DNA from: Opitutia bacterium
GTDB taxonomy: Bacteria > Verrucomicrobiota > Verrucomicrobiia > Opitutales > Opitutaceae
Direction: 5' to 3'
DNA: 64,000 nt
NCBI GenBank assembly: GCA_016187945.1
Contig: JACPIT010000005.1
Span: forward strand, 930,001-994,000
Positions 1 through 64,000 of this stretch are shown piece after piece; positions within the stretch are counted from its first letter, which is position 1; the number at the start of each line of letters is the position of its first letter. Both the position numbers and the translations under genes were made by a program. The notes beneath the pieces are model-generated. The model made no database searches and was not told the origin of the DNA. It saw only the letters and a list, made by a program, of their open reading frames with translations.

Positions 1-658
1 GCGCGGCGTCCACCACACTCGCGCCGTCGGTGGTGACACAGCGATAGCCGGTCAGCGCGCACACGTGGTGGTAGTCGTCGACGACGCGCACCTGGAATTT
101 CGCGCTGCGGCCCTTCAGCTTCGCTGCTTCCAAGCCTGCGGAAACCAATTGCTCGCCGACCGCCGGCCCGAGGTTCGGCGGAGTAAAGCCGAAGCTCTCG
201 TAGAACGCCGCTTGCTCCGCTGGCTCAAAATATCGCGAAATCAACAGAAGGCGCGCTTTCAGGCGAAAATCGGGATCAGCCAGCAGCGCGTGAAAGTCAC
301 GGTCCAGTTCGCACACGGCGCAATCGTTCGGACTCGTCGCTGGTCGCATGTCAGCGGTGAACGCGGCCCAAAATTCCTGACTGCTCAAGTGATAGAACGG
401 GAGCCGGAGATCGAGTTTGGTCGGCCAGCGATCGGCCGTGAAGCTCCCATACGTGCGGAAACGCAGCACGAGACTCGGCGTTCGCACGAATGTCCGTCCC
501 GGTAGTCCGGCGCCCGTTTCTGCCATGTCGATCAAGCACAGTAGCAGGAGCGGCTTGTGCGGTGCCTTGCCGCGCGTGTTGCCGCGTCCGATGGCAGGGC
601 GCAGGGCGGTTAACTTGCCGAGCCAATGGCGCGTTTTTTCGTTGGCATCATTTACCAC
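1..658 (-). CDS. HNH restriction-type endonuclease, 3' part beyond left edge
   Basis: The reverse strand reads open from a GTG at 658 to base 1, about 219 codons. The N-terminal part carries the HKPLLLLCLID motif that follows a Gly/Arg-rich linker in predicted HNH restriction endonucleases (COG3440-like). The middle has RLPFYHL and ISRYFEPAEQ blocks, also typical of that family. The last visible residues, CALTGYRCVTTDGASVVDAA, are the start of the HNH module, whose first metal or zinc Cys and following A-H-I would lie just outside. No ATG lies near the N-terminus, and a stop lies 6 codons upstream of the GTG, so GTG 658 is the only early start. The conserved N-terminal helix W-L-G-K-L begins within 12 residues of it. 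Known relatives are standalone or restriction-associated nucleases. No methylase is visible, so its role here (defence or housekeeping) is open. Confidence 0.8.
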   Translation of the reverse strand, partial: MVNDANEKTRHWLGKLTALRPAIGRGNTRGKAPHKPLLLLCLIDMAETGAGLPGRTFVRTPSLVLRFRTYGSFTADRWPTKLDLRLPFYHLSSQEFWAAFTADMRPATSPNDCAVCELDRDFHALLADPDFRLKARLLLISRYFEPAEQAAFYESFGFTPPNLGPAVGEQLVSAGLEAAKLKGRSAKFQVRVVDDYHHVCALTGYRCVTTDGASVVDAA

Positions 659-1165
659 GGGCGAGGGGCGTTGCGTCAGATCTGGTGCGAGCCGTCGGGA
701 CGGATGCGGCTAATCAGGTCGTTTTCGGCGGAGGGGCGCTGTTTGATCTACTCGAAATTGCCCCGCGGGGAAGATTTCTTTTCCCGCGTCACCGTTGCGT
801 TGGCGAGACGGGGTGCCGGCATTGCGGCAACGGGACACGTAGAGGCGGAGCTTGCGTTCGGGCAGGTGAAAATTACCCGTGCGGCATGTCAGCGAATGCC
901 TCCCGAAGCCCCTCCTCGCGCCGCGACAAGTCTTCGCGGCGAATGGCGGGAGCGGAGATCAATTCCCGTTTGACGCAGATCGAACTGGCGACGGTGAGTT
1001 CGTTGCGGGCATTGCAGATGGACATCGAAGGCGACGAGGGTGTGCCGGCCGCTGCGGTCCTGCGGAAGGCACGGGCGGCTTTGCGGTGAGGGCCAGTCCG
1101 AATTCGCGGTGATTCGTGTAATTCGCGGGAGGGCTGCGGGGTGAATTCGTCTGCGTTTGGGCAAC
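659..1165. other. Poorly resolved gap with weak short reading frames
   Basis: Apart from the short frame at 886-1089 nothing convincing is seen. Longer overlapping frames on both strands have low-complexity, Arg-rich translations typical of non-coding frames in GC-rich DNA. Bases 1101-1130 hold a repeat fragment built from ATTCGCGG and GATTCGTG units, resembling the larger inverted repeat at 47140-47236. Confidence 0.5.
886..1089 (+). CDS. Possible small hypothetical protein (67 aa)
   Basis: A 67-residue frame starts with ATG at 886. The first third is Ser/Arg-rich, and residues from about 25 form a plausible amphipathic helix (LTQIELATVSSLRALQMDIE) followed by an Ala-rich tail. Third codon positions are mostly G or C, as in neighbouring genes, which is the main argument for coding. 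There is no clear ribosome binding site and I recognise no family. It lies between the divergent HNH gene and the terminator of the pyrophosphatase gene, with no operon partner. It could equally be chance in GC-rich DNA. Confidence 0.25.
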   Translation: MSANASRSPSSRRDKSSRRMAGAEINSRLTQIELATVSSLRALQMDIEGDEGVPAAAVLRKARAALR

Positions 1166-1193
1166 AAAAAGGCCGCGGCGTTTTGCCGCGGCC
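1166..1193 (-). terminator. Rho-independent terminator of the pyrophosphatase gene
   Basis: GGCCGCGGC at 1171-1179 pairs perfectly with GCCGCGGCC at 1185-1193 around a 5-base loop. On the reverse strand the stem is followed directly by five T (AAAAA at 1166-1170). It lies 45 bases past the stop codon of hppA. Confidence 0.85.
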
Positions 1194-1237
1194 GGAAAGT
1201 CGGCGGGGTCGGGAGACCCCGCTCTACAGGGAGGCGC

Positions 1238-3676
<2,439 letters not shown>

Positions 3677-3777
3677 AGCGATGGGGATGGGGTTGAAGTC
3701 CGGCGACGTTGCCCAAGTCATATGACGCAAGCCAGAGCAAACTGGGTCAACGTCGCGGAACCGTTGACCTGTAAGCC

Positions 3778-3809
3778 GGATTAATCTTCGGTTCGCCGCG
3801 CGTTAATCC
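3778..3809. promoter_or_regulatory. Inverted repeat just upstream of ABC ATPase start
   Basis: GGATTAA at 3778-3784 is mirrored by TTAATCC at 3803-3809, which ends five bases before the ATG at 3815. It lies in the 138-base divergent region between hppA and the ABC operon. It could be an operator or a hairpin covering the ribosome binding site. No known binding site was recognised. Confidence 0.35.
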
Positions 3810-3814
3810 GCATC

Positions 3815-4507
3815 ATGCCGCTCCTCGCCGTCCGCGATCTCGTCAAAAGCTACCCGCGCTCCACTGCGCCGCGGCCCGGTGATGCGAACGGGAGAACCAC
3901 GGTGGTCGACGTGCAGGAGTTTTCCCTCGAAGCCGGCGAGCAGCGCGCGTTGCGCGGCGAGAGCGGCACGGGCAAGACGACGTTTCTCCACCTGATCGCG
4001 GGCATTCTCGCGCCCGACTCCGGGCATCTCACGCTCGACGGCCGCGACCTCGCGACGCTCGGCGAGGCGGGCCGCGATCGCCTGCGCGCGGAGACGATCG
4101 GCTACATTTTTCAGACGTTCAATCTGCTCCAGGGCCACACGGTGCTCGAGAACGTCGAGCTCGGCATGGCGTTCGGCCGCGGCGTCGATCGCGCGCGCGC
4201 GGAGGCGTTGCTGCGCCGCGTCGGCCTCGGCGAGCGGCTGCATCATTTTCCGCGTCAGCTCTCGACCGGTCAGCAGCAACGCGTGGCCGTCGCGCGTGCG
4301 CTCGCGAATCACCCGAAGCTCGTCCTCGCCGACGAGCCCACGGGCAACCTCGACGCGCGCAACAGCCGCGAGTCGCTCGCGCTCATCCGCGAAGTCTGCC
4401 GCGAGAACGAAGCCGCGCTCCTGCTCGTGAGCCACGACGAAGGCGTGCTGAGCCAGTTCGAAAGGGTCGAAGCGTTCTCGAGTCTCAACCGGGCTGCGCT
4501 CGTTTAG
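3815..4507 (+). CDS. ABC transporter ATP-binding protein (LolD/MacB type)
   Basis: This is the ATPase subunit of an ABC system of the MacB/LolD/FtsE class, 230 residues. Visible motifs are Walker A GESGTGKTT (about 49-57), Q-loop FQTFNLLQGHT, signature LSTGQQQRVAVARAL, Walker B LVLADEPTGNLD and the H-loop LLVSHDEGV. The signature has T in place of the common G (LSGGQ). FQTFNLL and DEPTGNLD are typical of lipoprotein-release and macrolide-exporter ATPases. The start is the first ATG, close to the conserved LAVRDLVKSY. The permease at 4727 is the obvious partner, although a 200-base repeat separates the two genes. Substrate unknown. Confidence 0.92.
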   Translation: MPLLAVRDLVKSYPRSTAPRPGDANGRTTVVDVQEFSLEAGEQRALRGESGTGKTTFLHLIAGILAPDSGHLTLDGRDLATLGEAGRDRLRAETIGYIFQTFNLLQGHTVLENVELGMAFGRGVDRARAEALLRRVGLGERLHHFPRQLSTGQQQRVAVARALANHPKLVLADEPTGNLDARNSRESLALIREVCRENEAALLLVSHDEGVLSQFERVEAFSSLNRAALV

Positions 4508-4517
4508 ACGGACGAAA

Positions 4518-4716
4518 AAGCTCCAAGCTCCAAGCTCCAAACCCCAAGCTCCAGAGAAGCACCAATCTTCAAAAACAAACCGGATGAACCACAGAGGCAC
4601 AAAGACACAAAGAACAGGCGCCAGAACATGCGTCTCTCCGTGCCTCCGTGTCTTTGTGGTGAATTCTTCGGCCGTTGAAGTTTCTCTGGGGTTTGGTGCT
4701 TGGAGCTTGGAGCTTT
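4518..4716. repeat. Nested inverted repeat between ABC ATPase and permease
   Basis: The outer arms at 4518-4560 and 4672-4716 are built from AGCTCCAAGCTCCAA-type units and their complement. They enclose an inner inverted pair, ACCACAGAGGCACAAAGAC and GTCTTTGTGGT flanking CCTCCGTG. A related element with the same outer and inner parts lies at 17261-17584. It is not coding. It sits inside what should be one transcription unit. Confidence 0.85.
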
Positions 4717-4738
4717 CAAAATCGTCATGACGATTTTG
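4717..4738. promoter_or_regulatory. Perfect 22-base palindrome over the permease start codon
   Basis: The half-site CAAAATCGTCA at 4717-4727 is exactly mirrored, and the permease ATG (4727-4729) lies at its centre. It abuts the right end of the nested repeat. It could be an operator, a translation-blocking hairpin, or a by-product of repeat insertion. No usual ribosome binding site is seen upstream of this ATG. Confidence 0.5.
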
Positions 4739-5935
4739 AACCTCATCTACCGCTCGCTCCGCCAGCACGCGCTCTCGACGCTCGTGACCGCGGGCAGCAT
4801 CGCGCTCGCGGCGGGACTCTTGCTCACGGTCTGGGTCGTGAAGACGCAGTCGCAGTCCGTCTTCTCCGCGACGAACTCCGGTTTCGACGCCGTGCTCGGC
4901 GCGCGCGGCTCGAAGCTCCAGCTCGTGCTCAACACGATTTTCCACCTCGAGACTTCGCCGGGCAACATCGCCGCGAGCGACTTCGAGATGCTGCGCCGCA
5001 ATCCGATGTTCGCCGGCGCGATCAAGACCGCCATCCCGATCGCCGTCGGCGACAGCTACCACGGCTGGCGCATCGTCGGCACGGTCGATCAGCTTTTCGA
5101 CACGGTCGAATACGCGCCGGACCGGCGCTACGCGTTCGCCAGTGGGCGCAACTTCAAGCTCGGCGAAAACGAGGCGGTCGTCGGCTCCTACGCCGCGCGC
5201 AAACTCGGCTGGCACGTCGGCAGCACGTTCCACCCGCAGCACGGCATGAACGCCGAGCACGAGCACGAGGAACTCTACACCGTCGTCGGCGTGCTCGCCC
5301 CGACGAACACTCCCGTCGATCGCGTGATCTGGATTCCGCTCGAAGGCATCCAGACGATGAGCGGCCACAACCCGCTCGCGAAAGCCGAGATCAGCGCCGT
5401 GCTCATCCAACTCCGCGCCAGCACCGCCGGCTTGATGATGAACAACGCGCTCAACGCCTCCGGCGGCAAACTCACCTTCGCGTATCCGATCGGCACGATC
5501 GTCGCCGAGTTGTTCAACAAGATCAGTTGGGTCGACAAAGTGCTGACGCTCGTCGCGTGGCTCGTCGCCGTCGTCGCGTCGGGCTCCGTGCTGGTGAGCA
5601 TCTACAACTCGATGAGCGCGCGGCAGCGCGACATCGCGATCCTGCGCGCACTCGGCGCGCGGCGGCGGACGGTGTTCGGCGCCGTCGTCGGCGAGGCGGC
5701 CGCGATCGGCCTGCTCGGCGCCGCGGCCGGCTTCGGTGTTTTCGCGGGGCTCGCGGCGTTCGTGGCGTCGATCATCCAGGCGCAGACGGGCGTCGTGCTT
5801 GAGCCGCTGCAATGGAATCCCGTTTTCGCGTGGGGCCCGGCGGCGTTCGTGGCGCTGTGCGTCGTCGGCGGCATCGTGCCCGCCGTGAAGGCGTATCGCG
5901 TGCCGGTGGCGGACACGATCGCGCCGCTGTCGTGA
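4727..5935 (+). CDS. ABC transporter permease (FtsX/MacB-like)
   Basis: This 402-residue inner-membrane subunit partners the ATPase at 3815. One N-terminal helix (about 18-38) is followed by a periplasmic MacB-PCD-like region (about 40-260). The C-terminal FtsX domain has three helices (about 275-395) and includes the conserved cytoplasmic loop SARQRDIAILRALGARR. That topology matches LolE/MacB-type permeases. ATG 4727 is chosen because upstream sequence in frame is repeat DNA. The frame continues upstream only to a TTG inside the repeat. Families of this type extract lipoproteins or export peptides or small molecules. Nothing here identifies the cargo. Confidence 0.92.
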   Translation: MTILNLIYRSLRQHALSTLVTAGSIALAAGLLLTVWVVKTQSQSVFSATNSGFDAVLGARGSKLQLVLNTIFHLETSPGNIAASDFEMLRRNPMFAGAIKTAIPIAVGDSYHGWRIVGTVDQLFDTVEYAPDRRYAFASGRNFKLGENEAVVGSYAARKLGWHVGSTFHPQHGMNAEHEHEELYTVVGVLAPTNTPVDRVIWIPLEGIQTMSGHNPLAKAEISAVLIQLRASTAGLMMNNALNASGGKLTFAYPIGTIVAELFNKISWVDKVLTLVAWLVAVVASGSVLVSIYNSMSARQRDIAILRALGARRRTVFGAVVGEAAAIGLLGAAAGFGVFAGLAAFVASIIQAQTGVVLEPLQWNPVFAWGPAAFVALCVVGGIVPAVKAYRVPVADTIAPLS

Positions 5936-5945
5936 TCTAGCGAGT

Positions 5946-6007
5946 GTAGCGGAACTCGTGAGAGTTTCGCCGCCCCCGGCCCGCGAAAGCCTCACGGCTT
6001 CCGCTAC
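5946..6007. repeat. GTAG-headed palindromic repeat pair
   Basis: Left arm GTAGCGGAACTCGTGAGAG and inverted right arm (complement GTAGCGGAAGCCGTGAGGC) lie head-outward, with a GC-rich centre. Each arm has an internal small hairpin, so the unit resembles bacterial REP doublets. It follows the permease stop by 10 bases. Confidence 0.75.
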
Positions 6008-6110
6008 GGCGTGAAGCACGCGCGCTCCGCTGGAAACTCTCCGCGCGCGTGCAACGGCGCGCTCGTTGACAGCGCGTGCGGACTTCCGCAGCGTCCGTCG
6101 CGTTCGGCCC

Positions 6111-6416
6111 ATGAAAAAATTCCTGCCCCTCGCCGCGCTCGCGGCGGTCTTCAGTCCGGTCGCGGCGTTCGCGGCCGATCCCGCACCGGCCACGCGCTGG
6201 TTTCTCGCGTCGCCGCTCTCCGGCCTCGCCTTGATGATCGTGTTCTCGCTCGCCGGCACCGGCCTCGCGATCGTCGGCTACAAGCTGTTCGACCGGTTCA
6301 CGCCGGGCAATCTGCACCGCGAAATCGTCGAGGAGCGCAACGTCGCCGCCGCGATCATCGGCGGCTGCGTCATCCTCGGGGTCTGCATCATCGTCGCCGC
6401 GGCGATGATCGGTTGA
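6111..6416 (+). CDS. yjfL: DUF350 membrane protein, YjfL-like
   Basis: This is a 101-residue membrane protein. After a signal-like or first hydrophobic segment (1-21, ending AFA-AD) come helices at about 34-55 and 79-100. The loop between them, YKLFDRFTPGNLHREIVEERNVA, holds the D-x3-TP and E-x2-N-x-A pattern of DUF350 (YjfL). Many family members have two such repeats; this has one. Start ATG 6111 precedes the signal-like segment. It heads a four-gene run whose order matches part of the E. coli yjfKLMC set. The biochemical role of DUF350 is unknown. The symbol is given by similarity only. Confidence 0.8.
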   Translation: MKKFLPLAALAAVFSPVAAFAADPAPATRWFLASPLSGLALMIVFSLAGTGLAIVGYKLFDRFTPGNLHREIVEERNVAAAIIGGCVILGVCIIVAAAMIG

Positions 6417-6435
6417 ACCGCGTGCGCGCGGAGCG

Positions 6436-6813
6436 GTGAAACGTTCGCGGAAGATTCGTTTGGTGCTGCTCGGCGGCGTGTCCGCCGGAGCGATCACCGC
6501 TTGCGCGCCGACGGTGAACGTGGTGGAGCCGCACGTCACGGCGGACAACGTTTACGAGAACGATCACTTCATCCCGGGCGCCGGCTACTATCACGCGCCG
6601 TTCCGCGCGTTCTACGCGCAGCCCTACAACAGCTACGACGCGACGAAGAAACAGTTCTACTACGCCGGCGAGTGGCACGAGTCGCCGTTTCAGAGTGTCG
6701 TGAACCTGTCGTCGCCGACGCCCGACGCCGCGCATCTCGCCGAGCTGCTGCGTCGCGACATCCCTCGTGGTGGTTTCGGCAGCACGTCGGGCGGTCGCTC
6801 GACTTATTCGTGA
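6436..6813 (+). CDS. Small lipoprotein, YjfM/YgiB-like (DUF1190-like)
   Basis: This 125-residue predicted lipoprotein uses a GTG start at 6436. The N-terminus MKRSRKIRLVLLGG with lipobox ITAC places the lipidated Cys at 23. The middle is Tyr-rich (GAGYYHAPFRAFYAQPYNSYD). The tail, IPRGGFGSTSGGRS, resembles the RGGFG ending of YgiB/YjfM (DUF1190) proteins, which accompany YgiC/YjfC enzymes. The DUF assignment rests on that tail, on gene position and on size, so it is moderately secure. The stop overlaps the next start (TGATG), suggesting translational coupling to the ATP-grasp gene. Confidence 0.7.
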   Translation: MKRSRKIRLVLLGGVSAGAITACAPTVNVVEPHVTADNVYENDHFIPGAGYYHAPFRAFYAQPYNSYDATKKQFYYAGEWHESPFQSVVNLSSPTPDAAHLAELLRRDIPRGGFGSTSGGRSTYS

Positions 6814-7940
6814 TGCAACGCCACGCGATTCCTCCTCGCCCCGACTGGCGTGCGCGCGTCGAGTATCACGGCCTCACTTACCACACGCACGAGAACGGCC
6901 CGTATTGGGACGAGTCGGCGTGCTACGAACTCACGGCCGCGGATGTCGATCGCCTCGAAGCCGCCGCGCACGCGCTGCACTACCTCTGCATCGACGCGGC
7001 GGAGCAGGTGATCGCGCGCGATTGGTGGGCGCGCCTCGGCATCCCCGACGCGACGGTGCCGGCGATTCTGCGCTCGTGGGAACGCGACGACTTTTCGCTC
7101 TACGGCCGCTTCGATCTGGCGTTCGACGGCATGGGCGAACCGAAGCTCCTCGAATACAACGCCGACACGCCCACGGCGCTCGTCGAGGCAGCGGTCACGC
7201 AGTGGTTCTGGCTGCAAGACACGCGGCCCGACGCGGATCAGTTCAACTCGATTCACGAGCGGCTGATCGAAGCTTGGCGCCGCTACGCGGGGCGCGCGGT
7301 GCATTTTTCCGCGATCAAGGAGCACCCCGAAGACGAGCAGACGGTGCTCTACCTGCGCGACACGGCGGAGCAGGCCGGCGTGCTCACGCGCGACGTGCAC
7401 ATCGAGGACATCGGCTGGGACGCGGCGCGCGGGCGGTTTGCGGATTTGCGCGGCGAGGCGATCGAGCGGTGCTTCAAGCTCTACCCGTGGGAATGGCTCT
7501 GGCACGAGGCGTTCGCGCCGCACCTCGCGGGCGATCCGGTGCAGTTCGTCGAGCCCGCTTGGAAAATGCTCCTGAGCAACAAAGGCCTGTTGCCGGTGCT
7601 GTGGGAGTTGTTTCCCGAGCACCCGAATCTGCTGCCGGCGTTCGAGAATGCCGACGCGGGCGCGCTCGGCGGGTCGTTCGTGCGCAAGCCGAAGCTCAGT
7701 CGCGAGGGCGCGAACGTCGCGCGCTTCGAGGGCGGCGTGGCGATCGAGGAGAACGGCGGCGACTACGGCGAGGAGGGCTTCGTCTATCAGGCGCTGGCGC
7801 CGATCCCGGAGTTCGCGGGCAATCGCCCCGTCTGCGGCGTGTGGATCGTCGATCACGAGCCGGCGGGGCTCGGCATCCGCGAGGACACGCGGCTGATCAC
7901 CGGCAACCTGAGCCGGTTCGTGCCGCACTTTTTCCGATGA
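6813..7940 (+). CDS. yjfC: ATP-grasp glutathionylspermidine-synthase-like enzyme (YgiC/YjfC)
   Basis: This 375-residue protein is related to the synthetase half of glutathionylspermidine synthase. It ligates a carboxylate to an amine at the expense of ATP; the true substrates of YgiC/YjfC proteins are not established. Visible blocks are EYHGLTYHTHENGPYWDESACYEL, RFDLAFDG, the ATP/Mg block LLEYNADTPTALVEAAVTQW (about 111-130), FKLYPWEWLW, WKMLLSNKGLLPVLWELFP and the C-terminal VKPKLSREG-like FVRKPKLSREGANV. The amidase domain of E. coli Gsp is absent. The start overlaps the upstream stop and the end overlaps DUF4178 (ATGA), so the four genes form one transcript. Confidence 0.88.
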   Translation: MQRHAIPPRPDWRARVEYHGLTYHTHENGPYWDESACYELTAADVDRLEAAAHALHYLCIDAAEQVIARDWWARLGIPDATVPAILRSWERDDFSLYGRFDLAFDGMGEPKLLEYNADTPTALVEAAVTQWFWLQDTRPDADQFNSIHERLIEAWRRYAGRAVHFSAIKEHPEDEQTVLYLRDTAEQAGVLTRDVHIEDIGWDAARGRFADLRGEAIERCFKLYPWEWLWHEAFAPHLAGDPVQFVEPAWKMLLSNKGLLPVLWELFPEHPNLLPAFENADAGALGGSFVRKPKLSREGANVARFEGGVAIEENGGDYGEEGFVYQALAPIPEFAGNRPVCGVWIVDHEPAGLGIREDTRLITGNLSRFVPHFFR

Positions 7941-9121
7941 GCCGGAATCCCACTGCTCTGCGCGTCGGCATGTCGGGCCTGCTCCGCGGGCGCCGCTACA
8001 CCGTGCGCGGCTGGGTGGTGTTCAGCGTCGTCGTGGACGGCGAGACGTATTACTGGACGGAGTTCAACGTCGCCGACGAGCGCGGCGTCGCGGCGACGCT
8101 GGTGTTCGAGGAGACCGAGGACGGGCCGACGTGGAAATGGTTCACGTTGCTCGAGCCGCGCCGTCCGCTGACGATTGCCGAGGCGGCGGCGAAGCGCGCG
8201 GGCGACACGGTGGAGTTCGAGGGGCGGCAGATTCCGATCACGCTCGTGAGCGAGTCGCACGCGGTGGAAATCGAGGGCGAGGCGCCCGGCGGCGTGTTGC
8301 GCGGCGAGGTGGCGCGCTACTTCAACGCCGACGCCGGCGAGCAGCGGCTGTTCGTGGCGACGTGGCTCGGCGAGAAGATCGAATTCTACATCGGGCAGAC
8401 GATCGGGCGGAAGTTGGTCGAGAGCGCTTTTGGCCTGCCGCCGACGAAGAGCTTCAATGAGAATTTCAGCTCCGCGACGAGCGACTCTTCGGCGGATTTG
8501 GAATACGTGAAGAACGGGGCGTGGGCGCTAGTCGTCTTGGGAGTCTTTGCGTTACGATTCATCTTCGAGAACTACGACCCCGAGCCTGACGTCCGTTTCG
8601 CCGCGCCGCCGGCGATGACGCCCGCGCCGGCGTCTGGGTTGGCCGTCGGTGCGCGCGGCACGCTCGTGGGGCGCACGACCGAAGTCGTCGAGTATGCCGA
8701 CGGCGAAGTCGCGATGCGCGGGGCGCGATTTCACGCGAACGAGTTTCTGCTGCGCGTCGCCGATCGCGGGGAGGCGCTGCTCGTGCAGGGCTGGCGCGGC
8801 GATCCGAATCACTGGCTGCTACTGCGGCCGATTGTCGTCCCGGCGACGTTCACGCCGACTTGGGCGGGCGGCTTGCGCCGCGGGTCCGGTTTTCAGGTCG
8901 AGGGACGGCGATTTGAGACGGTGGATGTTTGGCTCGAGCGCCCGAAGCCGGCGAAGGGCGTGCGCGCCGGCACGCCGTGGGCGCAGTCGACGCTCTACGG
9001 CCTGGTCGCGCGCAACGGCGAGGAGTGGCTGCTGTGTCGCTGGGACGAGAAGGAAATCCGCTGGTATCTCGGCCGGGCGTTGTCTGCGGCGACGGTGGCG
9101 GCGGCGTTTCCCAGGTCGTGA
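7937..9121 (+). CDS. DUF4178 protein, YjfK-like
   Basis: This 394-residue protein starts at ATG 7937, overlapping the previous stop. An N-terminal DUF4178-like beta domain (about 10-90) contains LLRGRRYTVRGWVVF and YYWTEFNV; a second beta-rich block follows to about 165. One hydrophobic segment (about 193-210) is followed by a C-terminal half with another DUF4178-like pattern (SGFQVEGRRFETVDVW, EWLLCRWDEKEIRWYLG). In proteobacteria YjfK (DUF4178) is encoded with YjfL, YjfM and YjfC, which supports the call. Other bacteria place DUF4178 beside S-adenosylmethionine decarboxylase or potassium channels; neither is seen here. Function unknown. Confidence 0.78.
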   Translation: MSRNPTALRVGMSGLLRGRRYTVRGWVVFSVVVDGETYYWTEFNVADERGVAATLVFEETEDGPTWKWFTLLEPRRPLTIAEAAAKRAGDTVEFEGRQIPITLVSESHAVEIEGEAPGGVLRGEVARYFNADAGEQRLFVATWLGEKIEFYIGQTIGRKLVESAFGLPPTKSFNENFSSATSDSSADLEYVKNGAWALVVLGVFALRFIFENYDPEPDVRFAAPPAMTPAPASGLAVGARGTLVGRTTEVVEYADGEVAMRGARFHANEFLLRVADRGEALLVQGWRGDPNHWLLLRPIVVPATFTPTWAGGLRRGSGFQVEGRRFETVDVWLERPKPAKGVRAGTPWAQSTLYGLVARNGEEWLLCRWDEKEIRWYLGRALSAATVAAAFPRS

Positions 9122-9128
9122 GTCGGGA

Positions 9129-9190
9129 GTAGCGCGGTGCTTCAGCCCGCGCGGGCGGATTTCTCGGCGCGGGCTGAAGCACCGCGCTAC
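9129..9190. repeat. GTAG palindrome, family B
   Basis: Inverted arms of GTAGCGCGGTGCTTCAGCCC flank a short centre. The same family occurs at 24461, 26842 and, as a single arm, at 35249. It begins 7 bases past the DUF4178 stop and may act as a transcription terminator. Confidence 0.85.
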
Positions 9191-9213
9191 CCCGAGCGGA
9201 CGTTGCGGCAATT

Positions 9214-9292
9214 GTAGGAGCGGCTTTACGCCGCGATTGCTGCGATGCGGCCGCCGCGCTCGAACGAATCGCGGCGTAAAGCCGCTCCTGCA
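9214..9292. repeat. GTAG palindrome, family A
   Basis: Left arm GTAGGAGCGGCTTTACGCCG and inverted right arm ending CTCCTGCA (one change from CTACA). The same family occurs at 24363 and 26927, each time next to a family B element. Confidence 0.85.
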
Positions 9293-9417
9293 GCGCTGCG
9301 TTGTCGTTGCGGTGAATTCGCCGCGGGCGGGCGACGGGCGCTGCGGGACGGCGCCCTTGCACGATCTCGCTGCCAAACCTTTTGACGAAGCTGCCGAACC
9401 GGCTACGGTGCGCGGCG

Positions 9418-9957
9418 ATGAAGGCTGCCACGAAATTCCTCCTGCTCACGCTGGCTTGCAGCGCGCTCACGTTGCGCGGCGCGGATGTCGCGGCGACGCC
9501 CGCGGCGCCGGCGAGCGGCGAGAAGAAGGAGTTCGAGCGCGTGGAGTTTTCGCTGCTCGGTGCGTTCAACTACGTGCCGCCCGGCTACGAGACGGGCACG
9601 CCCGACGGCAAGGCCGCGCCGGCGGACGCGAAGCCGAAGGACCAGATTCCGGATTTCGTGCGCAAGCTCGATGCGAAGAAGGTCGCGATCACGGGCTTCA
9701 TGCTGCCGACGAAGTTCAAGGACGGGAAGGTCACCGAGTTTTTGCTGATGAAGGACCAAAGTTCGTGCTGCTTCGGCGTGATGCCGCGCATCAACGAGTG
9801 GGTGACGGTGAAGATGACCAACGGCGGCATCCCGCCGCTCATGGACACGCCGATCACGCTCGTCGGAAAACTGAAGGTCGGCGAACTCTTCGAGGAAGGT
9901 TACCTCGCCGCGATCTACCAACTCGACGGCGAGCGGCTGCTCGACTCGAAGAGCTAG
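9418..9957 (+). CDS. Secreted DUF3299 domain protein
   Basis: This 179-residue exported protein has a signal peptide at 1-21 (cleavage near LRGA-D). Residues about 75-170 match the DUF3299 pattern: KKVAITGFMLPTKF, VTEFLLMKDQSSCCFG, then NEWVTVKM and a closing beta strand (LVGKLKVGELFEEGYLAAIYQLDGE). The paired Cys (SSCCFG) is usual in the family. The start is the ATG immediately before the signal peptide. Its upstream neighbours are palindromic repeats, so it is probably a single-gene unit. The biochemical role of DUF3299 is unknown; family members often sit near ABC/MacB-type export genes, and one lies 3.5 kb upstream. Confidence 0.82.
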   Translation: MKAATKFLLLTLACSALTLRGADVAATPAAPASGEKKEFERVEFSLLGAFNYVPPGYETGTPDGKAAPADAKPKDQIPDFVRKLDAKKVAITGFMLPTKFKDGKVTEFLLMKDQSSCCFGVMPRINEWVTVKMTNGGIPPLMDTPITLVGKLKVGELFEEGYLAAIYQLDGERLLDSKS

Positions 9958-10123
9958 GGCATGTTTTCGGACCGTCGTTCTTGATTATTGGCCGGTGGTG
10001 GGCCGGGCTCCAGCGAGATCGCGAACGCGATACCTCGCCTCGGAAACCAACGGCCTCGCAGGAGTTCGGCCCTCCCTCTGCCGAATTGCCGTGGCACCTT
10101 GAATCGGTTTGAAAACGTGCCCT
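9957..10123. repeat. Long imperfect palindromic element
   Basis: AGGGCATGTTTTCGGACC near 9957 is mirrored by GGTTTGAAAACGTGCCCT near 10106-10123. Inside, the GGCCTCGCAGG and TTCGGCCCTCC stretch (about 10052-10073) resembles the arm of the element at 43814-43892. It starts at the last base of the DUF3299 stop codon. No coding frame is supported. Confidence 0.6.
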
Positions 10124-10152
10124 ATTGAGAGCCTCGCATAGCGGACTGACAG

Positions 10153-10224
10153 GTAGGGCGCACCGGCCCGGTGCGCCGGGAACGTGGTGCCATCCTCGCG
10201 GCGGAGCGGGCCGCTCCGCCCTAC
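10153..10224. repeat. GTAG palindrome, GTAGGGCG family
   Basis: Left arm GTAGGGCGCACCGGCCCGGT and inverted right arm (complement GTAGGGCGGAGCGGCCCGCT) each form a stem and point their GTAG outward. They differ from each other inside the stem by compensated changes. It precedes the end of the small reverse-strand gene at 10261. Confidence 0.8.
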
Positions 10225-10260
10225 CTTCCGCTTCGTGAGCGTCAGTCCATCGCGCGAGCC

Positions 10261-10587
10261 TCAATAGCCGGAACGCGTCGGGGTCTTTTTCTTCATCGCC
10301 CGTGCGCGGCGCGGCGGGCCCGGCACGCGGTTCGTGCGCTGCTCCTCGAGCGAGTAGACGAGACAGCAGCGGTGATATTGCAGGAGGAACGCCTTGTCGT
10401 CGGTCGAGAGGCTGGCGACCCAGTCGAGCGCCTCTTGCGGCGGGAGCTTGCGCACTTCGTAGAGCGGACAGTGGTCGGGATTCGTGTCTCCGACGGGACA
10501 GCCCGCGAGCAGCGTGACGATCGAGCTCGGGAGCAACGGTTGCCCGCGGACGACTTTGCCGGGAGAACGCTGGGGCGACGGCTTCAC
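10261..10587 (-). CDS. Small conserved-looking Cys protein, unknown function
   Basis: This 108-residue protein has no recognised domain. The central part CPVGDTNPDHCPLYEVRKL is followed by DWVASLSTDDKAFLLQYHRC, giving four Cys in a pattern that could bind a metal (C-x9-C then C-C near residue 75). The tail is basic. The N-terminal 30 residues are Pro/Arg-rich and may be partly non-coding; an internal GTG (before VRGQPLL) is an alternative start. No signal peptide. It follows the LytTR regulator gene in the same direction with an 88-base gap, so it could be co-transcribed with it. Confidence 0.55.
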   Translation of the reverse strand: MKPSPQRSPGKVVRGQPLLPSSIVTLLAGCPVGDTNPDHCPLYEVRKLPPQEALDWVASLSTDDKAFLLQYHRCCLVYSLEEQRTNRVPGPPRRARAMKKKTPTRSGY

Positions 10588-10675
10588 GCCGCGAATTGTG
10601 TCGAGCGATCGCCGCAGGTCAAACCGCGTTCGTGTGCTTGGCTCGGCCGCGGGGGCCGGTCCTGCAATCCTGAGG

Positions 10676-11407
10676 CTACGGGCGAGGGAAAAGCTGATCC
10701 AGGCGGTCCTTCACCGCCGCGGACGCTTGGCGGCTGACGCCGACCGGCTCGCCGACGCCGGCCAGACGCAACGTCAGAACGCGCCCGGTGCGGTCGTAGG
10801 CGGTGACGCGCTCGAGATTCGCGATCGTCGTGCGATGCACGCGCTGGAACGGCGGGCTCGGCAGCGTTTCCTCCCAGGACTTGATCGTGCGGCGGACGAG
10901 CATCTGGGTGCCGTCGACGAGCTGGACGTGCGTGTAGTTTTCCTCGGCTTCGATGCGGCTGATCTCGGAAACGTTGGCGAAGCGCGCGCGCTGACCGTCG
11001 TTGAGGTGCACCTTGTCGTCGCGCCGCAGGCCGACGGCGGCGGGCGGCGTGGAGTCGGTCGAGCGCAGCGCGCGCGCGAGCGAAGCGGCGAGCCGCTCGG
11101 ACTTCACCGGTTTCAAAACGTAGTCGAGCGCGTTGACCTCGAAGGCGCGGAGCGCGTGGTCGTTGAAGGCGGTGACGAAAACGATGCGCGCGCCCGGGCG
11201 CACGAACGGCACGAGATCGAAACCGCTGCCGCCGAACAACTGGATGTCGAGAAACACGAGGTCGTAATCGGCGGAGCCGAGCAGCGTTTTCGCCGTGGAG
11301 ACGGTCGCCGCCTCGCCGACGATCGCGACATGCGGATGCGCCGCGAGGAGCGCGCGGAGGTCGGCGCGCGCGGGGGCTTCGTCGTCGATGATGAGGGCGC
11401 GAGTCAC
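10676..11407 (-). CDS. LytTR-family response regulator
   Basis: This 243-residue cytoplasmic DNA-binding regulator has a receiver domain (1-120) with acidic pocket D8/D9, phosphoacceptor Asp54 (VFLDIQLFGG) and the conserved Lys in DYVLKPVKS. A LytTR domain (about 140-240) follows, with RIEAEENYTHVQLVDG and FQRVHRTTIANLERV. The chosen start is GTG 11407, whose GTGA overlaps the stop of the kinase gene, so the two proteins are translationally coupled partners. LytTR regulators usually bind tandem short direct repeats; none were identified with confidence. The frame is open further upstream but that is overlap with the kinase gene. Confidence 0.93.
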   Translation of the reverse strand: MTRALIIDDEAPARADLRALLAAHPHVAIVGEAATVSTAKTLLGSADYDLVFLDIQLFGGSGFDLVPFVRPGARIVFVTAFNDHALRAFEVNALDYVLKPVKSERLAASLARALRSTDSTPPAAVGLRRDDKVHLNDGQRARFANVSEISRIEAEENYTHVQLVDGTQMLVRRTIKSWEETLPSPPFQRVHRTTIANLERVTAYDRTGRVLTLRLAGVGEPVGVSRQASAAVKDRLDQLFPRP

Positions 11408-14400
11408 GAGGAGAATGGCGGAGTCGAGAAGTCCGGCGCGGACAATCGCAGGCGCACGATCACCCAGCCGTCGCGTTCTTCGTGGGTGAATTCGTGGGCA
11501 TCGGGGTAGTGCCGGCGGAGGCGTTCGCGGAGATTGTCGTGGCCGATGCCGTGAGTCGGGAGATGGTGCGCGGCGGGTTGTGCGACCCACTGACCGGTGT
11601 TGGCGACCTCCAGTTCCAGCGGCCCGCCGCCGCTGCGGCGGGCCGCGATGCGCAAGCGGAGGGGCGGCGGGCTCGTCACCGAGCCGTATTTGAGCGCGTT
11701 TTCGACCAGCGGGAGCAGGAGCAGGCGCGGCAGCGCGGCGGCTTCGAGTGCGGCGGGCGCGTCGAGTTCGACGGAGAGCAGCTCCTGCAGGCGCGTCTGC
11801 TCGATGTCGAGGTAGGCGCGCAGCATGACGATTTCCTCGCCGACCGACGACGATTCGGCCGGGCGGCGACCGTGCAGCGTGAGGCGACAGAAATCGGCGA
11901 GGCGGTCGAGCGTGTCGCGCGCGGCGCCGAGCGCCGGCGGAATTTGCGAGCGGATCGACGTGAGCGAATTGAAGAGGAAGTGCGGATTGAGCTGATAGCG
12001 CAGGACGTCGAGGCGCGCTTTCTCCTCGGCGAGGCGGGCGGTGATTTTTTCGTCGAGCTCGAGTTGGTGCAGGCGTGCGAGTTCGTGGTTCTGGCGGCGC
12101 AGGTCTTCGGTGCGCGTGGCGACGAGATCCTCGAGCTGCTGGTTGCGGCGTTCGAGCGCGAGCGTGCGGAGGCGCACGAGGCCGAGAACGACCGCCGCGC
12201 CGACGAGGCCGAAGCCGAGCCAAGCCGGCCACCTTTGCCACCACGGCGGCAGCAGCGTGAACGCGAGGCTGGCGACCGGCGTCAGTTGGCCGTCGTTGTC
12301 GCGCGCGCGGACTTCATAGCGATAGCGGCCGGGGTCGAGGTTGGTGAAGGTGCGCTTGCGCTCCTCGGACCACGGCGACCAGTTGTCGTCGAGGCCGGTC
12401 AGGCGGCTCTGGTATTCGACGGCGCCGCCGGAGCGGAAACGCGGAGCGACCGCCTCGAACGTGACCGCGCGGTGCTGGGGCGGAAGCTCGGCGCCGTCGC
12501 GCGCGATGTCGGACGTCACGAACGCGGCGAACTCGGTCGGCGCCGCGAACGCGCGGCTGGTTTCGACGCGCAGCAGGCCGTCGTTGCCGCTGACCCAGAG
12601 CGTCGGCCCGTCGGGACCGGGCTCCTCGAACAGCATGCGCGAGAAATGCGCGGCGTCGGCGAACGCGTGCGGCAACTGCTGCGGCGCGCCGGAGCGCGGC
12701 ACGCGGAAGAGCGCGAGCTCGCGCGGGATGTTGGTGTCGCGCTCGACCCAGAGGTGGTCCGGATGGCTCGCGGAGAGGAAAAGCGCGAGCCGGTCGGGCT
12801 CGGGAATCTGCGACGCGATTTGCGGCAGCGGGGCGAAGCGGTCGCTCGCCGGGTCGTGCAGCCACAGTCCGGTGCCGCCCTGGCTGATCAAGGCGCGGCC
12901 GCCCCACGCGTAGACGCGCATCGTGTTGCGCTTGTCCGGCAGGCCGTGCGTGCCGGCGGCGAAGTGCGTGACCTCGACCGCGCCGCGCGGCTCCGCCGGT
13001 GTCGGCGCGCCGAGGCGGACGCGGTAAGCGCCGTCGTTCAGCGTCGCGGACCACACGGCGCCATCATCGGTCTCCGCGAGCGTGCGCGAGCCGGATTTCA
13101 CGCCCGGCACCGCGCCCTCGTCGCGCCACTCGTCGCCGGTGCGGTAGATCGAGCGCACATCGTCGACGCTGGCGAGCCAGAGGCGGTTTGGGTCGCGGTG
13201 GGAGCGCAGCAACGCGAAGACGAGTTTCGGCGGAGAAAAAATTTTGACGAACTCGCGGCCGCGCATCTGCACGAGGCCGGCGTCGCTGGTGGCGAGGATC
13301 GGCCCGCCGTCGTCCGCGACCATCGCGGTCACGAGTCCCTTGCGGATTTGCTCGAAGTGCGCGTTGCCCGACTCGAACGAGCCCGGCACGAACTCGTAGA
13401 GCCCGTCGTCCGCGCCGAAATAGAAGCGGCCGGCGTGGCGCAGCGCCGTGCGCCCGCGGACGACCGGCGCGCCCGCGCGATCGAAAATGCTGAACGGCGC
13501 CGGCCACTCGAGCCGGGCGAGGCCGGTGCTGAGACAGAGCCAGAGTCCGCCCTCGCGATCCGGCACGGCGTCGCCGGCGACGACGGACGGCGCGCCGGCG
13601 TTTTCATCGAGGCGCCAGACGAATTTGCCCGCAGCGTCGACGAAGAGCACGCCGCCTTGATTCAAGATCAGCAAGGCGAGCGAGCCGTCGCGCAGCCGGC
13701 GGGCGCGGAAGAGCCCGCGCGTGCGCAGCAGCTCGTCGGCGTCGGTGGCGAGCGGCGTGAACGTGCCGTCGTGCCAGTGGAAAAATCCGTGGCGCAGCGT
13801 GCCGAGGACGAAGCCGCCGTCGGGCGCGCGCTCGATGAAGCGCACGGTCTGGTCGCGGAAGAACGCGTCGTCGGAGACGGTTTCGAGGCGGCCGTCGCGG
13901 ATGCGCTGCAGTGGCTGGTTCGCGGCGCAGACGAAGGTATCGTCGCCGACCGTGTGCACGCTCATGAGGTCGTTCTCGCGCGCCTGGACGGGCAGGAGCG
14001 TGAACGCGCCGTGGCGCCACATCAGGACGAGCTTGGCGGTGACGAAATAGACCGCGTCGCGCTGCGCCACGACTTGGAGGAAGACGGAGAAATCGTGGTC
14101 GCCCGGAGGCAGCCGGTCGATGAGCGACACGTATTCGCGTCCGCGCGCGGTCGGGCGGAGAAAGCCGATCTGGCGCGTGCCGCCGACGTAGATGTTGCCG
14201 TCGTCGGCGAGCGCGAGGCCGCGGATGTTTTCCGAGTAACCGGTGCGGATGACGCGCCACGTGGCGCCGTCGTAGGTCAGCACGCCGTTGGTGTTGCCGA
14301 AATACATCACGCCCGCCGCGTCCTGCACGGCGCAGAGATTCTGGGCGTCGGCTCCGTAGAGGCGCGGCGTGAACGCGCGCAGGATCGGGCGTCCGACTTC

Positions 14401-14511
14401 GGACGCGGCGAGATCGCCCCGGAAAATCGAAAATGCAGAAAAAGCGGCGGCGAGGCGGGCGAGCCGCCGGACGCGAGGTGCGAGGTGACGCATCGACGAG
14501 AGGTGGCGCAT
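11404..14511 (-). CDS. LytS-type sensor histidine kinase with beta-propeller sensor
   Basis: This 1035-residue membrane sensor begins with a signal or anchor near residues 12-35. A large periplasmic region of two-component propeller-type repeats follows (about 45-680, units such as GVMYFGNTNGVLTYDGATW and DGNIYVGGTRQIGF). Next come a Y_Y_Y domain (about 690-760; RLTGLDDNWSPWSEER, NLDPGRYRYEVRARD) and one helix (about 770-790). The cytoplasmic part has a coiled coil, the His_kinase motif LNPHFLFNSL with His844, and the ATPase N-box LVENALKYG near Asn938. Hybrid sensors of this layout detect carbohydrates in Bacteroidota; in Verrucomicrobiota the ligand is unknown. A second ATG 6 codons downstream is an alternative start. 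Confidence 0.93.
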   Translation of the reverse strand: MRHLSSMRHLAPRVRRLARLAAAFSAFSIFRGDLAASEVGRPILRAFTPRLYGADAQNLCAVQDAAGVMYFGNTNGVLTYDGATWRVIRTGYSENIRGLALADDGNIYVGGTRQIGFLRPTARGREYVSLIDRLPPGDHDFSVFLQVVAQRDAVYFVTAKLVLMWRHGAFTLLPVQARENDLMSVHTVGDDTFVCAANQPLQRIRDGRLETVSDDAFFRDQTVRFIERAPDGGFVLGTLRHGFFHWHDGTFTPLATDADELLRTRGLFRARRLRDGSLALLILNQGGVLFVDAAGKFVWRLDENAGAPSVVAGDAVPDREGGLWLCLSTGLARLEWPAPFSIFDRAGAPVVRGRTALRHAGRFYFGADDGLYEFVPGSFESGNAHFEQIRKGLVTAMVADDGGPILATSDAGLVQMRGREFVKIFSPPKLVFALLRSHRDPNRLWLASVDDVRSIYRTGDEWRDEGAVPGVKSGSRTLAETDDGAVWSATLNDGAYRVRLGAPTPAEPRGAVEVTHFAAGTHGLPDKRNTMRVYAWGGRALISQGGTGLWLHDPASDRFAPLPQIASQIPEPDRLALFLSASHPDHLWVERDTNIPRELALFRVPRSGAPQQLPHAFADAAHFSRMLFEEPGPDGPTLWVSGNDGLLRVETSRAFAAPTEFAAFVTSDIARDGAELPPQHRAVTFEAVAPRFRSGGAVEYQSRLTGLDDNWSPWSEERKRTFTNLDPGRYRYEVRARDNDGQLTPVASLAFTLLPPWWQRWPAWLGFGLVGAAVVLGLVRLRTLALERRNQQLEDLVATRTEDLRRQNHELARLHQLELDEKITARLAEEKARLDVLRYQLNPHFLFNSLTSIRSQIPPALGAARDTLDRLADFCRLTLHGRRPAESSSVGEEIVMLRAYLDIEQTRLQELLSVELDAPAALEAAALPRLLLLPLVENALKYGSVTSPPPLRLRIAARRSGGGPLELEVANTGQWVAQPAAHHLPTHGIGHDNLRERLRRHYPDAHEFTHEERDGWVIVRLRLSAPDFSTPPFSS

Positions 14512-14683
14512 GGTCGCGGTTCGAGAGGGGGGCGCAATCGAATTTGTCCATTCGTCACTCGGGCGGAACAGCTCGTCACTCGCGGCTTCGGGGGCGCGCG
14601 CGTTGCTGTTTTTCGAGAGGAGGTCGCGGGGCTCTGGGCGGGAAGTTTTCCCAGAGCGTCGCGCTCCACACCACGCACCCGTC

Positions 14684-15625
14684 ATGAAATCCACCCGCCT
14701 CCACGCGGCGCTGCTCGCTCTGAGCGTCGCGGCTTTCGCTCCCGATGTCTCTGCCCAAGTGTTCGTCGGCGCCGACAACTTCAACGACAACACGCTCACG
14801 GCCCAGATCGTGAACGGCTCCAATCTCGGTCTCTCGCAGCTTCCGGGACAATGGCGATTCCGCACGGACAACGCCGACGGCTCGGGCAATCTTTGGACGG
14901 AGACGAACCAACGGATGGAATGGACGACTTCGAGCACCACCGGTTTCAACCGGGGCCAGCTCGGTTGGGCGACGCCGGTGGTGAGTTCGAATCCGACGGG
15001 TAGTGCGGGCCTTTCTGCGCAGCCCTACACCTCGAGCTGGGTGGCGAGCGTTGCCGTGACGAATAATCTCACCGCACTGACGACCGGTTATTCCTACACG
15101 GGTTTTGAAATCTACACGACGAACGCGACCAACACCGGCTCGAATGCCTACTACGGCATCGCGCTCAATCAGGCGGTGAACGCGACCTGGATCGTCGCGG
15201 AGTGGGGCAAGTGGGACAGCACGCTCAACGGCGGCGCCGGCGGATTCGCCGTCACGCCGACGTTCATTCCTGTGGCGTCGCGGGACGCGTCGGTGCAACT
15301 GCGCCTGAGCTACGACGGCGGCACGAAGGTGCTCGACACCAGCTACAGCCTCGATGGCGGCGCGACGTTCTTGTCCGGCGCCTCGTTCGATCTCGCCGGC
15401 GCTCAAGCGGGCATTTCCGCGCCCTACAACAACGGCTTCGGCCTCGAGTTCTACGCCTCGGCGAACGACCTCGGAAGCGCCGTCACGAGCGGGCAGATGT
15501 CGTTCGACAATCTCTCCGTTACCGCCGTGCCCGAGCCGTCGACCTATGCGGCGCTCGCGGGCCTCGGTGCGCTGGGGCTGGTGGGGTGGCGCCGTCGCAT
15601 CACCGCGGCCGCTGGCGCGCGATAA
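14684..15625 (+). CDS. PEP-CTERM exported protein
   Basis: This 313-residue protein has a signal peptide at 1-25 (cleavage VSA-Q) and a Ser/Thr/Asn-rich, beta-rich body, probably a jelly-roll (start VGADNFNDNTLTAQI, end GQMSFDNLSVTAV). The C-terminal sorting signal is VPEPSTYAALAGLGALGLVGWRRR in form: PEP motif, hydrophobic helix, Arg cluster. Such proteins are processed by an exosortase and anchored or released with exopolysaccharide; no exosortase gene lies in the window. It is transcribed divergently from the propeller kinase, 172 bases away, so it is a candidate target of that two-component system. A strong terminator follows. Confidence 0.92.
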   Translation: MKSTRLHAALLALSVAAFAPDVSAQVFVGADNFNDNTLTAQIVNGSNLGLSQLPGQWRFRTDNADGSGNLWTETNQRMEWTTSSTTGFNRGQLGWATPVVSSNPTGSAGLSAQPYTSSWVASVAVTNNLTALTTGYSYTGFEIYTTNATNTGSNAYYGIALNQAVNATWIVAEWGKWDSTLNGGAGGFAVTPTFIPVASRDASVQLRLSYDGGTKVLDTSYSLDGGATFLSGASFDLAGAQAGISAPYNNGFGLEFYASANDLGSAVTSGQMSFDNLSVTAVPEPSTYAALAGLGALGLVGWRRRITAAAGAR

Positions 15626-15646
15626 TTTCTCATTTGCTAGCTACGT

Positions 15647-15678
15647 GGGCCCCGCCGGGTGGCGGGGCCCTTTTTTTT
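15647..15678 (+). terminator. Strong rho-independent terminator
   Basis: GGGCCCCGCC at 15647-15656 pairs perfectly with GGCGGGGCCC at 15661-15670 around a 4-base loop, followed by eight T at 15671-15678. It ends the PEP-CTERM gene and faces the convergent ACT-domain gene. Confidence 0.95.
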
Positions 15679-15694
15679 GCGCGCGGGCCGGCGT

Positions 15695-16150
15695 TCAGCG
15701 GGCGATGTCGCGTTGCGTGAGAATCTTGAAACCGCGGTTGGAGAGCGCGCGCTGGGCGAGGTCGGTGTCTTCGACGTGGAGCGCGACGGCGGTCTTGCCG
15801 CGCGGACGGCAGATGAACGAGTAGACGTAGTGGATGTTCATTTCCGTTTCGTAGAGCGCCTTGAAAATTTCCTGGAGCTTCGACTCGTCGCTGAACTCCA
15901 CGGCGAGCACCTCGCACTCGGTGAAGAAAAAATTGTTCGCCGCCATCAGCTCGCGGGCGCGATCGGGATCGTCGACCACCATGCGGTCGATGGCGCAGTC
16001 GGTGGTGTCGAGCGTCGTCATGGCCATGATGTGGACGTTGTGCTTGGCGAGCATCGCGGTGAGTTCGTGCAGGCGACCGACGCGGTTCTCGATGAAGACG
16101 GAGAACTGTTTCACCGGATCCTGGGCGAGGGTCGTTTCCATTTCGGCCAT
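15695..16150 (-). CDS. Tandem ACT-domain protein
   Basis: This 151-residue cytoplasmic protein consists of two ACT domains: about 14-75 (VKQFSVFIENRVGRLHELTAMLAKHNV) and about 80-145 (FFFTECEVLAVEFSD, then ALYETEMNIHYVYSF). ACT pairs bind small ligands, usually amino acids, and regulate enzymes or transcription. The first domain has the N-x-V/P-G-x-L turn (ENRVGRLHEL) that contacts ligand. No catalytic or DNA-binding domain is attached. It is monocistronic and divergent from the cation-efflux gene. Ligand unknown. Confidence 0.88.
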   Translation of the reverse strand: MAEMETTLAQDPVKQFSVFIENRVGRLHELTAMLAKHNVHIMAMTTLDTTDCAIDRMVVDDPDRARELMAANNFFFTECEVLAVEFSDESKLQEIFKALYETEMNIHYVYSFICRPRGKTAVALHVEDTDLAQRALSNRGFKILTQRDIAR

Positions 16151-16331
16151 GGCGAGAAGCGAAGGTAGGCGGTGGGAGCGGAACGGTCAACTGGGTTAAA
16201 GACACGCGCGCTGAAACGGAAGGCGCGAGTGCGGCGGAATTAGGCCCCTGAAAGATTTGCGGTCCCAACTCGGAGGTTTAGGCGCGCCGCGAAGCTTGTG
16301 TGGGAAAGCGACGAGCCTAGTTTGGCGCGCG

Positions 16332-17234
16332 ATGTCCCAAACCGACCAACATGCGCGGACGACGCGGCGCGCCGAAGACAGCGCGCGGCTCGTGTTGCGC
16401 GGCATCGCGCTCAACGCCGTGCTCGCGGCCGTGAAGCTCGCCGGCGGCGTGTTTGGGCACACTTACGCGCTGATCGCGGACGCTGCGGAGTCGATGCTCG
16501 ATATTTTGTCGTCGGTGCTCGTCTGGGCGGGGTTCCGCGTGGCGGCGCGGCCGCCGGATGCGAACCATCCCTACGGGCATGGCAAGGCGGAGCCGCTCGC
16601 GGCGCTGGTGGTGGCGGTGTTCGTGTTCGCGATGGCGGGCTTCGTCGGGTTGCAGGCGGTGCACGAAATTCGCACGCCGCACCACGCGCCGGAGTGGTGG
16701 ACGCTGCTGGTGCTCGCGGCCGTCGTCGTGACGAAGGTCTGGTTTTCGCGCCGCATGGGTTCGGCGGGCGAGGAGGTCGGCAGCACCGCGCTCGGCGTGG
16801 AGGCGATGCATCACTACTCGGACGCGATGACGTCGGGTGCGGCGTTCTTCGGCATCGCGGTCGCGCTCTGGGGCGGTCCGGGTTGGGAGACGGCCGACGA
16901 CTGGGCGGCGCTCTTCGCCTGCGTCGTGATCGCGTTCAACGGTTTCAACATGAGCGGCAAGGCGCTCGGCGACATCATGGACACGGCGGTGTCGCAGAAA
17001 TTCGAGAACGAGGTGCGCGAACTCGCGAGCGCCGTGCCGGGCGTGCTCGCGCTGCACAAGGTGCGCGTGCGCAAGAGCGGCCTCAGCCACCTCGTGGACA
17101 TTCAAGTGCGCGTCGACGGCGACATCACCGTGCGCGAAGGCCACGACATCGCGCACGCCGTGAAGGACGCGCTGATCGACTCCGCGCCCCACGCCATCAG
17201 CGACGTGACGGTGCACGTGGAGCCGATGAAGTGA
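16332..17234 (+). CDS. Cation diffusion facilitator family transporter
   Basis: This 300-residue CDF antiporter exports divalent metal ions (Zn, Fe, Co or Mn in the family) in exchange for protons. Six helices are visible between about 24 and 215. Site A residues appear as ADAAESMLD in helix II (Glu replaces the common His before Ser) and HHYSDAMTS in helix V. HPYGHGKAEPL follows helix II as in the family. The C-terminal cytoplasmic dimer domain (about 225-300) has ALHKVRVRKSG, VDIQVRVDGDITVREGHDIAHAV and VTVHVEP. The A-x3-E/D plus H-x3-D site favours a CDF subgroup of uncertain metal. The start is the ATG at 16332. A compact hairpin follows the stop. Confidence 0.92.
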   Translation: MSQTDQHARTTRRAEDSARLVLRGIALNAVLAAVKLAGGVFGHTYALIADAAESMLDILSSVLVWAGFRVAARPPDANHPYGHGKAEPLAALVVAVFVFAMAGFVGLQAVHEIRTPHHAPEWWTLLVLAAVVVTKVWFSRRMGSAGEEVGSTALGVEAMHHYSDAMTSGAAFFGIAVALWGGPGWETADDWAALFACVVIAFNGFNMSGKALGDIMDTAVSQKFENEVRELASAVPGVLALHKVRVRKSGLSHLVDIQVRVDGDITVREGHDIAHAVKDALIDSAPHAISDVTVHVEPMK

Positions 17235-17239
17235 GATCG

Positions 17240-17260
17240 CCGCGCCGGCAGCCGGCGCGG
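17240..17260. terminator. Perfect GC-rich hairpin after the cation-efflux gene
   Basis: CCGCGCCGGC at 17240-17249 mirrors GCCGGCGCGG at 17251-17260 with one base between. It starts 5 bases past the stop. No T-run follows, so termination would be weak or Rho-assisted; it may instead be a repeat. Confidence 0.4.
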
Positions 17261-17584
17261 AAGCTCCAAGCGCCAAACCCCAAGCTCCAGAGAAACTTCA
17301 AGGAGCGAGATCGGGCATGGGATCGATGCCGATCGCCCGATGATGGTGCTCTTTTCTGCGGGCAGGGCGCGATCGCTGGGCGCGCCGAAACGCCTGCGCG
17401 GCGGGCCCAGCGGTCCCGCCCTGCCTGCGTGGCGCCATCGTGCAATAGCTCCGGGCGATTGGTGCGAGGGTGCCCTTTGCCGCGAGCGGCGTCGGGAAAA
17501 GGAACCACAAAGGCACAGAGAGCGGGATTGCTCTTCGTGGCTTTGTGCCTTCGTGGTGAAAATGGTTTGGGGAATTGGCGCTTC
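17261..17584. repeat. Composite nested inverted repeat
   Basis: The outer arms begin AAGCTCCAAGCGCCAAACCC and end with the complement (GGTTTGGGG and TTGGCGCTTCG). An inner pair, ACCACAAAGGCACAGAGAG and GGCTTTGTGCCTTCGTGGT, lies at about 17502-17559. A third, independent palindrome with arms GGCAGGGCG-CGCTGGGC sits at 17361-17425. It resembles the element at 4518-4716, with an extra palindrome inserted. No gene is seen in this stretch. Confidence 0.8.
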
Positions 17585-17610
17585 GGGTCTCGCCCGGCGC
17601 CGTGCCGCGC

Positions 17611-18063
17611 TCAGGGCGTCTGCTGCGCGGGCGGGGTGGGGAACTCCGGGTCGCGGATGTTGCCCTTCATCGTGAGCCACGGGTGGATTTCGGGGATGAG
17701 GCGCTGGTCCTTCACGAGCGGATCGGTGGCGACGAGCGCCTGCGCCTCCTCGAGCGACGCGCACTTGAAAATGAAAATGCCGCGCCAGTCGCCGCGGTCG
17801 ACGATGGGGCCGGCGACGAGCAGCCTGCCGCTGTCGGCGAGGCGCTGGATGTTCGCCATGTGGGCCGCCTGGCCGGCGACGAGTTCCTCTTTCGTGCCCT
17901 TGCCGGCATTCGGGCCGCGCCGCAACACGCAGAAGTAGTAAGTCGTCATGTTCGGCGGAAACGCCGGCGCGACGGCAGCGGCGGGCGCGGCCGATTTTTC
18001 TTGTGCGCTCAACACGAGCGCGAGCGCGAGCGTGGCGGCGAGAAACCGCGGGGTAAGTTTCAT
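17611..18063 (-). CDS. Exported YciI-like (YCII-related) protein
   Basis: This 150-residue protein has a signal peptide at 1-20 (LALALVLSAQ). A single YCII-type ferredoxin-like domain (about 40-135) follows, with YYFCVLRRGPNAG, AAHMANIQRLADSGRLLVAGP and FIFKCASLEEAQALVATDPLV. The HMANIQRLADSGRLLVAGP block holds the His and Gly typical of the family. YciI domains are often fused or adjacent to ECF sigma factors or act as small enzymes; the exported form here has no assigned role. The start was chosen at ATG 18063 because it begins the signal peptide. It has no operon partner. Confidence 0.85.
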   Translation of the reverse strand: MKLTPRFLAATLALALVLSAQEKSAAPAAAVAPAFPPNMTTYYFCVLRRGPNAGKGTKEELVAGQAAHMANIQRLADSGRLLVAGPIVDRGDWRGIFIFKCASLEEAQALVATDPLVKDQRLIPEIHPWLTMKGNIRDPEFPTPPAQQTP

Positions 18064-18442
18064 GGCGCGGCGAGAGTGGCGGACGCGTGCGCTGACGCGA
18101 GCGCGCAAATCGCCGGCGCCGCCTCGCGGCATGACACACCGGTGACAACCCGCGCGCGTCGCACGTCAATGCATGCGCGGCCCGCGCGGCGGGATTCGCG
18201 CATCCTGAACGCGTGCAAAACGCAGCGTGCATACGCATTGCGTGAGCGTTCGCGCCGGCGAGAACTACGCCGGCGCCGGGCGTAGCTTTCCCCTCTGAAA
18301 CCGAGCTGAAGCGAACCTGAATTCTGCGGCATTATTCGCGAGAAATGCGGGCGCTTATACGGAAAGAAGCAGGCGTTTAATGCGAGGCGTGGACGGGCTT
18401 TCCCGTTGCTGGGGCAATTGCGTTTTCTAGGCTGCGCACGTT
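18064..18442. other. Divergent intergenic region upstream of pckG
   Basis: This 379-base region lies between the reverse-strand YciI-like gene and pckG and must carry both promoters. No gene is supported. The base composition drops in GC towards pckG (around 18300-18420). No riboswitch or certain promoter was recognised. Confidence 0.5.
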
Positions 18443-20266
18443 ATGAAGAACTCCCCGAAGCCGCTGAGCAAAAATCCGCACCTGATCCAGTGGGTGAATA
18501 AAATGGCCGCGCTGTGCAAGCCCGACGCCATCCACTGGGTCGATGGTTCGCAGGAGGAATACGACGCGTTGTGCGAACAGATGGTCGCCAGCGGAACGTT
18601 GATCAAACTCAACCAGAAGAAATGGCCCGGCTGTTTCCTCGCCCGCTCGGACGCGAGCGACGTCGCGCGCGTGGAAGACCGCACGTTCATCTGCTCGCTC
18701 TCGAAAGAGGCCGCGGGCCCGACGAACAACTGGGTCAACCCCTTCGAAATGCGCAAGACGCTCAAGGGCCTCTTCGACGGCTGCATGGAAGGTCGCACGA
18801 TGTATGTGCTGCCTTACAGCATGGGCCCGATCGGCTCGCCGATTTCGCAGATCGGCGTCGAGCTCACCGACTCGCCCTACGTCGTCGCGAACATGCGCAT
18901 CATGGCGCGCATCGGCCAAAAGGTGTTCGAGCTCATCGACGAGGATTTCAAGCGCGTCGTCCCGTGCGTGCACTCCGTCGGCGCCCCGCTCAAGAAGGGC
19001 CAGAAGGACGTCGTGTGGCCGTGCAACAAGGAGAAGTATATCGTCCACTTCCCCGAGACGCGCGAGATCTGGAGCTACGGCTCCGGCTACGGCGGCAACG
19101 CGCTGCTGGGCAAAAAGTGTTTCGCGCTCCGCATCGCCTCCGCGATGGCGCGCGACGAAGGCTGGATGGCCGAGCACATGCTCATTCTCGGCGTCGAGAG
19201 CCCGAAGGGCGAAAAGACCTACGTCGCAGCCGCGTTCCCGAGCGCGTGCGGCAAGACGAACTTCGCGATGCTGATCCCGCCGCCGCATTTCCAGAAGCAA
19301 GGCTGGAAGGTGTGGACCGTCGGCGACGACATCGCCTGGATCAAGCCCGACGCCAACGGCCGCCTGCGCGCGATCAATCCGGAAGCCGGCTTCTTCGGCG
19401 TGGCCCCCGGCACCGGCGACCACACCAACCCGAACGCCATGCAGGCGCTCGCGAAAAACTCGATCTTCACCAACGTCGCGCTCACCGACGACGGCGGCGT
19501 GTGGTGGGAAGGCATGACGAAGGAAGTGCCCGCGCACGTCATCGACTGGAAGGGCAACGACTGGACGCCCGAACTTGCGAAAGAGAAGGGCGTCACCGCC
19601 GCGCACGCCAACGCTCGCTTCACCGCGCCGGCGAAGCAGTGCCCGACGATCGACCCGGCCTGGGAGGACCCCGAGGGCGTGCCGATCCACGCGATCATCT
19701 TCGGCGGCCGCCGCGCTTCGACGATGCCGCTCGTGTTCCAGGCGTTCAACTGGTCCAGCGGCGTCTACATCGGCGCGACGATGGGCTCGGAAATGACCGC
19801 CGCCGCCGCCGGCACGATCGGCAAAGTCCGTCGCGATCCGATGGCGATGCTGCCGTTCTGCGGCTATAACATGGGCGACTACTTCCGCCACTGGATCAAC
19901 ATGCAGAAGGATCTCAGCGAGACGCCGCGCGTTTTCCACGTGAACTGGTTCCGCAAGGACAAGGACGGGAAATTCATGTGGCCCGGCTTCTCGGAAAACA
20001 TGCGCGTCTTGAAGTGGATCGTCGATCGCGTGCGCTCCGGCGGCCGCGCCAAGGAAACGCCGATCGGCTGGGTGCCGCGCTATCGCGACATCGAGTGGGA
20101 CGGCCTCGATTTCTCCGAGGAGCGCTTCAACGAGCTGCAGAAGTTCGAGCGCGAAGCATGGAAGACCGAGATCATCGGCCAGGAAGAACTCTTCTTCGAC
20201 CTGCACGCCACGATGCCGAAGGAGCTGATCTTCGAGCGCGAGCTGCTCATCTGCCGCATGCGCTGA
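18443..20266 (+). CDS. pckG: Phosphoenolpyruvate carboxykinase (GTP)
   Basis: This enzyme converts oxaloacetate plus GTP to PEP, CO2 and GDP, the first committed step of gluconeogenesis in the cytoplasm. At 607 residues it matches the GTP class, not the shorter ATP class. The P-loop [12 protein letters not shown] lies at about 265-276; the Cys is the reactive cysteine of GTP enzymes. Metal and substrate residues are in [15 protein letters not shown] (about 211-225), [26 protein letters not shown] and [11 protein letters not shown]. The start is ATG 18443, with the family-typical N-terminus. A terminator follows 30 bases on, so the gene is monocistronic. It fits the amino-acid-degrading genes elsewhere in the window. 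Confidence 0.98.
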
Positions 20267-20296
20267 GCGCGCGTTGCGACCTCCCTTTGCCATTCG

Positions 20297-20321
20297 GGGC
20301 CGGCGAAAGCCGGCCCTTTTT
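20297..20321 (+). terminator. Rho-independent terminator of pckG
   Basis: GGGCCGGC at 20297-20304, GAAA loop, GCCGGCCC at 20309-20316, then TTTTT at 20317-20321. It lies 30 bases after the pckG stop. Confidence 0.93.
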
Positions 20322-20477
20322 CTTGGCTGCTCGCTGGCGATTTTGGGAGTTGGTCTTTGGGCGCGCTTCGCTTTGGTGAAGCGGTCACGGGCCGCTCCTC
20401 GATCTCACGCAACTCCGCGAGGACTGGCGCCGGCTGGTCCGCCGGAGCGCGTGGGCAACCCGCAAACTCGGAAAACC

Positions 20478-21815
20478 ATGCCACGTCCGATCGTCATCAT
20501 CCACGGCTGGAGCGACCGCTCCGCCAGTTTCGGCGCCTTGCGCACCTTTATCGGCTCCCTCGCGGGAGGAAAACTCTTCGAGATCAACCTCGCGGACTAC
20601 GTCTCGATGGACGACGAGGTCCGGTTCGACGACCTCGTCATCGGGATGCAGCGCGCGTGGACCGACGTGGGCCTGCCCACCAAGGCAGGCGCGGTCGACG
20701 TCGTCGTGCACAGCACCGGCGGACTCGTCATCCGCGATTGGCTCGCCACGAATTTCGCGGTCGGCGAGGCGCCGATCAAGCGACTGCTCATGCTCGCGCC
20801 GGCCAACTTCGGCTCGCCGCTCGCGCACAAGGGCCGCTCGTTCCTCGGCCGCGTGGTCAAGGGCTTCAATTCCGAAAAACCGTTCCAGACCGGCACGCAG
20901 ATCCTGAAAGGCCTCGAGCTCGCCAGCCCGTATTCGTGGGAGCTGGCCATGCGCGACCGCTTCGGCAACTCCAGCCACTTCGGCTCCGGCAAAATTCTCT
21001 GCACCGTGCTCGTCGGCAACGTGGGCTACAGCGGCATCATGGCCGCGGCCAACGAAGACGGCTCCGACGGCACCGTGCGCGCCTCGACGGCGAACCTGAA
21101 TTGCACGCTCATCGAGGCGGATTTCGCGACCGATCCCCAGAAGCCCACGTTCAAGGCATGGAACTCCACCGGCGGCACCGCGTTCCGCCTGCTCGACGGC
21201 GACAACCACAGCACCGCCGCCATGAAGGAAGGCGGGCCGCGCGATCCGAACGGCCGGGCGGCGATCGAGCGCGCGCTCACCGTGACGGACGAGGAATTCG
21301 ACGCCTGGTGCTCGCAATGCGCGCAGGAAACCGCGCAGATCACGACCGCGGCCGAGGAGAAAAAGGACGAGGCGCGTTACGGATACCAAAACACCGTCGT
21401 GCGCATCCGCGACGATGCCGGCGTCGACGTGCGCGACTACTTCCTCGAGTTCTACCTCGAGGACGAGGACGACCCGAAGAACCTCTTCTCGGAACTGTTC
21501 CACCGCGACGTGCTGCGCAGCGTCCACGCCTACGGCGACAACTCCGCTTACCGGAGCCTGATGGTGGATTGCACGACGCTGTTCCGCGACGTCGACAAGG
21601 AGCAGGAATACATGAAGGTCAGCGTGGTCGCGTCGCCGGAGTTCAAGACCAACGGCTACGTGGGCTACCGAACGTTCGCGGACGAGGATTTGGGCGGCCT
21701 GAAGCTGACGCGCGCGCAGATGCAGAAGGTCTTCCAGCCGCACCGGACCGTGCTGATCGACCTCACGCTGCGGCGCGAGCGCGCGCCGGAAGTTTTCCGG
21801 ATCAAGCCGGCGTGA
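20478..21815 (+). CDS. Lipase-like alpha/beta hydrolase
   Basis: This 445-residue protein has an N-terminal alpha/beta-hydrolase domain. The oxyanion strand IVIIHGWSD lies at 5-13, the nucleophile Ser79 in VVVHSTGGLVIRDWL, and NFGSPLAHKG follows as in lipases and palmitoyl-thioesterase-like proteins. The candidate acid/base lies in LLDGDNHSTAAM (about 238-249). The nucleophile elbow reads V-H-S-T-G, lacking the first Gly of GxSxG. Residues about 300-445 are beta-rich (RIRDDAGVDVRDYFLEFYLEDED, TVLIDLTLRRER) and unrecognised. There is no signal peptide, so it is probably cytoplasmic. Start ATG 20478; the upstream frame is intergenic sequence. Substrate unknown, probably lipid or ester. Confidence 0.82.
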   Translation: MPRPIVIIHGWSDRSASFGALRTFIGSLAGGKLFEINLADYVSMDDEVRFDDLVIGMQRAWTDVGLPTKAGAVDVVVHSTGGLVIRDWLATNFAVGEAPIKRLLMLAPANFGSPLAHKGRSFLGRVVKGFNSEKPFQTGTQILKGLELASPYSWELAMRDRFGNSSHFGSGKILCTVLVGNVGYSGIMAAANEDGSDGTVRASTANLNCTLIEADFATDPQKPTFKAWNSTGGTAFRLLDGDNHSTAAMKEGGPRDPNGRAAIERALTVTDEEFDAWCSQCAQETAQITTAAEEKKDEARYGYQNTVVRIRDDAGVDVRDYFLEFYLEDEDDPKNLFSELFHRDVLRSVHAYGDNSAYRSLMVDCTTLFRDVDKEQEYMKVSVVASPEFKTNGYVGYRTFADEDLGGLKLTRAQMQKVFQPHRTVLIDLTLRRERAPEVFRIKPA

Positions 21816-21897
21816 TTTCCGCCGCGTTTCCCGGCGGGCCGACCGCTCGTCACGGGAAAATTGCCGAAACAATTCCCCGGCGCACGGTCTCAGGATC

Positions 21898-22686
21898 ATG
21901 CGCCTTTTCGTTTGTGCGATGTTCAGTGCGGTGTGGCTCGCGGTGGCGGGCACGCACGCCGCCGAGCCGACGGCCGGCGAGCCGCCCGATCCGTTCGGCG
22001 GCGTGCCGGCGCCGCTGGCGGAGGCGTTGCGGAGTTACGGCAAGGACGCGCCGCGTTGGGCCTACACGCAGCGCTTCGTCGAGTTCGACCGCAAGGGCCG
22101 GGAAAACGAGAGCTGGATCGCACGCTTCGATCCCTCGCAGCACTACGACGTGCAGTGGACGCTCCTCGAAAAGAACGGCAAACCGATCACCGATTCGCAG
22201 CAGAAGAAATTCCGCAAGGAGCGCGCGAAACTCGAGCAGAAGGGCCGCGTGCGGCTCGGCGAGGCGCTCGACTTGAAGCGCGCGGCGCTGTTGCCCGACC
22301 AACCAGACTCGGTCGAGCTGCTGACCTACGAAGTGCCGCTGCGGCCGATCGAGGGCTCGCCGTTTCCGCCGGAGAAGTTCCAGGTGTTCGTGAAGGTCGC
22401 GCGCGAGAACCACGCGCTGCACGCGATCGATTTGAAACTGCGAGACCGCGTCCGCCTGGCGCTGGTGCTGAACGTGAAGGCGGCGGACGCGCACATCGAA
22501 TTCGCTGCGGTGCGGCCCGACACCGGACCCGCGATTGCGAAGATCGCCGCCAGCGCCGCGGGCTCGGTGGCGTTTATCCCGGTCGGCGGCCGCGTCGAAG
22601 CGACCCGCAGCGACTTCAAACGCGTGACGCCCTACGACGATCGCTTCGTGGTGAAGCCCGGCCCGTTGCGGACGATCGATTTCTGA
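21898..22686 (+). CDS. Exported protein of unknown function (paralogue A)
   Basis: This 262-residue protein has a signal peptide at 1-21 (cleavage THA-A). I recognise no named domain. It is paralogous to the protein at 35708-36454. Both share a W-A-[FY]-T-Q block (WAYTQRFVEFDRKG), R-[FY]-D-P-S, a Lys-rich QQKKFRKERAK segment, an EVPLRPI-like strand and the end DFKRVTPYDDR. The mature part looks beta-rich with a short Lys-rich helix, perhaps a LolA/outer-membrane-lipoprotein-like half-barrel; that is inference only. Start ATG 21898 precedes the signal. It is 82 bases after the hydrolase and may be co-transcribed with it. Confidence 0.75.
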   Translation: MRLFVCAMFSAVWLAVAGTHAAEPTAGEPPDPFGGVPAPLAEALRSYGKDAPRWAYTQRFVEFDRKGRENESWIARFDPSQHYDVQWTLLEKNGKPITDSQQKKFRKERAKLEQKGRVRLGEALDLKRAALLPDQPDSVELLTYEVPLRPIEGSPFPPEKFQVFVKVARENHALHAIDLKLRDRVRLALVLNVKAADAHIEFAAVRPDTGPAIAKIAASAAGSVAFIPVGGRVEATRSDFKRVTPYDDRFVVKPGPLRTIDF

Positions 22687-22780
22687 GCGGGCCCGCTCGA
22701 CCGGCCGCTCCGCGACTGGCGGCCGCGTGTCGGAGAAGTCGGCGGCTACCGCGGAGCTTCAGCGACGGAGGTTTGTGCCG

Positions 22781-23650
22781 ATGGAGGGGAATAATTCCCG
22801 TTTCCCCGTGACGCTGGACCACGCCACCATCGTATCGCTCGGTTCGCGCCTGCCGCCGTCGCTCGGCGTGTTGGGGCGCTTGCAGGCGTTGCTGGGGGAT
22901 GCGGACGCGGACGTCGACGACATCGTCGAACTCGTGAACATCGATCCCGCGCTCACCTTTCAGGTGATCAAGCTGGCGAACAGCGCCCTCTACGGGCTGC
23001 GGAGCCGGTGCGAATCGCTCGACGAAGCGGTGTCGCGCGTGGGGTTCGGAGACATTCATCAAATCGTGGGACTCGCGGTGTCGCGGCACGCGTTCCAAGG
23101 CGAGCTGCCGGTCTACGACATCGCGGGCGGCCGGCTCTGGGAAAACGCGGTGGCGGTCGGCACGCTGAATGCGGAGTTCGCGGCTTTGGCCGGCGGCGAT
23201 GCGCGCGCGGCATATGCGACCGGCTTGCTGCGCAGCATCGGCAAGGTGGTGGTGAACAATTTCGCGCCGCAGGTCGTTTATCCGGGCGAAGCGCGGGCGC
23301 CGAGCGCGCACGCGTGGGAAAAAGCGCAGCACGGCGTGAGCGCCGCGGAAATTTCGGCGGTGTTGCTCGATCACTGGCGGTTCTCGCCTGAGACCGTCGG
23401 TTCGGTGTGTGCGCATCACGCGCCGGAGGAGCAGCGGGAGTTTGCCGGCGCGGCCGCGCGGTTGCACCTCGCGTGCGGCGTCGTCGTAGGCTGGGGCTGC
23501 ACGCTGCCGGGCGAGAGCGCCGACTGGCGCGTCGACCCGGCGATGTTCGAGCGTGCGGGCATATCGCCGGAAGAAATCCCGGGTGCGGTGGAGCGCGCGC
23601 ACGCGCGTTTCGTCGCATGTTCGATGCTCGAGTGGTCGCACGCGGCGTGA
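22781..23650 (+). CDS. HDOD domain protein
   Basis: This 289-residue cytoplasmic protein has an HDOD domain (about 10-210), a degenerate HD-type module found in signalling proteins. The visible pattern is LPPSLGVLGRLQALLGDADADVDDIVELVNIDPALTFQVIKLANSA, then SLDEAVSRVGFGDI and YATGLLRSIGKVVV, where the HD-type His-Asp is lost (GLLRSIGK). ATG 22781 is preferred because GGAGG lies 9 bases upstream; a GTG at 22727 would add 18 unconserved residues. No output domain is fused. HDOD proteins commonly take part in cyclic-dinucleotide or chemotaxis-linked regulation. Specific role unknown. Confidence 0.88.
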   Translation: MEGNNSRFPVTLDHATIVSLGSRLPPSLGVLGRLQALLGDADADVDDIVELVNIDPALTFQVIKLANSALYGLRSRCESLDEAVSRVGFGDIHQIVGLAVSRHAFQGELPVYDIAGGRLWENAVAVGTLNAEFAALAGGDARAAYATGLLRSIGKVVVNNFAPQVVYPGEARAPSAHAWEKAQHGVSAAEISAVLLDHWRFSPETVGSVCAHHAPEEQREFAGAAARLHLACGVVVGWGCTLPGESADWRVDPAMFERAGISPEEIPGAVERAHARFVACSMLEWSHAA

Positions 23651-23759
23651 TGTCGTTCGCGCTCCGAGGTGGCCCGGCCTCTCCGGGGACGGGAGCGCAG
23701 TCGCGAATCCCCCGCCCGCGTCCGGAGATCGCTGGCCATCCCTTCCCGTCGTCCGGCGC

Positions 23760-24332
23760 TCAGCGCGCGGCCGCGGCGATCGTGATCGCGGAGTAGGCGA
23801 AGAGCGCGACCATCGCGACCGCGAACGCGGCGCGCACGACGGTGCTGACCAAAAAGCCGAGCGCGGCGCCGAGACCGGATTTCAGCGCCTCGCGGTCGGT
23901 GCGCTGGCCGAGGAGTTTTTCCGCGGCGACGGCGCCGAGGATCGTGCCGAGCAGCAGGGCCGGCAGGGAGAAAAACATGCCGACGAGCGCGCCGCCGCCC
24001 GCGCCGGTCATGCCCCATTTCGAGCCACCGAAGAGGCGCGCGCCGAGCAGGGTGCAGGCAAAGTCGGCGACGACGGAAAACAGCCAGAACACGCCGATCC
24101 AGACGACCGCGGCGGTGCTGACGCTCGCCGGCAGGAGGAGTTTGTGCAGCAGCGCGCCGGCGAAAATCAGCGTCGTGCCCGGGAGCAACGGGACGACCGA
24201 GCCGACGAGTCCGCCGAGGAGCAGGAGCGAGGTGAGCGTCCAGATCGCATAGTTCACGGTCGGCACGATGGCCGGGTCGCGGCGCGGGGCAAATGCCGGA
24301 TGCGATTTCGGAAACGCGACGGGGGATTCCAC
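23760..24332 (-). CDS. DUF456 family membrane protein
   Basis: This 190-residue protein has about four or five hydrophobic helices, and the DUF456 pattern begins at LTSLLLLGGLVGSVVPLLPGTTLIFAG. The middle GSKWGMTGAGGGALVGMFF and GTILGAVAAEKL match the Gly-rich blocks of the family. No ATG is available near the N-terminus. GTG 24332 is used here, but GTG 24257 would start close to the first helix (VNYAIWTL) and may be correct, which would give 165 residues. Function of DUF456 is unknown. It is convergent with the HDOD gene and flanked upstream by palindromic repeats. Confidence 0.83.
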   Translation of the reverse strand: MESPVAFPKSHPAFAPRRDPAIVPTVNYAIWTLTSLLLLGGLVGSVVPLLPGTTLIFAGALLHKLLLPASVSTAAVVWIGVFWLFSVVADFACTLLGARLFGGSKWGMTGAGGGALVGMFFSLPALLLGTILGAVAAEKLLGQRTDREALKSGLGAALGFLVSTVVRAAFAVAMVALFAYSAITIAAAAR

Positions 24333-24362
24333 GAGCGGCCCCGAACTCCCGCGACGGAAACT

Positions 24363-24436
24363 GTAGGAGCGGCTTTACGCCGCGATTCGGACGAGGCGTG
24401 CGCAGCGAACCAATCGCGGCGTAAAGCCGCTCCTAC
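24363..24436. repeat. GTAG palindrome, family A
   Basis: GTAGGAGCGGCTTTACGCCG at the left and its exact complement ending CTCCTAC at the right; the centre differs from the copies at 9214 and 26927. Confidence 0.88.
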
Positions 24437-24460
24437 AGTCTTCGCGGACGGGGGTCGGTG

Positions 24461-24522
24461 GTAGCGCGGTGCTTTAGCCCGCGCGGGGAGATTTTCAGAC
24501 GCGGGCTGAAGCACCGCGCTAC
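24461..24522. repeat. GTAG palindrome, family B
   Basis: GTAGCGCGGTGCTTTAGCCC at the left and its complement ending CACCGCGCTAC at the right. It lies 24 bases beyond a family A element. Confidence 0.88.
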
Positions 24523-24627
24523 TTCGAGCGAGCGCTGTGCTTTCGACTAGCGGTGCTTCACCGCCTCCGACTGTAAGACGAACATCGTTGTTGTGTCCGG
24601 CTTCGACGCCCGCACTCTCCCGCGCCG

Positions 24628-24942
24628 ATGCCTGCCCCGATACCCCACGACGACGCGGTGCACAGCGAAGCGTTTCTCCACACGCTCATGCGCCGGCAAC
24701 TGAAACTCTCGATTGCCTGCGCGGCGGCCTTTCTGGTCGTGCTGCTCGGGCTGCCGCTCGCGAATTACTTCGCGCCCGCGCTGATGGCGACGCGCATCGG
24801 GGGCTTCACGCTGAGCTGGCTGCTGCTGGGCGTGCTGTTCTTCCCGGCGGTATGGGCGATTTCGTTCCTGTTCATCAAGCGCTCGATCTGGCTCGAGCGG
24901 GACGAAGTCGAGCAGGTGAAAAAGGGGAGGGCCGAGCAATGA
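24628..24942 (+). CDS. DUF485 small membrane protein
   Basis: This 104-residue protein has two helices (about 26-48 and 58-82). The H-x-L-M-R-R-Q-L-K-L start of the first helix and the following GLPLANYFAP match DUF485 (YjcH family). In E. coli yjcH lies directly upstream of the acetate permease actP, and the same order and overlap occur here (stop overlaps the next ATG as ATGA). It is probably a subunit or assembly partner of the symporter, which is inference from gene pairing. The start follows CGCCG without a clear ribosome binding site. Confidence 0.85.
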   Translation: MPAPIPHDDAVHSEAFLHTLMRRQLKLSIACAAAFLVVLLGLPLANYFAPALMATRIGGFTLSWLLLGVLFFPAVWAISFLFIKRSIWLERDEVEQVKKGRAEQ

Positions 24943-26807
24943 GCGCGCTGCCTCTCTTCCTCGCGCAAGCGTCGAGCGGCCTGCTCGGCGGCGTCGATCC
25001 GTGGATTTTCGCGTTCTCGTTCGTCACGGTCGCAGTGACGATCTGGATGGGTTTCCGCTCGGCGCGGACGTCGAAGACCGCGAGCGATTTCTTCGTGGCG
25101 GGGCGCTCGGTGTCGGTGGGCTGGAACGCGTCGGCGATCTCCGGCGAGTATCTTTCGGCGGCGTCGTTCATGGGCGTGGCGGGCATGGTGATGTCGAGCG
25201 GCTACGACGCGCTGTGGTATCCGGTGTGTTACGCGTGCGGGTATCTGTTCCTGCTGTTGTTCATCGCGGGGCCGCTGCGGCGGTTCGGCGCCTACACGAT
25301 TCCGGATTTTGCGGAGGGCCGGTTCGACTCGCCGCTGTTCCGGAAAATCGCGGTGTGCTTCGTGCTGTTCATCGGATTTTTCTACACGATGCCGCAGATG
25401 AAGGGCGCGGGCACGACGCTGGCGTATATTTTCCAGGCGGTGGATCTGCGCGGCGGCTGGCTGGAGTTCCTGGCGCCGCGCAACGCCGAGGGCATCGCGC
25501 AAATCGGTTTTCCGTATTGGGGTGGCGTCGTGCTCGTCGGTGCGGTGATCACGCTGAACGTCGCGCTCGGGGGCATGAAGGGCATCACGCTCGTGCAGGC
25601 TTTCCAGTATTGGATGAAGATGTTCGCGATCAGCGTGCCGGTGTTCGTGCTGATGGCGGTCTACGGATTCTACGGCGCGCATGTCGGCGCGAATGACGGG
25701 CGTTCGCTCGCGGCGGCGCCGGACGCGGCGCCGATCGTGCAGACGGTCGAGCGCAAGCCGCTCGTGGAAAAAGCGCCGAAGGACGCGGCGTGGGTCTCGC
25801 CGTTCGGGCCGTTGACGACGAAGGCGGCGAAAGCGGCGGGCCTCAACGACGAGCAGGCGCGGCCGTTTTCGCTGCTCTACACATACTCGCTCATCATCGC
25901 GCTCGTGTGCGGGACGGCGGGCTTGCCGCACATTCTCGTGCGGTTCTACACGAATCCCGACGGCGTGGCGGCGAAGCGCACGACGATGTGGGTGATGATT
26001 CTCATCGGCATCTTCTATGTGTTCCCGCCGGTGTTCGGCGTCATCGGGCGCAATCTGCTGCCGGAGCTTTACGCCGCCACCGGCGCGAAGGGCACGGACA
26101 AGGTCGTGCTCGAACTGCCGCGCGCGGTCGGGGGCGTGTGGGGCAGCGTGCTCAGCGGCATCACGTGCGCGGGCGCATTCGCGGCGTTCATGAGCACGTT
26201 CAGCGGGCTGCTCGTGTCGATGACGGGCGCGCTGGCGCACGACGTCTACGGCCGGATGCTCAAGCCGCACGCGACGCCGGCGGAGCGGCTGCGGATGTTC
26301 AAGATCGCGGCGGTCGCGATCGGCGCGGTGGCGATCGGGCTCGGGTGTTTCGTCGAGCCGTTGGAAATCAACTTCATGGTCGGGCAGGCGTTCGCCATCG
26401 CGGCGGCGAGTTATTTTCCGCTGCTGTTCATGAGCGTGTGGTGGCGCGGCATGACGATGACCGGCGCGGCGACCGGCATGTTGTGCGGCGGCCTGCTGGC
26501 GCTCGCGGCGGCGACGGCCGTGAACGTGAGCAACCTCGCGCTCGACAAGGGACCGATGGGGAAACTCTTCGCGGGCTTCGCGCCGATGAATGCGTTTTGG
26601 AAAACTCATCCGCTGCTCCGCATCCTCTGCGAGCAGCCGGCGATCTGGACGGTGCCGCTCGCGATCACGCTGATGATCGTCGTGTCGAAGCTCACCGTGG
26701 CGAAGGTGCCGGGCGACATCCGCATGAAGATGCTGGTGCTGCACGCGCCGGAGACGCTCGGATTGAAGAACGAGTATATCCAGGAGCACGCGGGCCCGGG
26801 GCATTGA
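24939..26807 (+). CDS. Solute:sodium symporter, acetate-permease type
   Basis: This 622-residue protein of the SSS family has about 13-14 helices and imports a carboxylate with Na+ or H+. Family features are ASDFFVAGRSVSVGWNASAISGEYLSAASFMG (about 46-76), GFFYTMPQMKGAGTTL and GTAGLPHILVRFYT. The C-terminal part is SGITCAGAFAAFMSTFSGLLVS. It resembles ActP-like acetate/glycolate permeases, also from the DUF485 partner. A periplasm- or cytoplasm-facing loop at about 255-300 is longer and charged (APIVQTVERKPLVEKAPKDA). Acetate uptake is the best guess; other short carboxylates are possible. Palindromic repeats bracket the two-gene unit on both sides. Confidence 0.93.
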   Translation: MSALPLFLAQASSGLLGGVDPWIFAFSFVTVAVTIWMGFRSARTSKTASDFFVAGRSVSVGWNASAISGEYLSAASFMGVAGMVMSSGYDALWYPVCYACGYLFLLLFIAGPLRRFGAYTIPDFAEGRFDSPLFRKIAVCFVLFIGFFYTMPQMKGAGTTLAYIFQAVDLRGGWLEFLAPRNAEGIAQIGFPYWGGVVLVGAVITLNVALGGMKGITLVQAFQYWMKMFAISVPVFVLMAVYGFYGAHVGANDGRSLAAAPDAAPIVQTVERKPLVEKAPKDAAWVSPFGPLTTKAAKAAGLNDEQARPFSLLYTYSLIIALVCGTAGLPHILVRFYTNPDGVAAKRTTMWVMILIGIFYVFPPVFGVIGRNLLPELYAATGAKGTDKVVLELPRAVGGVWGSVLSGITCAGAFAAFMSTFSGLLVSMTGALAHDVYGRMLKPHATPAERLRMFKIAAVAIGAVAIGLGCFVEPLEINFMVGQAFAIAAASYFPLLFMSVWWRGMTMTGAATGMLCGGLLALAAATAVNVSNLALDKGPMGKLFAGFAPMNAFWKTHPLLRILCEQPAIWTVPLAITLMIVVSKLTVAKVPGDIRMKMLVLHAPETLGLKNEYIQEHAGPGH

Positions 26808-26841
26808 GCGGCAACGTGTGATCTGCGGTGCGTCGGGTGGA

Positions 26842-26902
26842 GTAGCGCGGTGCTTTGGCCCGCGCCGGGAGATACTCAGCGCGGGCTAAAGCACCGCGCT
26901 AC
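26842..26902. repeat. GTAG palindrome, family B
   Basis: GTAGCGCGGTGCTTTGGCCC and the inverted complement ending GCACCGCGCTAC. It begins 34 bases after the symporter stop. Confidence 0.86.
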
Positions 26903-26926
26903 TCCAAGGCCGCGCATGCGGAAACT

Positions 26927-27000
26927 GTAGGAGCGGCTTTACGCCGCGACTCGAATGCGGCGCCGCTCTCGAACCAATCGCGCCGTAAAGCCGCGCCGAC
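26927..27000. repeat. GTAG palindrome, family A (right arm decayed)
   Basis: The left arm GTAGGAGCGGCTTTACGCCG is intact; the right arm reads GCGCCGTAAAGCCGCGCCGAC and has lost the terminal CTAC. The sequence lies 59 bases upstream of the next gene. Confidence 0.8.
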
Positions 27001-27058
27001 AATCTTGATTGTCCGGATGCGGCTTGCGCCGAGTGGGGCGGCGGCATTTTCTCGGACG

Positions 27059-28564
27059 ATGAAAGGCTGGCTCGGGGATCTGCTGCGCACGTTCTGGGCG
27101 TGGTGGTATTGGAACGCGCGCAAGACGCTCTACGTCGCGCGCGGCCGAGTGGGGCGGTGCCCGTGCCACAACAACAGCGACATCGGCGGACCGGATGGCG
27201 TGCGTTGCGACGCGGTGCTGTTCTGGAAGGATCCGCGGCGGTTCGGCCGGCGCGTGTGTCCGCTGCTGACGCGCAACGCGAAGGGCGACTGGATCTGCCG
27301 CGTGTCGCCGGCGGAAGTGCGGCCGTTTTGGGGGCGCGTGGCGATCAGTCACGCCGGCGCATTCGTGGCCCTGGCGGTCGTGGCCGGAGTTTTGGCGTGG
27401 GGCGGGATGCGCGCGGTGGGCTACCACGTGAGCTTGAGGCAGATTTTCTGGCCGCGGGCCTGGAGCGAATTGAAGCAGGTGCGCGCGGATTTGTTTCGCG
27501 AGAAGGCCGAGACTGCTCTCGCCGCGGGACATCCGCGCGAGGCGGTGACGGCGTTGCTCGTGGCGCGACAGGTCAACCCGGGCGACTACACGAGCGGCAT
27601 CATGCTCGCACAACTGCTGCACATGGTGCAGCCGGATTCGGTCGACGGGCTTTACGCGCAACTGCTCTCGCAGCATCCGGCGCATGCGAAGGAGACGGCG
27701 CGCCTCTGGTGTCGCAGCCTGCTGGAGCGCGCGCAAATGGGCGGAGTGGCCGCGCTCGCGCTGGCCCGGCTCGAAGCGGAGCCGGGAGCCGCGCCGGCGT
27801 GGACGCATGCGCTGATCACGGCGGCGCGCTGGACGCGCAACTGGACGATGCTCACGACGGCGATCGACAATCCGAGACTGCCGGCGGAAACGCGCGCGGT
27901 CTGCGCGCTGGAACTGAAATTGCGGCGAACCGATCCGGCCCATGCCCGGACGGTGTTGATCGCGGAGCCGTCGCCGCGGACGCCTTACGCGGCGCTGCAT
28001 CGGGTCGAGCGACTCGTCGAGTTCGGCGATGCGTTCGAGGCGCTCGATTTGCTGCGCGCGGCGCGGCCGCTGTTGTCCGGCCGCGACGTGGCGCGGCTGA
28101 CGCTCGCGGCGGACGCGGTCGGGCGCAATCGCGCACGCCTGGAGCGGGAGAGCGCGCGACTGCTCGCGGCGAGCGGCGCCGATGCCGCGGCGGGGGTGGC
28201 GATCGTCGCGCAGCATTTGATCCACTATCCGGATGACGCGTTGCTCGTGCGCTGTCGCGAGGCGTTCGAGCGGCTGCCGGCGAGCGGCGGACGCGACGAG
28301 GCGGCCGCGGCGTTGTTTTGCGCGGCGGCGCTGGCCGGGCAGATCGACTGGTTGCCGGAAATTCGGAAGCAGTTCAGCGGGCAGGGCGCGGCGAGCCTGG
28401 TGGCGCAGCAGAAGATCGAAGAGCGGCTGCGCGGCAAGGGCTGGTCGCCGCTGTTTCTGTTATCGGTCGTGCGGCCGGTGTCGGCCGATTTGAATTACGC
28501 GGTGCTGGAGCGGATGATCCGTGCGGGAGCGAACGTAGGCGCGCTGCGGTCGCCGGCGAAGTGA
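27059..28564 (+). CDS. Cys-rich membrane protein with TPR-like repeats, unknown function
   Basis: This 501-residue protein has an N-terminal region (1-85) with a Cys pattern that may bind zinc or a cluster: RCPCHNNSDIGGPDGVRCDA, then RRVCPLL and WICRV. A single helix follows (about 103-125, AFVALAVVAGVLAWGG). The rest (about 150-490) is an Ala/Leu-rich helical repeat array of TPR type, with ALAAGHPREAVTALLVARQVNPGDY as the clearest unit. The topology suggests a membrane anchor with a large domain on one side. Start ATG 27059 is preferred because in-frame sequence upstream is the GTAG repeat. I do not recognise a named family; the Cys-rich head fused to TPRs is unusual. Confidence 0.78.
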   Translation: MKGWLGDLLRTFWAWWYWNARKTLYVARGRVGRCPCHNNSDIGGPDGVRCDAVLFWKDPRRFGRRVCPLLTRNAKGDWICRVSPAEVRPFWGRVAISHAGAFVALAVVAGVLAWGGMRAVGYHVSLRQIFWPRAWSELKQVRADLFREKAETALAAGHPREAVTALLVARQVNPGDYTSGIMLAQLLHMVQPDSVDGLYAQLLSQHPAHAKETARLWCRSLLERAQMGGVAALALARLEAEPGAAPAWTHALITAARWTRNWTMLTTAIDNPRLPAETRAVCALELKLRRTDPAHARTVLIAEPSPRTPYAALHRVERLVEFGDAFEALDLLRAARPLLSGRDVARLTLAADAVGRNRARLERESARLLAASGADAAAGVAIVAQHLIHYPDDALLVRCREAFERLPASGGRDEAAAALFCAAALAGQIDWLPEIRKQFSGQGAASLVAQQKIEERLRGKGWSPLFLLSVVRPVSADLNYAVLERMIRAGANVGALRSPAK

Positions 28565-28657
28565 GTTGGACGCGCGTCGCGGAGGCAGCGGCGAACGCGG
28601 GGGCCCGGGATTTTCGCGAGCGGGCGATGCGGTGCGCCGCGCGCGTTTTTTCGGGCG

Positions 28658-28689
28658 AAAAAAAGAGGCACGGTGCGGAGCCGTGCCTC
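28658..28689 (-). terminator. Rho-independent terminator of the Asp/His-rich protein gene
   Basis: GAGGCACGG at 28665-28673 and CCGTGCCTC at 28681-28689 form a perfect stem. On the reverse strand seven T (AAAAAAA at 28658-28664) follow. It lies 32 bases after the stop of the reverse-strand gene. Confidence 0.9.
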
Positions 28690-28720
28690 GGAAGAGGGAA
28701 GTGCGAGAGTCGCTCGCGGT

Positions 28721-30649
28721 TTACCGGGTGGTGAAGGTCTTCGAGCCGAGCAGTTGCGGGGTCGTGGACGAGCTGGGCTGGCGATAGACTTCGACGCGGA
28801 AGGTGTGTTTGCCGCGCGGCACCGGGAAATTCAGGTGATACATGTTGTTGCCCTGAATCGTGTAGGTCGGCGGGTTGGGGGAGCGGCGATCGTAAGGATA
28901 CAGCGTCGGGGTCGCGTTCGAGCCGTTGGCGTAGACTTCGTAGACGGCGATCACGACGGAGGTGTCGCGGTCGCCTTTGCAGTTGGCGTGAATTTCGTCG
29001 TCGTCGGTGCGGCCCCAGCCGTAGTGCTGGCCGTTGTCGCAATCGTAGCTGCCGTTGTGATCGTCGTCGGAATGATCGTTGTCCGAGTGGTCGTCGCAAT
29101 GGTCATCGTCGCCATGATCGTTGTCGCTGTGGTCGTCGTGGCAGGGGCGGTGTTGTTCGCAGCAGATCTTGAATTTGATCGGGAGGACGGAGCCGCCTTG
29201 CTGGCACTTGTTGAGGTTGATCGGCGGCAGCCAGAGCACGGCGCAGGTGGACGGCGGCGGCGGAGTGGTCTCGGTGACGGTGAAGGTCGTGGTGTCGCTC
29301 GCGACGACGCCGGAGCTCGTGCCGGTGGCGACCAGCGTGTAGGTGCCGGGCGCGCCGATCGCGAGGGTGGCGGTGCCGCCGGCGTTCGCGGTGCCGAGGC
29401 CGGAGGGGGCGATCGTGAGCGGCGCGCCGTTCAACGTGGCGGAGACGGCGTCGATCACGAAGCCGCTGTTGACGGTGGCGGTGAAGGCGAACGGCACCGA
29501 GGTGGCGGGCGAACCGGCGGCGCGGGTGATCGTGGTGCCGTTGGCGGGCGTGCTGATCGTGACGGTCGGGACGGGGGTCGCGGCGACGACGTTGAAGGTG
29601 CGGGTGGCGGTGGCGCTGCCGTTTTGGTCGGTGGCGGTGACGACGAGCGTGTAGTTGCCCGCGGCGGTGATGGCGAAGTTGCCCGAGCCGCTGGCGTTGA
29701 GGGTGTTCATGCCCGTCGCGGTGAAGGTGACGGGAGAGCCGTTGAGCGTGGCGGTGAGCGTGGTGATGCCGCCGTAGTAGCTCGTCGCCGAAAACGAATA
29801 CGGCAGACTCAACGTCGTGCCCGTAATCATCGTGTAGGACGGGCCGGTGGGTTGGGCGATGCTGACGACCGGCGGCGGAGCGGAGACGACGACGGTGAAA
29901 TCGGCGCTGTCGGAACTGGTGCCGAGCTCATTCGTGGCGCTGGCGCGAATCGTGTAGGCGCCGGGCGCGGTGACGGTGAAATTGCCTGAGCCGGTGATCG
30001 AGCCGTCGGTGTTCGTCACGGTTGTGAACGTGAGCGACGTTCCGCCGAGTTTCGCGTCGAGCGTGGTGATGGGAGTGACCGCAGGCGCCGCGGCGGTGAA
30101 TTGAAATGGAATCGTCAGCGGGCCGACCGCCGGTTGATAGGTGAAGACGTCGCCGTCGATCGGAGTCGCGAGAGTGATCGTGGGCACATCGCCGGCCGGC
30201 GCCGGGTAAACGGTGGCGTTGAGAAATGCCCAAGGATCGACGGTGCCGGCAGCCCAACCGGGCGTCTCGATGCGGTAGGAATACGCACCGGCCGAAGCGC
30301 CGAGCGGCACGTCCATCGTAACGGTCGTCGTGAGCGTTTGGTCGGGCGCGGTGAACTCGAGCGTGGCAGGGTTGAACGTCACGTAGCTCAGCGCGATCGC
30401 GTCGGGCACGCCCGCAGGTTTGTCGAGGATCGTGGCAATCGGGCTGATCGAGACGGGCGAGCCCACGACGACGTTCGACGGCGCGGTGATCGAGAGCACC
30501 ACGGTGCGGACGAGCGGCTGATCGCCCTCCACTTTAGTGAAGCTCGGCGAGTAGCCCACGGTCGGCGTGCCCGGACGAGCGAACGCCGAAGCGATCAGAA
30601 CAAAAGCGAACGCGAGCAACGACAGAGGACGCGAGAATCCGGTGTTCAT
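28721..30649 (-). CDS. Exported Ig-like repeat protein with Asp/His-rich segment
   Basis: This 642-residue secreted or surface protein has a signal peptide at 1-24 (SAFA-R). Residues about 30-140 form a beta-rich domain. At least three Ig-like repeats follow (about 150-250, 258-355, 360-465); each ends with a strand such as GSGNFTVTAPGAYTIRASATNELG or SGNFAITAAGNYTLVVTATDQNG. A Cys-rich junction (CAVLWLPPINLNKC, KICCEQ) leads to a segment at 503-532 of 7 His and 14 Asp in 29 residues. It is arranged as two 14-residue units starting DDHSDNDH. A final beta domain (about 555-642) follows. The His/Asp run suggests Ca or transition-metal binding, which is inference. It is divergent from the giant repeat protein gene. 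Confidence 0.85.
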   Translation of the reverse strand: MNTGFSRPLSLLAFAFVLIASAFARPGTPTVGYSPSFTKVEGDQPLVRTVVLSITAPSNVVVGSPVSISPIATILDKPAGVPDAIALSYVTFNPATLEFTAPDQTLTTTVTMDVPLGASAGAYSYRIETPGWAAGTVDPWAFLNATVYPAPAGDVPTITLATPIDGDVFTYQPAVGPLTIPFQFTAAAPAVTPITTLDAKLGGTSLTFTTVTNTDGSITGSGNFTVTAPGAYTIRASATNELGTSSDSADFTVVVSAPPPVVSIAQPTGPSYTMITGTTLSLPYSFSATSYYGGITTLTATLNGSPVTFTATGMNTLNASGSGNFAITAAGNYTLVVTATDQNGSATATRTFNVVAATPVPTVTISTPANGTTITRAAGSPATSVPFAFTATVNSGFVIDAVSATLNGAPLTIAPSGLGTANAGGTATLAIGAPGTYTLVATGTSSGVVASDTTTFTVTETTPPPPSTCAVLWLPPINLNKCQQGGSVLPIKFKICCEQHRPCHDDHSDNDHGDDDHCDDHSDNDHSDDDHNGSYDCDNGQHYGWGRTDDDEIHANCKGDRDTSVVIAVYEVYANGSNATPTLYPYDRRSPNPPTYTIQGNNMYHLNFPVPRGKHTFRVEVYRQPSSSTTPQLLGSKTFTTR

Positions 30650-30767
30650 GGGGCAAGAGGTGATGCTCTTTTTTTGCGGGAAATAGGGACGATCGGCAAG
30701 AAAATAGGTGAAAGACCCTAAAAAATACTGGACCTAAGCGGGCCGTTTGGTGAAAGCTGTTGTCGAA

Positions 30768-33700
30768 ATGATCTCCGCACCCCGCGCAGCGCGTTGGCTG
30801 TCGTTCGGCATTTTCTGCCGAGGGGGAATCGCCGCGTCGGTGTTGCTCGCTGCGCCGATCGTTGTGTGCGGACAAACGGCGATCAGTTGGAGCAACGCTT
30901 CTAGCGGCAATTGGACTACCGGAGGCAACTGGACCGGTGGCACCGCACCAGCAAACAGCCTTACCACCAACTACGCTTACTTTAACCGCAGCGGAACGAT
31001 CACCGTCACCGTCGACTCCAGCCGTTCGGTCGCCGGCATCCGTTTCGGCACTTCGGCGGGCGCATTCACGATCACGAAGACCGGAGCGACGCGCACGCTC
31101 ACGCTCGGCAGCTACGGCATTCTTCAGGAAGACGGCACCGACCAGACCATCACCGGCTCGAGCCTGCGCCTCACGCTCGGCGCGGCGTCGACGTTCAACG
31201 TCGCCGGCACCGGCAATCTCACGATCTCGACGACGGGCGGCACGATCGCGACTTCCTCCACCAACACCCTGACGCTCACCGGCAGCAACACCGGTATCGG
31301 CACGATCTCGTCGCAGATCGCCGGCACCGGCGGCACCGTGACAAAGACCGGCACCGGCACCTGGGTGCTCTCCGGCAACAACAGCTACACGGGCGGCACC
31401 ACGCTCGCCGGCGGCACGCTCCAGATCGGACACGCGAACGCTCTCGGCACGTCCGGCACCGTCCGCTTCACCGGCGGCACGCTCCAATACGGCAGCGGCA
31501 TCACCACCGATTTCTCCTCCCGCATTGCCAACAGCACCGGCGCCATCGCCATCGACACGAACGGCAACGACGTCACGTTCGCCAGCGCTCTCGCCTCCAC
31601 CAACACCGGCGGCCTCGCCAAATCCGGCGCCGGCACGCTCACCCTCGGCGCCGCCAACAGCTACACCGGCGGCACCACGCTGAACGCCGGCACGCTCGCC
31701 CTCGGCAACAACAGCGCCCTCGGCACCGGCACGCTCACCGTCAACGGCGGCACGCTCACCGCCAGCGGCGGAGCGCGCACGCTCTCGAATTCCGTCACGC
31801 TCGCCGCCGACCTCACCATCGGCGGTTCGCAGGATCTCACGCTCTCCGGCGGCATCGCCCTCGGCGGCAACCGCACCTTCACCATCGACAACACCGGCAC
31901 CACCACGTTCTCCGGCAGCCTCACCGAGCCGTGGTATTCCGACATCACTAAAGCCGGCAACGGCCGCCTCGTCCTCTCCGGTTCGAACACCTTCAGCGGC
32001 GCCATGATCGTCAACGCCGGCACGCTCGCCGTCACCAATAGCGGCGCCCTCGGCAGCTCCTCGTGGAATAACGTCGTTGCCAACGGCGCCACGCTCGAAC
32101 TCTCCAACAACGTCAGCCTCGCCGAGAATGGCTTCACGATCACCGGCACCGGCGACGGTGGCGCGGGCGCGATCAACAATCTCTCCGGCACCAACACGCT
32201 CACCGGTCAGATCGTCCTCGGCGGCGCCACCACGATCAATTCCGCTGCCGGCAGCCTCACGCTCGATACCGCCAGCCTCGGCAGTAATTCCCTCAACATC
32301 ACCGGCGCCGGCAACACGACGTTCGCCTCCCAAATCGACAGCTCCGGCGGCGCCCTGACCAAATCCGGCAGCGGCACGCTCACGCTCTCCGGCACCAACA
32401 GCTACAACGGCGGCACGACCCTCGCCGGCGGCACCATTGTCGCCAACAACGCCGTCGCGCTCGCCTATTCCGGCAACATCGCCTTCACCGGCGGCACGCT
32501 CCAATACGGCACCGGCATCACCACCGATTGGTCCTCCCGCATCGCCGACAGCACCGGCGCCATCGCGATCGACACCAACGGCAACAACGTCACCTACGCC
32601 TCCTCGCTCGCCTCCACCAACACCGGCGGTCTCACCAAGTCCGGCGCCGGCACGCTCAGCCTCACCGCCGCGAACAACTACACCGGCAACACCACCGTCA
32701 GCGGCGGCACGCTGAATATCCAAAACGCCACCGCGCTCGGCACCGGCAGCGCCACCGTCGACACCGGCGCGACGCTCCAACTCCAAGGCGGCATCACCAC
32801 CACCAACAACCTCACGCTCGCCGGCACGCTCGACAGCGCCAGCGGCGCCAACCGCTTCCTCGGCAACATCACGCTCTCCGGCAGCGCCTCGATCACCTCC
32901 AGCTCCGCCGGCGAACTCTTCACGATCGGCCCCGGCTACACCAACTACCCCTCGCAAGCCGTCGAAGATCCGGGCGCATGGACCGGCACGATCGCGATGG
33001 GCTCGAACACCCTCACCGTCGGCGGCGCCGGCGACATGCTCATCAACTCCATCGTCGGCCAGTCCGGCGACACCGGCAGCTTCATCAAGAACGGCACCGG
33101 CACCGTCACCTTCTACGGCGATCGCAACTACTACACCGGCTCCACCACGGTGAACGACGGCAAGCTCGTCCTCGACACCCTCGACGGCCCCATCGACCAG
33201 ACCATCCTCGGCAACCTCAACATCGGCGACGGCACCGGCGCCGCCGAATCCGCCATCGTCCAATTCTCCAGCGCGAGCAACTCGCACAACAAGATCGCCG
33301 ACACCTCCACCGTCACCATCAACACCGACGGTTTCCTCAATCTCAACGGCCGCCGCGACACGATCGGCGCGCTCATCATGACCGGCGGCCGCGTCGACTC
33401 CGGCAACATCTCCGGCGCCCAAGGCACGCTCTCCCTCGCCGGCGACGTCACCATTAATGCCTCCACCACCGGCTCCACGATCGACGGCTACCAGTTCGGC
33501 CTCAACGACGCTCTCGACTCCACCTCCGTTCGCAACTTCACCGTCGCCGACGGCGCCGCCGCCGACGACCTCACGGTCAACTCCCAAGTCGTGAACGGCG
33601 GCATCGACAAACTCGGCACCGGCACCATGGTGCTCACCGGCAACAACACCTTCGGCGGCACCGCCACCGTCTCCACCGGCGTGCTGAACATCCGCAGCAA

Positions 33701-35252
33701 CACCGCCCTCGGCGCCAACGGCGGCGGTGCGCCCGCCAACGGCACCACCGTCCAGACCGGCGCCGCACTCCAGATGCAAGGCAGCATCGCCGTCGGCCTC
33801 GAGCACCTCACCCTCAACGGCAACGGCATCAGCAACGACGGCGCGCTCCGCAGCCTCTCCGGCACCAACTCCTGGGCCGGCCCCATCAACCTCGGCGACC
33901 ACTCGCTCATCAAGACCGACGCCGGCACGCTCACCCTCACCGGCGCCATCACCGCCACCAACAAAAACCTCACCGTCGGCGGCGCCGGCGACACCTACAT
34001 CACCAACGCCATCGGCACCGGCACCGGCACGCTCACCAAGATCGACAGCGGCACGCTCTTCCTTTCCGGCGACAGCACCTTCCACGGCGCCACCTCCGTC
34101 ACCGCCGGCGTCCTCAACATCAGCAGCGACACCGCCCTCGGCGCCACCGACGGCGGCACCACCGTCTCCAACGGCGCGGCTCTCGAGCTCCAGGGTAACA
34201 TTCACGTCGGCGCCGAAGCTCTCTCCCTCGACGGCAGCGGCGTCTCCAGCGGCGGCGCGCTCCGCAATGTTTCCGGCAATAACCAATACGACGGCGTCGT
34301 CACCGTCACCGGCACGACCGCGCTGATCATGGCCGACGCCGGCTCGCTCAAACTCGGCGGCGGCGTCGCCACCGGCGGCAACGCTCTCACCATCGGCGGC
34401 GCGGCCAACACCGAGATTTCCGGCGCGCTCACCGGCACCTCCGCCGGCTCGATCACCAAAGTCGACGCCAGCACGCTCACCATCTCGAGCACCAACAATT
34501 CCAGCTACCAGGGCAACGTGAACATCAACAGCGGCACGCTCCTCATGGCCGCCAATAACGCCCTCAACAACGCCGCCGTCGACGTCGCCGTGAGCGGCGG
34601 CACGTTCTCGCTCCAGACTTACGCGCAGACCATCGGCTCGCTCACCGGCACCGGCACGGTCGACTTCGGAGCCGGCGACGGCGTCACCACTTTCAGCACG
34701 CTCACGCTCCTCGCCGACTCGACCTTCTCCGGCACCTTCACCGGCACCGGCCAACTCATCGTCGGCGCCGGCGTCACGCTCACCCTCGGCAACGACTTCA
34801 ACGCCACCGGCGTCACCATCGTCCTCGCCGGCGGCACGCTCAACGTGAACGGCTCCGACAGCACCTTCGCCGGCCTCACGCTCACCGGCAACTCGACCAT
34901 CGATTTCGCCAGCGGCCTCGATTCCACGATCCACTTCGGCAACCTCTCGCTCAGCAGCTACACGCTCGCCGTCGCCGGCTGGACCGATGTGAACGACGTC
35001 TTTCACGTCACCAACGATCCGGGCAACTACGGCGCCGCGCCGCTCAACCAAGTCACCTTCGCCCCCTCCGGCTCCTGGGTCGGCAACGACACGATCTGGA
35101 CCGGCGACTACACCGGCTACACTTACGGCGACGAAGTCCGCCCCTGGAAACCCGTCCCTGAGCCTTCGACCTACGGCGCGATGTTCCTCGGCGCCACCAT
35201 CGCCCTCCTCGGCTACCGTCGCTGGCGCCACCAACGCCCCGCGACAAAGTAG
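30768..35252 (+). CDS. Giant autotransporter-associated beta-strand-repeat protein with PEP-CTERM
   Basis: This 1494-residue exported protein is built from passenger-associated-transport/beta-strand repeats. The recurrent unit is GTLTLSGTNSYTGGTTL followed by AGTL or GGTL (many copies, about 60-1400), expected to fold as a long beta-helix or solenoid. The signal peptide is at about 1-37 (IVVCGQTA). The C-terminal sorting signal VPEPSTYGAMFLGATIALLG then RRWRHQR replaces the usual autotransporter barrel, so it is probably anchored via exosortase, not type V secreted. ATG 30768 is used; a GTG 7 codons upstream is possible. The stop codon TAG belongs to a GTAG palindrome. Two in-frame 214-base segments (31467-31680, 32484-32697) are near duplicates. 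Confidence 0.92.
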   Translation: MISAPRAARWLSFGIFCRGGIAASVLLAAPIVVCGQTAISWSNASSGNWTTGGNWTGGTAPANSLTTNYAYFNRSGTITVTVDSSRSVAGIRFGTSAGAFTITKTGATRTLTLGSYGILQEDGTDQTITGSSLRLTLGAASTFNVAGTGNLTISTTGGTIATSSTNTLTLTGSNTGIGTISSQIAGTGGTVTKTGTGTWVLSGNNSYTGGTTLAGGTLQIGHANALGTSGTVRFTGGTLQYGSGITTDFSSRIANSTGAIAIDTNGNDVTFASALASTNTGGLAKSGAGTLTLGAANSYTGGTTLNAGTLALGNNSALGTGTLTVNGGTLTASGGARTLSNSVTLAADLTIGGSQDLTLSGGIALGGNRTFTIDNTGTTTFSGSLTEPWYSDITKAGNGRLVLSGSNTFSGAMIVNAGTLAVTNSGALGSSSWNNVVANGATLELSNNVSLAENGFTITGTGDGGAGAINNLSGTNTLTGQIVLGGATTINSAAGSLTLDTASLGSNSLNITGAGNTTFASQIDSSGGALTKSGSGTLTLSGTNSYNGGTTLAGGTIVANNAVALAYSGNIAFTGGTLQYGTGITTDWSSRIADSTGAIAIDTNGNNVTYASSLASTNTGGLTKSGAGTLSLTAANNYTGNTTVSGGTLNIQNATALGTGSATVDTGATLQLQGGITTTNNLTLAGTLDSASGANRFLGNITLSGSASITSSSAGELFTIGPGYTNYPSQAVEDPGAWTGTIAMGSNTLTVGGAGDMLINSIVGQSGDTGSFIKNGTGTVTFYGDRNYYTGSTTVNDGKLVLDTLDGPIDQTILGNLNIGDGTGAAESAIVQFSSASNSHNKIADTSTVTINTDGFLNLNGRRDTIGALIMTGGRVDSGNISGAQGTLSLAGDVTINASTTGSTIDGYQFGLNDALDSTSVRNFTVADGAAADDLTVNSQVVNGGIDKLGTGTMVLTGNNTFGGTATVSTGVLNIRSNTALGANGGGAPANGTTVQTGAALQMQGSIAVGLEHLTLNGNGISNDGALRSLSGTNSWAGPINLGDHSLIKTDAGTLTLTGAITATNKNLTVGGAGDTYITNAIGTGTGTLTKIDSGTLFLSGDSTFHGATSVTAGVLNISSDTALGATDGGTTVSNGAALELQGNIHVGAEALSLDGSGVSSGGALRNVSGNNQYDGVVTVTGTTALIMADAGSLKLGGGVATGGNALTIGGAANTEISGALTGTSAGSITKVDASTLTISSTNNSSYQGNVNINSGTLLMAANNALNNAAVDVAVSGGTFSLQTYAQTIGSLTGTGTVDFGAGDGVTTFSTLTLLADSTFSGTFTGTGQLIVGAGVTLTLGNDFNATGVTIVLAGGTLNVNGSDSTFAGLTLTGNSTIDFASGLDSTIHFGNLSLSSYTLAVAGWTDVNDVFHVTNDPGNYGAAPLNQVTFAPSGSWVGNDTIWTGDYTGYTYGDEVRPWKPVPEPSTYGAMFLGATIALLGYRRWRHQRPATK
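31467..32697 (+). repeat. In-frame duplicated module within the giant surface protein
   Basis: Bases 31467-31680 and 32484-32697 align nearly end to end at an offset of 1017 bases (339 codons). Both encode FTGGTLQYG, GITTD, SSRIA and ASTNTGGL in the same order. Differences are mostly at third positions or single codons. Confidence 0.8.
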
Positions 35253-35274
35253 CGCGGAGCTTCAGCCCGCGCCG
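35249..35274 (+). repeat. Single-arm GTAG element overlapping a stop codon
   Basis: GTAGCGCGGAGCTTCAGCCC is one arm of the family B palindrome with no partner arm nearby. Its TAG is the stop codon of the giant repeat protein. Confidence 0.75.
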
Positions 35275-35707
35275 AAAAAATCCCCGAGGCAGCGTCCCAC
35301 CGCTCCGCCTCTCCCCGGAACGGCGTATCCTATCGCCGCCCCCTTCGACTGGGCCTAAAAAACGCAGTTGAAACGCGGAGGACGCAGAGAGCACAGAGGA
35401 AAAACCCCGATCATTCCGCCCCGCGGCCCTTCACCCGGCAGGTGAGTCCTTCGGAGGCCGGATTTTCCCCGCATTCTACTGCGCGTCGTCCGCGCCCTCC
35501 GCGTTTCAACTGCGGAATTTAGGCTGAAGGCTCGCGCCGCGCTCCCGCCACCGCCGCCCTCGCCAACTCGAGGGACTCGCCCCCCGAACCGCGCCCCACG
35601 CCGGCCCCCGCACGTTTTCCGTAGCCGCCTGCGTTCGTCGGCTGTCGCCCACGCTCGCGCCGCGCCTCCGTTCGCAACTCCCCGCCCCCCGCGCTGTCCA
35701 ACCCAGC
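35253..35707. other. Intergenic region with inverted repeat, no gene
   Basis: This gap holds the remainder of the single-arm GTAG element and an inverted repeat at 35363-35514 with arms CGCAGTTGAAACGCGGAGG and CCTCCGCGTTTCAACTGCG. The sequence between is C-rich on the + strand. No coding frame is supported. Confidence 0.7.
35363..35514. repeat. Inverted repeat with GAAACGCGGAGG arms
   Basis: The left arm CGCAGTTGAAACGCGGAGG (from 35363) is complementary to CCTCCGCGTTTCAACTGCG (to 35514); the arms continue with CGCAGAGAGCACAGAGG-type sequence. It is akin to the CACAGAGGCAC-containing inner part of the nested repeats at 4518 and 17261. Confidence 0.75.
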
Positions 35708-36454
35708 GTGCCGCACCTCGCGCTCACCACGTTCCCGCACCGCCTCCGCCGCGCATCCGCGCTCGCACTCGCGCTCGCCAGCCTCGCTCCGCTCGCGCGC
35801 GCCGACGACATCCTGCGCGACGCGGTCGGCCGCTGGCTTCACGAGCGCGACAACTGGGCTTTCACCCAACTCGCCCGCGAATACGACGGCGCCACCCTCA
35901 AACGCGAACGCCTCGAACGCTACGACCCCTCGCGCCCCGACCGCGAGCGCTGGCAACTGCTCAAACTCTACGGCCGCGAGCCGACTCCGCAGGAGCGCAA
36001 CGACCTCACCGACCGAAAAAACAAAAAGCGCCGCAAGCACACCGCCGCCGTCGCCGACTACTTCGATTTCGACCACGCCCTCTTCGCGGGCGGCGATCGC
36101 CAAGCCGTCCGCTACGAACTGCCGCTCCGCTCGAGCGCCGACTGGCTCTTCCCGATCGACAAGGTTTCGCTCGTCCTGACGATCGACAAAGCCACGCGCG
36201 CCATCACTCGCGTGCAGGCGAAAATCGACGAGCCCTTCCGCGTCGCGCTCGGCGTCGCCCGCGTGCTCGACGTCCAGCTCGACGTCGCCACCGAGCTCCC
36301 ACCGGCCGCCGCACCCACCGCCGACCCCGCCGCCGCAAAGCCGAGCGGCACCGCCCGACTGGTCGTCACGCGATTCGGCGACCGCGTCGAATACGAGTGG
36401 ACCGACTTCCAGCGCGTCACCCCGCACCCCGACCGCAAAATTCCATCGAGATAG
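35708..36454 (+). CDS. Exported protein of unknown function (paralogue B)
   Basis: This 248-residue product starts with GTG and has a signal peptide at about 1-32 (LAPLARA-D). It shares a full-length pattern with the protein at 21898-22686: NWAFTQLAREYDG, RYDPSRPDRERWQLL, a polar Lys-rich run KNKKRRKH, strand QAVRYELPLRS and the ending DFQRVTPHPDRK. No named domain is recognised. It lies alone between repeats and the flavoenzyme gene. Codon use is extremely C-rich at third positions, as in the giant gene upstream. No ATG lies near the signal peptide, so GTG 35708 is the natural start. Confidence 0.75.
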   Translation: MPHLALTTFPHRLRRASALALALASLAPLARADDILRDAVGRWLHERDNWAFTQLAREYDGATLKRERLERYDPSRPDRERWQLLKLYGREPTPQERNDLTDRKNKKRRKHTAAVADYFDFDHALFAGGDRQAVRYELPLRSSADWLFPIDKVSLVLTIDKATRAITRVQAKIDEPFRVALGVARVLDVQLDVATELPPAAAPTADPAAAKPSGTARLVVTRFGDRVEYEWTDFQRVTPHPDRKIPSR

Positions 36455-36644
36455 CGCGCGGCGCGAAAAATTTTTCCACGTCGGCGACGCGTGCCGCGCT
36501 TCAGCCGCATCTTTTCGGTGCGCGCTTCATGCTCCGACTCTGCCAACGAGTTCCGCGCATGCGCCCAGCTTTCGGCAAAATATGCGCAAAGGTGCCCCGT
36601 CGCGCCATTGACCACGCGCGTCACGGCCTCGCAATCGAAGCATC

Positions 36645-38072
36645 ATGCATTGGACCACCCCTCCCGCACATTGGCCGCGCCTCATCCAAGGCGGCATGGG
36701 CATCGGCGTCTCGAACTGGAACCTCGCCCGCGCCGTCTCGTTGCGCGGCCAGCTCGGCGTCGTCTCGGGCACCGCGCTCAACTCCGTCCTCGTCCGCCGC
36801 CTGCAGGACGGCGATCTCGACGGAGCCATGCGTCGCGCGCTCGACGCGTGCCCGCTCCCGAACGTTTCGCAGATTCTGGAAAAATACTTCGTGCCCGGCG
36901 GCATCGGCTCCGGCCGGCCCTACAAGCTCGCGCCGATGTTCTCGCTCGATTCCGCCGCCGAGTTGCTCGGCCTCACCGCCGCCGCCAACTTCGTCGAAGT
37001 CCACCTCGCGAAGGAAAACCACGGTGGCCTCGTCGGCATCAATCTCCTGGAAAAGATTCAGCTCCCCACGCTCGCTTCGCTCTACGGCGCGATGCTCGCG
37101 AAGGTCGACTACGTGCTGATGGGCGCCGGCATCCCGAAGGCGATCCCCGGCGTCCTCGACCGCTTCGCCGCCGGCGAGAAAGCCGAGATGCGCGTCGCCG
37201 TCGAAGGCACGAAAGCCGAGCACGCCGTCGCGTTCGACCCCGCCGCGCTGTTGCCCGGCGAAAAATGCGCGCTCCCGCGCCCGAAGTTTCTCGCGATCGT
37301 CTCCTCGTCCGTGCTCGCGCTCACGCTCGCGCGCAAATCCTCCGGCAAGGTCGACGGCTTCGTCGTCGAAGGCGCGACCGCTGGCGGCCACAACGCCCCG
37401 CCGCGCGGCGGCACCACGCTCAACGACCGCGGCGAACCGATCTACGGTCCGCGCGATACGCCCGACCTCGCCGCGATCAAGGCCATCGGCCTCCCGTTCT
37501 ACCTCGCCGGTTCGCAAGCCACGCCCGACGCGCTCGCCGCCGCGGACGCCGCCGGCGCCACCGGCGTGCAGGTCGGCACGGCGTTCGCCTTTTGCCGTGA
37601 GAGTGGACTCACGTCCGAAATCAAAAGCGCCGCGCTCGCCCGCGCCCGCGAAGGCGCGCTCGATCTCCGCACCGACCCGCGCGCCTCGCCCACCGGCATG
37701 CCGTTCAAAGTCGTCGCGCTCCCCGACACCGTCGCCGCCGCCGCGGTCTACGACGCGCGCCCGCGCCGTTGCGATCTCGGTTATCTGCGCGACGTCTACG
37801 CGAAGCCCGACGGCAGCGTCGGCTACCGTTGTCCCGCCGAACCCGTGGAGAATTTCGCGGCAAAAAGCGGCGACCCCGCCGCTGCTGCCGGTCGCAAATG
37901 TCTCTGCAACGGTCTGCTCGCCGCGATCGGTCTCGGTCAGCGCGGCGCGGGCAATTTTGTCGAACCCCCGATCGTCACCGCCGGCGACGACGTGCGAAAC
38001 ATCGCGCGTTACCTCGAACCGGGTGCGACCGATTACGGCGTCGACGACGTGCTGCGGCACGCCGGCATCTAG
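36645..38072 (+). CDS. Nitronate monooxygenase family (NPD-like) flavoprotein
   Basis: This 475-residue TIM-barrel FMN enzyme of the 2-nitropropane-dioxygenase/FabK-like superfamily shows LIQGGMGIGVSNWNLARAVS at the N-terminus, VVEGATAGGHNAPPRGG (about 245-261) where the catalytic His and the phosphate-binding Gly lie, and PFYLAGSQATPDALAAADAAGATGVQVGTAFAFCRESG (about 285-322). The C-terminal part (about 350-475) has Cys residues (RRCDLGYL, GYRCPAEPV, GRKCLCNGL) beyond the usual barrel, giving a long subfamily. Reported activities include nitronate oxidation; the physiological substrate of this long form is unknown. Start ATG 36645. Confidence 0.88.
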   Translation: MHWTTPPAHWPRLIQGGMGIGVSNWNLARAVSLRGQLGVVSGTALNSVLVRRLQDGDLDGAMRRALDACPLPNVSQILEKYFVPGGIGSGRPYKLAPMFSLDSAAELLGLTAAANFVEVHLAKENHGGLVGINLLEKIQLPTLASLYGAMLAKVDYVLMGAGIPKAIPGVLDRFAAGEKAEMRVAVEGTKAEHAVAFDPAALLPGEKCALPRPKFLAIVSSSVLALTLARKSSGKVDGFVVEGATAGGHNAPPRGGTTLNDRGEPIYGPRDTPDLAAIKAIGLPFYLAGSQATPDALAAADAAGATGVQVGTAFAFCRESGLTSEIKSAALARAREGALDLRTDPRASPTGMPFKVVALPDTVAAAAVYDARPRRCDLGYLRDVYAKPDGSVGYRCPAEPVENFAAKSGDPAAAAGRKCLCNGLLAAIGLGQRGAGNFVEPPIVTAGDDVRNIARYLEPGATDYGVDDVLRHAGI

Positions 38073-38080
38073 ACGGAAAA

Positions 38081-38110
38081 GAAAAGCGGAGCCGTCTTCA
38101 GCGGCTCCGC
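38081..38110 (-). terminator. Rho-independent terminator
   Basis: GCGGAGCCG at 38086-38094 and CGGCTCCGC at 38102-38110; on the reverse strand the stem is followed by TTTTCTTTT. It serves the reverse-strand gene ending at 38128. Confidence 0.85.
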
Positions 38111-38127
38111 GGCGGATTCAGGAAACT

Positions 38128-38460
38128 TCAGGAACGTCCCGAGCAGCAGGACGCGCCGGGCGTTTTCTGATTCGCGCAGTCGTGCGCGCTGGCGACGACG
38201 GCACCGCATGCGGTGCACGAATGCTTGCGCGCGACCTCGACACTTCGCACCTGCTGTCGATTCGGTGGACCGACGAAGCGCGTGGCGCGGACCGATGTGT
38301 CCTTGCACCCGGGGCACGCGACGATCGCTGGCACGGCGGCCTTGGGGTGCGCGGCGGATTTCTCGCCGGGACGGAAGAGTTGCGAAGTCGTTCCGGCGGT
38401 GGCGATCAAAACCGAGCCGGCGAGTGATGTGGCGAGCAGGAGGAGGCGGAGGGATTTCAT
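38128..38460 (-). CDS. Small exported Cys-pair (zinc-ribbon-like) protein
   Basis: This 110-residue protein has a signal peptide at 1-23 (ATAG-T). The mature part has CPGC (about 49-52) and CTAC (about 82-85), a spacing typical of a treble-clef or zinc-ribbon, then DCANQ and a C-terminal CC pair. A zinc-binding role is inferred from the CxxC pairs only. Related small secreted proteins occur widely in this bacterial group without assigned function, as far as I know. Start ATG 38460 begins the signal. It is followed by its own terminator. Confidence 0.75.
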   Translation of the reverse strand: MKSLRLLLLATSLAGSVLIATAGTTSQLFRPGEKSAAHPKAAVPAIVACPGCKDTSVRATRFVGPPNRQQVRSVEVARKHSCTACGAVVASAHDCANQKTPGASCCSGRS

Positions 38461-38586
38461 GGCGAGGAGAGTTTCGTTGTTTGGGCGACGTGATTGTCGT
38501 TACCAAGTGAAACGCTGCCGCCGCCGATCCCCCCTTGCGAAGTCGATACGATTTGCTGCGCGCGGATTGCCGTGCGCCGCGGCGAT

Positions 38587-39327
38587 TCACGTCGCCGCGA
38601 ACGAGCGCATGAGCGCCTGCCACCACGGCCAATGCGGAATCGCGACGAAGCCGATCTCGTGCGCGAGCAGCACCGCACCGAGCGCGACGTAGGGCGCGCG
38701 GATACGGCCCTTCTGCGCGTCGTCGCGCAGAAGCAGCAGCGTGATCGCGAGGCAGATCGCATAACTCGCGTGGATCGTGGACTCGAACGTGCCGAAGCCC
38801 GGCACGAAATTCGCGAGGAAGCGCGCCAGCCCCGGCGGGAGCGCGATCACCGCCGTGCTCGCGAGCCAGCGCGCGTGCAGCGGCTGGTTGCGGCGGTGGC
38901 GAATGGCGAGGACGTAAGCCCACGCGAAGTAGGCGAGCGTGGTGAGATCGATGAAGGCGAGTTGCGCACCGAAGGTGCGGTTGAATCCGTTGCGCGCCTC
39001 GAGCATCACGCGCACGACGAGCAGGCCGGAGATGACCAGAGCCGGGGCGACCACGAGCGACAATCGACCGAGCAGGCGATGCAGGCTGAAGCGGCGTGTC
39101 GCAGCGAGGTGCGCTTGGGCGACGAGCAGGAGCATCCAGGTCGTCGCCGTGACGCCGTGGAAATGATGGACGGCGTCGGTCTTGCCGAGGCGGGCGAAAT
39201 ACGACGGCACGAAGCCGGCGACGGTGACCGCGGTCGCGAGGGCGAAATACCGCGTGGCGCGCGGATAGAGCGGTCCGGCCGCGCGCGGAGACGCGATCGC
39301 GCCGGGCGCATTCGTGGAGGTGCTCAT
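38587..39327 (-). CDS. Polytopic membrane protein, unknown function
   Basis: This 246-residue integral membrane protein has about six or seven helices from residue 27 onward. Conserved-looking histidines occur in VHHFHGVTATTWMLLLVAQAH (about 54-74) and RRFSLHRLLGRLSLVVAP, a pattern seen in a family of heme-b-like or DUF2306-like small membrane proteins; the assignment is tentative. Start ATG 39327 is chosen because sequence upstream is low-complexity and lies over repeat and terminator DNA. It faces away from the small Cys protein and has a 126-base gap to it. Function unknown. Confidence 0.75.
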   Translation of the reverse strand: MSTSTNAPGAIASPRAAGPLYPRATRYFALATAVTVAGFVPSYFARLGKTDAVHHFHGVTATTWMLLLVAQAHLAATRRFSLHRLLGRLSLVVAPALVISGLLVVRVMLEARNGFNRTFGAQLAFIDLTTLAYFAWAYVLAIRHRRNQPLHARWLASTAVIALPPGLARFLANFVPGFGTFESTIHASYAICLAITLLLLRDDAQKGRIRAPYVALGAVLLAHEIGFVAIPHWPWWQALMRSFAAT

Positions 39328-39450
39328 CGTGGGTAAGCGGGCCGGAGTAAGCGGATTTTTCGCCACGCGGCAAGGCGCGCGAGATGGCCGCGGCGGGGCG
39401 CACGCGCTCCTCGAGGCGCGGCGCTCGCGCGTCCGGCTTCGGCGACGGAA

Positions 39451-39484
39451 AAGAAAAAGGCGCGCCGCTTGGGGACGGCGCGCC
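39451..39484 (-). terminator. Rho-independent terminator of putA
   Basis: GGCGCGCCG at 39459-39467 and CGGCGCGCC at 39476-39484 form a perfect stem; on the reverse strand TTTTTCTT follows. It lies downstream of the putA stop, beyond a short inverted repeat. Confidence 0.8.
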
Positions 39485-39540
39485 AGTTTCTTGGGGAGGT
39501 AACAGCCAGCAATGGCGTGCTTGATGGGGGTCGTTTCTGC

Positions 39541-39614
39541 TTCACACGAAGGAAGCAAAGGCCGCAAAGAATCGAAGCGATGTCTTCGCTTCCTTCGCGA
39601 TCTTCGTGTGAAAA
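39541..39614. repeat. Inverted repeat downstream of putA
   Basis: TTCACACGAAGGAAGCAAAG at the left and its rough complement CTTCCTTCGCGATCTTCGTG at the right, overlapping the sequence just past the putA stop. Built like the other host-type non-GTAG inverted repeats. Confidence 0.7.
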
Positions 39615-39625
39615 GATTTGGTCGG

Positions 39626-42600
39626 TTATTCGCTTTCCTCCGGCGGGGTGAAGCCGCGGCGCAGCACGTTTTCGGCGATGAGGCGCGGGAAGAGGAAGTT
39701 TTCGAGGTATTCCTTGCCGCCGGCTTTGGTGCCGCCGCCGGACATCTTGAAGCCGCCGAACGGATGGCGCTCGACGATCGCGCCGGTGTTGCCGCGGTTG
39801 ATGTAGAGGTTGCCGACGAGGAATTCCTCACGGGCGCGCTCGATCGCGCGCGGGCTGCGCGAGAAGAAGCCGCCGGTCAGCGCGTAGTCGTTGTCGTTCG
39901 CCATCGCGAACGCCTCGTCGAGGTCCTTGGCCTTCAGGATCGCGACGACCGGGCCGAAGATTTCCTCGCGCACGATCTTGTGGTCGGGCTTGCAGCCGGT
40001 GAACACGGTCGGCGGCACGTAGTAGCCGCCGCTCGCGAGTAGCTCGGGCGAGAGCTTCGCTTGCCAGGCAAGTTTGCACTCCTGCTTGCCGGCCTCGATG
40101 TAGCCGAGAATCGATTTCTGCGCGGCCTCGTCGATCACCGGGTTGACGATCGTGCCGGGGAGCGACGGATCGCCGACGGGGATGGTCGGGCACGCGGAGA
40201 GGAAGCGCTCGACGAACTTGTCGTAGACGCCCTCGAGCACGATGAGGCGCGAGAGCGCAGAGCATTTCTGGCCCGCGAAGCCGAACGCGCTGTAGAGGCA
40301 CGCGGGGATCGCTTCGTCGATGTCGGCGTCGTTGTCGATGATCATGGCGTTCTTGCCGCCCATCTCGCAGACGACCTTCTTGAGGTTGAGTTGGCCGGGC
40401 TTGGTCTTGCCCGCCTCTTCGTAGATGCCGAGGCCGACTTCGCGCGAGCCGGTGAAGGCAATGAAGTCGATCTTCGGGTGCGCCACGAGGTGCGCGCCGG
40501 CGTCGGCGCCGGAGCAAGGCAGGTAGTGCAACGCGCCCGCGGGCACGCCGGCCTGCGTGAGGATGTCCATCAGGAACGCGCCGATGATCGAGGTCTGGCG
40601 CGCGGGTTTGATGATCATGCAATTGCCCGCGACGAGCGGCGCGACGGTGAGGCCGGTGAGGATCGCGAGCGGGAAATTCCACGGCGCGACGGACACGCCG
40701 ACGCCGCGCGGCGTCCACTGCTGCACGCAATGCTCGCCGGGCACGCGCTGCGTGACGACGGGCTTGCCGAGGCGGCGCATCTCGACGGCGTAGAAGCGCA
40801 GGAAGTCGATCGCCTCGGAGGTGTCGGCGTCGGCTTCGACCCACGGCTTCGCGCCTTCGAGAATGAGCAGCGAGTTGATCTCCATGCGGCGCGACTCCAT
40901 GAGGTCGGCCGCGCGCTCGAGCATCTTCGCGCGGTCGTCGACGGGCGTGGCGCGCCACTTCGGGAAGAATGCGACGGAGGCCGCGACGGCGTCCTCGGCG
41001 TCTTGCACCGTGCCCTTCGCCCAGTAGCCGACGACCTGCGCGGGACGCGCGGGATTGACGGACGGGAGGAACGGGCGGTCGGTGACTTTCTTGCCGTTGA
41101 TGATGACGGGCCACTTCTTGCCGAGCTGCGTCGCCTCGAAATTTTTCAGTGCGACGCGCTGTTTCTCGCGATTGGCGGCGAGCGTGAAGTCGGTGTTGGC
41201 GGCGTTGATGAACGCGCCGGCCGGGCGCGGCTTGCGTGCGAGGGGATCGGTGGCGGTGGCGAGCGCGTTGACTGGATTGCCGAGGAGTTGCTCCTTCGAG
41301 GCCTCGCCCATGTTCTTGATGCGGAGGAAGCCCTCGTTCGACGTGTTCTCGAGCAAGCGCCGCACGAGATACGCCATGCCCGGCAGCAGTTCGCCGATGG
41401 CGCTGTATTCGCGGACGCGGTGGCCCATCTGGAGGAGCGCGGCCTTCAACTCGTCGGCCATGCCGTAGAGCGCTTGGAACTCGTAGTGCTTCGGGTGCAC
41501 GCCGAGGCGTTCGGCTTGCGCGATCGCGTGCGCGCAGGAGCGGACGTTGTGCGAGGCGAAGTTCGGCGTGACGATGTCGGCGTTCTCGAGCAGGAAGACG
41601 GTGAGCTTTTCGTAGTTCGCGTCGGACTCCGGCTTCTTTTGCCAGACGGGAATCGGCCACTCGCGCTGCTGGGCCATGACGGTCTCGTAGTCCCAGTAGG
41701 CGCCTTTCACGAGACGGATGTTGAGCGGGCGGTTGTGTGCGCGCGCCCACGCGACGAGGTCGCGGAGGTCGGCTTCGCAGTCGCGGAGATACGCCTGCAT
41801 CGCGATGCCGATGGCGGGCTTTTGCGCGAACTCGGGTTCCTCGAAGATCGATTTGAAGAGGGCGAGCGTGAGGTCCTTCAGCTTGTAGCTCTCCATGTCG
41901 AAGTTCACGAGCGCACCGACTTCGATGGCGCGGCGGAGGATCGGCCGGAGGCGGTGCTGGAGCGCTCTGATCGAGTTTTCCGGATCGGCCGGGTGAACGT
42001 CCGGCGTGAGCGCGGAGATTTTGACCGAAAGATTGAGGCGCGGGAGTTTTTTGCCGTCGGCGCCGACGTCGCTGAAGCACGGCTCCGGTTCTTTCGCGTA
42101 GAATTTCGAAACGGAGTCGAGGATCTCGAGGTTGCGCTTCAGGAAGACGTCGGCCTCCTCCTCGCTCACGACGGCTTCGCCGAGCAGGTCGATCGTCGTG
42201 GCGATGCCGAGCTTGATGTTCTTTTTGATCTGCTTGAGCAGGTCTTCGCCCGTCTCGCCGGCGACGAACTGGCCGGCCATGTCGACGATCTGCGCCTTCA
42301 CCGGGCCGGCGACGAGCGCGGGCGCGAACGACGAGGCGGCGAGGCCGGCCTTCAGCGCGGGGTTCAGCTCGACGGCTTTGTCGCCGAGGTATTCCTGGAG
42401 GTGGCGGACGATTTCACCGGAGGAGTTGAGCGAGGGGAGGACGTCGACGAAGCGGAAGAGCTGCGTCTTGAACGCCGGATCCTTCATCGACCAGTCCATG
42501 AGGCGCGCGTAGGCGCCTTTCTTGGAGAACAGCGCGGGTGGCGGCTGCTTGTCCATGAGGGCAAAGAGCTGTTCGCCTTTGGCGCGAACGGCGGCTTCGA

Positions 42601-42631
42601 TTTTCGGGTCCGGGGTCAGGAATTGAGCCAT
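39626..42631 (-). CDS. putA: Bifunctional proline dehydrogenase / P5C dehydrogenase
   Basis: This 1001-residue enzyme oxidises proline to glutamate in two steps at the membrane surface. The proline dehydrogenase barrel (about 60-470) shows LNLSVKISALTPDVHP, NFDMESYKLKDLT, NIRLVKGAYWDYE and FASHNVRS. The glutamate-semialdehyde dehydrogenase part (about 510-990) has APWNFPLAILTG, FTGSREVGLGIYEEAG, the active-site Cys in GFAGQKCSALSR, the Glu in CEMGGKNAMI and the C-terminal GGFKMSGGGTKAGG. There is no N-terminal ribbon-helix-helix domain, so it is not the trifunctional autoregulated form. ATG 42631 fits the first conserved residues. The gene is monocistronic with terminator and repeat behind it. 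Confidence 0.97.
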   Translation of the reverse strand: MAQFLTPDPKIEAAVRAKGEQLFALMDKQPPPALFSKKGAYARLMDWSMKDPAFKTQLFRFVDVLPSLNSSGEIVRHLQEYLGDKAVELNPALKAGLAASSFAPALVAGPVKAQIVDMAGQFVAGETGEDLLKQIKKNIKLGIATTIDLLGEAVVSEEEADVFLKRNLEILDSVSKFYAKEPEPCFSDVGADGKKLPRLNLSVKISALTPDVHPADPENSIRALQHRLRPILRRAIEVGALVNFDMESYKLKDLTLALFKSIFEEPEFAQKPAIGIAMQAYLRDCEADLRDLVAWARAHNRPLNIRLVKGAYWDYETVMAQQREWPIPVWQKKPESDANYEKLTVFLLENADIVTPNFASHNVRSCAHAIAQAERLGVHPKHYEFQALYGMADELKAALLQMGHRVREYSAIGELLPGMAYLVRRLLENTSNEGFLRIKNMGEASKEQLLGNPVNALATATDPLARKPRPAGAFINAANTDFTLAANREKQRVALKNFEATQLGKKWPVIINGKKVTDRPFLPSVNPARPAQVVGYWAKGTVQDAEDAVAASVAFFPKWRATPVDDRAKMLERAADLMESRRMEINSLLILEGAKPWVEADADTSEAIDFLRFYAVEMRRLGKPVVTQRVPGEHCVQQWTPRGVGVSVAPWNFPLAILTGLTVAPLVAGNCMIIKPARQTSIIGAFLMDILTQAGVPAGALHYLPCSGADAGAHLVAHPKIDFIAFTGSREVGLGIYEEAGKTKPGQLNLKKVVCEMGGKNAMIIDNDADIDEAIPACLYSAFGFAGQKCSALSRLIVLEGVYDKFVERFLSACPTIPVGDPSLPGTIVNPVIDEAAQKSILGYIEAGKQECKLAWQAKLSPELLASGGYYVPPTVFTGCKPDHKIVREEIFGPVVAILKAKDLDEAFAMANDNDYALTGGFFSRSPRAIERAREEFLVGNLYINRGNTGAIVERHPFGGFKMSGGGTKAGGKEYLENFLFPRLIAENVLRRGFTPPEESE

Positions 42632-42818
42632 GGCGGGAAAGCGTTGGCACCATAGTCCGGCGCGCCGTCCGAGTCGCAATCGGGCCGCGACCTAAAAAGC
42701 GTGCGTTCACCGGTTCTAATTGCAGGAAAATCGATTTCTTCTCGCCGCTTGCCAATGCGGCGGGCGCGGCATCGGATGGGCGCAACGATGAGACGGAGTC
42801 GTGCATTCCTCTGTAATT

Positions 42819-42884
42819 GCGGATCAGCGCGCTTGCGCGCGCCATTTCTGAGCGAAGATGCGCGCGCAAGCGCGCTGACCCACA
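42819..42884. repeat. Palindromic repeat, GGGTCAGCGCGCTTGCG family
   Basis: Arms GATCAGCGCGCTTGCGCGCG and its inverted complement GCGCGCAAGCGCGCTGACCC. The right arm resembles that of the element at 49399-49455 (CGCGCTGGCCCACAAC). Confidence 0.7.
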
Positions 42885-42894
42885 ACTCCGAATC

Positions 42895-43692
42895 ATGAAC
42901 TGCCTCGGCCTCATCGGCGGCATCGGCTGGGAGTCGACCGCACTCTATTACCGGCTCATCAACGAGACCGTGCGCAGCCGTTTCGGCAGCCTCTACACGG
43001 CGCGGATGCTCATCAACAGCCTCGAGTTCCAGTCGCTTGACACGCTGGTAAAGGAAAACCGCTGGAACGACGCCGGCGCGATGCTCGCCGACGCGGCGCG
43101 CACGCTCGAAGCCGCCGGCGCCGACGGCGTGTTGATTTGCTCGAACCTCATGCATTACGTCGCGGAGCACGTGGAGGCGGCGGTCGACATCCCGCTGCTG
43201 CACCTCGGCGATGCGGTGCTGAAGGAGCTGCGCGCGGCGCGCGTCACGCGGGTCGGCTTGCTCGGCACGCGTTTCACGCTCGAACACGATTTTCTCCTCG
43301 AACGCCCGAAGGACAAACCCGAGTCGGGCCGGCCGCGGAGGCCGATCACGGTTTTCCAGCCGCACGCGCGCGACTTGGACGAACTCGACCGCATCATCTA
43401 CGGTGAAGTTTGCCGGGGCATCGCGCGCGACTCCTCCCGCGATACGTTGCTGCGGATCGCCGGCGAACTCCGCGCGCAAGGCGCGCAGGCGATCGTGCTC
43501 GGGTCGTCCGAACTCGGCCTGTTGCTCAAACCCGACGATTTCAACGAGCCGATCTTCGACAGCACGGAAGTCCACGCGCTCGCCGCCGCGAAGTGGCTCA
43601 TCGACAGCAAGCCGCTCGCCAAGCCGGCCGCCGCTACGTCCGCTGCTGCCGCCGCGAAGCCGGCCGCGGCTCCGGGAGGACGCCGTGGGTAA
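42895..43692 (+). CDS. Aspartate/glutamate-racemase-fold protein with Ser at both catalytic positions
   Basis: This 265-residue cytoplasmic protein has the two-lobed Asp/Glu racemase fold: LGLIGGIGWEST at the N-terminus, ILICSNLMHYVAE-like (79-91), ITVFQPHARDLDELD and AIVLGSSELGLLL (199-211). The family needs a Cys or Thr before Asn in the first motif and a Cys in GCTE in the second. Here the positions are Ser83 (C-S-N-L) and Ser204 (G-S-S-E). Cys82 precedes Ser83 and might compensate in part. Racemase activity is therefore doubtful. Alternatives are a lyase-type member, a very slow racemase or a binding protein. The tail (about 245-265) is Ala/Pro-rich. Confidence 0.85.
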   Translation: MNCLGLIGGIGWESTALYYRLINETVRSRFGSLYTARMLINSLEFQSLDTLVKENRWNDAGAMLADAARTLEAAGADGVLICSNLMHYVAEHVEAAVDIPLLHLGDAVLKELRAARVTRVGLLGTRFTLEHDFLLERPKDKPESGRPRRPITVFQPHARDLDELDRIIYGEVCRGIARDSSRDTLLRIAGELRAQGAQAIVLGSSELGLLLKPDDFNEPIFDSTEVHALAAAKWLIDSKPLAKPAAATSAAAAAKPAAAPGGRRG

Positions 43693-43717
43693 TCGACGCA
43701 GAACGCCCGCCGCCGTT

Positions 43718-43790
43718 GTAGGGGCGCAGTTTTGCTGCGCCCTGCTCATGTCGCGTTCGCGCAAAGGGCGCAGCAAGACTGCGCCCCTAC
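43718..43790. repeat. GTAG palindrome, GGGGCGCAG family
   Basis: GTAGGGGCGCAGTTTTGCTG at the left and the complement ending ACTGCGCCCCTAC at the right. Confidence 0.85.
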
Positions 43791-43813
43791 CTGAGCTTCG
43801 CGTTTTCTTAATT

Positions 43814-43892
43814 GGAGGGCCGAGCTCCCGCGAGGCCGTCGTCCGCGCGCGGCATTCGCCTCGTTCACGGCCTCGCAGGAGCTCGGCCCTCC
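43814..43892. repeat. Palindrome of GGAGGGCCGAGCTCC arms
   Basis: Left arm GGAGGGCCGAGCTCCCGCGA and right arm complement to it (CGCAGGAGCTCGGCCCTCC). It is structurally like GTAG elements but headed GGAG. A relative lies within 9957-10123. Confidence 0.8.
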
Positions 43893-43980
43893 AGCGCAGC
43901 GAGGGAATTTACGGCCTTGGCCACCAGCGGCTTAGCCGCTCCGAACTTTCTGCAACTTCAGCGCAACGGGAGGTGTTCTG

Positions 43981-44574
43981 ATGGACGACGGAACTCCAGT
44001 GCAAACGAACTCAAACGGGATGACGGTCCCGATCGATTTCACCACCTTCATGCGAAACTACCAAGACATGGTTTATTCTACTGCCGTGCGCCTCATCGGA
44101 AATGAGACGCAAGCGGAGGATATCGCGCAGGAGGTCTTCATCAAAGCGCACGAGCATTGGGAAAAGCTCGCCGGCAGCCCCACCGCTGGAGGCTGGCTGA
44201 AGACGGTGGCGACCAACATGTCGATCAACCACATCCAGCGCTACAAGAAGCGTTGGAGCTTTTTCTCCGACCTCGTCCACCGCAATGACGAGGGCGAGGA
44301 GAAGGAAGTTGAGTTCGCCGCGCCCGACACGTTTTTCCAGGGCGTCGATTCCGCCGAACGCCGCGCCTACATCGAGCAGGCGCTCGAAAAGCTCCCGGAG
44401 CACCAGCGCGTGCCGCTGGTCCTTTTCCATTTCGAAGACATGCCTTACGAGGACATCGCCAAAAAACTCGGCATCTCCCTCTCGAAGGTGAAAACCGACA
44501 TCCTCCGCGCCCGCGAGGCCCTCGCCAAGATCCTCGTCCGTCGCGGCACCGCCCACGAAACCTTTCAACCCTGA
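43981..44574 (+). CDS. ECF-type RNA polymerase sigma factor
   Basis: This 197-residue sigma-70 family factor has region 2 at about 20-90 (MVYSTAVRLIGNETQAEDIAQEVFIKAHEHWEKL) and region 4 at about 130-190 (LEKLPEHQRVPLVLFHFEDMPYEDIAKKLGISLSKVKTDI). It lacks regions 1 and 3, so it is extracytoplasmic-function type. A strong ribosome binding site GGGAGG lies 8 bases before ATG 43981. It is followed 9 bases later by a membrane protein acting as probable anti-sigma factor, then two further envelope genes. The promoter recognised by this sigma is not identified; autoregulation is likely by analogy. Confidence 0.94.
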   Translation: MDDGTPVQTNSNGMTVPIDFTTFMRNYQDMVYSTAVRLIGNETQAEDIAQEVFIKAHEHWEKLAGSPTAGGWLKTVATNMSINHIQRYKKRWSFFSDLVHRNDEGEEKEVEFAAPDTFFQGVDSAERRAYIEQALEKLPEHQRVPLVLFHFEDMPYEDIAKKLGISLSKVKTDILRAREALAKILVRRGTAHETFQP

Positions 44575-44583
44575 GCGCGCGTC

Positions 44584-45204
44584 ATGAATCCCGAGAAAAT
44601 GAATCCTGACGAACTCGAGCAGTTCATCCACCGCGAGCTGCGCGCGCTCCCGCCGCGGAAAGCTCCCGAGGGTTTCGAGGCGCGCTTCCAGGCCAAACTC
44701 GCCGCCCGCCAGGGCCAGACCGCGAACGCGTCGGCCTCGCACGCCGCGCTCTCGCCCGAGCAGCTCGAGCACCTCGTCCACGCCGAACTCCGCGCGCTCC
44801 CGCCGCGCCGCGCCCCGCACACGCTCGAAGGCCGCGTGCTGGCCGCCATCGAGCAGCGCAGCGCCGTCGCCTGGTGGCACCGTAGCTGGAGCTACTGGCC
44901 GACCGGCGTGAAGGCTGCGTTCGCGTTCGTCGCCACGGCGTTTGCGGGCACGATCGTTGCCGCTTCCTATTCTCTCTTCTCCGGTGTGACGCCGGAAAAA
45001 GTCGCCGCCGAAGCGGGCGAGCGCCTGAGTCTCTTCACGAAACTGTGGCACGCCGCCGCGTGGGTCGTCGATTTCGTCAGCTCGCAGGTTGGCGCGATCC
45101 CATCGCTGTGGCTCTACGGCGGTCTCGCCTTCGTCGCCACCATGTATGTCGCCTTCTTCGGTCTTGGCGCGGTCGCTTACCGCGCGCTCTACCGCCCCAA
45201 TTGA
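44584..45204 (+). CDS. Probable membrane anti-sigma factor with duplicated N-terminal motif
   Basis: This 206-residue protein contains a repeated motif: DELEQFIHRELRALPPRKAP (9-28) and EQLEHLVHAELRALPPRRAP (about 60-79). Two helices follow, about 118-140 (KAAFAFVATAFAGTIVAAS) and 178-200 (WLYGGLAFVATMYVAFFGLG). It lies 9 bases behind the sigma gene in the same direction, which is the usual place for an anti-sigma factor. No zinc-binding ZAS motif (HxxxCxxC) is present, so the binding mode would differ from the classic family. The duplicate could bind two sigma surfaces; that is inference. Confidence 0.7.
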   Translation: MNPEKMNPDELEQFIHRELRALPPRKAPEGFEARFQAKLAARQGQTANASASHAALSPEQLEHLVHAELRALPPRRAPHTLEGRVLAAIEQRSAVAWWHRSWSYWPTGVKAAFAFVATAFAGTIVAASYSLFSGVTPEKVAAEAGERLSLFTKLWHAAAWVVDFVSSQVGAIPSLWLYGGLAFVATMYVAFFGLGAVAYRALYRPN

Positions 45205-45214
45205 TTTGCCTCCC

Positions 45215-47128
45215 ATGAACCAGAACCGAACCCGCTTGCTTACCCTCTGGCTTGCGCTCGCGCTGGCAATCCTGCCGGCGCTCCGTGCGCAGGAGGCTCC
45301 CCCGGCCACGCCCGCGCCGGAGAAACCTGCCACCATCGAGCCTGCGAAGCCCGACGAAACCACCGTCGAATCCAGCGACGACGAGGAAGAAAAATCCCCG
45401 GACGCCGTCGCACCCGCGGAAGAACCGAAAAAGGCCGAAACGCCCGCCGCTCCCGCCGCCGAAGAAGCCAAGCCGGCCGACGAGGCGCCGATGCGCGACC
45501 TCACCAAATCGGAGCCGTCGAGCGACCCAAAGCCCGCGAAAAGGAAATCCACCCGCTCGCGCAGCTACGGGACGCAGCACGGCGGCGATATTCCATTGGG
45601 CAATCACGTCGTGCCCGCGGGCCAGCAGTGGGGCGAGATCGTTTCGATCATGGGCGACAGCATCGTCGATGGCGACGTCGCCGACGCGGCGGTGTCGGTC
45701 AACGGCAACACGACGGTCAACGGCACCGTCGGCGACGCGGCCGTCTCCATCCTCGGCACGACGCGCGTGAACGGAAAAGTCAAAGGTAGCGCGGTGGCCG
45801 TGCTCGGCGACGTGATCCTCGGGCCCAACGCCGAGGTCGGCGACGAAGTCGTGGCGGTGCTCGGTCGCGTCGTGCGCGAACCCGGTTCCGTCGTCCACGG
45901 CGGCGTCCAGCAGATTGGCGGCTTCGGGCCGTTCGTCGGCTTCGAGTGGCTGCGCGCCTGGGTGCACCAATGTCTTTTCTGGGGCCGCCCGCTCGGTTTC
46001 GGCGAACACCTCGGCTGGGCGTGGATCGTCGCCGGCTGTTTCCTCGCCTTCTACGCGCTGCTCGCGCTGTTGTTTCCGAAGGCCATCGATCGCTGCGCCG
46101 AGACGCTCGAGCAACGCCCCGGCGGCACGCTGCTCGCGGCGCTGCTCGCCGTCCTCATCAGCCCGCTGCTCGTCGTGTTGCTCGCGATCACCGGCGTGGG
46201 CCTGGTGTTGATCCCGTTCCTCGCGATGGCGCTGTTCTTCGCCGGACTCTTCGGCAAGGCCGCGGTGCTCGCGTGGCTCGGGCGGCGCATTACGAAACTG
46301 CTCGGCGATGGCGCGTATTCGCACGCGTTCTTCACCGTGCTCATCGGCGGCGTCATCACGATGCTGCTCTACACGATCCCGTTCGGCGGCTTCATTCTCC
46401 GCACGATCTTCGGGTTCCTCGGCATGGGCGCGGTGATTTACACGCTCGCGCTCGCGATGAAGAGCAGCCGTCCGGCGAAACCCGCGCCGGCGACGCCGAT
46501 GACTCCGCGGCCGACGTCCGCTCCGGCCGCGACCGCCGCCGCGACGGCGCCGATGGCTGCGACCACCTTCACGTCCCCGGCCATGCCGGTGCAGAGCGCC
46601 GGGTTTGGCGCGGAAACACCTTCGCCCGACGCGCCGCCGCCGAGCGTCGCCGCCGCGGCGGTCCCGCCGGTGACCGAAGCCACGCCGCCCGTTTACGGCG
46701 CGGCCACGCCCGCCGGCGCCGTGCCGCCGTTGATCAGCGCCACGTTGCCGCGCGCCGGTTTTTGGATCCGCGTCGCGGCGGCGTTCCTCGACTGCTTCAT
46801 GATCGCGGTCGCGCTGGGCGTGCTCGATTTCATGCATCGCGGCCCCGCGCCGATGTTCGTGACGATCGCGGCTTACTGCGCCGTGATGTGGAAACTCAAG
46901 GGCACGACCATCGGCGGCATCGTGTGCGGCCTCAAGGTCGTGCGCCTCGACGATCGCGAGATCGACTGGGGCGTCGCGATCGTGCGCGCGCTGTCGGCGT
47001 TCCTCTCGTTCTTCTGCGCCGGTCTCGGCTTCATCTGGGTCGCCTTCGACGACGAGAAGCAGAGCTGGCACGACAAGATCGCCGGCACGACCATCGTCCG
47101 CGTGCCGAAGGGCACGCCGCTGCTCTGA
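45215..47128 (+). CDS. Membrane protein: polymer-forming (bactofilin-like) plus RDD domain
   Basis: This 637-residue multidomain protein has a signal peptide at 1-25. A Pro/Glu/Ala-rich stretch (26-110) leads to a beta-helical segment (about 138-230) of short Gly/Val repeats (SIMGDSIVDGDVADAAVSV, VNGTVGDAAVSILG), as in polymer-forming bactofilin-like proteins. Several helices (about 268-420) follow. After a second Pro/Ala-rich linker comes an RDD domain (about 500-637; RAGFWIRVAAAFLDC, VCGLKVVRLDDREI, SWHDKIAGTTIVRVP). It is third in the sigma/anti-sigma operon, 11 bases after the anti-sigma stop. A role in envelope organisation under this sigma factor is inferred from operon position; function unproven. 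Confidence 0.83.
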   Translation: MNQNRTRLLTLWLALALAILPALRAQEAPPATPAPEKPATIEPAKPDETTVESSDDEEEKSPDAVAPAEEPKKAETPAAPAAEEAKPADEAPMRDLTKSEPSSDPKPAKRKSTRSRSYGTQHGGDIPLGNHVVPAGQQWGEIVSIMGDSIVDGDVADAAVSVNGNTTVNGTVGDAAVSILGTTRVNGKVKGSAVAVLGDVILGPNAEVGDEVVAVLGRVVREPGSVVHGGVQQIGGFGPFVGFEWLRAWVHQCLFWGRPLGFGEHLGWAWIVAGCFLAFYALLALLFPKAIDRCAETLEQRPGGTLLAALLAVLISPLLVVLLAITGVGLVLIPFLAMALFFAGLFGKAAVLAWLGRRITKLLGDGAYSHAFFTVLIGGVITMLLYTIPFGGFILRTIFGFLGMGAVIYTLALAMKSSRPAKPAPATPMTPRPTSAPAATAAATAPMAATTFTSPAMPVQSAGFGAETPSPDAPPPSVAAAAVPPVTEATPPVYGAATPAGAVPPLISATLPRAGFWIRVAAAFLDCFMIAVALGVLDFMHRGPAPMFVTIAAYCAVMWKLKGTTIGGIVCGLKVVRLDDREIDWGVAIVRALSAFLSFFCAGLGFIWVAFDDEKQSWHDKIAGTTIVRVPKGTPLL

Positions 47129-47139
47129 AACGAGGAGTG

Positions 47140-47236
47140 ACCACGAAACACACGAATGACACGAAAGAGAAAACACGCGCAGCCGGGCGAAACATCGCGG
47201 CTCCGAGGATTTCGTGTGGTTCGCGTATTTCGCGGC
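47140..47236. repeat. Inverted repeat between the RDD gene and the small membrane gene
   Basis: CCACGAAACACACGAATGAC at the left and ATTTCGTGTGGTTCGCGTA at the right form an imperfect hairpin. It lies within the operon. Related sequence occurs at 1101-1130. Confidence 0.65.
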
Positions 47237-47261
47237 TGACCCCAAAAACTGAACTCAAGCC

Positions 47262-47462
47262 ATGACCACGATCCTCACATTCTTCGTCTGGTGTCTGCTT
47301 TTCGTGCTCTGCTGGCCGCTGGCGTTGCTGGCGCTCGTGCTCGCGCCGCTCGTGTGGCTCATCGCGCTGCCGTTCCGCGTCGCGGGCGCGGCGATCGGCG
47401 GCGTGCTGGCGCTGGTGAAGGCGCTGTTCTTCCTGCCGGCGCGATTGCTGGGCGCGCGGTAG
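47262..47462 (+). CDS. Small two-helix membrane protein (66 aa)
   Basis: This 66-residue protein is almost wholly hydrophobic: MTTILTFFVWCLLFVLCWPL, then a second and third helical stretch ending LPARLLGAR. It lies in the same direction 133 bases after the RDD gene, past a repeat, and may be the last gene of the sigma operon. The stop codon TAG is the first part of a GTAG palindrome. Function unknown. ATG 47262 is the only plausible start. Confidence 0.65.
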   Translation: MTTILTFFVWCLLFVLCWPLALLALVLAPLVWLIALPFRVAGAAIGGVLALVKALFFLPARLLGAR

Positions 47463-47551
47463 CGCCGGTCTTTGCCCGGCGTATTCGGCGCCTCATTCGC
47501 GGATAAGCTTCTCGGGCATCGTTCATTCAGCCGGTCGAAGACCGGCTCTAC
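47459..47551. repeat. GTAG palindrome overlapping the stop of the small membrane gene
   Basis: GTAGCGCCGGTCTTTGCCCG at the left and the complement GTAGAGCCGGTCTTCGACCG (inverted, ending CGGCTCTAC) at the right. The arms have diverged; the TAG at 47460-47462 is the stop codon. Confidence 0.8.
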
Positions 47552-47631
47552 TCCACGCCGCATTGCCGTGACTCGGAACCGCAGATTTCTGGGCTGACAG
47601 CGGCGCGGCGACCGCCGATAGGTAGGCGCTC

Positions 47632-48117
47632 ATGGCAAAACCACTCGTCGGCATCATCATGGGCAGCTCCTCCGATTGGGAGACGATGCAGCACGCGGCT
47701 GCGCAACTCGAGGCGCTCGGCGTGCCGTTCGAGAAGCGCGTCGTCAGCGCGCATCGCACGCCGAAGCTCATGGTGAGTTACGCCGAGTCAGCCGAACGCC
47801 GCGGGCTGAAGCTCATCATCGCCGGCGCGGGCGGCGCGGCGCATTTGCCGGGCATGACGGCCTCGCTCACGACGCTGCCGGTGCTCGGCGTGCCGGTGGA
47901 ATCGAAGGCGCTCAAGGGCCTCGACTCGCTGCTCTCGATCGCGCAGATGCCCGGCGGCGTGCCGGTGGCGACGTTCGCGATCGGCAAGCCCGGCGCGATC
48001 AACGCCGCGCTCTTCGCCGCCTCGCTGCTCGCGCAATCCGACGCGAAGACGAAGCGCGCGTGGAATGACTTCCGCACCGCGCAGACGAAGAAGGTGCTGA
48101 AAACGAAGCTGCCCTGA
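47632..48117 (+). CDS. purE: N5-carboxyaminoimidazole ribonucleotide mutase
   Basis: This enzyme converts N5-CAIR to CAIR in purine biosynthesis (class I PurE, 161 residues). Seen are [12 protein letters not shown] (residues 8-19) for phosphate binding, [11 protein letters not shown] with the catalytic His, and [15 protein letters not shown], then [19 protein letters not shown]. Length and motifs match the bacterial class I enzyme and not the animal form that uses AIR directly. It is followed by purK after a repeat of about 80 bases; the pair works together. Start ATG 47632. Confidence 0.97.
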
Positions 48118-48120
48118 AAA

Positions 48121-48200
48121 AGTTGAGAGTTGAGAGCTGAGAGTTGAGCGACCGAACCCCGGCTTGCGGCTCTCAACCCTCAACTCTCAGCTCTCAACTG
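48121..48200. repeat. Inverted repeat between purE and purK
   Basis: AGTTGAGAGTTGAGAGCTGA at the left and its complement TCAGCTCTCAACT at the right, built from repeated TGAGAGT units. It occupies almost the whole purE-purK spacer. Confidence 0.8.
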
Positions 48201-48202
48201 CC

Positions 48203-49351
48203 ATGCTTCTTCCCGGAAAAACCATCGGCGTCCTCGGCGGCGGGCAACTCGGCCGCATGCTGGCGCACGCGGCAACGCGACTCGGCTACCGCATCCACGT
48301 CTTCGAGCCGCAGGCGAACTGCCCGGCCGGTGCCGTGGCGCACAAGGAAGTCAACGCGCCCTACGAAGACCTCGAAGCGCTCGCGGCCTTCGCGCGCGAG
48401 TGCGACGTCGTCACCTACGAGTTCGAAAACGTCCCGTCCGCGCCGTTGAAGCACATCGAGTCGCTCACGCAACTGCGGCCGCATTGGAGCGTGCTTGCGA
48501 CGACGCAGAATCGCTCGCGCGAGAAGCGCTGGCTGCGCGACAACGGTTTTCCGCATGCACGTTTCGCCGAGGTCGCCGCGGACGGCGATTTGGCGGCGGG
48601 CATCCGCGAGGTCGGCGTGCCGTGCGTCGTGAAGACGGCGAACTTCGGCTACGACGGCAAAGGGCAGCTCAAGGTGATGACCGACGCCGACGTGCCGGCG
48701 GCGCTGAAGAAATTCGCCGGCCATCCGGTCGTGATCGAGCAGTTCGTGGATTTCGCGTGCGAGGTCTCGGCCGTCGTCGCGCGTTCGGCGAGCGCGGCGG
48801 TGCGCGTGTTTCCGATTTCGGAGAACATCCACACGAATCACATCCTGGACTTCTCGATCGTGCCGGCGCGCGTGCCGGCCGAGACGCTCGCGAAGGCGGA
48901 GAAGCTTGCGCGGCTCGTGGCGGAGAAGATCGATCTCGTCGGCGTGCTCGGCGTGGAGTTTTTCGTCACGAAATCCGGCGACGTGCTCATCAACGAACTC
49001 GCGCCGCGCACGCACAACAGCGGGCACTACACGATCGACGCGTGCATGACCTCGCAATTCGAGCAGCAAGTGCGCGCGATCTGCGGCCTGCCGCTCGGCG
49101 CGGTGACGCTGCTCTCGCCCGTCGTGATGGTGAACATCCTCGGCGACGCGTGGAAATGGAGCGCCGACGGCAAACTCGCGGGCGAGCCGAATTGGGACGC
49201 GCTGCTCGCGCAGCCGAACGTGCGCCTGCATCTCTACGGCAAGGAAGAGCCGCGCATCGGCCGCAAGATGGGACACTTCACCGTGGTCGCACGCGATGCC
49301 GAGATGGCGTTCGAACTCGCGCAGAAATACAAGGCGCGGTTGCAAGGGTAG
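48203..49351 (+). CDS. purK: N5-carboxyaminoimidazole ribonucleotide synthase
   Basis: This 382-residue ATP-grasp enzyme makes N5-CAIR from AIR, bicarbonate and ATP for PurE. It shows IGVLGGGQLGRMLAHAATRL at the N-terminus, the YDGKGQ loop, FVDFACEVSAVVARS and the Mg-binding NELAPRTHNSGHYTIDAC motif. Start ATG 48203 is right after the purE-purK repeat. An upstream in-frame ATG lies within the repeat and is not preferred. The TAG stop at 49349-49351 is part of a GTAG palindrome. Purine genes beyond these two are not in the window. Confidence 0.97.
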   Translation: MLLPGKTIGVLGGGQLGRMLAHAATRLGYRIHVFEPQANCPAGAVAHKEVNAPYEDLEALAAFARECDVVTYEFENVPSAPLKHIESLTQLRPHWSVLATTQNRSREKRWLRDNGFPHARFAEVAADGDLAAGIREVGVPCVVKTANFGYDGKGQLKVMTDADVPAALKKFAGHPVVIEQFVDFACEVSAVVARSASAAVRVFPISENIHTNHILDFSIVPARVPAETLAKAEKLARLVAEKIDLVGVLGVEFFVTKSGDVLINELAPRTHNSGHYTIDACMTSQFEQQVRAICGLPLGAVTLLSPVVMVNILGDAWKWSADGKLAGEPNWDALLAQPNVRLHLYGKEEPRIGRKMGHFTVVARDAEMAFELAQKYKARLQG

Positions 49352-49374
49352 GGCGCGGACTCCGCTCCCGCGCC
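49348..49374 (+). repeat. GTAG hairpin overlapping the purK stop codon
   Basis: GTAGGGCGCGGACTCCGCTC begins at 49348; GGCGCGG pairs with CCGCGCC. The TAG is the purK stop. It has no inverted partner nearby. Confidence 0.65.
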
Positions 49375-49398
49375 GCCGATGCCCGGTCTGTTGTTTCT

Positions 49399-49455
49399 GT
49401 AGGCAGCCCGCTTGCGGGCGCGTCGTGAGCGCGCGCGAGCGCGCTGGCCCACAAC
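49399..49455. repeat. GTAG palindrome with mismatched right end
   Basis: GTAGGCAGCCCGCTTGCGGG at the left and GCGAGCGCGCTGGCCCACAAC at the right. The arms pair loosely; the right arm matches that of the element at 42819. It lies just before the stop of the reverse-strand DUF4440-like gene. Confidence 0.6.
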
Positions 49456-49465
49456 GGCGCGGCGG

Positions 49466-49996
49466 TCAGCTCTTCGGCGGCTGCGGCAGGTCCGGGCGGG
49501 CGAGGAATTTTTCCAGGCGCTCGGCGGGCTCGATCTTCGGGCCGCCGTCGTAGACGAATTTCCATGAGCCGTCCGGCTGGCGTTTCCACACGGTCATATA
49601 GATGCCGACCGTCGGCGCGGCGGCTTTGCCGCCGGCGGCGGGCGGGGGCGTGAATTCGTAGCGGCCCCACGTGTAGCCGAGCGTGCCGTCGTCGGAGACG
49701 TCGACCATGAGCGGCGACCAGACGAGCTTCACGCCCTTCGGCGCGGGGGCTTGGGCGCGCGCGGCTTTGAGGCCGGCTTGGTATTCGGCGCGCGAGAGGC
49801 TGAGGCGGCCGGACTCGAAGGCGTGCTCGGCCATGTTGGCGGCGAAGGCTTCGCCGATGCCGAGTTCGGCGGCTTGGCGGCAGAACTCCGCTTCGGCGCG
49901 CACGAGTTCGGCTTTGAGCGCGTCCTTGTCCTGGTTGGCGGCGATCGCGAGGACGGGGAGGAGGAGGGCGAGGACGAGCGAGAGGAGTTTTTTCAT
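49466..49996 (-). CDS. Exported SnoaL/DUF4440-like protein
   Basis: This 176-residue protein has a signal peptide at 1-19 (LLPVLAIA-A). The mature part looks like a cone-fold NTF2-like (SnoaL/DUF4440) domain: AELVRAEAEFCRQAAELGIGEAFAANM, then GTLGYTWGRYEFTP and VGIYMTVWKRQPDGSWKFVYDGGPKI. The long helix plus the final strand W-K-x-V-Y-D-G-G is typical. Catalytic residues of ketosteroid-isomerase relatives are not obvious. Start ATG 49996. It lies downstream of fahA on the same strand (97-base gap) and may be the third gene of that unit. Confidence 0.78.
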   Translation of the reverse strand: MKKLLSLVLALLLPVLAIAANQDKDALKAELVRAEAEFCRQAAELGIGEAFAANMAEHAFESGRLSLSRAEYQAGLKAARAQAPAPKGVKLVWSPLMVDVSDDGTLGYTWGRYEFTPPPAAGGKAAAPTVGIYMTVWKRQPDGSWKFVYDGGPKIEPAERLEKFLARPDLPQPPKS

Positions 49997-50093
49997 GGGA
50001 AAATTCAGGCGCGGACTCTCGGGGGCCGGCGAGGCGGTTGCGATGCGGCGACGCGTGCGCGCGGTCAGTCGCGCGAAAACTGCGGCGACGATC

Positions 50094-51404
50094 TCACCCG
50101 GCGGGCATGATGAGGCCGCGGCATTCGCCGAGGCCGATGCGGCGCGCGCCGGGGCGCTCGGCGTAGCCGCGGAGGATGACCTCGTCGCCGTCGGCGAGGA
50201 ATTTGCGCTCTTCGCCGTTCGGGAGGCGGAGCGGATCGGTGCCGCGCCAGGTGTATTCGAGGAGGCAGCCGCGCGTGTCGCGAGCGGTGCCGGAAACGGT
50301 GCCACTGCCGAGGAGGTCGCCGGGCGAGAGGTTGCAGCCGTTGCTGGCGTGGTGCGCGAGGAGCTGGCCGAGGGTCCAATACATCTCGGTGAATTTGCCG
50401 CGCGAAATGCGGTGCGGCGTGTCGCCGGCGAGGCGCATCTTGGCGGTGAGCAGCCAGACTTCGAGCGTGAGATCGAGGCCGCCGTGCGTGGCGTCGTAGT
50501 GGTCGACGAGGTAGGGGAGCGGTGCGGGGTCGCTGGCGGGACGCGGCATCGCGGGCACGCGGAAGGGTGCGAGGGCTTCGAGCGTGACGACCCAAGGCGA
50601 GATCGTGCTGGCGAAATTTTTCGAGAGGAACGGTCCGAGCGGTTGGTATTCCCAAGTCTGGATGTCGCGTGCGGACCAGTCATTCAGCAGGACGATGCCG
50701 AAGAGGTGTTGCGGCGCGGCGGAGAGCGGAAGGCGTTCGCCGAGGGCGTTGCCGGGGCCGACGAACGCGCCGATCTCGAGTTCGTAGTCGAGGTTTTTGC
50801 AGGGCGCGAAGACGGGCGCGGGCGCGTCGGCGGGTTTGAGTTGTCCGTGCGGGCGGCGGATGGCGGCGCCGCTGGCGACGATCGACGAGCCGCGGCCGTG
50901 GTAGCCGATGGGCACCCACTTGTAGTTGGGGAGGAGCGGATTTTCGGGTCGGAGCATCGAGCCGACGTTCGTGGCATGGTGGATCGACGCGTAGAAATCG
51001 GTGTAGTCGCCGATGTGTGCGGGCAGCAGCAGCGTGGCGCTGCGCATCGGCACGAGGCAGGTTTCGACGCGTTGACGGAGTTCGGCGACGGGGCTCGCGG
51101 CATCGAGCAATTCGCTCAAGCGGGCGCGCACGGCGGACCACGCGGGCGCGCCGAGCGCCAGGAGGGCGTTGAGGGAAGGGTGTTGGCTCGCCGGGATGAC
51201 GGGCTCGGGGAGCAGCCCGGCCGCGGCGGCGGCGCGGAGATCGAGGATGCGGTCGCCGATCGCGACGCCGAGGCGGCGCGTCGGATTGCCGCTCGTGCGG
51301 AAGACGCCGAAGGGCAGGTTTTGGAGCGGGAAGTCCGCGTCGGGAAGGTTGGCCGAGTCCACCCAACTGCGGCGGGCGGGGTCGTGCGTAAAGTTCAGGC
51401 TCAT
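50094..51404 (-). CDS. fahA: Fumarylacetoacetase
   Basis: This 436-residue enzyme splits fumarylacetoacetate to fumarate and acetoacetate in tyrosine/phenylalanine catabolism. The family core is clear: TDFYASIHHATNVGSMLRP with the catalytic His, YHGRGSSIV, NLDYELEIGAFVGPGN (Ca/Mg ligands), VLLNDWSARDIQTWEYQPLGPFLSKNFASTISPW, then GTVSGTARDTRGCLLEYTWRG. The N-terminal SH3-like domain (LPFGVFRTSG) is present, so it is the full-length type. The start overlaps the stop of the upstream uncharacterised gene by ATGA. Other tyrosine-pathway genes are not in the window. Confidence 0.96.
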   Translation of the reverse strand: MSLNFTHDPARRSWVDSANLPDADFPLQNLPFGVFRTSGNPTRRLGVAIGDRILDLRAAAAAGLLPEPVIPASQHPSLNALLALGAPAWSAVRARLSELLDAASPVAELRQRVETCLVPMRSATLLLPAHIGDYTDFYASIHHATNVGSMLRPENPLLPNYKWVPIGYHGRGSSIVASGAAIRRPHGQLKPADAPAPVFAPCKNLDYELEIGAFVGPGNALGERLPLSAAPQHLFGIVLLNDWSARDIQTWEYQPLGPFLSKNFASTISPWVVTLEALAPFRVPAMPRPASDPAPLPYLVDHYDATHGGLDLTLEVWLLTAKMRLAGDTPHRISRGKFTEMYWTLGQLLAHHASNGCNLSPGDLLGSGTVSGTARDTRGCLLEYTWRGTDPLRLPNGEERKFLADGDEVILRGYAERPGARRIGLGECRGLIMPAG

Positions 51405-52300
51405 ATCCAGCGAAGTTCTTGGAGGCCGTCGAGCGGCTCGGTGAACGAGCACGAGCCGAACGAGCGGCAGAGCGCGGCGCGGGTTGCGTCGATTTGCGCG
51501 GCAGTGAAGCGATGCGAGCGCCACGCGAGCGCGTCGGGCGTGGCGGTGAAGTGCGACGCGTCGCCATCGTCGAGGAGTGCGAGCGCGTCCGCGTCGGAAC
51601 CGCCGGTGTGGACGAGCGCGGCGGCGAGGAAGACGTTGAGGAAGCCGAACATTTTTCCTGTGGCGCTGCCGGGCGCGTAGGTCAGGCGGTAGTCGCCGCG
51701 GAGCGGGTGGTGGAGGCCGGCGGTGGCTTTCATCGCGACGCCGGCGCGGTGACACTCGCGGAGAAAACGTGCCACGTCGGCGGGTGGGGGGAAGGCGTCG
51801 GGCGTGGTGCCGCCGGTGCGGAGCTTCGCGCCGCGGCCGGTGGCGCGCACGACGTCGAGCAGCGCGGACAGATCGGGCGCGGTCGGCGGGATTTCGATCC
51901 AGACTTCGAGCGACGAAGGAAACGGTGCGACCAGACGCGCGATGTCGGCGGGTGCAGTGGATGCAGCGGGCGCGGAGATTTTGGTTTCGACGGAGACGAT
52001 GCGGGCGCCGGCGTGGCGCGAATTGAACACGAGGATGGAGGGGACGTCGGCGAGCGGATCGGGACCGGCGAGCACGCTGAGTTGCCAGCCTTGCTGCTCG
52101 GCCGGAGGCAGGAGTGCGAACGCGGCGTCGAATTCCGCCAGGCGCACGAGCGGGACGACGAAGCGACCGAGAGCCGCGCGGTGCGGGCCGGCGAGGTGCG
52201 CGGCGTGGGCGCGCACGGCGTCGGGCATGGCGAGCTGCGCCGGCGGGAAGAGGCCGGCGTAGTCGATGAGCGAGCCGAGGAGCGACGAGGCCGCAGACAT
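51401..52300 (-). CDS. Uncharacterised protein translationally coupled to fumarylacetoacetase
   Basis: This 299-residue cytoplasmic protein of no recognised family has striking motifs: LIDYAGLFPPAQLAMPDAV (11-29), KLRTGGTTPDAFP (159-171) and MKATAGLHHPLRGDYRLTY (190-208). The alternation of strands ending in charged or Gly residues suggests an aldolase-like (beta/alpha)8 barrel with Lys159 and Lys191 as candidate active-site residues. This is inference; no family match is claimed. The ATGA overlap with fahA implies tight co-expression, so a role in the same aromatic-acid pathway is likely. The start was set at ATG 52300, preceding a conserved-looking AASSLLGSLIDYAGL. Confidence 0.8.
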   Translation of the reverse strand: MSAASSLLGSLIDYAGLFPPAQLAMPDAVRAHAAHLAGPHRAALGRFVVPLVRLAEFDAAFALLPPAEQQGWQLSVLAGPDPLADVPSILVFNSRHAGARIVSVETKISAPAASTAPADIARLVAPFPSSLEVWIEIPPTAPDLSALLDVVRATGRGAKLRTGGTTPDAFPPPADVARFLRECHRAGVAMKATAGLHHPLRGDYRLTYAPGSATGKMFGFLNVFLAAALVHTGGSDADALALLDDGDASHFTATPDALAWRSHRFTAAQIDATRAALCRSFGSCSFTEPLDGLQELRWI

Positions 52301-52427
52301 GCGCCGCCGACGGTTGGACGGCGCGCGATGCGAGTCAATCGGTGAGCCTTAGGGTGTAAGGCTCAGCGTTGTCGTGGCCTTTGGGCGGCGCGACGACGCG
52401 GTGGGGCGACTGCGTGCGGCGAAGCGA

Positions 52428-54350
52428 TCAGAGGTATTTCGCGAGGAAGGTCTCGAGTCTCCGGTAGAACTCGATGCGCGCTTTTTCGTTCCGGAAGCCG
52501 TGACCTTCGTCTTTTTCGATGATGATTTCATAGGTCTTGCCGAACTGTTTGAGCTTGGGTTCGAGGCGCTTCCAGTGGTCGATTTCCACGCGCGGGTCGT
52601 TGAAACCGTAGGCATGGAGCGTTGGGATCTTGATTCGATCGACGAAGTTCAGCGGTGAGCGATCGAACTTGTATTGTTTGTCGTCGCCCACCCACTCGCG
52701 ATAATACTCGTCGGAGCCTCGACCCGAGCGGCCGCGACCCCAACTCGTGATGAGGTTCAAGTCGGAGACGCCGACGTAGTTGACCGCGCACTTGTAGAGG
52801 TCGGGGGTGAACGCCGCACCCGCGAGAGCGGCGTAGCCGCCGTAGCTACCGCCGTAGATCGCGATGCGCTGCGGATCGGCGATCTTCTGTTCGATCGCCC
52901 ACTTCACGCCGTCGGTGAGGTCGTCCTGCATCTTGCCGCCCCATTCACGTTTGCCGGCGGCCTCGAACGCGTAGCCGTAGCCGCCGGAGCCGCGGAAGTT
53001 GATTTGAAGAACGGAATAGCCGCGGCTGGCGAGGAACTGGACCTCGCTGTTGAAGCCCCAACTATCGCGCGGGCCGTAAGGGCCGCCGTGGGGGTTGACG
53101 ATCAGCGGGGCCGCTTGGCCGTTCGAGCCGGCGCCGCGCGTGAGGTAGCCGTGGATCGCAAGGCCGTCGCGTGCGGTGAAGGTGATGGGCTCCATCGGCT
53201 GCATATGCTCGACCGCGAGGTGCCGGTTGGCTTTGCCAAGCACGGAGAGTCGGGGGGCGCGGCGATCGAGCAGATAATATGTGTTCGCGTTGCGGTCGCT
53301 GGCCGCGGCGATGACGACGAGTTTTTCGTCGGCGCTGGTGCTGACGATTGTGTTTTCGGTGCCGGGGAGCGTGGCATCGATTTGCGCTTGGAGTTTGGCG
53401 CGGTCGGCGTCGAACCAGTGGTAGCGTGTCTTGTCAGTTTCGTAGCCGACGCCGTAGAGCTTGGTGCGGTCGTAGGACGTGACGATTTCGGTGACGTCGC
53501 CTTCGGAATGGTGGAAAATCGGCTCACTGACTTTGAGTGTGCGGCAGTCGATCGAGCGAAGTTCGCGGGTGTCGGTGTGCTCGCGTGAGAAGAAATACAG
53601 CGTTTGGTTGTCGGCCGCGAATTGGAGGAATGACCATTGGGGGCGCGTAGCGGAAAACTCCGCGACCTTTGTCCAGTCGCTCGAGGTGTCGCGGCGTATC
53701 TCGAAAAGGGACTTGTCGCCCAGGACGCGCGATCGCGCGCGCACGACGCCGGCGTTATCGACGACGAAGGAGAATTGATCGAGGCCGTGCAGCGAGACTG
53801 GCACGACGGTGCGGTTGGCGTTGACGACATCGAGGAGGTAGAGTTCCGGCCGGTAGCTACCGATCTCCTTGGGCCCATAGATGAGCATGTGCCGCGAATC
53901 GTAAGGGAGTTCATCGACTAGGTCGGCCCAGTTGGCGCGGTCGGAATACCGTTCGCGGAAGGATTCTGCCAGAGCGACGACGCGACGCCTGGAGATGCTG
54001 ATCGAGCGGTAGGCGGGCGACTCGTTGCCGCCGAGGTCGCCAGCGTAGACGATGTGGTCGGAGCCTTTCCAGAGGAAGAACTCGATGTTCTCGTCGTGGG
54101 CTGCGACGAGCGGCTCGATCTTGCCGGTCGCGAGGTCCATCAATGCGATGCCGACTTTGCCAGTGCCGAGCGTGGTGAGGAAGGCGAGGTGTTTGCCGTC
54201 GGGAGCGAGCTCGACCGAGCGGATGTCCGGTTCGGCGAAGAACTGCTCGACCGGGATGCGTGGGGGCTGTTCGGCTCCGATGGCGTTGAGGGCAATGAGC
54301 AGGCCGCACACGGCGGCCAGCAGGCGGGGGACGCTCAGCAATTTTGTCAT
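52428..54350 (-). CDS. S9-family prolyl oligopeptidase-type peptidase 1
   Basis: This 640-residue exported peptidase has a signal peptide at 1-25 (NAIGA-E). A beta-propeller-like N-terminal domain (about 30-385) leads to an alpha/beta-hydrolase domain (about 390-640). Catalytic Ser lies in YGGSYGGYAALAG, Asp in YGFNDPRVEI and His in KDEGHGFRNE. HPHGGPYGPR-like NPHGGPYGPRDSWGF forms the oxyanion region. Such enzymes cleave di- or oligopeptides, often after proline, in the periplasm. It is transcribed away from the TonB receptor gene and is paralogous to the gene at 60574, across the two receptors. Confidence 0.93.
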   Translation of the reverse strand: MTKLLSVPRLLAAVCGLLIALNAIGAEQPPRIPVEQFFAEPDIRSVELAPDGKHLAFLTTLGTGKVGIALMDLATGKIEPLVAAHDENIEFFLWKGSDHIVYAGDLGGNESPAYRSISISRRRVVALAESFRERYSDRANWADLVDELPYDSRHMLIYGPKEIGSYRPELYLLDVVNANRTVVPVSLHGLDQFSFVVDNAGVVRARSRVLGDKSLFEIRRDTSSDWTKVAEFSATRPQWSFLQFAADNQTLYFFSREHTDTRELRSIDCRTLKVSEPIFHHSEGDVTEIVTSYDRTKLYGVGYETDKTRYHWFDADRAKLQAQIDATLPGTENTIVSTSADEKLVVIAAASDRNANTYYLLDRRAPRLSVLGKANRHLAVEHMQPMEPITFTARDGLAIHGYLTRGAGSNGQAAPLIVNPHGGPYGPRDSWGFNSEVQFLASRGYSVLQINFRGSGGYGYAFEAAGKREWGGKMQDDLTDGVKWAIEQKIADPQRIAIYGGSYGGYAALAGAAFTPDLYKCAVNYVGVSDLNLITSWGRGRSGRGSDEYYREWVGDDKQYKFDRSPLNFVDRIKIPTLHAYGFNDPRVEIDHWKRLEPKLKQFGKTYEIIIEKDEGHGFRNEKARIEFYRRLETFLAKYL

Positions 54351-54558
54351 ATTATCGAGTGTGTGCGCCGGGCAGTAAGCACGGCGTGCCGCGCTGCGGC
54401 AAGTCGGCTCGCCAAATAAACGGGACATTTTCCGGAGTTAGCGTGGTTTGCAAAATCGGTTTGCTACGGCTCGGTGAACTTGTTCTAACGACGCGCGAGG
54501 TTTCAGCCGGGTCACCCGGTGGCACCTCACCAACACAACACAACAAACTGAACGAACT

Positions 54559-57318
54559 ATGAACTCCTCCCCAAGGAAGTCCTTGGCGGCGTTTGCCCTG
54601 CTTTTGGGCGGCGTCTCCCTGGCTACCCAAGGTTTCGCCCAAACGACCGCGGCTTCGAGCGCCGCCACGGATGATAAGGTCCTGAAACTCGACAAATTCG
54701 AGGTCACGGGTTCCTACATCCCCTTCGCCGGCACGCAGACCGCGCTGCCGGTCACGACCCTCGATACCAAAGCGATCGAGGCGACCGGTATCACGACCAA
54801 CGTCCTCGAAGTGCTGCGCAAAGCCGCGCCGCAATTCTCGGGCAACGCGAACCTCGGTAACTCGAACGCGAACATCTCCTCCGGTTCGACCGGTGGCGGT
54901 TCGCAAGTCGCGTTCCGCAACACCCAGACCCTCGTCCTCGTCAACGGCCGCCGCCTCTCCTACGCTCCGATTCTGGCGTCCGGTGGTTATCAATACGTCG
55001 ACGTCAACCTGATCCCGGTCTCCGCGATCCAACGCATCGACATCCTGCAGGACGGCGCCTCCGCCACTTACGGCACGGACGCCGTCGCGGGCGTGGTGAA
55101 CATCATCCTCAAGACCGACTACAAGGGGATGGAGTTGAACTCCCACTACGCCGTCTCCTCCAACACCGGGCACTACGAGCAGCGCTCGTTCTCGGTCGTC
55201 GGCGGCGGTGGCTCCGACAAGACGAACGTCACGTTCTCGGCGGAATACACGCAGTCCGATCCGCTCTTCCAGAAGGATCGCGAGTTCTCCAATCCCAGCT
55301 ACGGCACGGCGAGCTTCGGCGGCGTGGTCAACACCCGCACCGTTCCGAACAAGTATTATGTGCTGAAGCCGGGCCTCAATGCGCCCCCGGCCGGCCACAC
55401 CGATCTCGCCACTCTCGTGGCGCAAGGCATCTATATCCCGGTCGACTCGACCAACCTCATTCTCGGTCTCGGCAACGAGCAACAATACGCGTTCAACTTG
55501 TCGAACTACGTCACGCTGCTCGTGCAGAACAAGCGTTCCAGCGCCTCGCTGAACTTCGACCACAAGGCGAGCGACAACATCACCGTTTTCGGTGACATGA
55601 TCTACTCGCACACGGAGACCTATTCGCAGCTCAATGCCCAGCCGATCTCGGCCGTGCTCCTGGCCGACAATCCGTCCAACCCGACCACGCAGACGATGCT
55701 GGTTCGCAATCGCTTCGTCGAATACCCGCGCCAATACTTCTACGACACGACCTCGATCCGCGGCATCCTCGGTGCGCGCGGCACGATCAACGAGAAACTC
55801 TCGTGGGAAACCGCCGCCAACAAGAACATCGTGAAGCAGGACTACACGAACGCGAACGTCGTCAACGGCGCGCTCCGCGCTGACGCCGTCGCGAACGGTT
55901 TGGTCAATCTCTCCGCGCGCCAGCAAGCGCCTGGCGCCGTCGCCGCCGCCGGCTTCTTCGGCACCGCGCTCGGCCAGGCGACCTCGACCCTCACGACCTA
56001 CGACGCCCGTGTTTCGGGTGAGCTCTTCGAGATGCCCGCCGGCGCCGTGGGCTTCGCGGTCGGCGCGGAATACCGCGTCGAGACGCTCAAGCAGACCGCC
56101 GACGTCTACTCGCAGACGAACACCTTCGGCTGGGAGTCCGCCACGACGCTCGATCCGTTCGACTCCAGCCGCAACGTCTCGTCGCTCTTCGCCGAAGTGC
56201 GCGTGCCGCTCGCCAGCGCCCAGCAGAACATCCCCTTCGCCCATTCGCTCGACCTCAGTGCGGCGGTCCGCAACGAGAAATACAGCGATACCGACGATCC
56301 GACCGTGCCGAAAATTTCGCTGAGCTGGCGCCCGGTCAACGAGGAGCTCCTCCTCCGCGCGACCTACTCGAAGTCCTTCTCGGCTCCGACGCTGTTCAAC
56401 CTGTTCGGACCCGGTGGCGTTGGTTTCACCAGCGCGCTCTCGCTCGACAAGCTCGGCGGCGGCACCATCGGTGGCCAGGCCAACGCCCGCAGCGGTTCGA
56501 ATCCGAACCTGATGCCCTCGCGTTCCAAGAACTACACCTTTGGCGCCGTTTGGTCGCCGAAGGCCGTCAAGGGCCTGTCGGTCACGGTCGACTACTTCGA
56601 CATCAAGCAGTTTGACCTGATCTCCACCATCGGCTCGGCGACGATCCTCCAAAGCGTCGAAACCCTCGGCGGGGCGTCCCCCTATGCCGGCTTCGTGAAG
56701 CTCGGCAGCTTCACCGGCACTGCGATCACGGCCCCTGGCCAGATCGGCAACTCGGCGATCGATGACGTCTACGTCACCGACACCTTGGTGAACATCGCCA
56801 GCCAACACCTCACCGGCGTCGACTTGAAGGTCGACTACACCTACCAACACGACACGTGGGGCCGCTTCGACTCCCAAGTCTCGGTTGGCTACTACAGCGG
56901 CTACAAAGCCAAGACCCTCCCGGATACGGACGAGTTCGACACCGTCGGACTGGCGACGAATTTCAACGGCACCATTCCGCGCTGGCAGAGCTACAGCTCG
57001 ATCGCCTGGAGCCGCGGTCAATGGCGCGCCACGCTCGGCTGGCAGCACATCCCCGGCGTCACCGACGTGAACGGCGACGGCGAGGAGCGCACCCCGATCG
57101 ACATCAAGTCCTACGACGCGTTCGACCTCTCGGCCGGCTACACCTTCGGTTCCGAGTGGAAGATGATCAACGGGCTGACGGTCCGAGCCGGCGTGAACAA
57201 CGTGTTCAACAAGATGCCTCCGTTCGGCGGCGGCACGTTCTCCGAGGCCAATGCCGACACGGCGACCTACAATCCAGTCGGCCGCCTGATGTTCATCGAA
57301 GCCAAATACGTGTTCTAA
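54559..57318 (+). CDS. TonB-dependent outer-membrane receptor 1
   Basis: This 919-residue outer-membrane transporter has a signal peptide at 1-27 (QGFA-Q). The plug starts at KLDKFEVTGSYI (about 43-54) and continues with NVLEVLRKAAPQFSGN, VLVNGRRLSYAP, RIDILQDGASATYGTDAVAGVVNIILK. The barrel follows (about 200-919) with a terminal aromatic (KYVF). It carries the short Ala/Thr start but no clear TonB box sequence of the classic ETVVV type. Flanked by S9 peptidase 1 (divergent) and receptor 2. Peptide import is inferred from the peptidase neighbours. A terminator follows at 57346. Confidence 0.94.
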   Translation: MNSSPRKSLAAFALLLGGVSLATQGFAQTTAASSAATDDKVLKLDKFEVTGSYIPFAGTQTALPVTTLDTKAIEATGITTNVLEVLRKAAPQFSGNANLGNSNANISSGSTGGGSQVAFRNTQTLVLVNGRRLSYAPILASGGYQYVDVNLIPVSAIQRIDILQDGASATYGTDAVAGVVNIILKTDYKGMELNSHYAVSSNTGHYEQRSFSVVGGGGSDKTNVTFSAEYTQSDPLFQKDREFSNPSYGTASFGGVVNTRTVPNKYYVLKPGLNAPPAGHTDLATLVAQGIYIPVDSTNLILGLGNEQQYAFNLSNYVTLLVQNKRSSASLNFDHKASDNITVFGDMIYSHTETYSQLNAQPISAVLLADNPSNPTTQTMLVRNRFVEYPRQYFYDTTSIRGILGARGTINEKLSWETAANKNIVKQDYTNANVVNGALRADAVANGLVNLSARQQAPGAVAAAGFFGTALGQATSTLTTYDARVSGELFEMPAGAVGFAVGAEYRVETLKQTADVYSQTNTFGWESATTLDPFDSSRNVSSLFAEVRVPLASAQQNIPFAHSLDLSAAVRNEKYSDTDDPTVPKISLSWRPVNEELLLRATYSKSFSAPTLFNLFGPGGVGFTSALSLDKLGGGTIGGQANARSGSNPNLMPSRSKNYTFGAVWSPKAVKGLSVTVDYFDIKQFDLISTIGSATILQSVETLGGASPYAGFVKLGSFTGTAITAPGQIGNSAIDDVYVTDTLVNIASQHLTGVDLKVDYTYQHDTWGRFDSQVSVGYYSGYKAKTLPDTDEFDTVGLATNFNGTIPRWQSYSSIAWSRGQWRATLGWQHIPGVTDVNGDGEERTPIDIKSYDAFDLSAGYTFGSEWKMINGLTVRAGVNNVFNKMPPFGGGTFSEANADTATYNPVGRLMFIEAKYVF

Positions 57319-57345
57319 GAACGACGCGCAGTTTCGTTTTCTTCG

Positions 57346-57379
57346 AACGGCCCGGTTCACACCGGGCCGTTTTGTTTTG
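57346..57379 (+). terminator. Rho-independent terminator after receptor 1
   Basis: AACGGCCCGGT at 57346-57356 and ACCGGGCCGTT at 57361-57371 around TCAC, with the T-rich TTGTTTTGT after it. It separates receptor 1 from receptor 2. Confidence 0.9.
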
Positions 57380-57554
57380 TGGGGCATTGCCGGACAGAAA
57401 GTTCGTTTATCGCATCCATCTGACGTTTTGGCGTGATTTTTGCGCGATTCATCTTGCCACGGTGTCATACGAACTGTTTGCCGATGCCACACCTAGCAGG
57501 CCCGAGGGCACCTCGCGGTCCGCTCTAACACAACTGCAACACAACCGAAGAACT

Positions 57555-60476
57555 ATGAACGCACGTTCCGCTTGGAATATGCGGTCGGCGCTCGCGCTGC
57601 TCTTGAGCGCCAGCCTGATCCCCGCCGCGGTGGCCCAGACCACCGATTCTGATAAGGAGACGAACAAGAAAGACGAACCTCTGAAGCTCGAAAAATTCGA
57701 GGTCACCGGCTCGCTCATCAAACGCATCGACACCGAAGGGCCGGCTCCGGTTCAAATCTTGAATCAGGAGTATATCCAGCTCTCCGGCTCGAATACCGTG
57801 CAGGATGTTCTGCGCCGCATCCCGTCGAACTTCGCGGGCGTGAACGAAAACATCAACAACCAAGGCGCAACCGGTGGCACTGGCAACGTCTCGCTGCGCG
57901 GCCTCGGCGCCGAAGCAACGCTCCTCCTCATCAACGGTCGTCGCGTGGCTCCGTCCGCCGCGGCTGGCGCGACCTCGTTCGTGAACATCAATGGCATCCC
58001 GCTCGCGGCCGTCGATCGTATCGAAGTGCTCCAAGACGGTGCGTCCGCCATTTACGGCTCTGACGCGATCGGCGGTGTCGTGAACATCATCCTACGCAAA
58101 GATTATACCGGCTCTGAAATCTCCGTGCGCTACGGTAACGCCTTTAAGGGCAACGATGTCCATACATTCCGCGCCAATCTCATGACCGGCGCCTCCACCG
58201 ACAAGGCAAGCGCCACGATCGTGTTCGATTACTTCCAGCGCGGCTCGAAACTTCGCCAAGATTTCGACAACTACACGAAGACCGCTGACCATCGTGCGCT
58301 CCACGCCGACGGCACCGACTTCCGCAGCCCGACCGGCAACCCCGGCACGGTTTACTTGCGCCCGGGATCGGCCTACTTTTCCGCGGGAAACCCGCTCGGT
58401 CTCCCCGCCAATCCCTCCGGCATTTACGGCGTCCCCGACGGTTCGACCGGTCTCTGGACTAACGCCGCGACCTTCGCTGCGACGCTCCTTCCCGGTGTCG
58501 AGCGCACGTTCGATTTCGCCGGGCCGAACCAAATCATCCCGGCCACTAACCGCATCGGTATGTATTCGTTCGGCACCTACAAGATGACGGACAAGATCGA
58601 GTCCTTCCTCGAATTGTCCTACAACCAGACCAAGACCGACGTCTATCTCGCCGCGACGCCCGTGACTGCCACGGGTGCAGTCAACATCGTCCCTGCGAAC
58701 AATCCTTACAATCCCTTCGGTGAGCCGGTGAACTTTCGCTTCCGCCCGCTCGATGTCGGTCCCCGCACCGATTACATCACCACGAACAACTACCGCATGC
58801 TGATGGGCCTCAAGGGCGAGGTTTTCGACAACTGGAACTGGGAAGTCGGCCTTCTCCTCAACAGCGACAAGGTCGACGATATCGGCATCCACTATATCGT
58901 CACGAGCGACGTCATCGCGGCTGCCAGCGGCACCTTCGCGCGGGCGCCCGGCCTCTTCCTGAACGTCTTCGGCGACAAGCAGGGCAACGATCCGCGTCTG
59001 CTCAAGGCCCTCGACAACACCGTTACCACGAACGGCTCGCTCAAACAGCAGTCGATCGATGGCAAAGTCACCGGCACGCTCTGGGAACTGCCTTCAGGCG
59101 GTCTCGGCATCGCGGTCGGCGGCGAAAAGCGCCAGGAACGCCTCGAGGTTTACCTCGATCCGCTCACCCAGCAGGGTGCGTTCGCCGGTTCCGGCACCCG
59201 CGAAAACACGTTCGGCACGCGCGACGTCTACAGCGCCTACTCCGAACTCAGCGTTCCACTCGTCTCCCCGAAACAAAACCTCTCCTGGATGCGCAGCGCC
59301 GAGCTCCAGATCGCCGCCCGCTCCGAGGAATACAACATCCGCGGTCAGACCAAGGCCAAGTTCACCTCCACGAAGCCGAAATACGCGATCAGCTTCCGCC
59401 CGATCAAGGACGTGCTCCTGCGCGCTTCCTACGCCGAAGGCTTCCGCGCTCCGTCGCTCTTCGAGCTTTTCTCGGGTGCCAACGGTTCCTTCCCGAGCGT
59501 CAACGACCCGCTCCGCAACCGCCTCGATCTCACCATCACGAATCCCATCCTGCTCCAATCGCTGCGTTATTGGGTTCCGTCGACTCCGGCGGGCGCGACG
59601 TCGGTGACACTCGCGGGCTCGGGAATCGCCGCCGACGACAACCAGCAGGTGCAACAGTCACAGCAGGGTAACACGAACCTGCAGCCCGAAGAGTCGAAGT
59701 CCAACTATGTCGGCTTCGTTTGGGATGTGCGTTGGGTCAAGGATCTCACGATCTCGGCGAACTGGTCGAAGATCAGACACTCGAACATCATTCGCCTGCC
59801 TTCCGTTGCCACGCTCAACACCGGCGTGCTCTACGACCCGGCGTTGCAGTTCCTCGTCCGTCGCGACCCGCAGACCCCGGCCGACGTGGCCGCCGGTCGC
59901 CCGGGCCGCCTCGCGACGAACGGAGTCGCGATCTACCTCCAATACGTCAATCGCGCCCTCGTCGAAGTCGAAAGCTACGACATGGAAATCGACTACAAAT
60001 GGAAGACCGCCAACTTCGGCAACTTCAAGCACACGATCACCGCCACCTATATGGCGCACTATTGGGACCAAGGCACGTCGCTGTCGGCCAAGGTCGATAA
60101 CGTCGGCTCCGGCTTCACGTCGCAGGGCACGATCCCGCGGTTCAAGATGAACCTCCAAAATTCGTGGACGTTCCGCAACTGGACCACCGCGGCCTACGTC
60201 AACTGGGTCGGCCACTACAAGGACTTCTCCACGCCGAAGAACGATTACCGCAAGGTCGAAGACTACGTCACCGTCGACCTCCAGACGACCTACTCGTTCC
60301 GCACGCCGTGGGTCGGCGGCAACACCGAGCTCACCGTCGGCCTCACCAACGCCTTCGACGAGTCCACGCCGTTCGTCACCGAAAACATCACCGGTTCCGG
60401 CAACACCGCGATCGACACCCAAGTGCACGATCCGTATGGCCGCTTCTGGTATGTCCAATTCCGTCAGCGCTTCTGA
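57555..60476 (+). CDS. TonB-dependent outer-membrane receptor 2
   Basis: This 973-residue receptor has a signal peptide at about 1-28 (AAVA-Q). The plug starts at KLEKFEVTGSLIKRIDTEG (about 43-61), with TVQDVLRRIPSNFAGV, VSLRGLGAEATLLLINGRRVAPS and RIEVLQDGASAIYGSDAIGGVVNII. The barrel ends YVQFRQRF with a terminal Phe. The arrangement is the same as receptor 1, but the sequences have clearly diverged. The ATG follows a leader like that of receptor 1. The frame stays open far upstream (to 56856) but that stretch overlaps receptor 1 and is not coding. Its terminator is at 60504 and S9 peptidase 2 comes next. Confidence 0.94.
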   Translation: MNARSAWNMRSALALLLSASLIPAAVAQTTDSDKETNKKDEPLKLEKFEVTGSLIKRIDTEGPAPVQILNQEYIQLSGSNTVQDVLRRIPSNFAGVNENINNQGATGGTGNVSLRGLGAEATLLLINGRRVAPSAAAGATSFVNINGIPLAAVDRIEVLQDGASAIYGSDAIGGVVNIILRKDYTGSEISVRYGNAFKGNDVHTFRANLMTGASTDKASATIVFDYFQRGSKLRQDFDNYTKTADHRALHADGTDFRSPTGNPGTVYLRPGSAYFSAGNPLGLPANPSGIYGVPDGSTGLWTNAATFAATLLPGVERTFDFAGPNQIIPATNRIGMYSFGTYKMTDKIESFLELSYNQTKTDVYLAATPVTATGAVNIVPANNPYNPFGEPVNFRFRPLDVGPRTDYITTNNYRMLMGLKGEVFDNWNWEVGLLLNSDKVDDIGIHYIVTSDVIAAASGTFARAPGLFLNVFGDKQGNDPRLLKALDNTVTTNGSLKQQSIDGKVTGTLWELPSGGLGIAVGGEKRQERLEVYLDPLTQQGAFAGSGTRENTFGTRDVYSAYSELSVPLVSPKQNLSWMRSAELQIAARSEEYNIRGQTKAKFTSTKPKYAISFRPIKDVLLRASYAEGFRAPSLFELFSGANGSFPSVNDPLRNRLDLTITNPILLQSLRYWVPSTPAGATSVTLAGSGIAADDNQQVQQSQQGNTNLQPEESKSNYVGFVWDVRWVKDLTISANWSKIRHSNIIRLPSVATLNTGVLYDPALQFLVRRDPQTPADVAAGRPGRLATNGVAIYLQYVNRALVEVESYDMEIDYKWKTANFGNFKHTITATYMAHYWDQGTSLSAKVDNVGSGFTSQGTIPRFKMNLQNSWTFRNWTTAAYVNWVGHYKDFSTPKNDYRKVEDYVTVDLQTTYSFRTPWVGGNTELTVGLTNAFDESTPFVTENITGSGNTAIDTQVHDPYGRFWYVQFRQRF

Positions 60477-60503
60477 GTCGCTGATTTGATTCCAACTCTC
60501 ATG

Positions 60504-60538
60504 GGCCGAGCGGAAATTTTTTCCGCTCGGCCTTTTTT
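60504..60538 (+). terminator. Rho-independent terminator after receptor 2
   Basis: GGCCGAGCGGAAA at 60504-60516 pairs with TTTCCGCTCGGCC at 60520-60532, followed by TTTTTT. A 3-base loop remains. Confidence 0.93.
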
Positions 60539-60573
60539 CTGCCGCCCCTCGCCTCCGCCTCGCACACTCACTC

Positions 60574-62562
60574 ATGAAACGCCTCGCTTGCTTCGTATCC
60601 CTGCTCGCTGCGGTCGTGCTTCACGCCGCTGCCACGGCTCCGGCGATCCCGCCCGAACTTCCCGTCGAAGAACTCTTCGGCACGCCGACCATCTCGCGGC
60701 TCACCTTCTCGCCCGACGGCCGCTACATCGCCGCGCTCCAGCCGTGGGAGAAGCGCCTGAACCTCATCGTCGTCGACCTGCATAAAATGCAGAAGACCCA
60801 ACTCACCTCGATGAAGGAAGAAAACGTGGCTGACTTTCTGTGGGCCAGTAACAGCCGCCTCTTCTTCTTCATGGACGACGACGGCAAGGAGTCCTACCGC
60901 ATGTTCGCGATCAACGCCGACGGTTCCGAACCCGAGCTCGTCGCCTCGTTCCGTCGCTTCGAATTGCTCGGACGCATCCGCGGCGACAACCAACACTTCG
61001 TCGTCGCGGGGAACGGCTACCAAGAGCAGACGTTCGGCCGCCAGGTAGCCCCGCTGCACGTCTCGCGGTGGACGGACGTCTACTACGTCGATTTGAAAAC
61101 GGGTCGGGCGAAAGTCCACGCACACAACCCGGGCAATTTCGACGATTGGATCATCGACCGCGCCGGCGTGGCGCGGCTCGGCGTCGCGCGTGAGCCCGGC
61201 GCCGCCTCAGTCCACTACCGGAATAGCGATGGCGCTTCATGGGAGAAGATCGCGACCTTCCACGACGGCGAGCAATCATGGATGCCGATCGGCTTCGACG
61301 GCGATAACCAGACCCTCTACGTCGCATCCAACATCGGTCGGAAGACCAACGCCGTGTTCAAATACAACCCCGACACGCGCACGCTCGGCGAGCTGGTTTA
61401 CGGCGATCCGACTTACGACGTCGAAAACATCATCTACAACGACGCGCTCAATCGCGTCGTCGGCGTTTGGTATCAGGGCGAGCGTCCGACCGAGGTCTGG
61501 CTCGACGAGCCGTTCCGCGGCTACCAGCGCGCGCTCGATGCGGCGTTCCCGGAAACGCTGATATCCATCCGCGAGGCGTCGGCCGACAACTCGCACCTCC
61601 TCGTTTTCTCGCACAGCGACCGCGAGCCCGGCCGCTATTTCATCTTCGCTCCGAAGGCGCGCAAAGTGGAGCCCGTCGCAGCCACGCTCCCGGAAATCGA
61701 TTACCGGCAGATGGCCCAAATGCATCCGTTTGCGATGACGGCGCGCGATGGGCTGCGGCTCCACGGCTACCTCACGCTTCCCGTCGGCCGCGAGCCGAAG
61801 AGCCTGCCGCTCATCGTGCATCCGCACGGCGGCCCCTACGGACCGCGCGACAACTGGGGCTACGACCCGGAGGTTCAGTTCTATGCGAATCGCGGTTTCG
61901 CCGTCCTTCAGTTGAACTACCGCGGTTCCGGCGGCTACGGCGATTGGTTCGAACGCGCGGGCTACCGCAAATGGGGTCTCGAAATGCAGAACGACCTCAC
62001 CGACGCCGTGAAATGGGCGATCGCCCAAGGCATTGCCGATCCGAAGCGCGTCGTCATCTCCGGCGCGAGCTACGGCGGCTACGCCACCATGGCCGGCCTG
62101 ACTTACACGCCGGAACTCTACTGCGCCGGCATCAACTATGTCGGCGTCACCGACATCATGATGCTCGTCGACAATCCCGGTCTGGGACTCGATGCCAACC
62201 GGACTGGCGAGTATGCGTATCGCACCCGCATCGGCGATCCGCACGAGGACGCCGAACGCATCAAAGCCACCTCGCCGGTTCACTTTGCCGACCGCATTCG
62301 CGCGCCGCTCCTGATGGGCTACGGCAAGAACGACCGCCGCGTCGAGATCGCTCACGGCGCGGCGATGGTCCGAGCGCTCAAAGCGGCCGGTCGAGTCGAG
62401 GGTCGCGATTTCTGGTTCTACGTCGAAAATCGTGAGGGGCACGGATTCCGTCGCGCAGAAGCGCGCATCGCCTTCTACAAACACATCGACGAGTTCCTGA
62501 AAACGCAGGTGCTCAGTCGCACGTCGGCGGACGAACTCCCGGCCGGCAGCGGGACGCGTTGA
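60574..62562 (+). CDS. S9-family prolyl oligopeptidase-type peptidase 2
   Basis: This 662-residue exported peptidase has a signal peptide at 1-19 (LHAAA-T). A propeller domain (about 25-380) and hydrolase domain (about 385-650) are laid out as in peptidase 1. Catalytic Ser is in SGASYGGYATMAG, Asp in GKNDRRVEIAH, His in REGHGFRRAE; oxyanion region HPHGGPYGPRDNWGY. It shares blocks with the protein at 52428 throughout and is a paralogue, not a recent duplicate, judged by the many differences. It sits beyond the receptor 2 terminator with its own terminator behind, so it is probably a separate transcript of the same nutrient-uptake locus. Confidence 0.93.
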   Translation: MKRLACFVSLLAAVVLHAAATAPAIPPELPVEELFGTPTISRLTFSPDGRYIAALQPWEKRLNLIVVDLHKMQKTQLTSMKEENVADFLWASNSRLFFFMDDDGKESYRMFAINADGSEPELVASFRRFELLGRIRGDNQHFVVAGNGYQEQTFGRQVAPLHVSRWTDVYYVDLKTGRAKVHAHNPGNFDDWIIDRAGVARLGVAREPGAASVHYRNSDGASWEKIATFHDGEQSWMPIGFDGDNQTLYVASNIGRKTNAVFKYNPDTRTLGELVYGDPTYDVENIIYNDALNRVVGVWYQGERPTEVWLDEPFRGYQRALDAAFPETLISIREASADNSHLLVFSHSDREPGRYFIFAPKARKVEPVAATLPEIDYRQMAQMHPFAMTARDGLRLHGYLTLPVGREPKSLPLIVHPHGGPYGPRDNWGYDPEVQFYANRGFAVLQLNYRGSGGYGDWFERAGYRKWGLEMQNDLTDAVKWAIAQGIADPKRVVISGASYGGYATMAGLTYTPELYCAGINYVGVTDIMMLVDNPGLGLDANRTGEYAYRTRIGDPHEDAERIKATSPVHFADRIRAPLLMGYGKNDRRVEIAHGAAMVRALKAAGRVEGRDFWFYVENREGHGFRRAEARIAFYKHIDEFLKTQVLSRTSADELPAGSGTR

Positions 62563-62590
62563 CTCGCGGCGCATCGCTCGCTCCCAAAAC

Positions 62591-62620
62591 AAAGCCCCGG
62601 AATCTTCCGGGGCTTTTTCG
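62591..62620. terminator. Bidirectional rho-independent terminator
   Basis: AAAGCCCCGGAA at 62591-62602 and TTCCGGGGCTTT at 62605-62616 with a 2-base centre; T-runs follow on both strands (TTTTT at 62613-62617 and the A-rich start at 62587). It serves S9 peptidase 2 and the convergent transaldolase. Confidence 0.9.
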
Positions 62621-62666
62621 TGCGCGCGAGCGCCGTCGCCGAATGCTCGCGCGCGGCGTGGCGGGC

Positions 62667-63617
62667 TCACCCGCGCTTCTTCGCGAGGAGCTGCTCGAGC
62701 TTCACGATGTCGGCGGAGAATTGGCGGATGCCTTCAGCGGTCTTCTCGGTCGCCATCGCGTCTTCGTTCAGCGTGAAGCGGAAGCTCTTCTCGTCGAACG
62801 TCACCTTCGCGAGCGTCGCGTTCTTCGCGGCGGCGGGATCGAGTTTCCGCACGATCGGGGCGTCGCTCTTCGCGAGTTCGCCGAGCAGTTGCGGGCTGAT
62901 CGTCAGCAGGTCGCAGCCCGCGAGTTCGACGATCTCGCCCGTATTGCGGAACGACGCGCCCATCACCTCCGTCGCGTAGCCGTATTTCTTGTAGTAGGCG
63001 TAAATCTCGGTGACCGACTTTACGCCCGGATCCTCGGCGGGCGCGTAGTCCTTGCCCGTGGATTTTTTATACCAATCGAGAATGCGGCCGACGAACGGCG
63101 AGATGAGCTGCACGCGCGCCTCCGCACACGCTACGGCCTGCGCGAACGAGAAGAGCAGCGTCAGGTTGCAGTTGATCTTCTCCTTCTGGAGCTGCTCGGC
63201 GGCCTTGATGCCTTCCCAGGTCGACGCGATCTTGATGAGGATGCGCTCGCGACCGATGCCGGCGCTTTCGTAGAGCGCGATGATCTCACGCGCCTTCGCG
63301 ATCGTCGCCGCGGTGTCGAACGACAGGCGCGCGTCGACCTCCGTCGAGACGCGACCGGGCACGATCTTCAAAATCTCGCTGCCGAACAACACGAGCAGCC
63401 CGTCGATCACGGCGCCGAGGCTGGCGCTCGCTGGCGCGTCCTTCACCGCCTTGTCGACGATCCACGCGTAGTCGGGCATCGCCGCGGCCTTCAGGATCAG
63501 GCTGGGATTCGTCGTCGCGTCGCGCGGCGCGAATTGCTTCATGCTGGCGAAGTCGCCGGTATCGGCGACGACGACGGTGAACTGCTTCAGTTGATCGAGC
63601 TGGCTCGTGGAGGACAT
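62667..63617 (-). CDS. tal: Transaldolase
   Basis: This 316-residue pentose-phosphate enzyme transfers a dihydroxyacetone unit between sedoheptulose-7-phosphate and glyceraldehyde-3-phosphate. The length fits the TalB type. Features are [11 protein letters not shown] (residues 34-44), [13 protein letters not shown], Lys129 in [17 protein letters not shown] (the Schiff-base lysine), [20 protein letters not shown] and [13 protein letters not shown]. Start ATG 63617. The upstream gene stops 7 bases before this start, so both are probably on one transcript. Confidence 0.96.
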
Positions 63618-63624
63618 GAGGCGC

Positions 63625-64000
63625 TCACTTTAGAAACTGAGGATGCGCCCGCAAATAGTTCCTCATCCATAAAACCCCGCCTTCCTCGTCATAGAACGCC
63701 CCATCGAGTTGCGACTCGAAGGCCGCATCCAGCGCCGGCTTGAAGTTCGGCCCGGGCGTCATGCCCAGCGCGATCAGATGGCGGCCGAGCAGGATCGGTT
63801 GCGGTGCGCGGTCGGCGATCGCGAGTCGCGCGGCGGCGTCGCGCAACTCGTGAATGCGCCGCAGCGCCTCCTCCGATACGAGTGGCGGCCGGCCGAGGTG
63901 GTCCGCGGTCATCACCGCGATCAACTCGTCCATCGTGGCCGGCGCGATTTTGCGCGCAAGGCGGCGCACCGTCGTGTCGCGGAAATGTTCCTGGCCGTGG
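63625..64000 (-). CDS. CCA-adding/poly(A)-polymerase-type nucleotidyltransferase, C-terminal part
   Basis: The reverse strand is open from the stop at 63625 to the right window edge, about 125 residues; the start lies outside. The visible end shows [19 protein letters not shown], then [28 protein letters not shown] and the final [14 protein letters not shown]. The L-G-[ML]-x-P-G-P-x-F and A-x-E-x-Q-L-D-G patterns are typical of the C-terminal domain of bacterial tRNA CCA-adding or poly(A) polymerase family enzymes, after their HD domain. The catalytic N-terminal domain is not seen, so the exact activity cannot be told. It lies 7 bases upstream of the transaldolase start. Confidence 0.75.

What the first reader, a model, noticed from the sequence alone, without database searches (positions are those of the whole stretch)
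6111..9121. Compact yjf-like operon: DUF350, YjfM-like lipoprotein, YjfC-type ATP-grasp ligase, DUF4178
Seen: four genes on one strand with stop/start overlaps (TGATG at 6811-6815, ATGA at 7937-7940) and a 19-base gap between the first two. Known: YjfL (DUF350), YjfM/YgiB (DUF1190), YjfC/YgiC and YjfK (DUF4178) occur together in enterobacteria, where the enzyme is related to glutathionylspermidine synthase but its product is unknown. Inference: a membrane-linked ligase system modifying a polyamine or peptide at the envelope, conserved across phyla and reduced here to a minimal four-gene form without the PspA-like YjfJ and YjfI.
Basis: partly seen in the sequence, partly recalled or inferred. 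Interest (0 to 1): 0.65.

Follow-up and report, generated by a model that had tools for sequence, protein, structure and literature searches.

The report
Tail-tagged lipoprotein and its ligase
A four-gene bacterial operon pairs an enzyme of a kind reported to join polyamines to peptides with a small lipoprotein whose tail carries a short signature (about 'RGGFG', then serines and glycines up to the end), and the same pairing recurs in many bacteria and phages, which suggests that the tail is what the enzyme modifies.

Summary
The four genes are real and placed as described: half-length DUF350, lipoprotein, YgiC/YjfC-type GSP_synth ligase, DUF4178. Two details of the reading fail: gene 2 is not DUF1190 by Pfam, and E. 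coli YjfK is DUF2491. What was missed is the tail of gene 2, ...IPRGGFGSTSGGRSTYS. Among 119 ligase loci from bacteria, plasmids and phages, 101 have a nearby protein with [RK]xG(hydrophobic)G in its last 45 residues; 12 more have variants judged by eye. Lipobox frames chosen without looking at the tail carry it in 72 of 95 cases near the ligase and 1 of 56 elsewhere (that one in the same cluster). On 73 further viral loci the same motif was hit in 66 (62 after removing chance-looking hits). In 288 genomes of the window's phylum the lipoprotein family occurs in exactly the 9 with a strong ligase hit. Best reading: the lipoprotein's C-terminal carboxylate is the substrate, amidated with a polyamine-like amine before export. 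No modification was observed, this genome shows no recognised spermidine pathway, and the paper reporting the ligase activity could not be read. Substrate identity is directly testable in E. coli K-12.

The parts
6111..6416 (+). Half-length DUF350 protein (P0001, 101 aa): hydrophobic leader and two hydrophobic stretches as read from the sequence (no topology program was run)
   Evidence: PF03994 E 5.1e-13, profile positions 4-66 of 133; sequence
6436..6813 (+). Small predicted lipoprotein (P0002, 125 aa, GTG start), not DUF1190; lipobox-like ITAC; proposed substrate of the ligase
   Evidence: best AF2 model: residues 31-110 mostly above pLDDT 78, leader and residues 115-125 below 50, but the other four models average only 51-56
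6766..6810 (+). C-terminal tag RGGFG followed by STSGGRSTYS (residues 111-125 of P0002)
   Evidence: R111, G113, F114, G115 invariant in 23 family members; same tag in ligase partners of other phyla and of phages; of 11 DNA pattern matches in the genome the only one that sits at the end of a plausible gene, judged by eye
6811..6815 (+). TGATG stop/start overlap between lipoprotein and ligase
   Evidence: the same one-base overlap in 24 of 35 loci of the verrucomicrobial group
6813..7940 (+). YgiC/YjfC-type ATP-grasp ligase (P0003, 375 aa)
   Evidence: PF03738 E 4.6e-148; 7uk8 YgiC E 2.9e-106, 7uk6 YjfC E 5.3e-95; 17 residues besides Met1 invariant in 15 aligned sequences including E. coli Gss
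7937..7940 (+). ATGA stop/start overlap between ligase and DUF4178 gene
   Evidence: the same four-base overlap in 14 of 24 related loci
7937..9121 (+). Tandem DUF4178 protein (P0004, 394 aa): two homologous beta domains (about 13-165 and 235-390) on either side of one predicted helix at residues 191-211, probably membrane-spanning (by eye)
   Evidence: PF13785 E 5.3e-9 on residues 10-156; AF2 pLDDT 81.9, pTM 0.47; halves align, hhalign probability 99.9, E 1.8e-35

Best explanation
The operon is a dedicated enzyme-substrate system. The lipoprotein (gene 2) is encoded immediately before the ligase (gene 3), with overlapping stop and start codons. Its C-terminal tail, marked by R-x-G-(F/hydrophobic)-G and ending in Ser or Gly, enters the ligase, which activates the terminal carboxylate as an acyl phosphate with ATP and joins it to an amine, probably a polyamine, in the cytoplasm before export. 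The exported lipoprotein then displays a positively charged C-terminal amide at the envelope. The small DUF350 membrane protein and the tandem DUF4178 protein (one helix, domains perhaps on both sides of the membrane) would couple the modified lipoprotein to the inner membrane. Shown here: gene order, ligase family and conserved residues, the tail and its close association with this ligase across phyla and phages. Reported by others (title, RefSeq product names and one citing passage seen): E. coli YgiC and YjfC ligate peptides to spermidine. Inferred: that the tail is the substrate, that the amine is a polyamine here, that modification precedes export, and all of the envelope role.
For: Tail-blind choices: lipobox frames within 1.5 kb of a ligase carry the motif in 72 of 95 cases; other lipobox frames in the same loci in 1 of 56, and that one is the DUF1190 gene of the same Roseomonas cluster. 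Coding-score choice of the upstream frame: 71 of 80. Composition-kept shuffles 953 of 22400; other + strand frames 84 of 2879. Further viral loci: 66 of 73, 62 after removing four chance-looking hits; opposite strand 3 of 1132 frames, reversed motif 17 of 1303, against 69 of 1303. 14 of 21 body clusters at blastp E<=1e-3 hold at least one strict tail. Last residue S/G/A/T in 81 of 82 distinct tails against 70% inside the tails. Phyletic match: 9 of 288 genomes, the same nine. A partner missing from phage DSS3_VP1 was looked for at the other end of the record and found as its first gene, with a variant tail. Gss residues R316, D318, E330, N332, E391, K498, K533, R538, R598 are invariant in the 15 aligned, while Gss S335, S337, T441, D610 are T, T, L, R in the window ligase (the roles of these residues are recalled). 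Homospermidine synthase lies beside the pair in phage Motura, and a homologue overlaps the ligase start in a Burkholderia.
Against: No modification was observed. The distance from motif to end varies (7-24 residues; one viral tail, L226, ends one residue after the motif), so the motif could be a docking site with no reaction at the terminus. The window's genome shows no AdoMet decarboxylase, no NspC and only a weak membrane-fused SpeE-like protein, so the amine is unknown. A cytoplasmic ligase must act before export, which is not shown. In the further viral set the last-residue excess is slight (44 of 48 against 79% inside, p 0.015) and four tails end in Glu. Three ligase loci have no partner in view (L066, L119, L122). 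The strict count of 101 includes partners picked with the tail in view in about 30 loci (listed in Tried and rejected), and the loci are related to each other, so p-values overstate. Leader similarity across clusters means that the differing bodies may be distant homologues.
Confidence: 0.6

Rival explanations
1. The tail is a docking or recruitment tag, not the substrate: RGGFG holds the ligase at the membrane next to the lipoprotein while the enzyme joins polyamine to other peptides or proteins.
For: The motif lies at a variable distance from the end; YgiC is listed, as a cytoplasmic protein, in a table of a study on Min-dependent inner-membrane association (PMC4858940, passage).
Against: The tails run to the very end of the protein and in the first set end in a small residue more often than their composition predicts; the ligase keeps the arginines aligned with Gss R316 and R598. 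Only one tagged gene was found in this genome, with a pattern limited to CGN arginine codons.
Confidence: 0.2
2. The ligase makes a small metabolite (a glutathionylspermidine-like amide); the lipoprotein, DUF350 and DUF4178 transport or sense it.
For: Membership in the glutathionylspermidine synthetase family.
Against: Residues aligned with Gss S335, S337, T441 and D610, recalled as glutathione contacts, are not kept in the window ligase; the tail association is unexplained; of 11 viral and phage loci (L100-L110) none gave a DUF4178 hit and one a DUF350 hit with the queries used, yet 9 of the 11 carry a tagged protein, strict or variant, nearby and L107 has one at its other record end.
Confidence: 0.1
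3. The C-terminus is joined to an amine that is not a polyamine (lipid, cell wall or protein lysine), so the tail is a covalent anchor, Pup-like or sortase-like in outcome.
For: No recognised spermidine pathway in this genome; a few phage tails end in Gly-Gly-Glu, as the bacterial tag Pup does (recalled).
Against: The acidic pair aligned with Gss E391/E392 (recalled as polyamine contacts) is E-D in the other 14 aligned ligases; polyamine synthase genes lie beside the ligase in two loci.
Confidence: 0.1

Closest known systems
E. coli YgiB-YgiC pair (DUF1190 lipoprotein and peptide--spermidine ligase)
   Same: Ligase 46% identical; lipoprotein gene just upstream; tail ...TVTRGGFGES...SMGG
   Different: No DUF350 or DUF4178 gene is annotated beside ygiBC; the lipoprotein is in a Pfam family that P0002 does not match
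E. coli yjfIJKLMC operon
   Same: DUF350, lipoprotein with ...SRGGYGRSSSARGHWGG, ligase 44% identical, same relative order
   Different: Carries YjfI, PspA-like YjfJ and DUF2491 YjfK; no DUF4178. The window has a half-length DUF350 and a tandem DUF4178
PspA-linked operon groups of PMC11237479 (passages seen)
   Same: Group 3 joins an ATP-grasp ligase, DUF350 and DUF1190; group 2 joins DUF350, a lipoprotein and DUF4178
   Different: The window mixes the two: ligase with DUF4178, no PspA hit in the window. No tail tag is mentioned in the passages seen
Bifunctional glutathionylspermidine synthetase/amidase (Gss)
   Same: Same family and invariant catalytic residues
   Different: 27% identity to the window ligase, which has no amidase domain; residues recalled as glutathione contacts not kept
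Phage glutathionylspermidine synthase genes (phrog_6215)
   Same: Window ligase matches at E 3.9e-122; partner tails present
   Different: No DUF4178 hit in 11 viral and phage loci L100-L110; of six phage or viral partners scanned, five match phrog_3739 and one of these also phrog_13808, both of unknown function

Membership tests
YgiC/YjfC-type peptide-polyamine ligase | Full-length GSP_synth domain above the curated cut-off | tested here: met
   493.8 bits, cut-off 29.3, residues 12-373
YgiC/YjfC-type peptide-polyamine ligase | No amidase domain, and closer to YgiC/YjfC than to Gss | tested here: met
   PDB E 2.9e-106 (YgiC), 5.3e-95 (YjfC), 1.1e-24 (Gss); 375 aa, GSP_synth the only Pfam hit
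YgiC/YjfC-type peptide-polyamine ligase | Catalytic residues kept (roles recalled) | tested here: met
   R99, D101, E114, N116, E173, K257, K292, R297, R356 invariant in 15 sequences
YgiC/YjfC-type peptide-polyamine ligase | Joins spermidine to a peptide | not testable with these tools
   Needs an enzyme assay
DUF1190 (YgiB/YjfM) | Pfam PF06693 above cut-off | tested here: not met
   No hit for P0002; 4 of 23 family members weak, best E 0.014; all 12 DUF1190 members of A2 hit
DUF1190 (YgiB/YjfM) | Lipoprotein leader plus C-terminal RGG(F/Y)G tail beside the ligase (a shared feature found here, not a Pfam definition) | tested here: met
DUF350 (YjfL) | Pfam PF03994 above cut-off | tested here: met
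   49.7 bits, cut-off 26, but only profile positions 4-66 of 133
DUF4178 | Pfam PF13785 above cut-off | tested here: met
   36.8 bits, cut-off 25; a second copy found by profile comparison of the two halves
E. coli yjf operon (yjfI-J-K-L-M-C) | YjfI, YjfJ (PspA) and YjfK (DUF2491) present | tested here: not met
   E. coli YjfI, YjfJ and YjfK gave no tblastn hit in the whole 64 kb window at E 0.01; remote homologues are not excluded
Glutathionylspermidine synthetase/amidase (Gss) | NCBIfam equivalog NF007801 above cut-off | tested here: not met
   123.8 bits, cut-off 882

The most novel reading that the evidence does not exclude
A widespread C-terminal tagging system: ribosomally made lipoproteins of many kinds carry a short C-terminal recognition tag (RxGFG plus a Ser/Gly tail) that a dedicated YgiC-type ATP-grasp ligase caps with a polyamine before export, so that bacteria, and phages during infection, place positively charged protein ends in the envelope.
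Probability: 0.5. Interest if true: 0.85.

Novelty: new variant of a known kind. Interest (0 to 1): 0.7.

Why it matters
The natural substrate of YgiC/YjfC-type ligases is not named in the passages seen here. A conserved C-terminal tag on the neighbouring protein in bacteria of several phyla and in phages names a candidate and gives a one-experiment test in E. coli K-12. If right, it adds a protein modification at the C-terminus (a polyamine amide) to the bacterial envelope, offers a reason why DUF350, DUF1190 and DUF4178 genes occur with this ligase, and raises the question of why phages, including very large ones, carry the pair.

Tried and rejected
Membership of gene 2 in DUF1190: rejected by profile. 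The Patatin hit of P0002 (E 0.01, 16.5 bits, cut-off 27.7) was dismissed as chance. Fold search with the P0002 model gave nothing at E <= 0.001, and that model is shaky: the five models average pLDDT 71.8, 55.6, 52.3, 52.1 and 50.8. For P0004 the only Foldseek match at E <= 0.001 was a transferrin-binding protein B with TM-scores near 0.1, dismissed; the best second-look match was an EF-P chain, Z 5.2 over 59 residues, in the range that may mean only a common arrangement; no fold was assigned. The hhalign comparison of A1 and A2 did not align the tails. A Tat signal as a general export route was rejected: two pattern matches among 112 partners, one convincing (L085). A second, ligase-free operon near the SpeE-like gene of this genome was looked for and not found. 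A genome-wide set of tagged proteins was not found: 11 pattern matches against 16 for the pattern read backwards, and only P0002 is plausible by eye; the pattern covers CGN arginine codons and one form of the motif only. The three weak GSP_synth hits L096-L098 have no tagged neighbour in about 1.5 kb on each side and are treated as another subfamily.

None listed a paper on the tail, but required only two of three terms and its listing was irrelevant, and the library lacks most subscription journals. The key paper (Pederick and others 2023, Biochemistry 62:899) is not held and is known by title only; it may already propose or test YgiB/YjfM. Comparative genomics on amidoligases (Iyer and others 2009) is recalled and was not seen. 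Li and others 2019 (Biochem J) was seen only as a reference.

Corrections and choices in my counts: the row L080 picked a wrong frame; one search shows that the locus has the tail, so 100 becomes 101. Two of the 21 clusters (L059, L080) are wrong picks, not partners. In one search the reversed genome loci (L089-L091, L093, L095-L098) were read on the wrong strand; one search uses corrected orientation. Partners picked by rule with the motif in view: L080, L081, L084, L089-L091, L093, L095, L100-L102, L111 and L112 (L112 ended as a variant). Partners picked from annotation after their tails had been seen: L005, L006, L103-L106, L108, L109, L113-L118, L120, L121, L123, L124 (18 loci). In one search, 35 of 119 loci had no lipobox frame near by my rule. 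The window (3.5 kb, frames of at least 60 residues) was set in that call; the motif was fixed before. The 73 further viral loci include near-identical ones (55 distinct tails, chance-looking ones included). In one search one genuine viral tail (L226, one Gly after the motif) was left out.
Full report
OBSERVATION. The four reading frames are at 6111-6416, 6436-6813, 6813-7940 and 7937-9121 on the + strand, with the 19-base gap and both overlaps as stated. Pfam puts gene 1 in DUF350 (first half of the profile only), gene 3 in GSP_synth and gene 4 in DUF4178; gene 2 has no accepted family. NCBIfam gives nothing that reaches a cut-off for genes 1-4. Gene 3 matches the solved E. coli YgiC and YjfC over its whole length. 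The window lies in a 5.47 Mb genome, 95.7% complete, with one GSP_synth match.

THE OPERON IN RELATIVES. A scan of genome contigs with the ligase gave 108 relatives, best 80 kept. By tblastn with the window's proteins (E 1e-4), 36 of these 80 carry the window's lipoprotein family next to the ligase; 32 of the 36 show DUF350, 28 DUF4178, and 26 both. A one-base overlap of lipoprotein stop and ligase start is found in 24 of 35 loci of the verrucomicrobial group. In 288 genomes of the window's phylum GSP_synth occurs in 12, nine of them at E below 1e-100 and three weak. A profile of the lipoprotein family hits exactly those nine, next to the ligase; that search scored at most 15 candidates per genome. 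A genome of the same genus (G169) lacks both.

THE TAIL. E. coli YgiB and YjfM end in ...RGGFG...SMGG and ...RGGYG...HWGG, and P0002 ends in RGGFGSTSGGRSTYS. This led to a search for the motif beside other ligases. The working set is 119 loci: E. coli 2, own 1, genome contigs 80, other genomes of the phylum 11, and viral, phage and plasmid loci 25; L099 was dropped because its ligase starts at the edge of the locus. With the rule [RK]xG[FYWLIMV]G in the last 45 residues, 101 of 119 have a tagged neighbour (with L080 corrected); in about 30 loci the partner was picked with the tail in view (see Tried and rejected). Twelve more have variants judged by eye: L059, L069, L085, L087, L106, L107, L110, L112, L116, L117, L123, L124; L085 and L110 are little more than Gly- or Ser-rich ends. 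Three have none in view (L066 at a contig end, L119, L122), and the three weak-subfamily loci (L096-L098) have none. In most loci the partner lies directly upstream of the ligase; in L080, L081, L084, L100, L101, L115 and L121 it lies downstream, and in three phages (L105, L106, L109) one to two genes lie between.

CONTROLS. Two tail-blind choices were made. Lipobox frames within 1.5 kb of the ligase: 72 of 95 carry the motif; lipobox frames elsewhere in the same loci: 1 of 56, itself the DUF1190 gene of the Roseomonas cluster. The best-coding frame just upstream: 71 of 80 genome-contig loci. Shuffling the last 45 residues gives the motif in 953 of 22400 trials; other + strand frames of at least 60 residues carry it in 84 of 2879. 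Then 80 IMG/VR loci were found with a ligase alignment, of which 73 were new after dropping seven seen before. With the motif fixed beforehand and any + strand frame within 3.5 kb allowed, 66 of 73 were hit; four hits (L171, L181, L188, L205) look like chance, leaving 62. At frame level 69 of 1303 on the + strand, 3 of 1132 on the opposite strand, and 17 of 1303 for the reversed motif. Eight of the 11 remaining loci show variant tails by eye (L181, L188, L193, L201, L205, L208, L214, L222); L171, L180 and L192 do not. The loci are related to each other, some nearly identical (55 distinct tails), so these counts are not independent events.

A PARTNER LOOKED FOR AND FOUND. Phage DSS3_VP1 has a ligase as its last annotated gene and no tagged neighbour upstream. 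If the record ends adjoin in the phage, which is not shown, the partner could be the first gene. The first gene (170-424) ends in ...KSTGGFGRSATASRGGSFGG, a variant tail.

BODIES AND ENDS. With the first 25 and last 40 residues removed, 109 partners fall into 21 clusters at blastp E 1e-3; 14 hold at least one strict tail and two are wrong picks. Distant homology is not excluded: a K-R-S-x-x-I-x-L type leader recurs in 39 of 112 partners, and profile comparison aligned the leaders of the window family and DUF1190. After the motif, 7-24 residues remain (median 10 over 89 distinct), with 7 acidic residues among 1100. The last residue is S, G, A or T in 81 of 82 distinct tails against 70% inside the tails; in the further viral set 44 of 48 against 79%, a weak excess, with four tails ending in Glu. 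In the best AF2 model of P0002 the body is ordered and the tail is not, but the other four models score low.

THE LIGASE. Aligned with Gss, all 15 sequences share R99, D101, E114, N116, E125, E173, K257, K292, R297 and R356, which match Gss R316, D318, E330, N332, E341, E391, K498, K533, R538 and R598. That these include the metal, ATP, carboxylate and polyamine contacts of Gss is recalled from its structure papers, not read here. D174 matches Gss E392. Gss S335, S337, T441 and D610, recalled as glutathione contacts, are T, T, L and R in the window ligase. This fits an enzyme that still activates a C-terminal carboxylate and uses a cationic amine, but does not bind glutathione.

THE AMINE. In E. 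coli the reported amine is spermidine (title of the 2023 paper; RefSeq product names). PMC12568646 calls YgiC and YjfC recently characterized peptidylpolyamine synthetases (passage). In the window's genome no AdoMet decarboxylase and no NspC were found; SpeA was below cut-off and the protein reads as LysA (by eye). A saccharopine-dehydrogenase-like protein and a membrane protein with a SpeE-like domain are present. Uptake was not tested; another amine is possible. Elsewhere a polyamine link is direct: homospermidine synthase is annotated just upstream of the lipoprotein-ligase pair in phage Motura, and a homologue (tblastn E 3e-67) overlaps the ligase start in a Burkholderia.

ACCESSORY GENES. 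P0004 holds two homologous DUF4178 domains (hhalign probability 99.9) on either side of one helix. PMC11237479 predicts its DUF4178 protein to be intracellular (passage); here one domain could lie on each side of the membrane, an inference from the helix alone. P0001 matches only half of DUF350.

COMPARISON WITH WHAT IS KNOWN. PMC11237479 (passages) describes operons with an ATP-grasp ligase, DUF350 and DUF1190 and, separately, operons with DUF350, a lipoprotein and DUF4178; the window combines the two, and no PspA (YjfJ) hit was found in it. Passages of PMC12568646, PMC10948618, PMC12270671, PMC4858940, PMC9397018 and PMC2731931 were also seen. PMC2731931 groups tolC, ygiA, ygiB and ygiC as a putative or known operon in its BaeR table; PMC4858940 lists YgiC as cytoplasmic in a table of a study on Min-dependent membrane association. 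None of the passages mentions a tail. The searches named in Tried and rejected found no description of it, which is weak evidence that it is unpublished.

VERDICT. The claim that the lipoprotein C-terminus is the substrate of this ligase is an inference at about 0.6. The association itself is well supported.

Noticed in passing
L103:2303-3613 and L059 (offset -1442 to 3 from the ligase): Homospermidine synthase just upstream of the lipoprotein-ligase pair in Achromobacter phage Motura (annotated), and a homologue overlapping the ligase start in a Burkholderia.
   Followed up: partly
L109:5705-9224, L106:5378-5656: In Acinetobacter phage KARL-1 the ligase lies close to the rII genes and in Aeromonas phage 50AhydR13PP close to a lysis-inhibition gene (as annotated); a role in lysis timing or exclusion is a guess.
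   Followed up: no
L121:3965-6315: Roseomonas plasmid with two ligase genes in tandem, then DUF350 and a DUF1190 gene with the tail.
   Followed up: no
L151, L156, L160, L165, L043: Some partner tails end in Gly-Gly-Glu or Gly-Glu instead of Ser or Gly, which recalls the end of Pup (recalled).
   Followed up: no
window 3815-5935 and 9382-9957: ABC transporter pair (ATPase closest to LolD models but below cut-off, FtsX-like permease) upstream and a DUF3299 protein downstream; homologues of all three also flank the operon in L008 and L047.
   Followed up: partly
window 9129-9190 and 9216-9289: Two hairpin-like inverted repeats between the DUF4178 and DUF3299 genes, with exact arms of 24 and 23 bases.
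   Followed up: partly
window 1238-3730 (- strand): Large membrane protein that reads like a membrane-bound pyrophosphatase (recalled, not tested).
   Followed up: no
L125:1291-3297 (G000:C15): Membrane protein with a SpeE-like domain in a genome without a detected AdoMet decarboxylase; no DUF350 or DUF4178 gene found in the 16 kb around it.
   Followed up: partly
L031, L024, L029: Contigs titled Klebsiella pneumoniae or Akkermansia muciniphila carry this verrucomicrobial operon at 70-72% ligase identity; the record names are probably wrong or loose.
   Followed up: no
P0004 model (window 7937-9121): DUF4178 domains align weakly with EF-P (Z 5.2, 59 residues); this may be only a common arrangement.
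   Followed up: no
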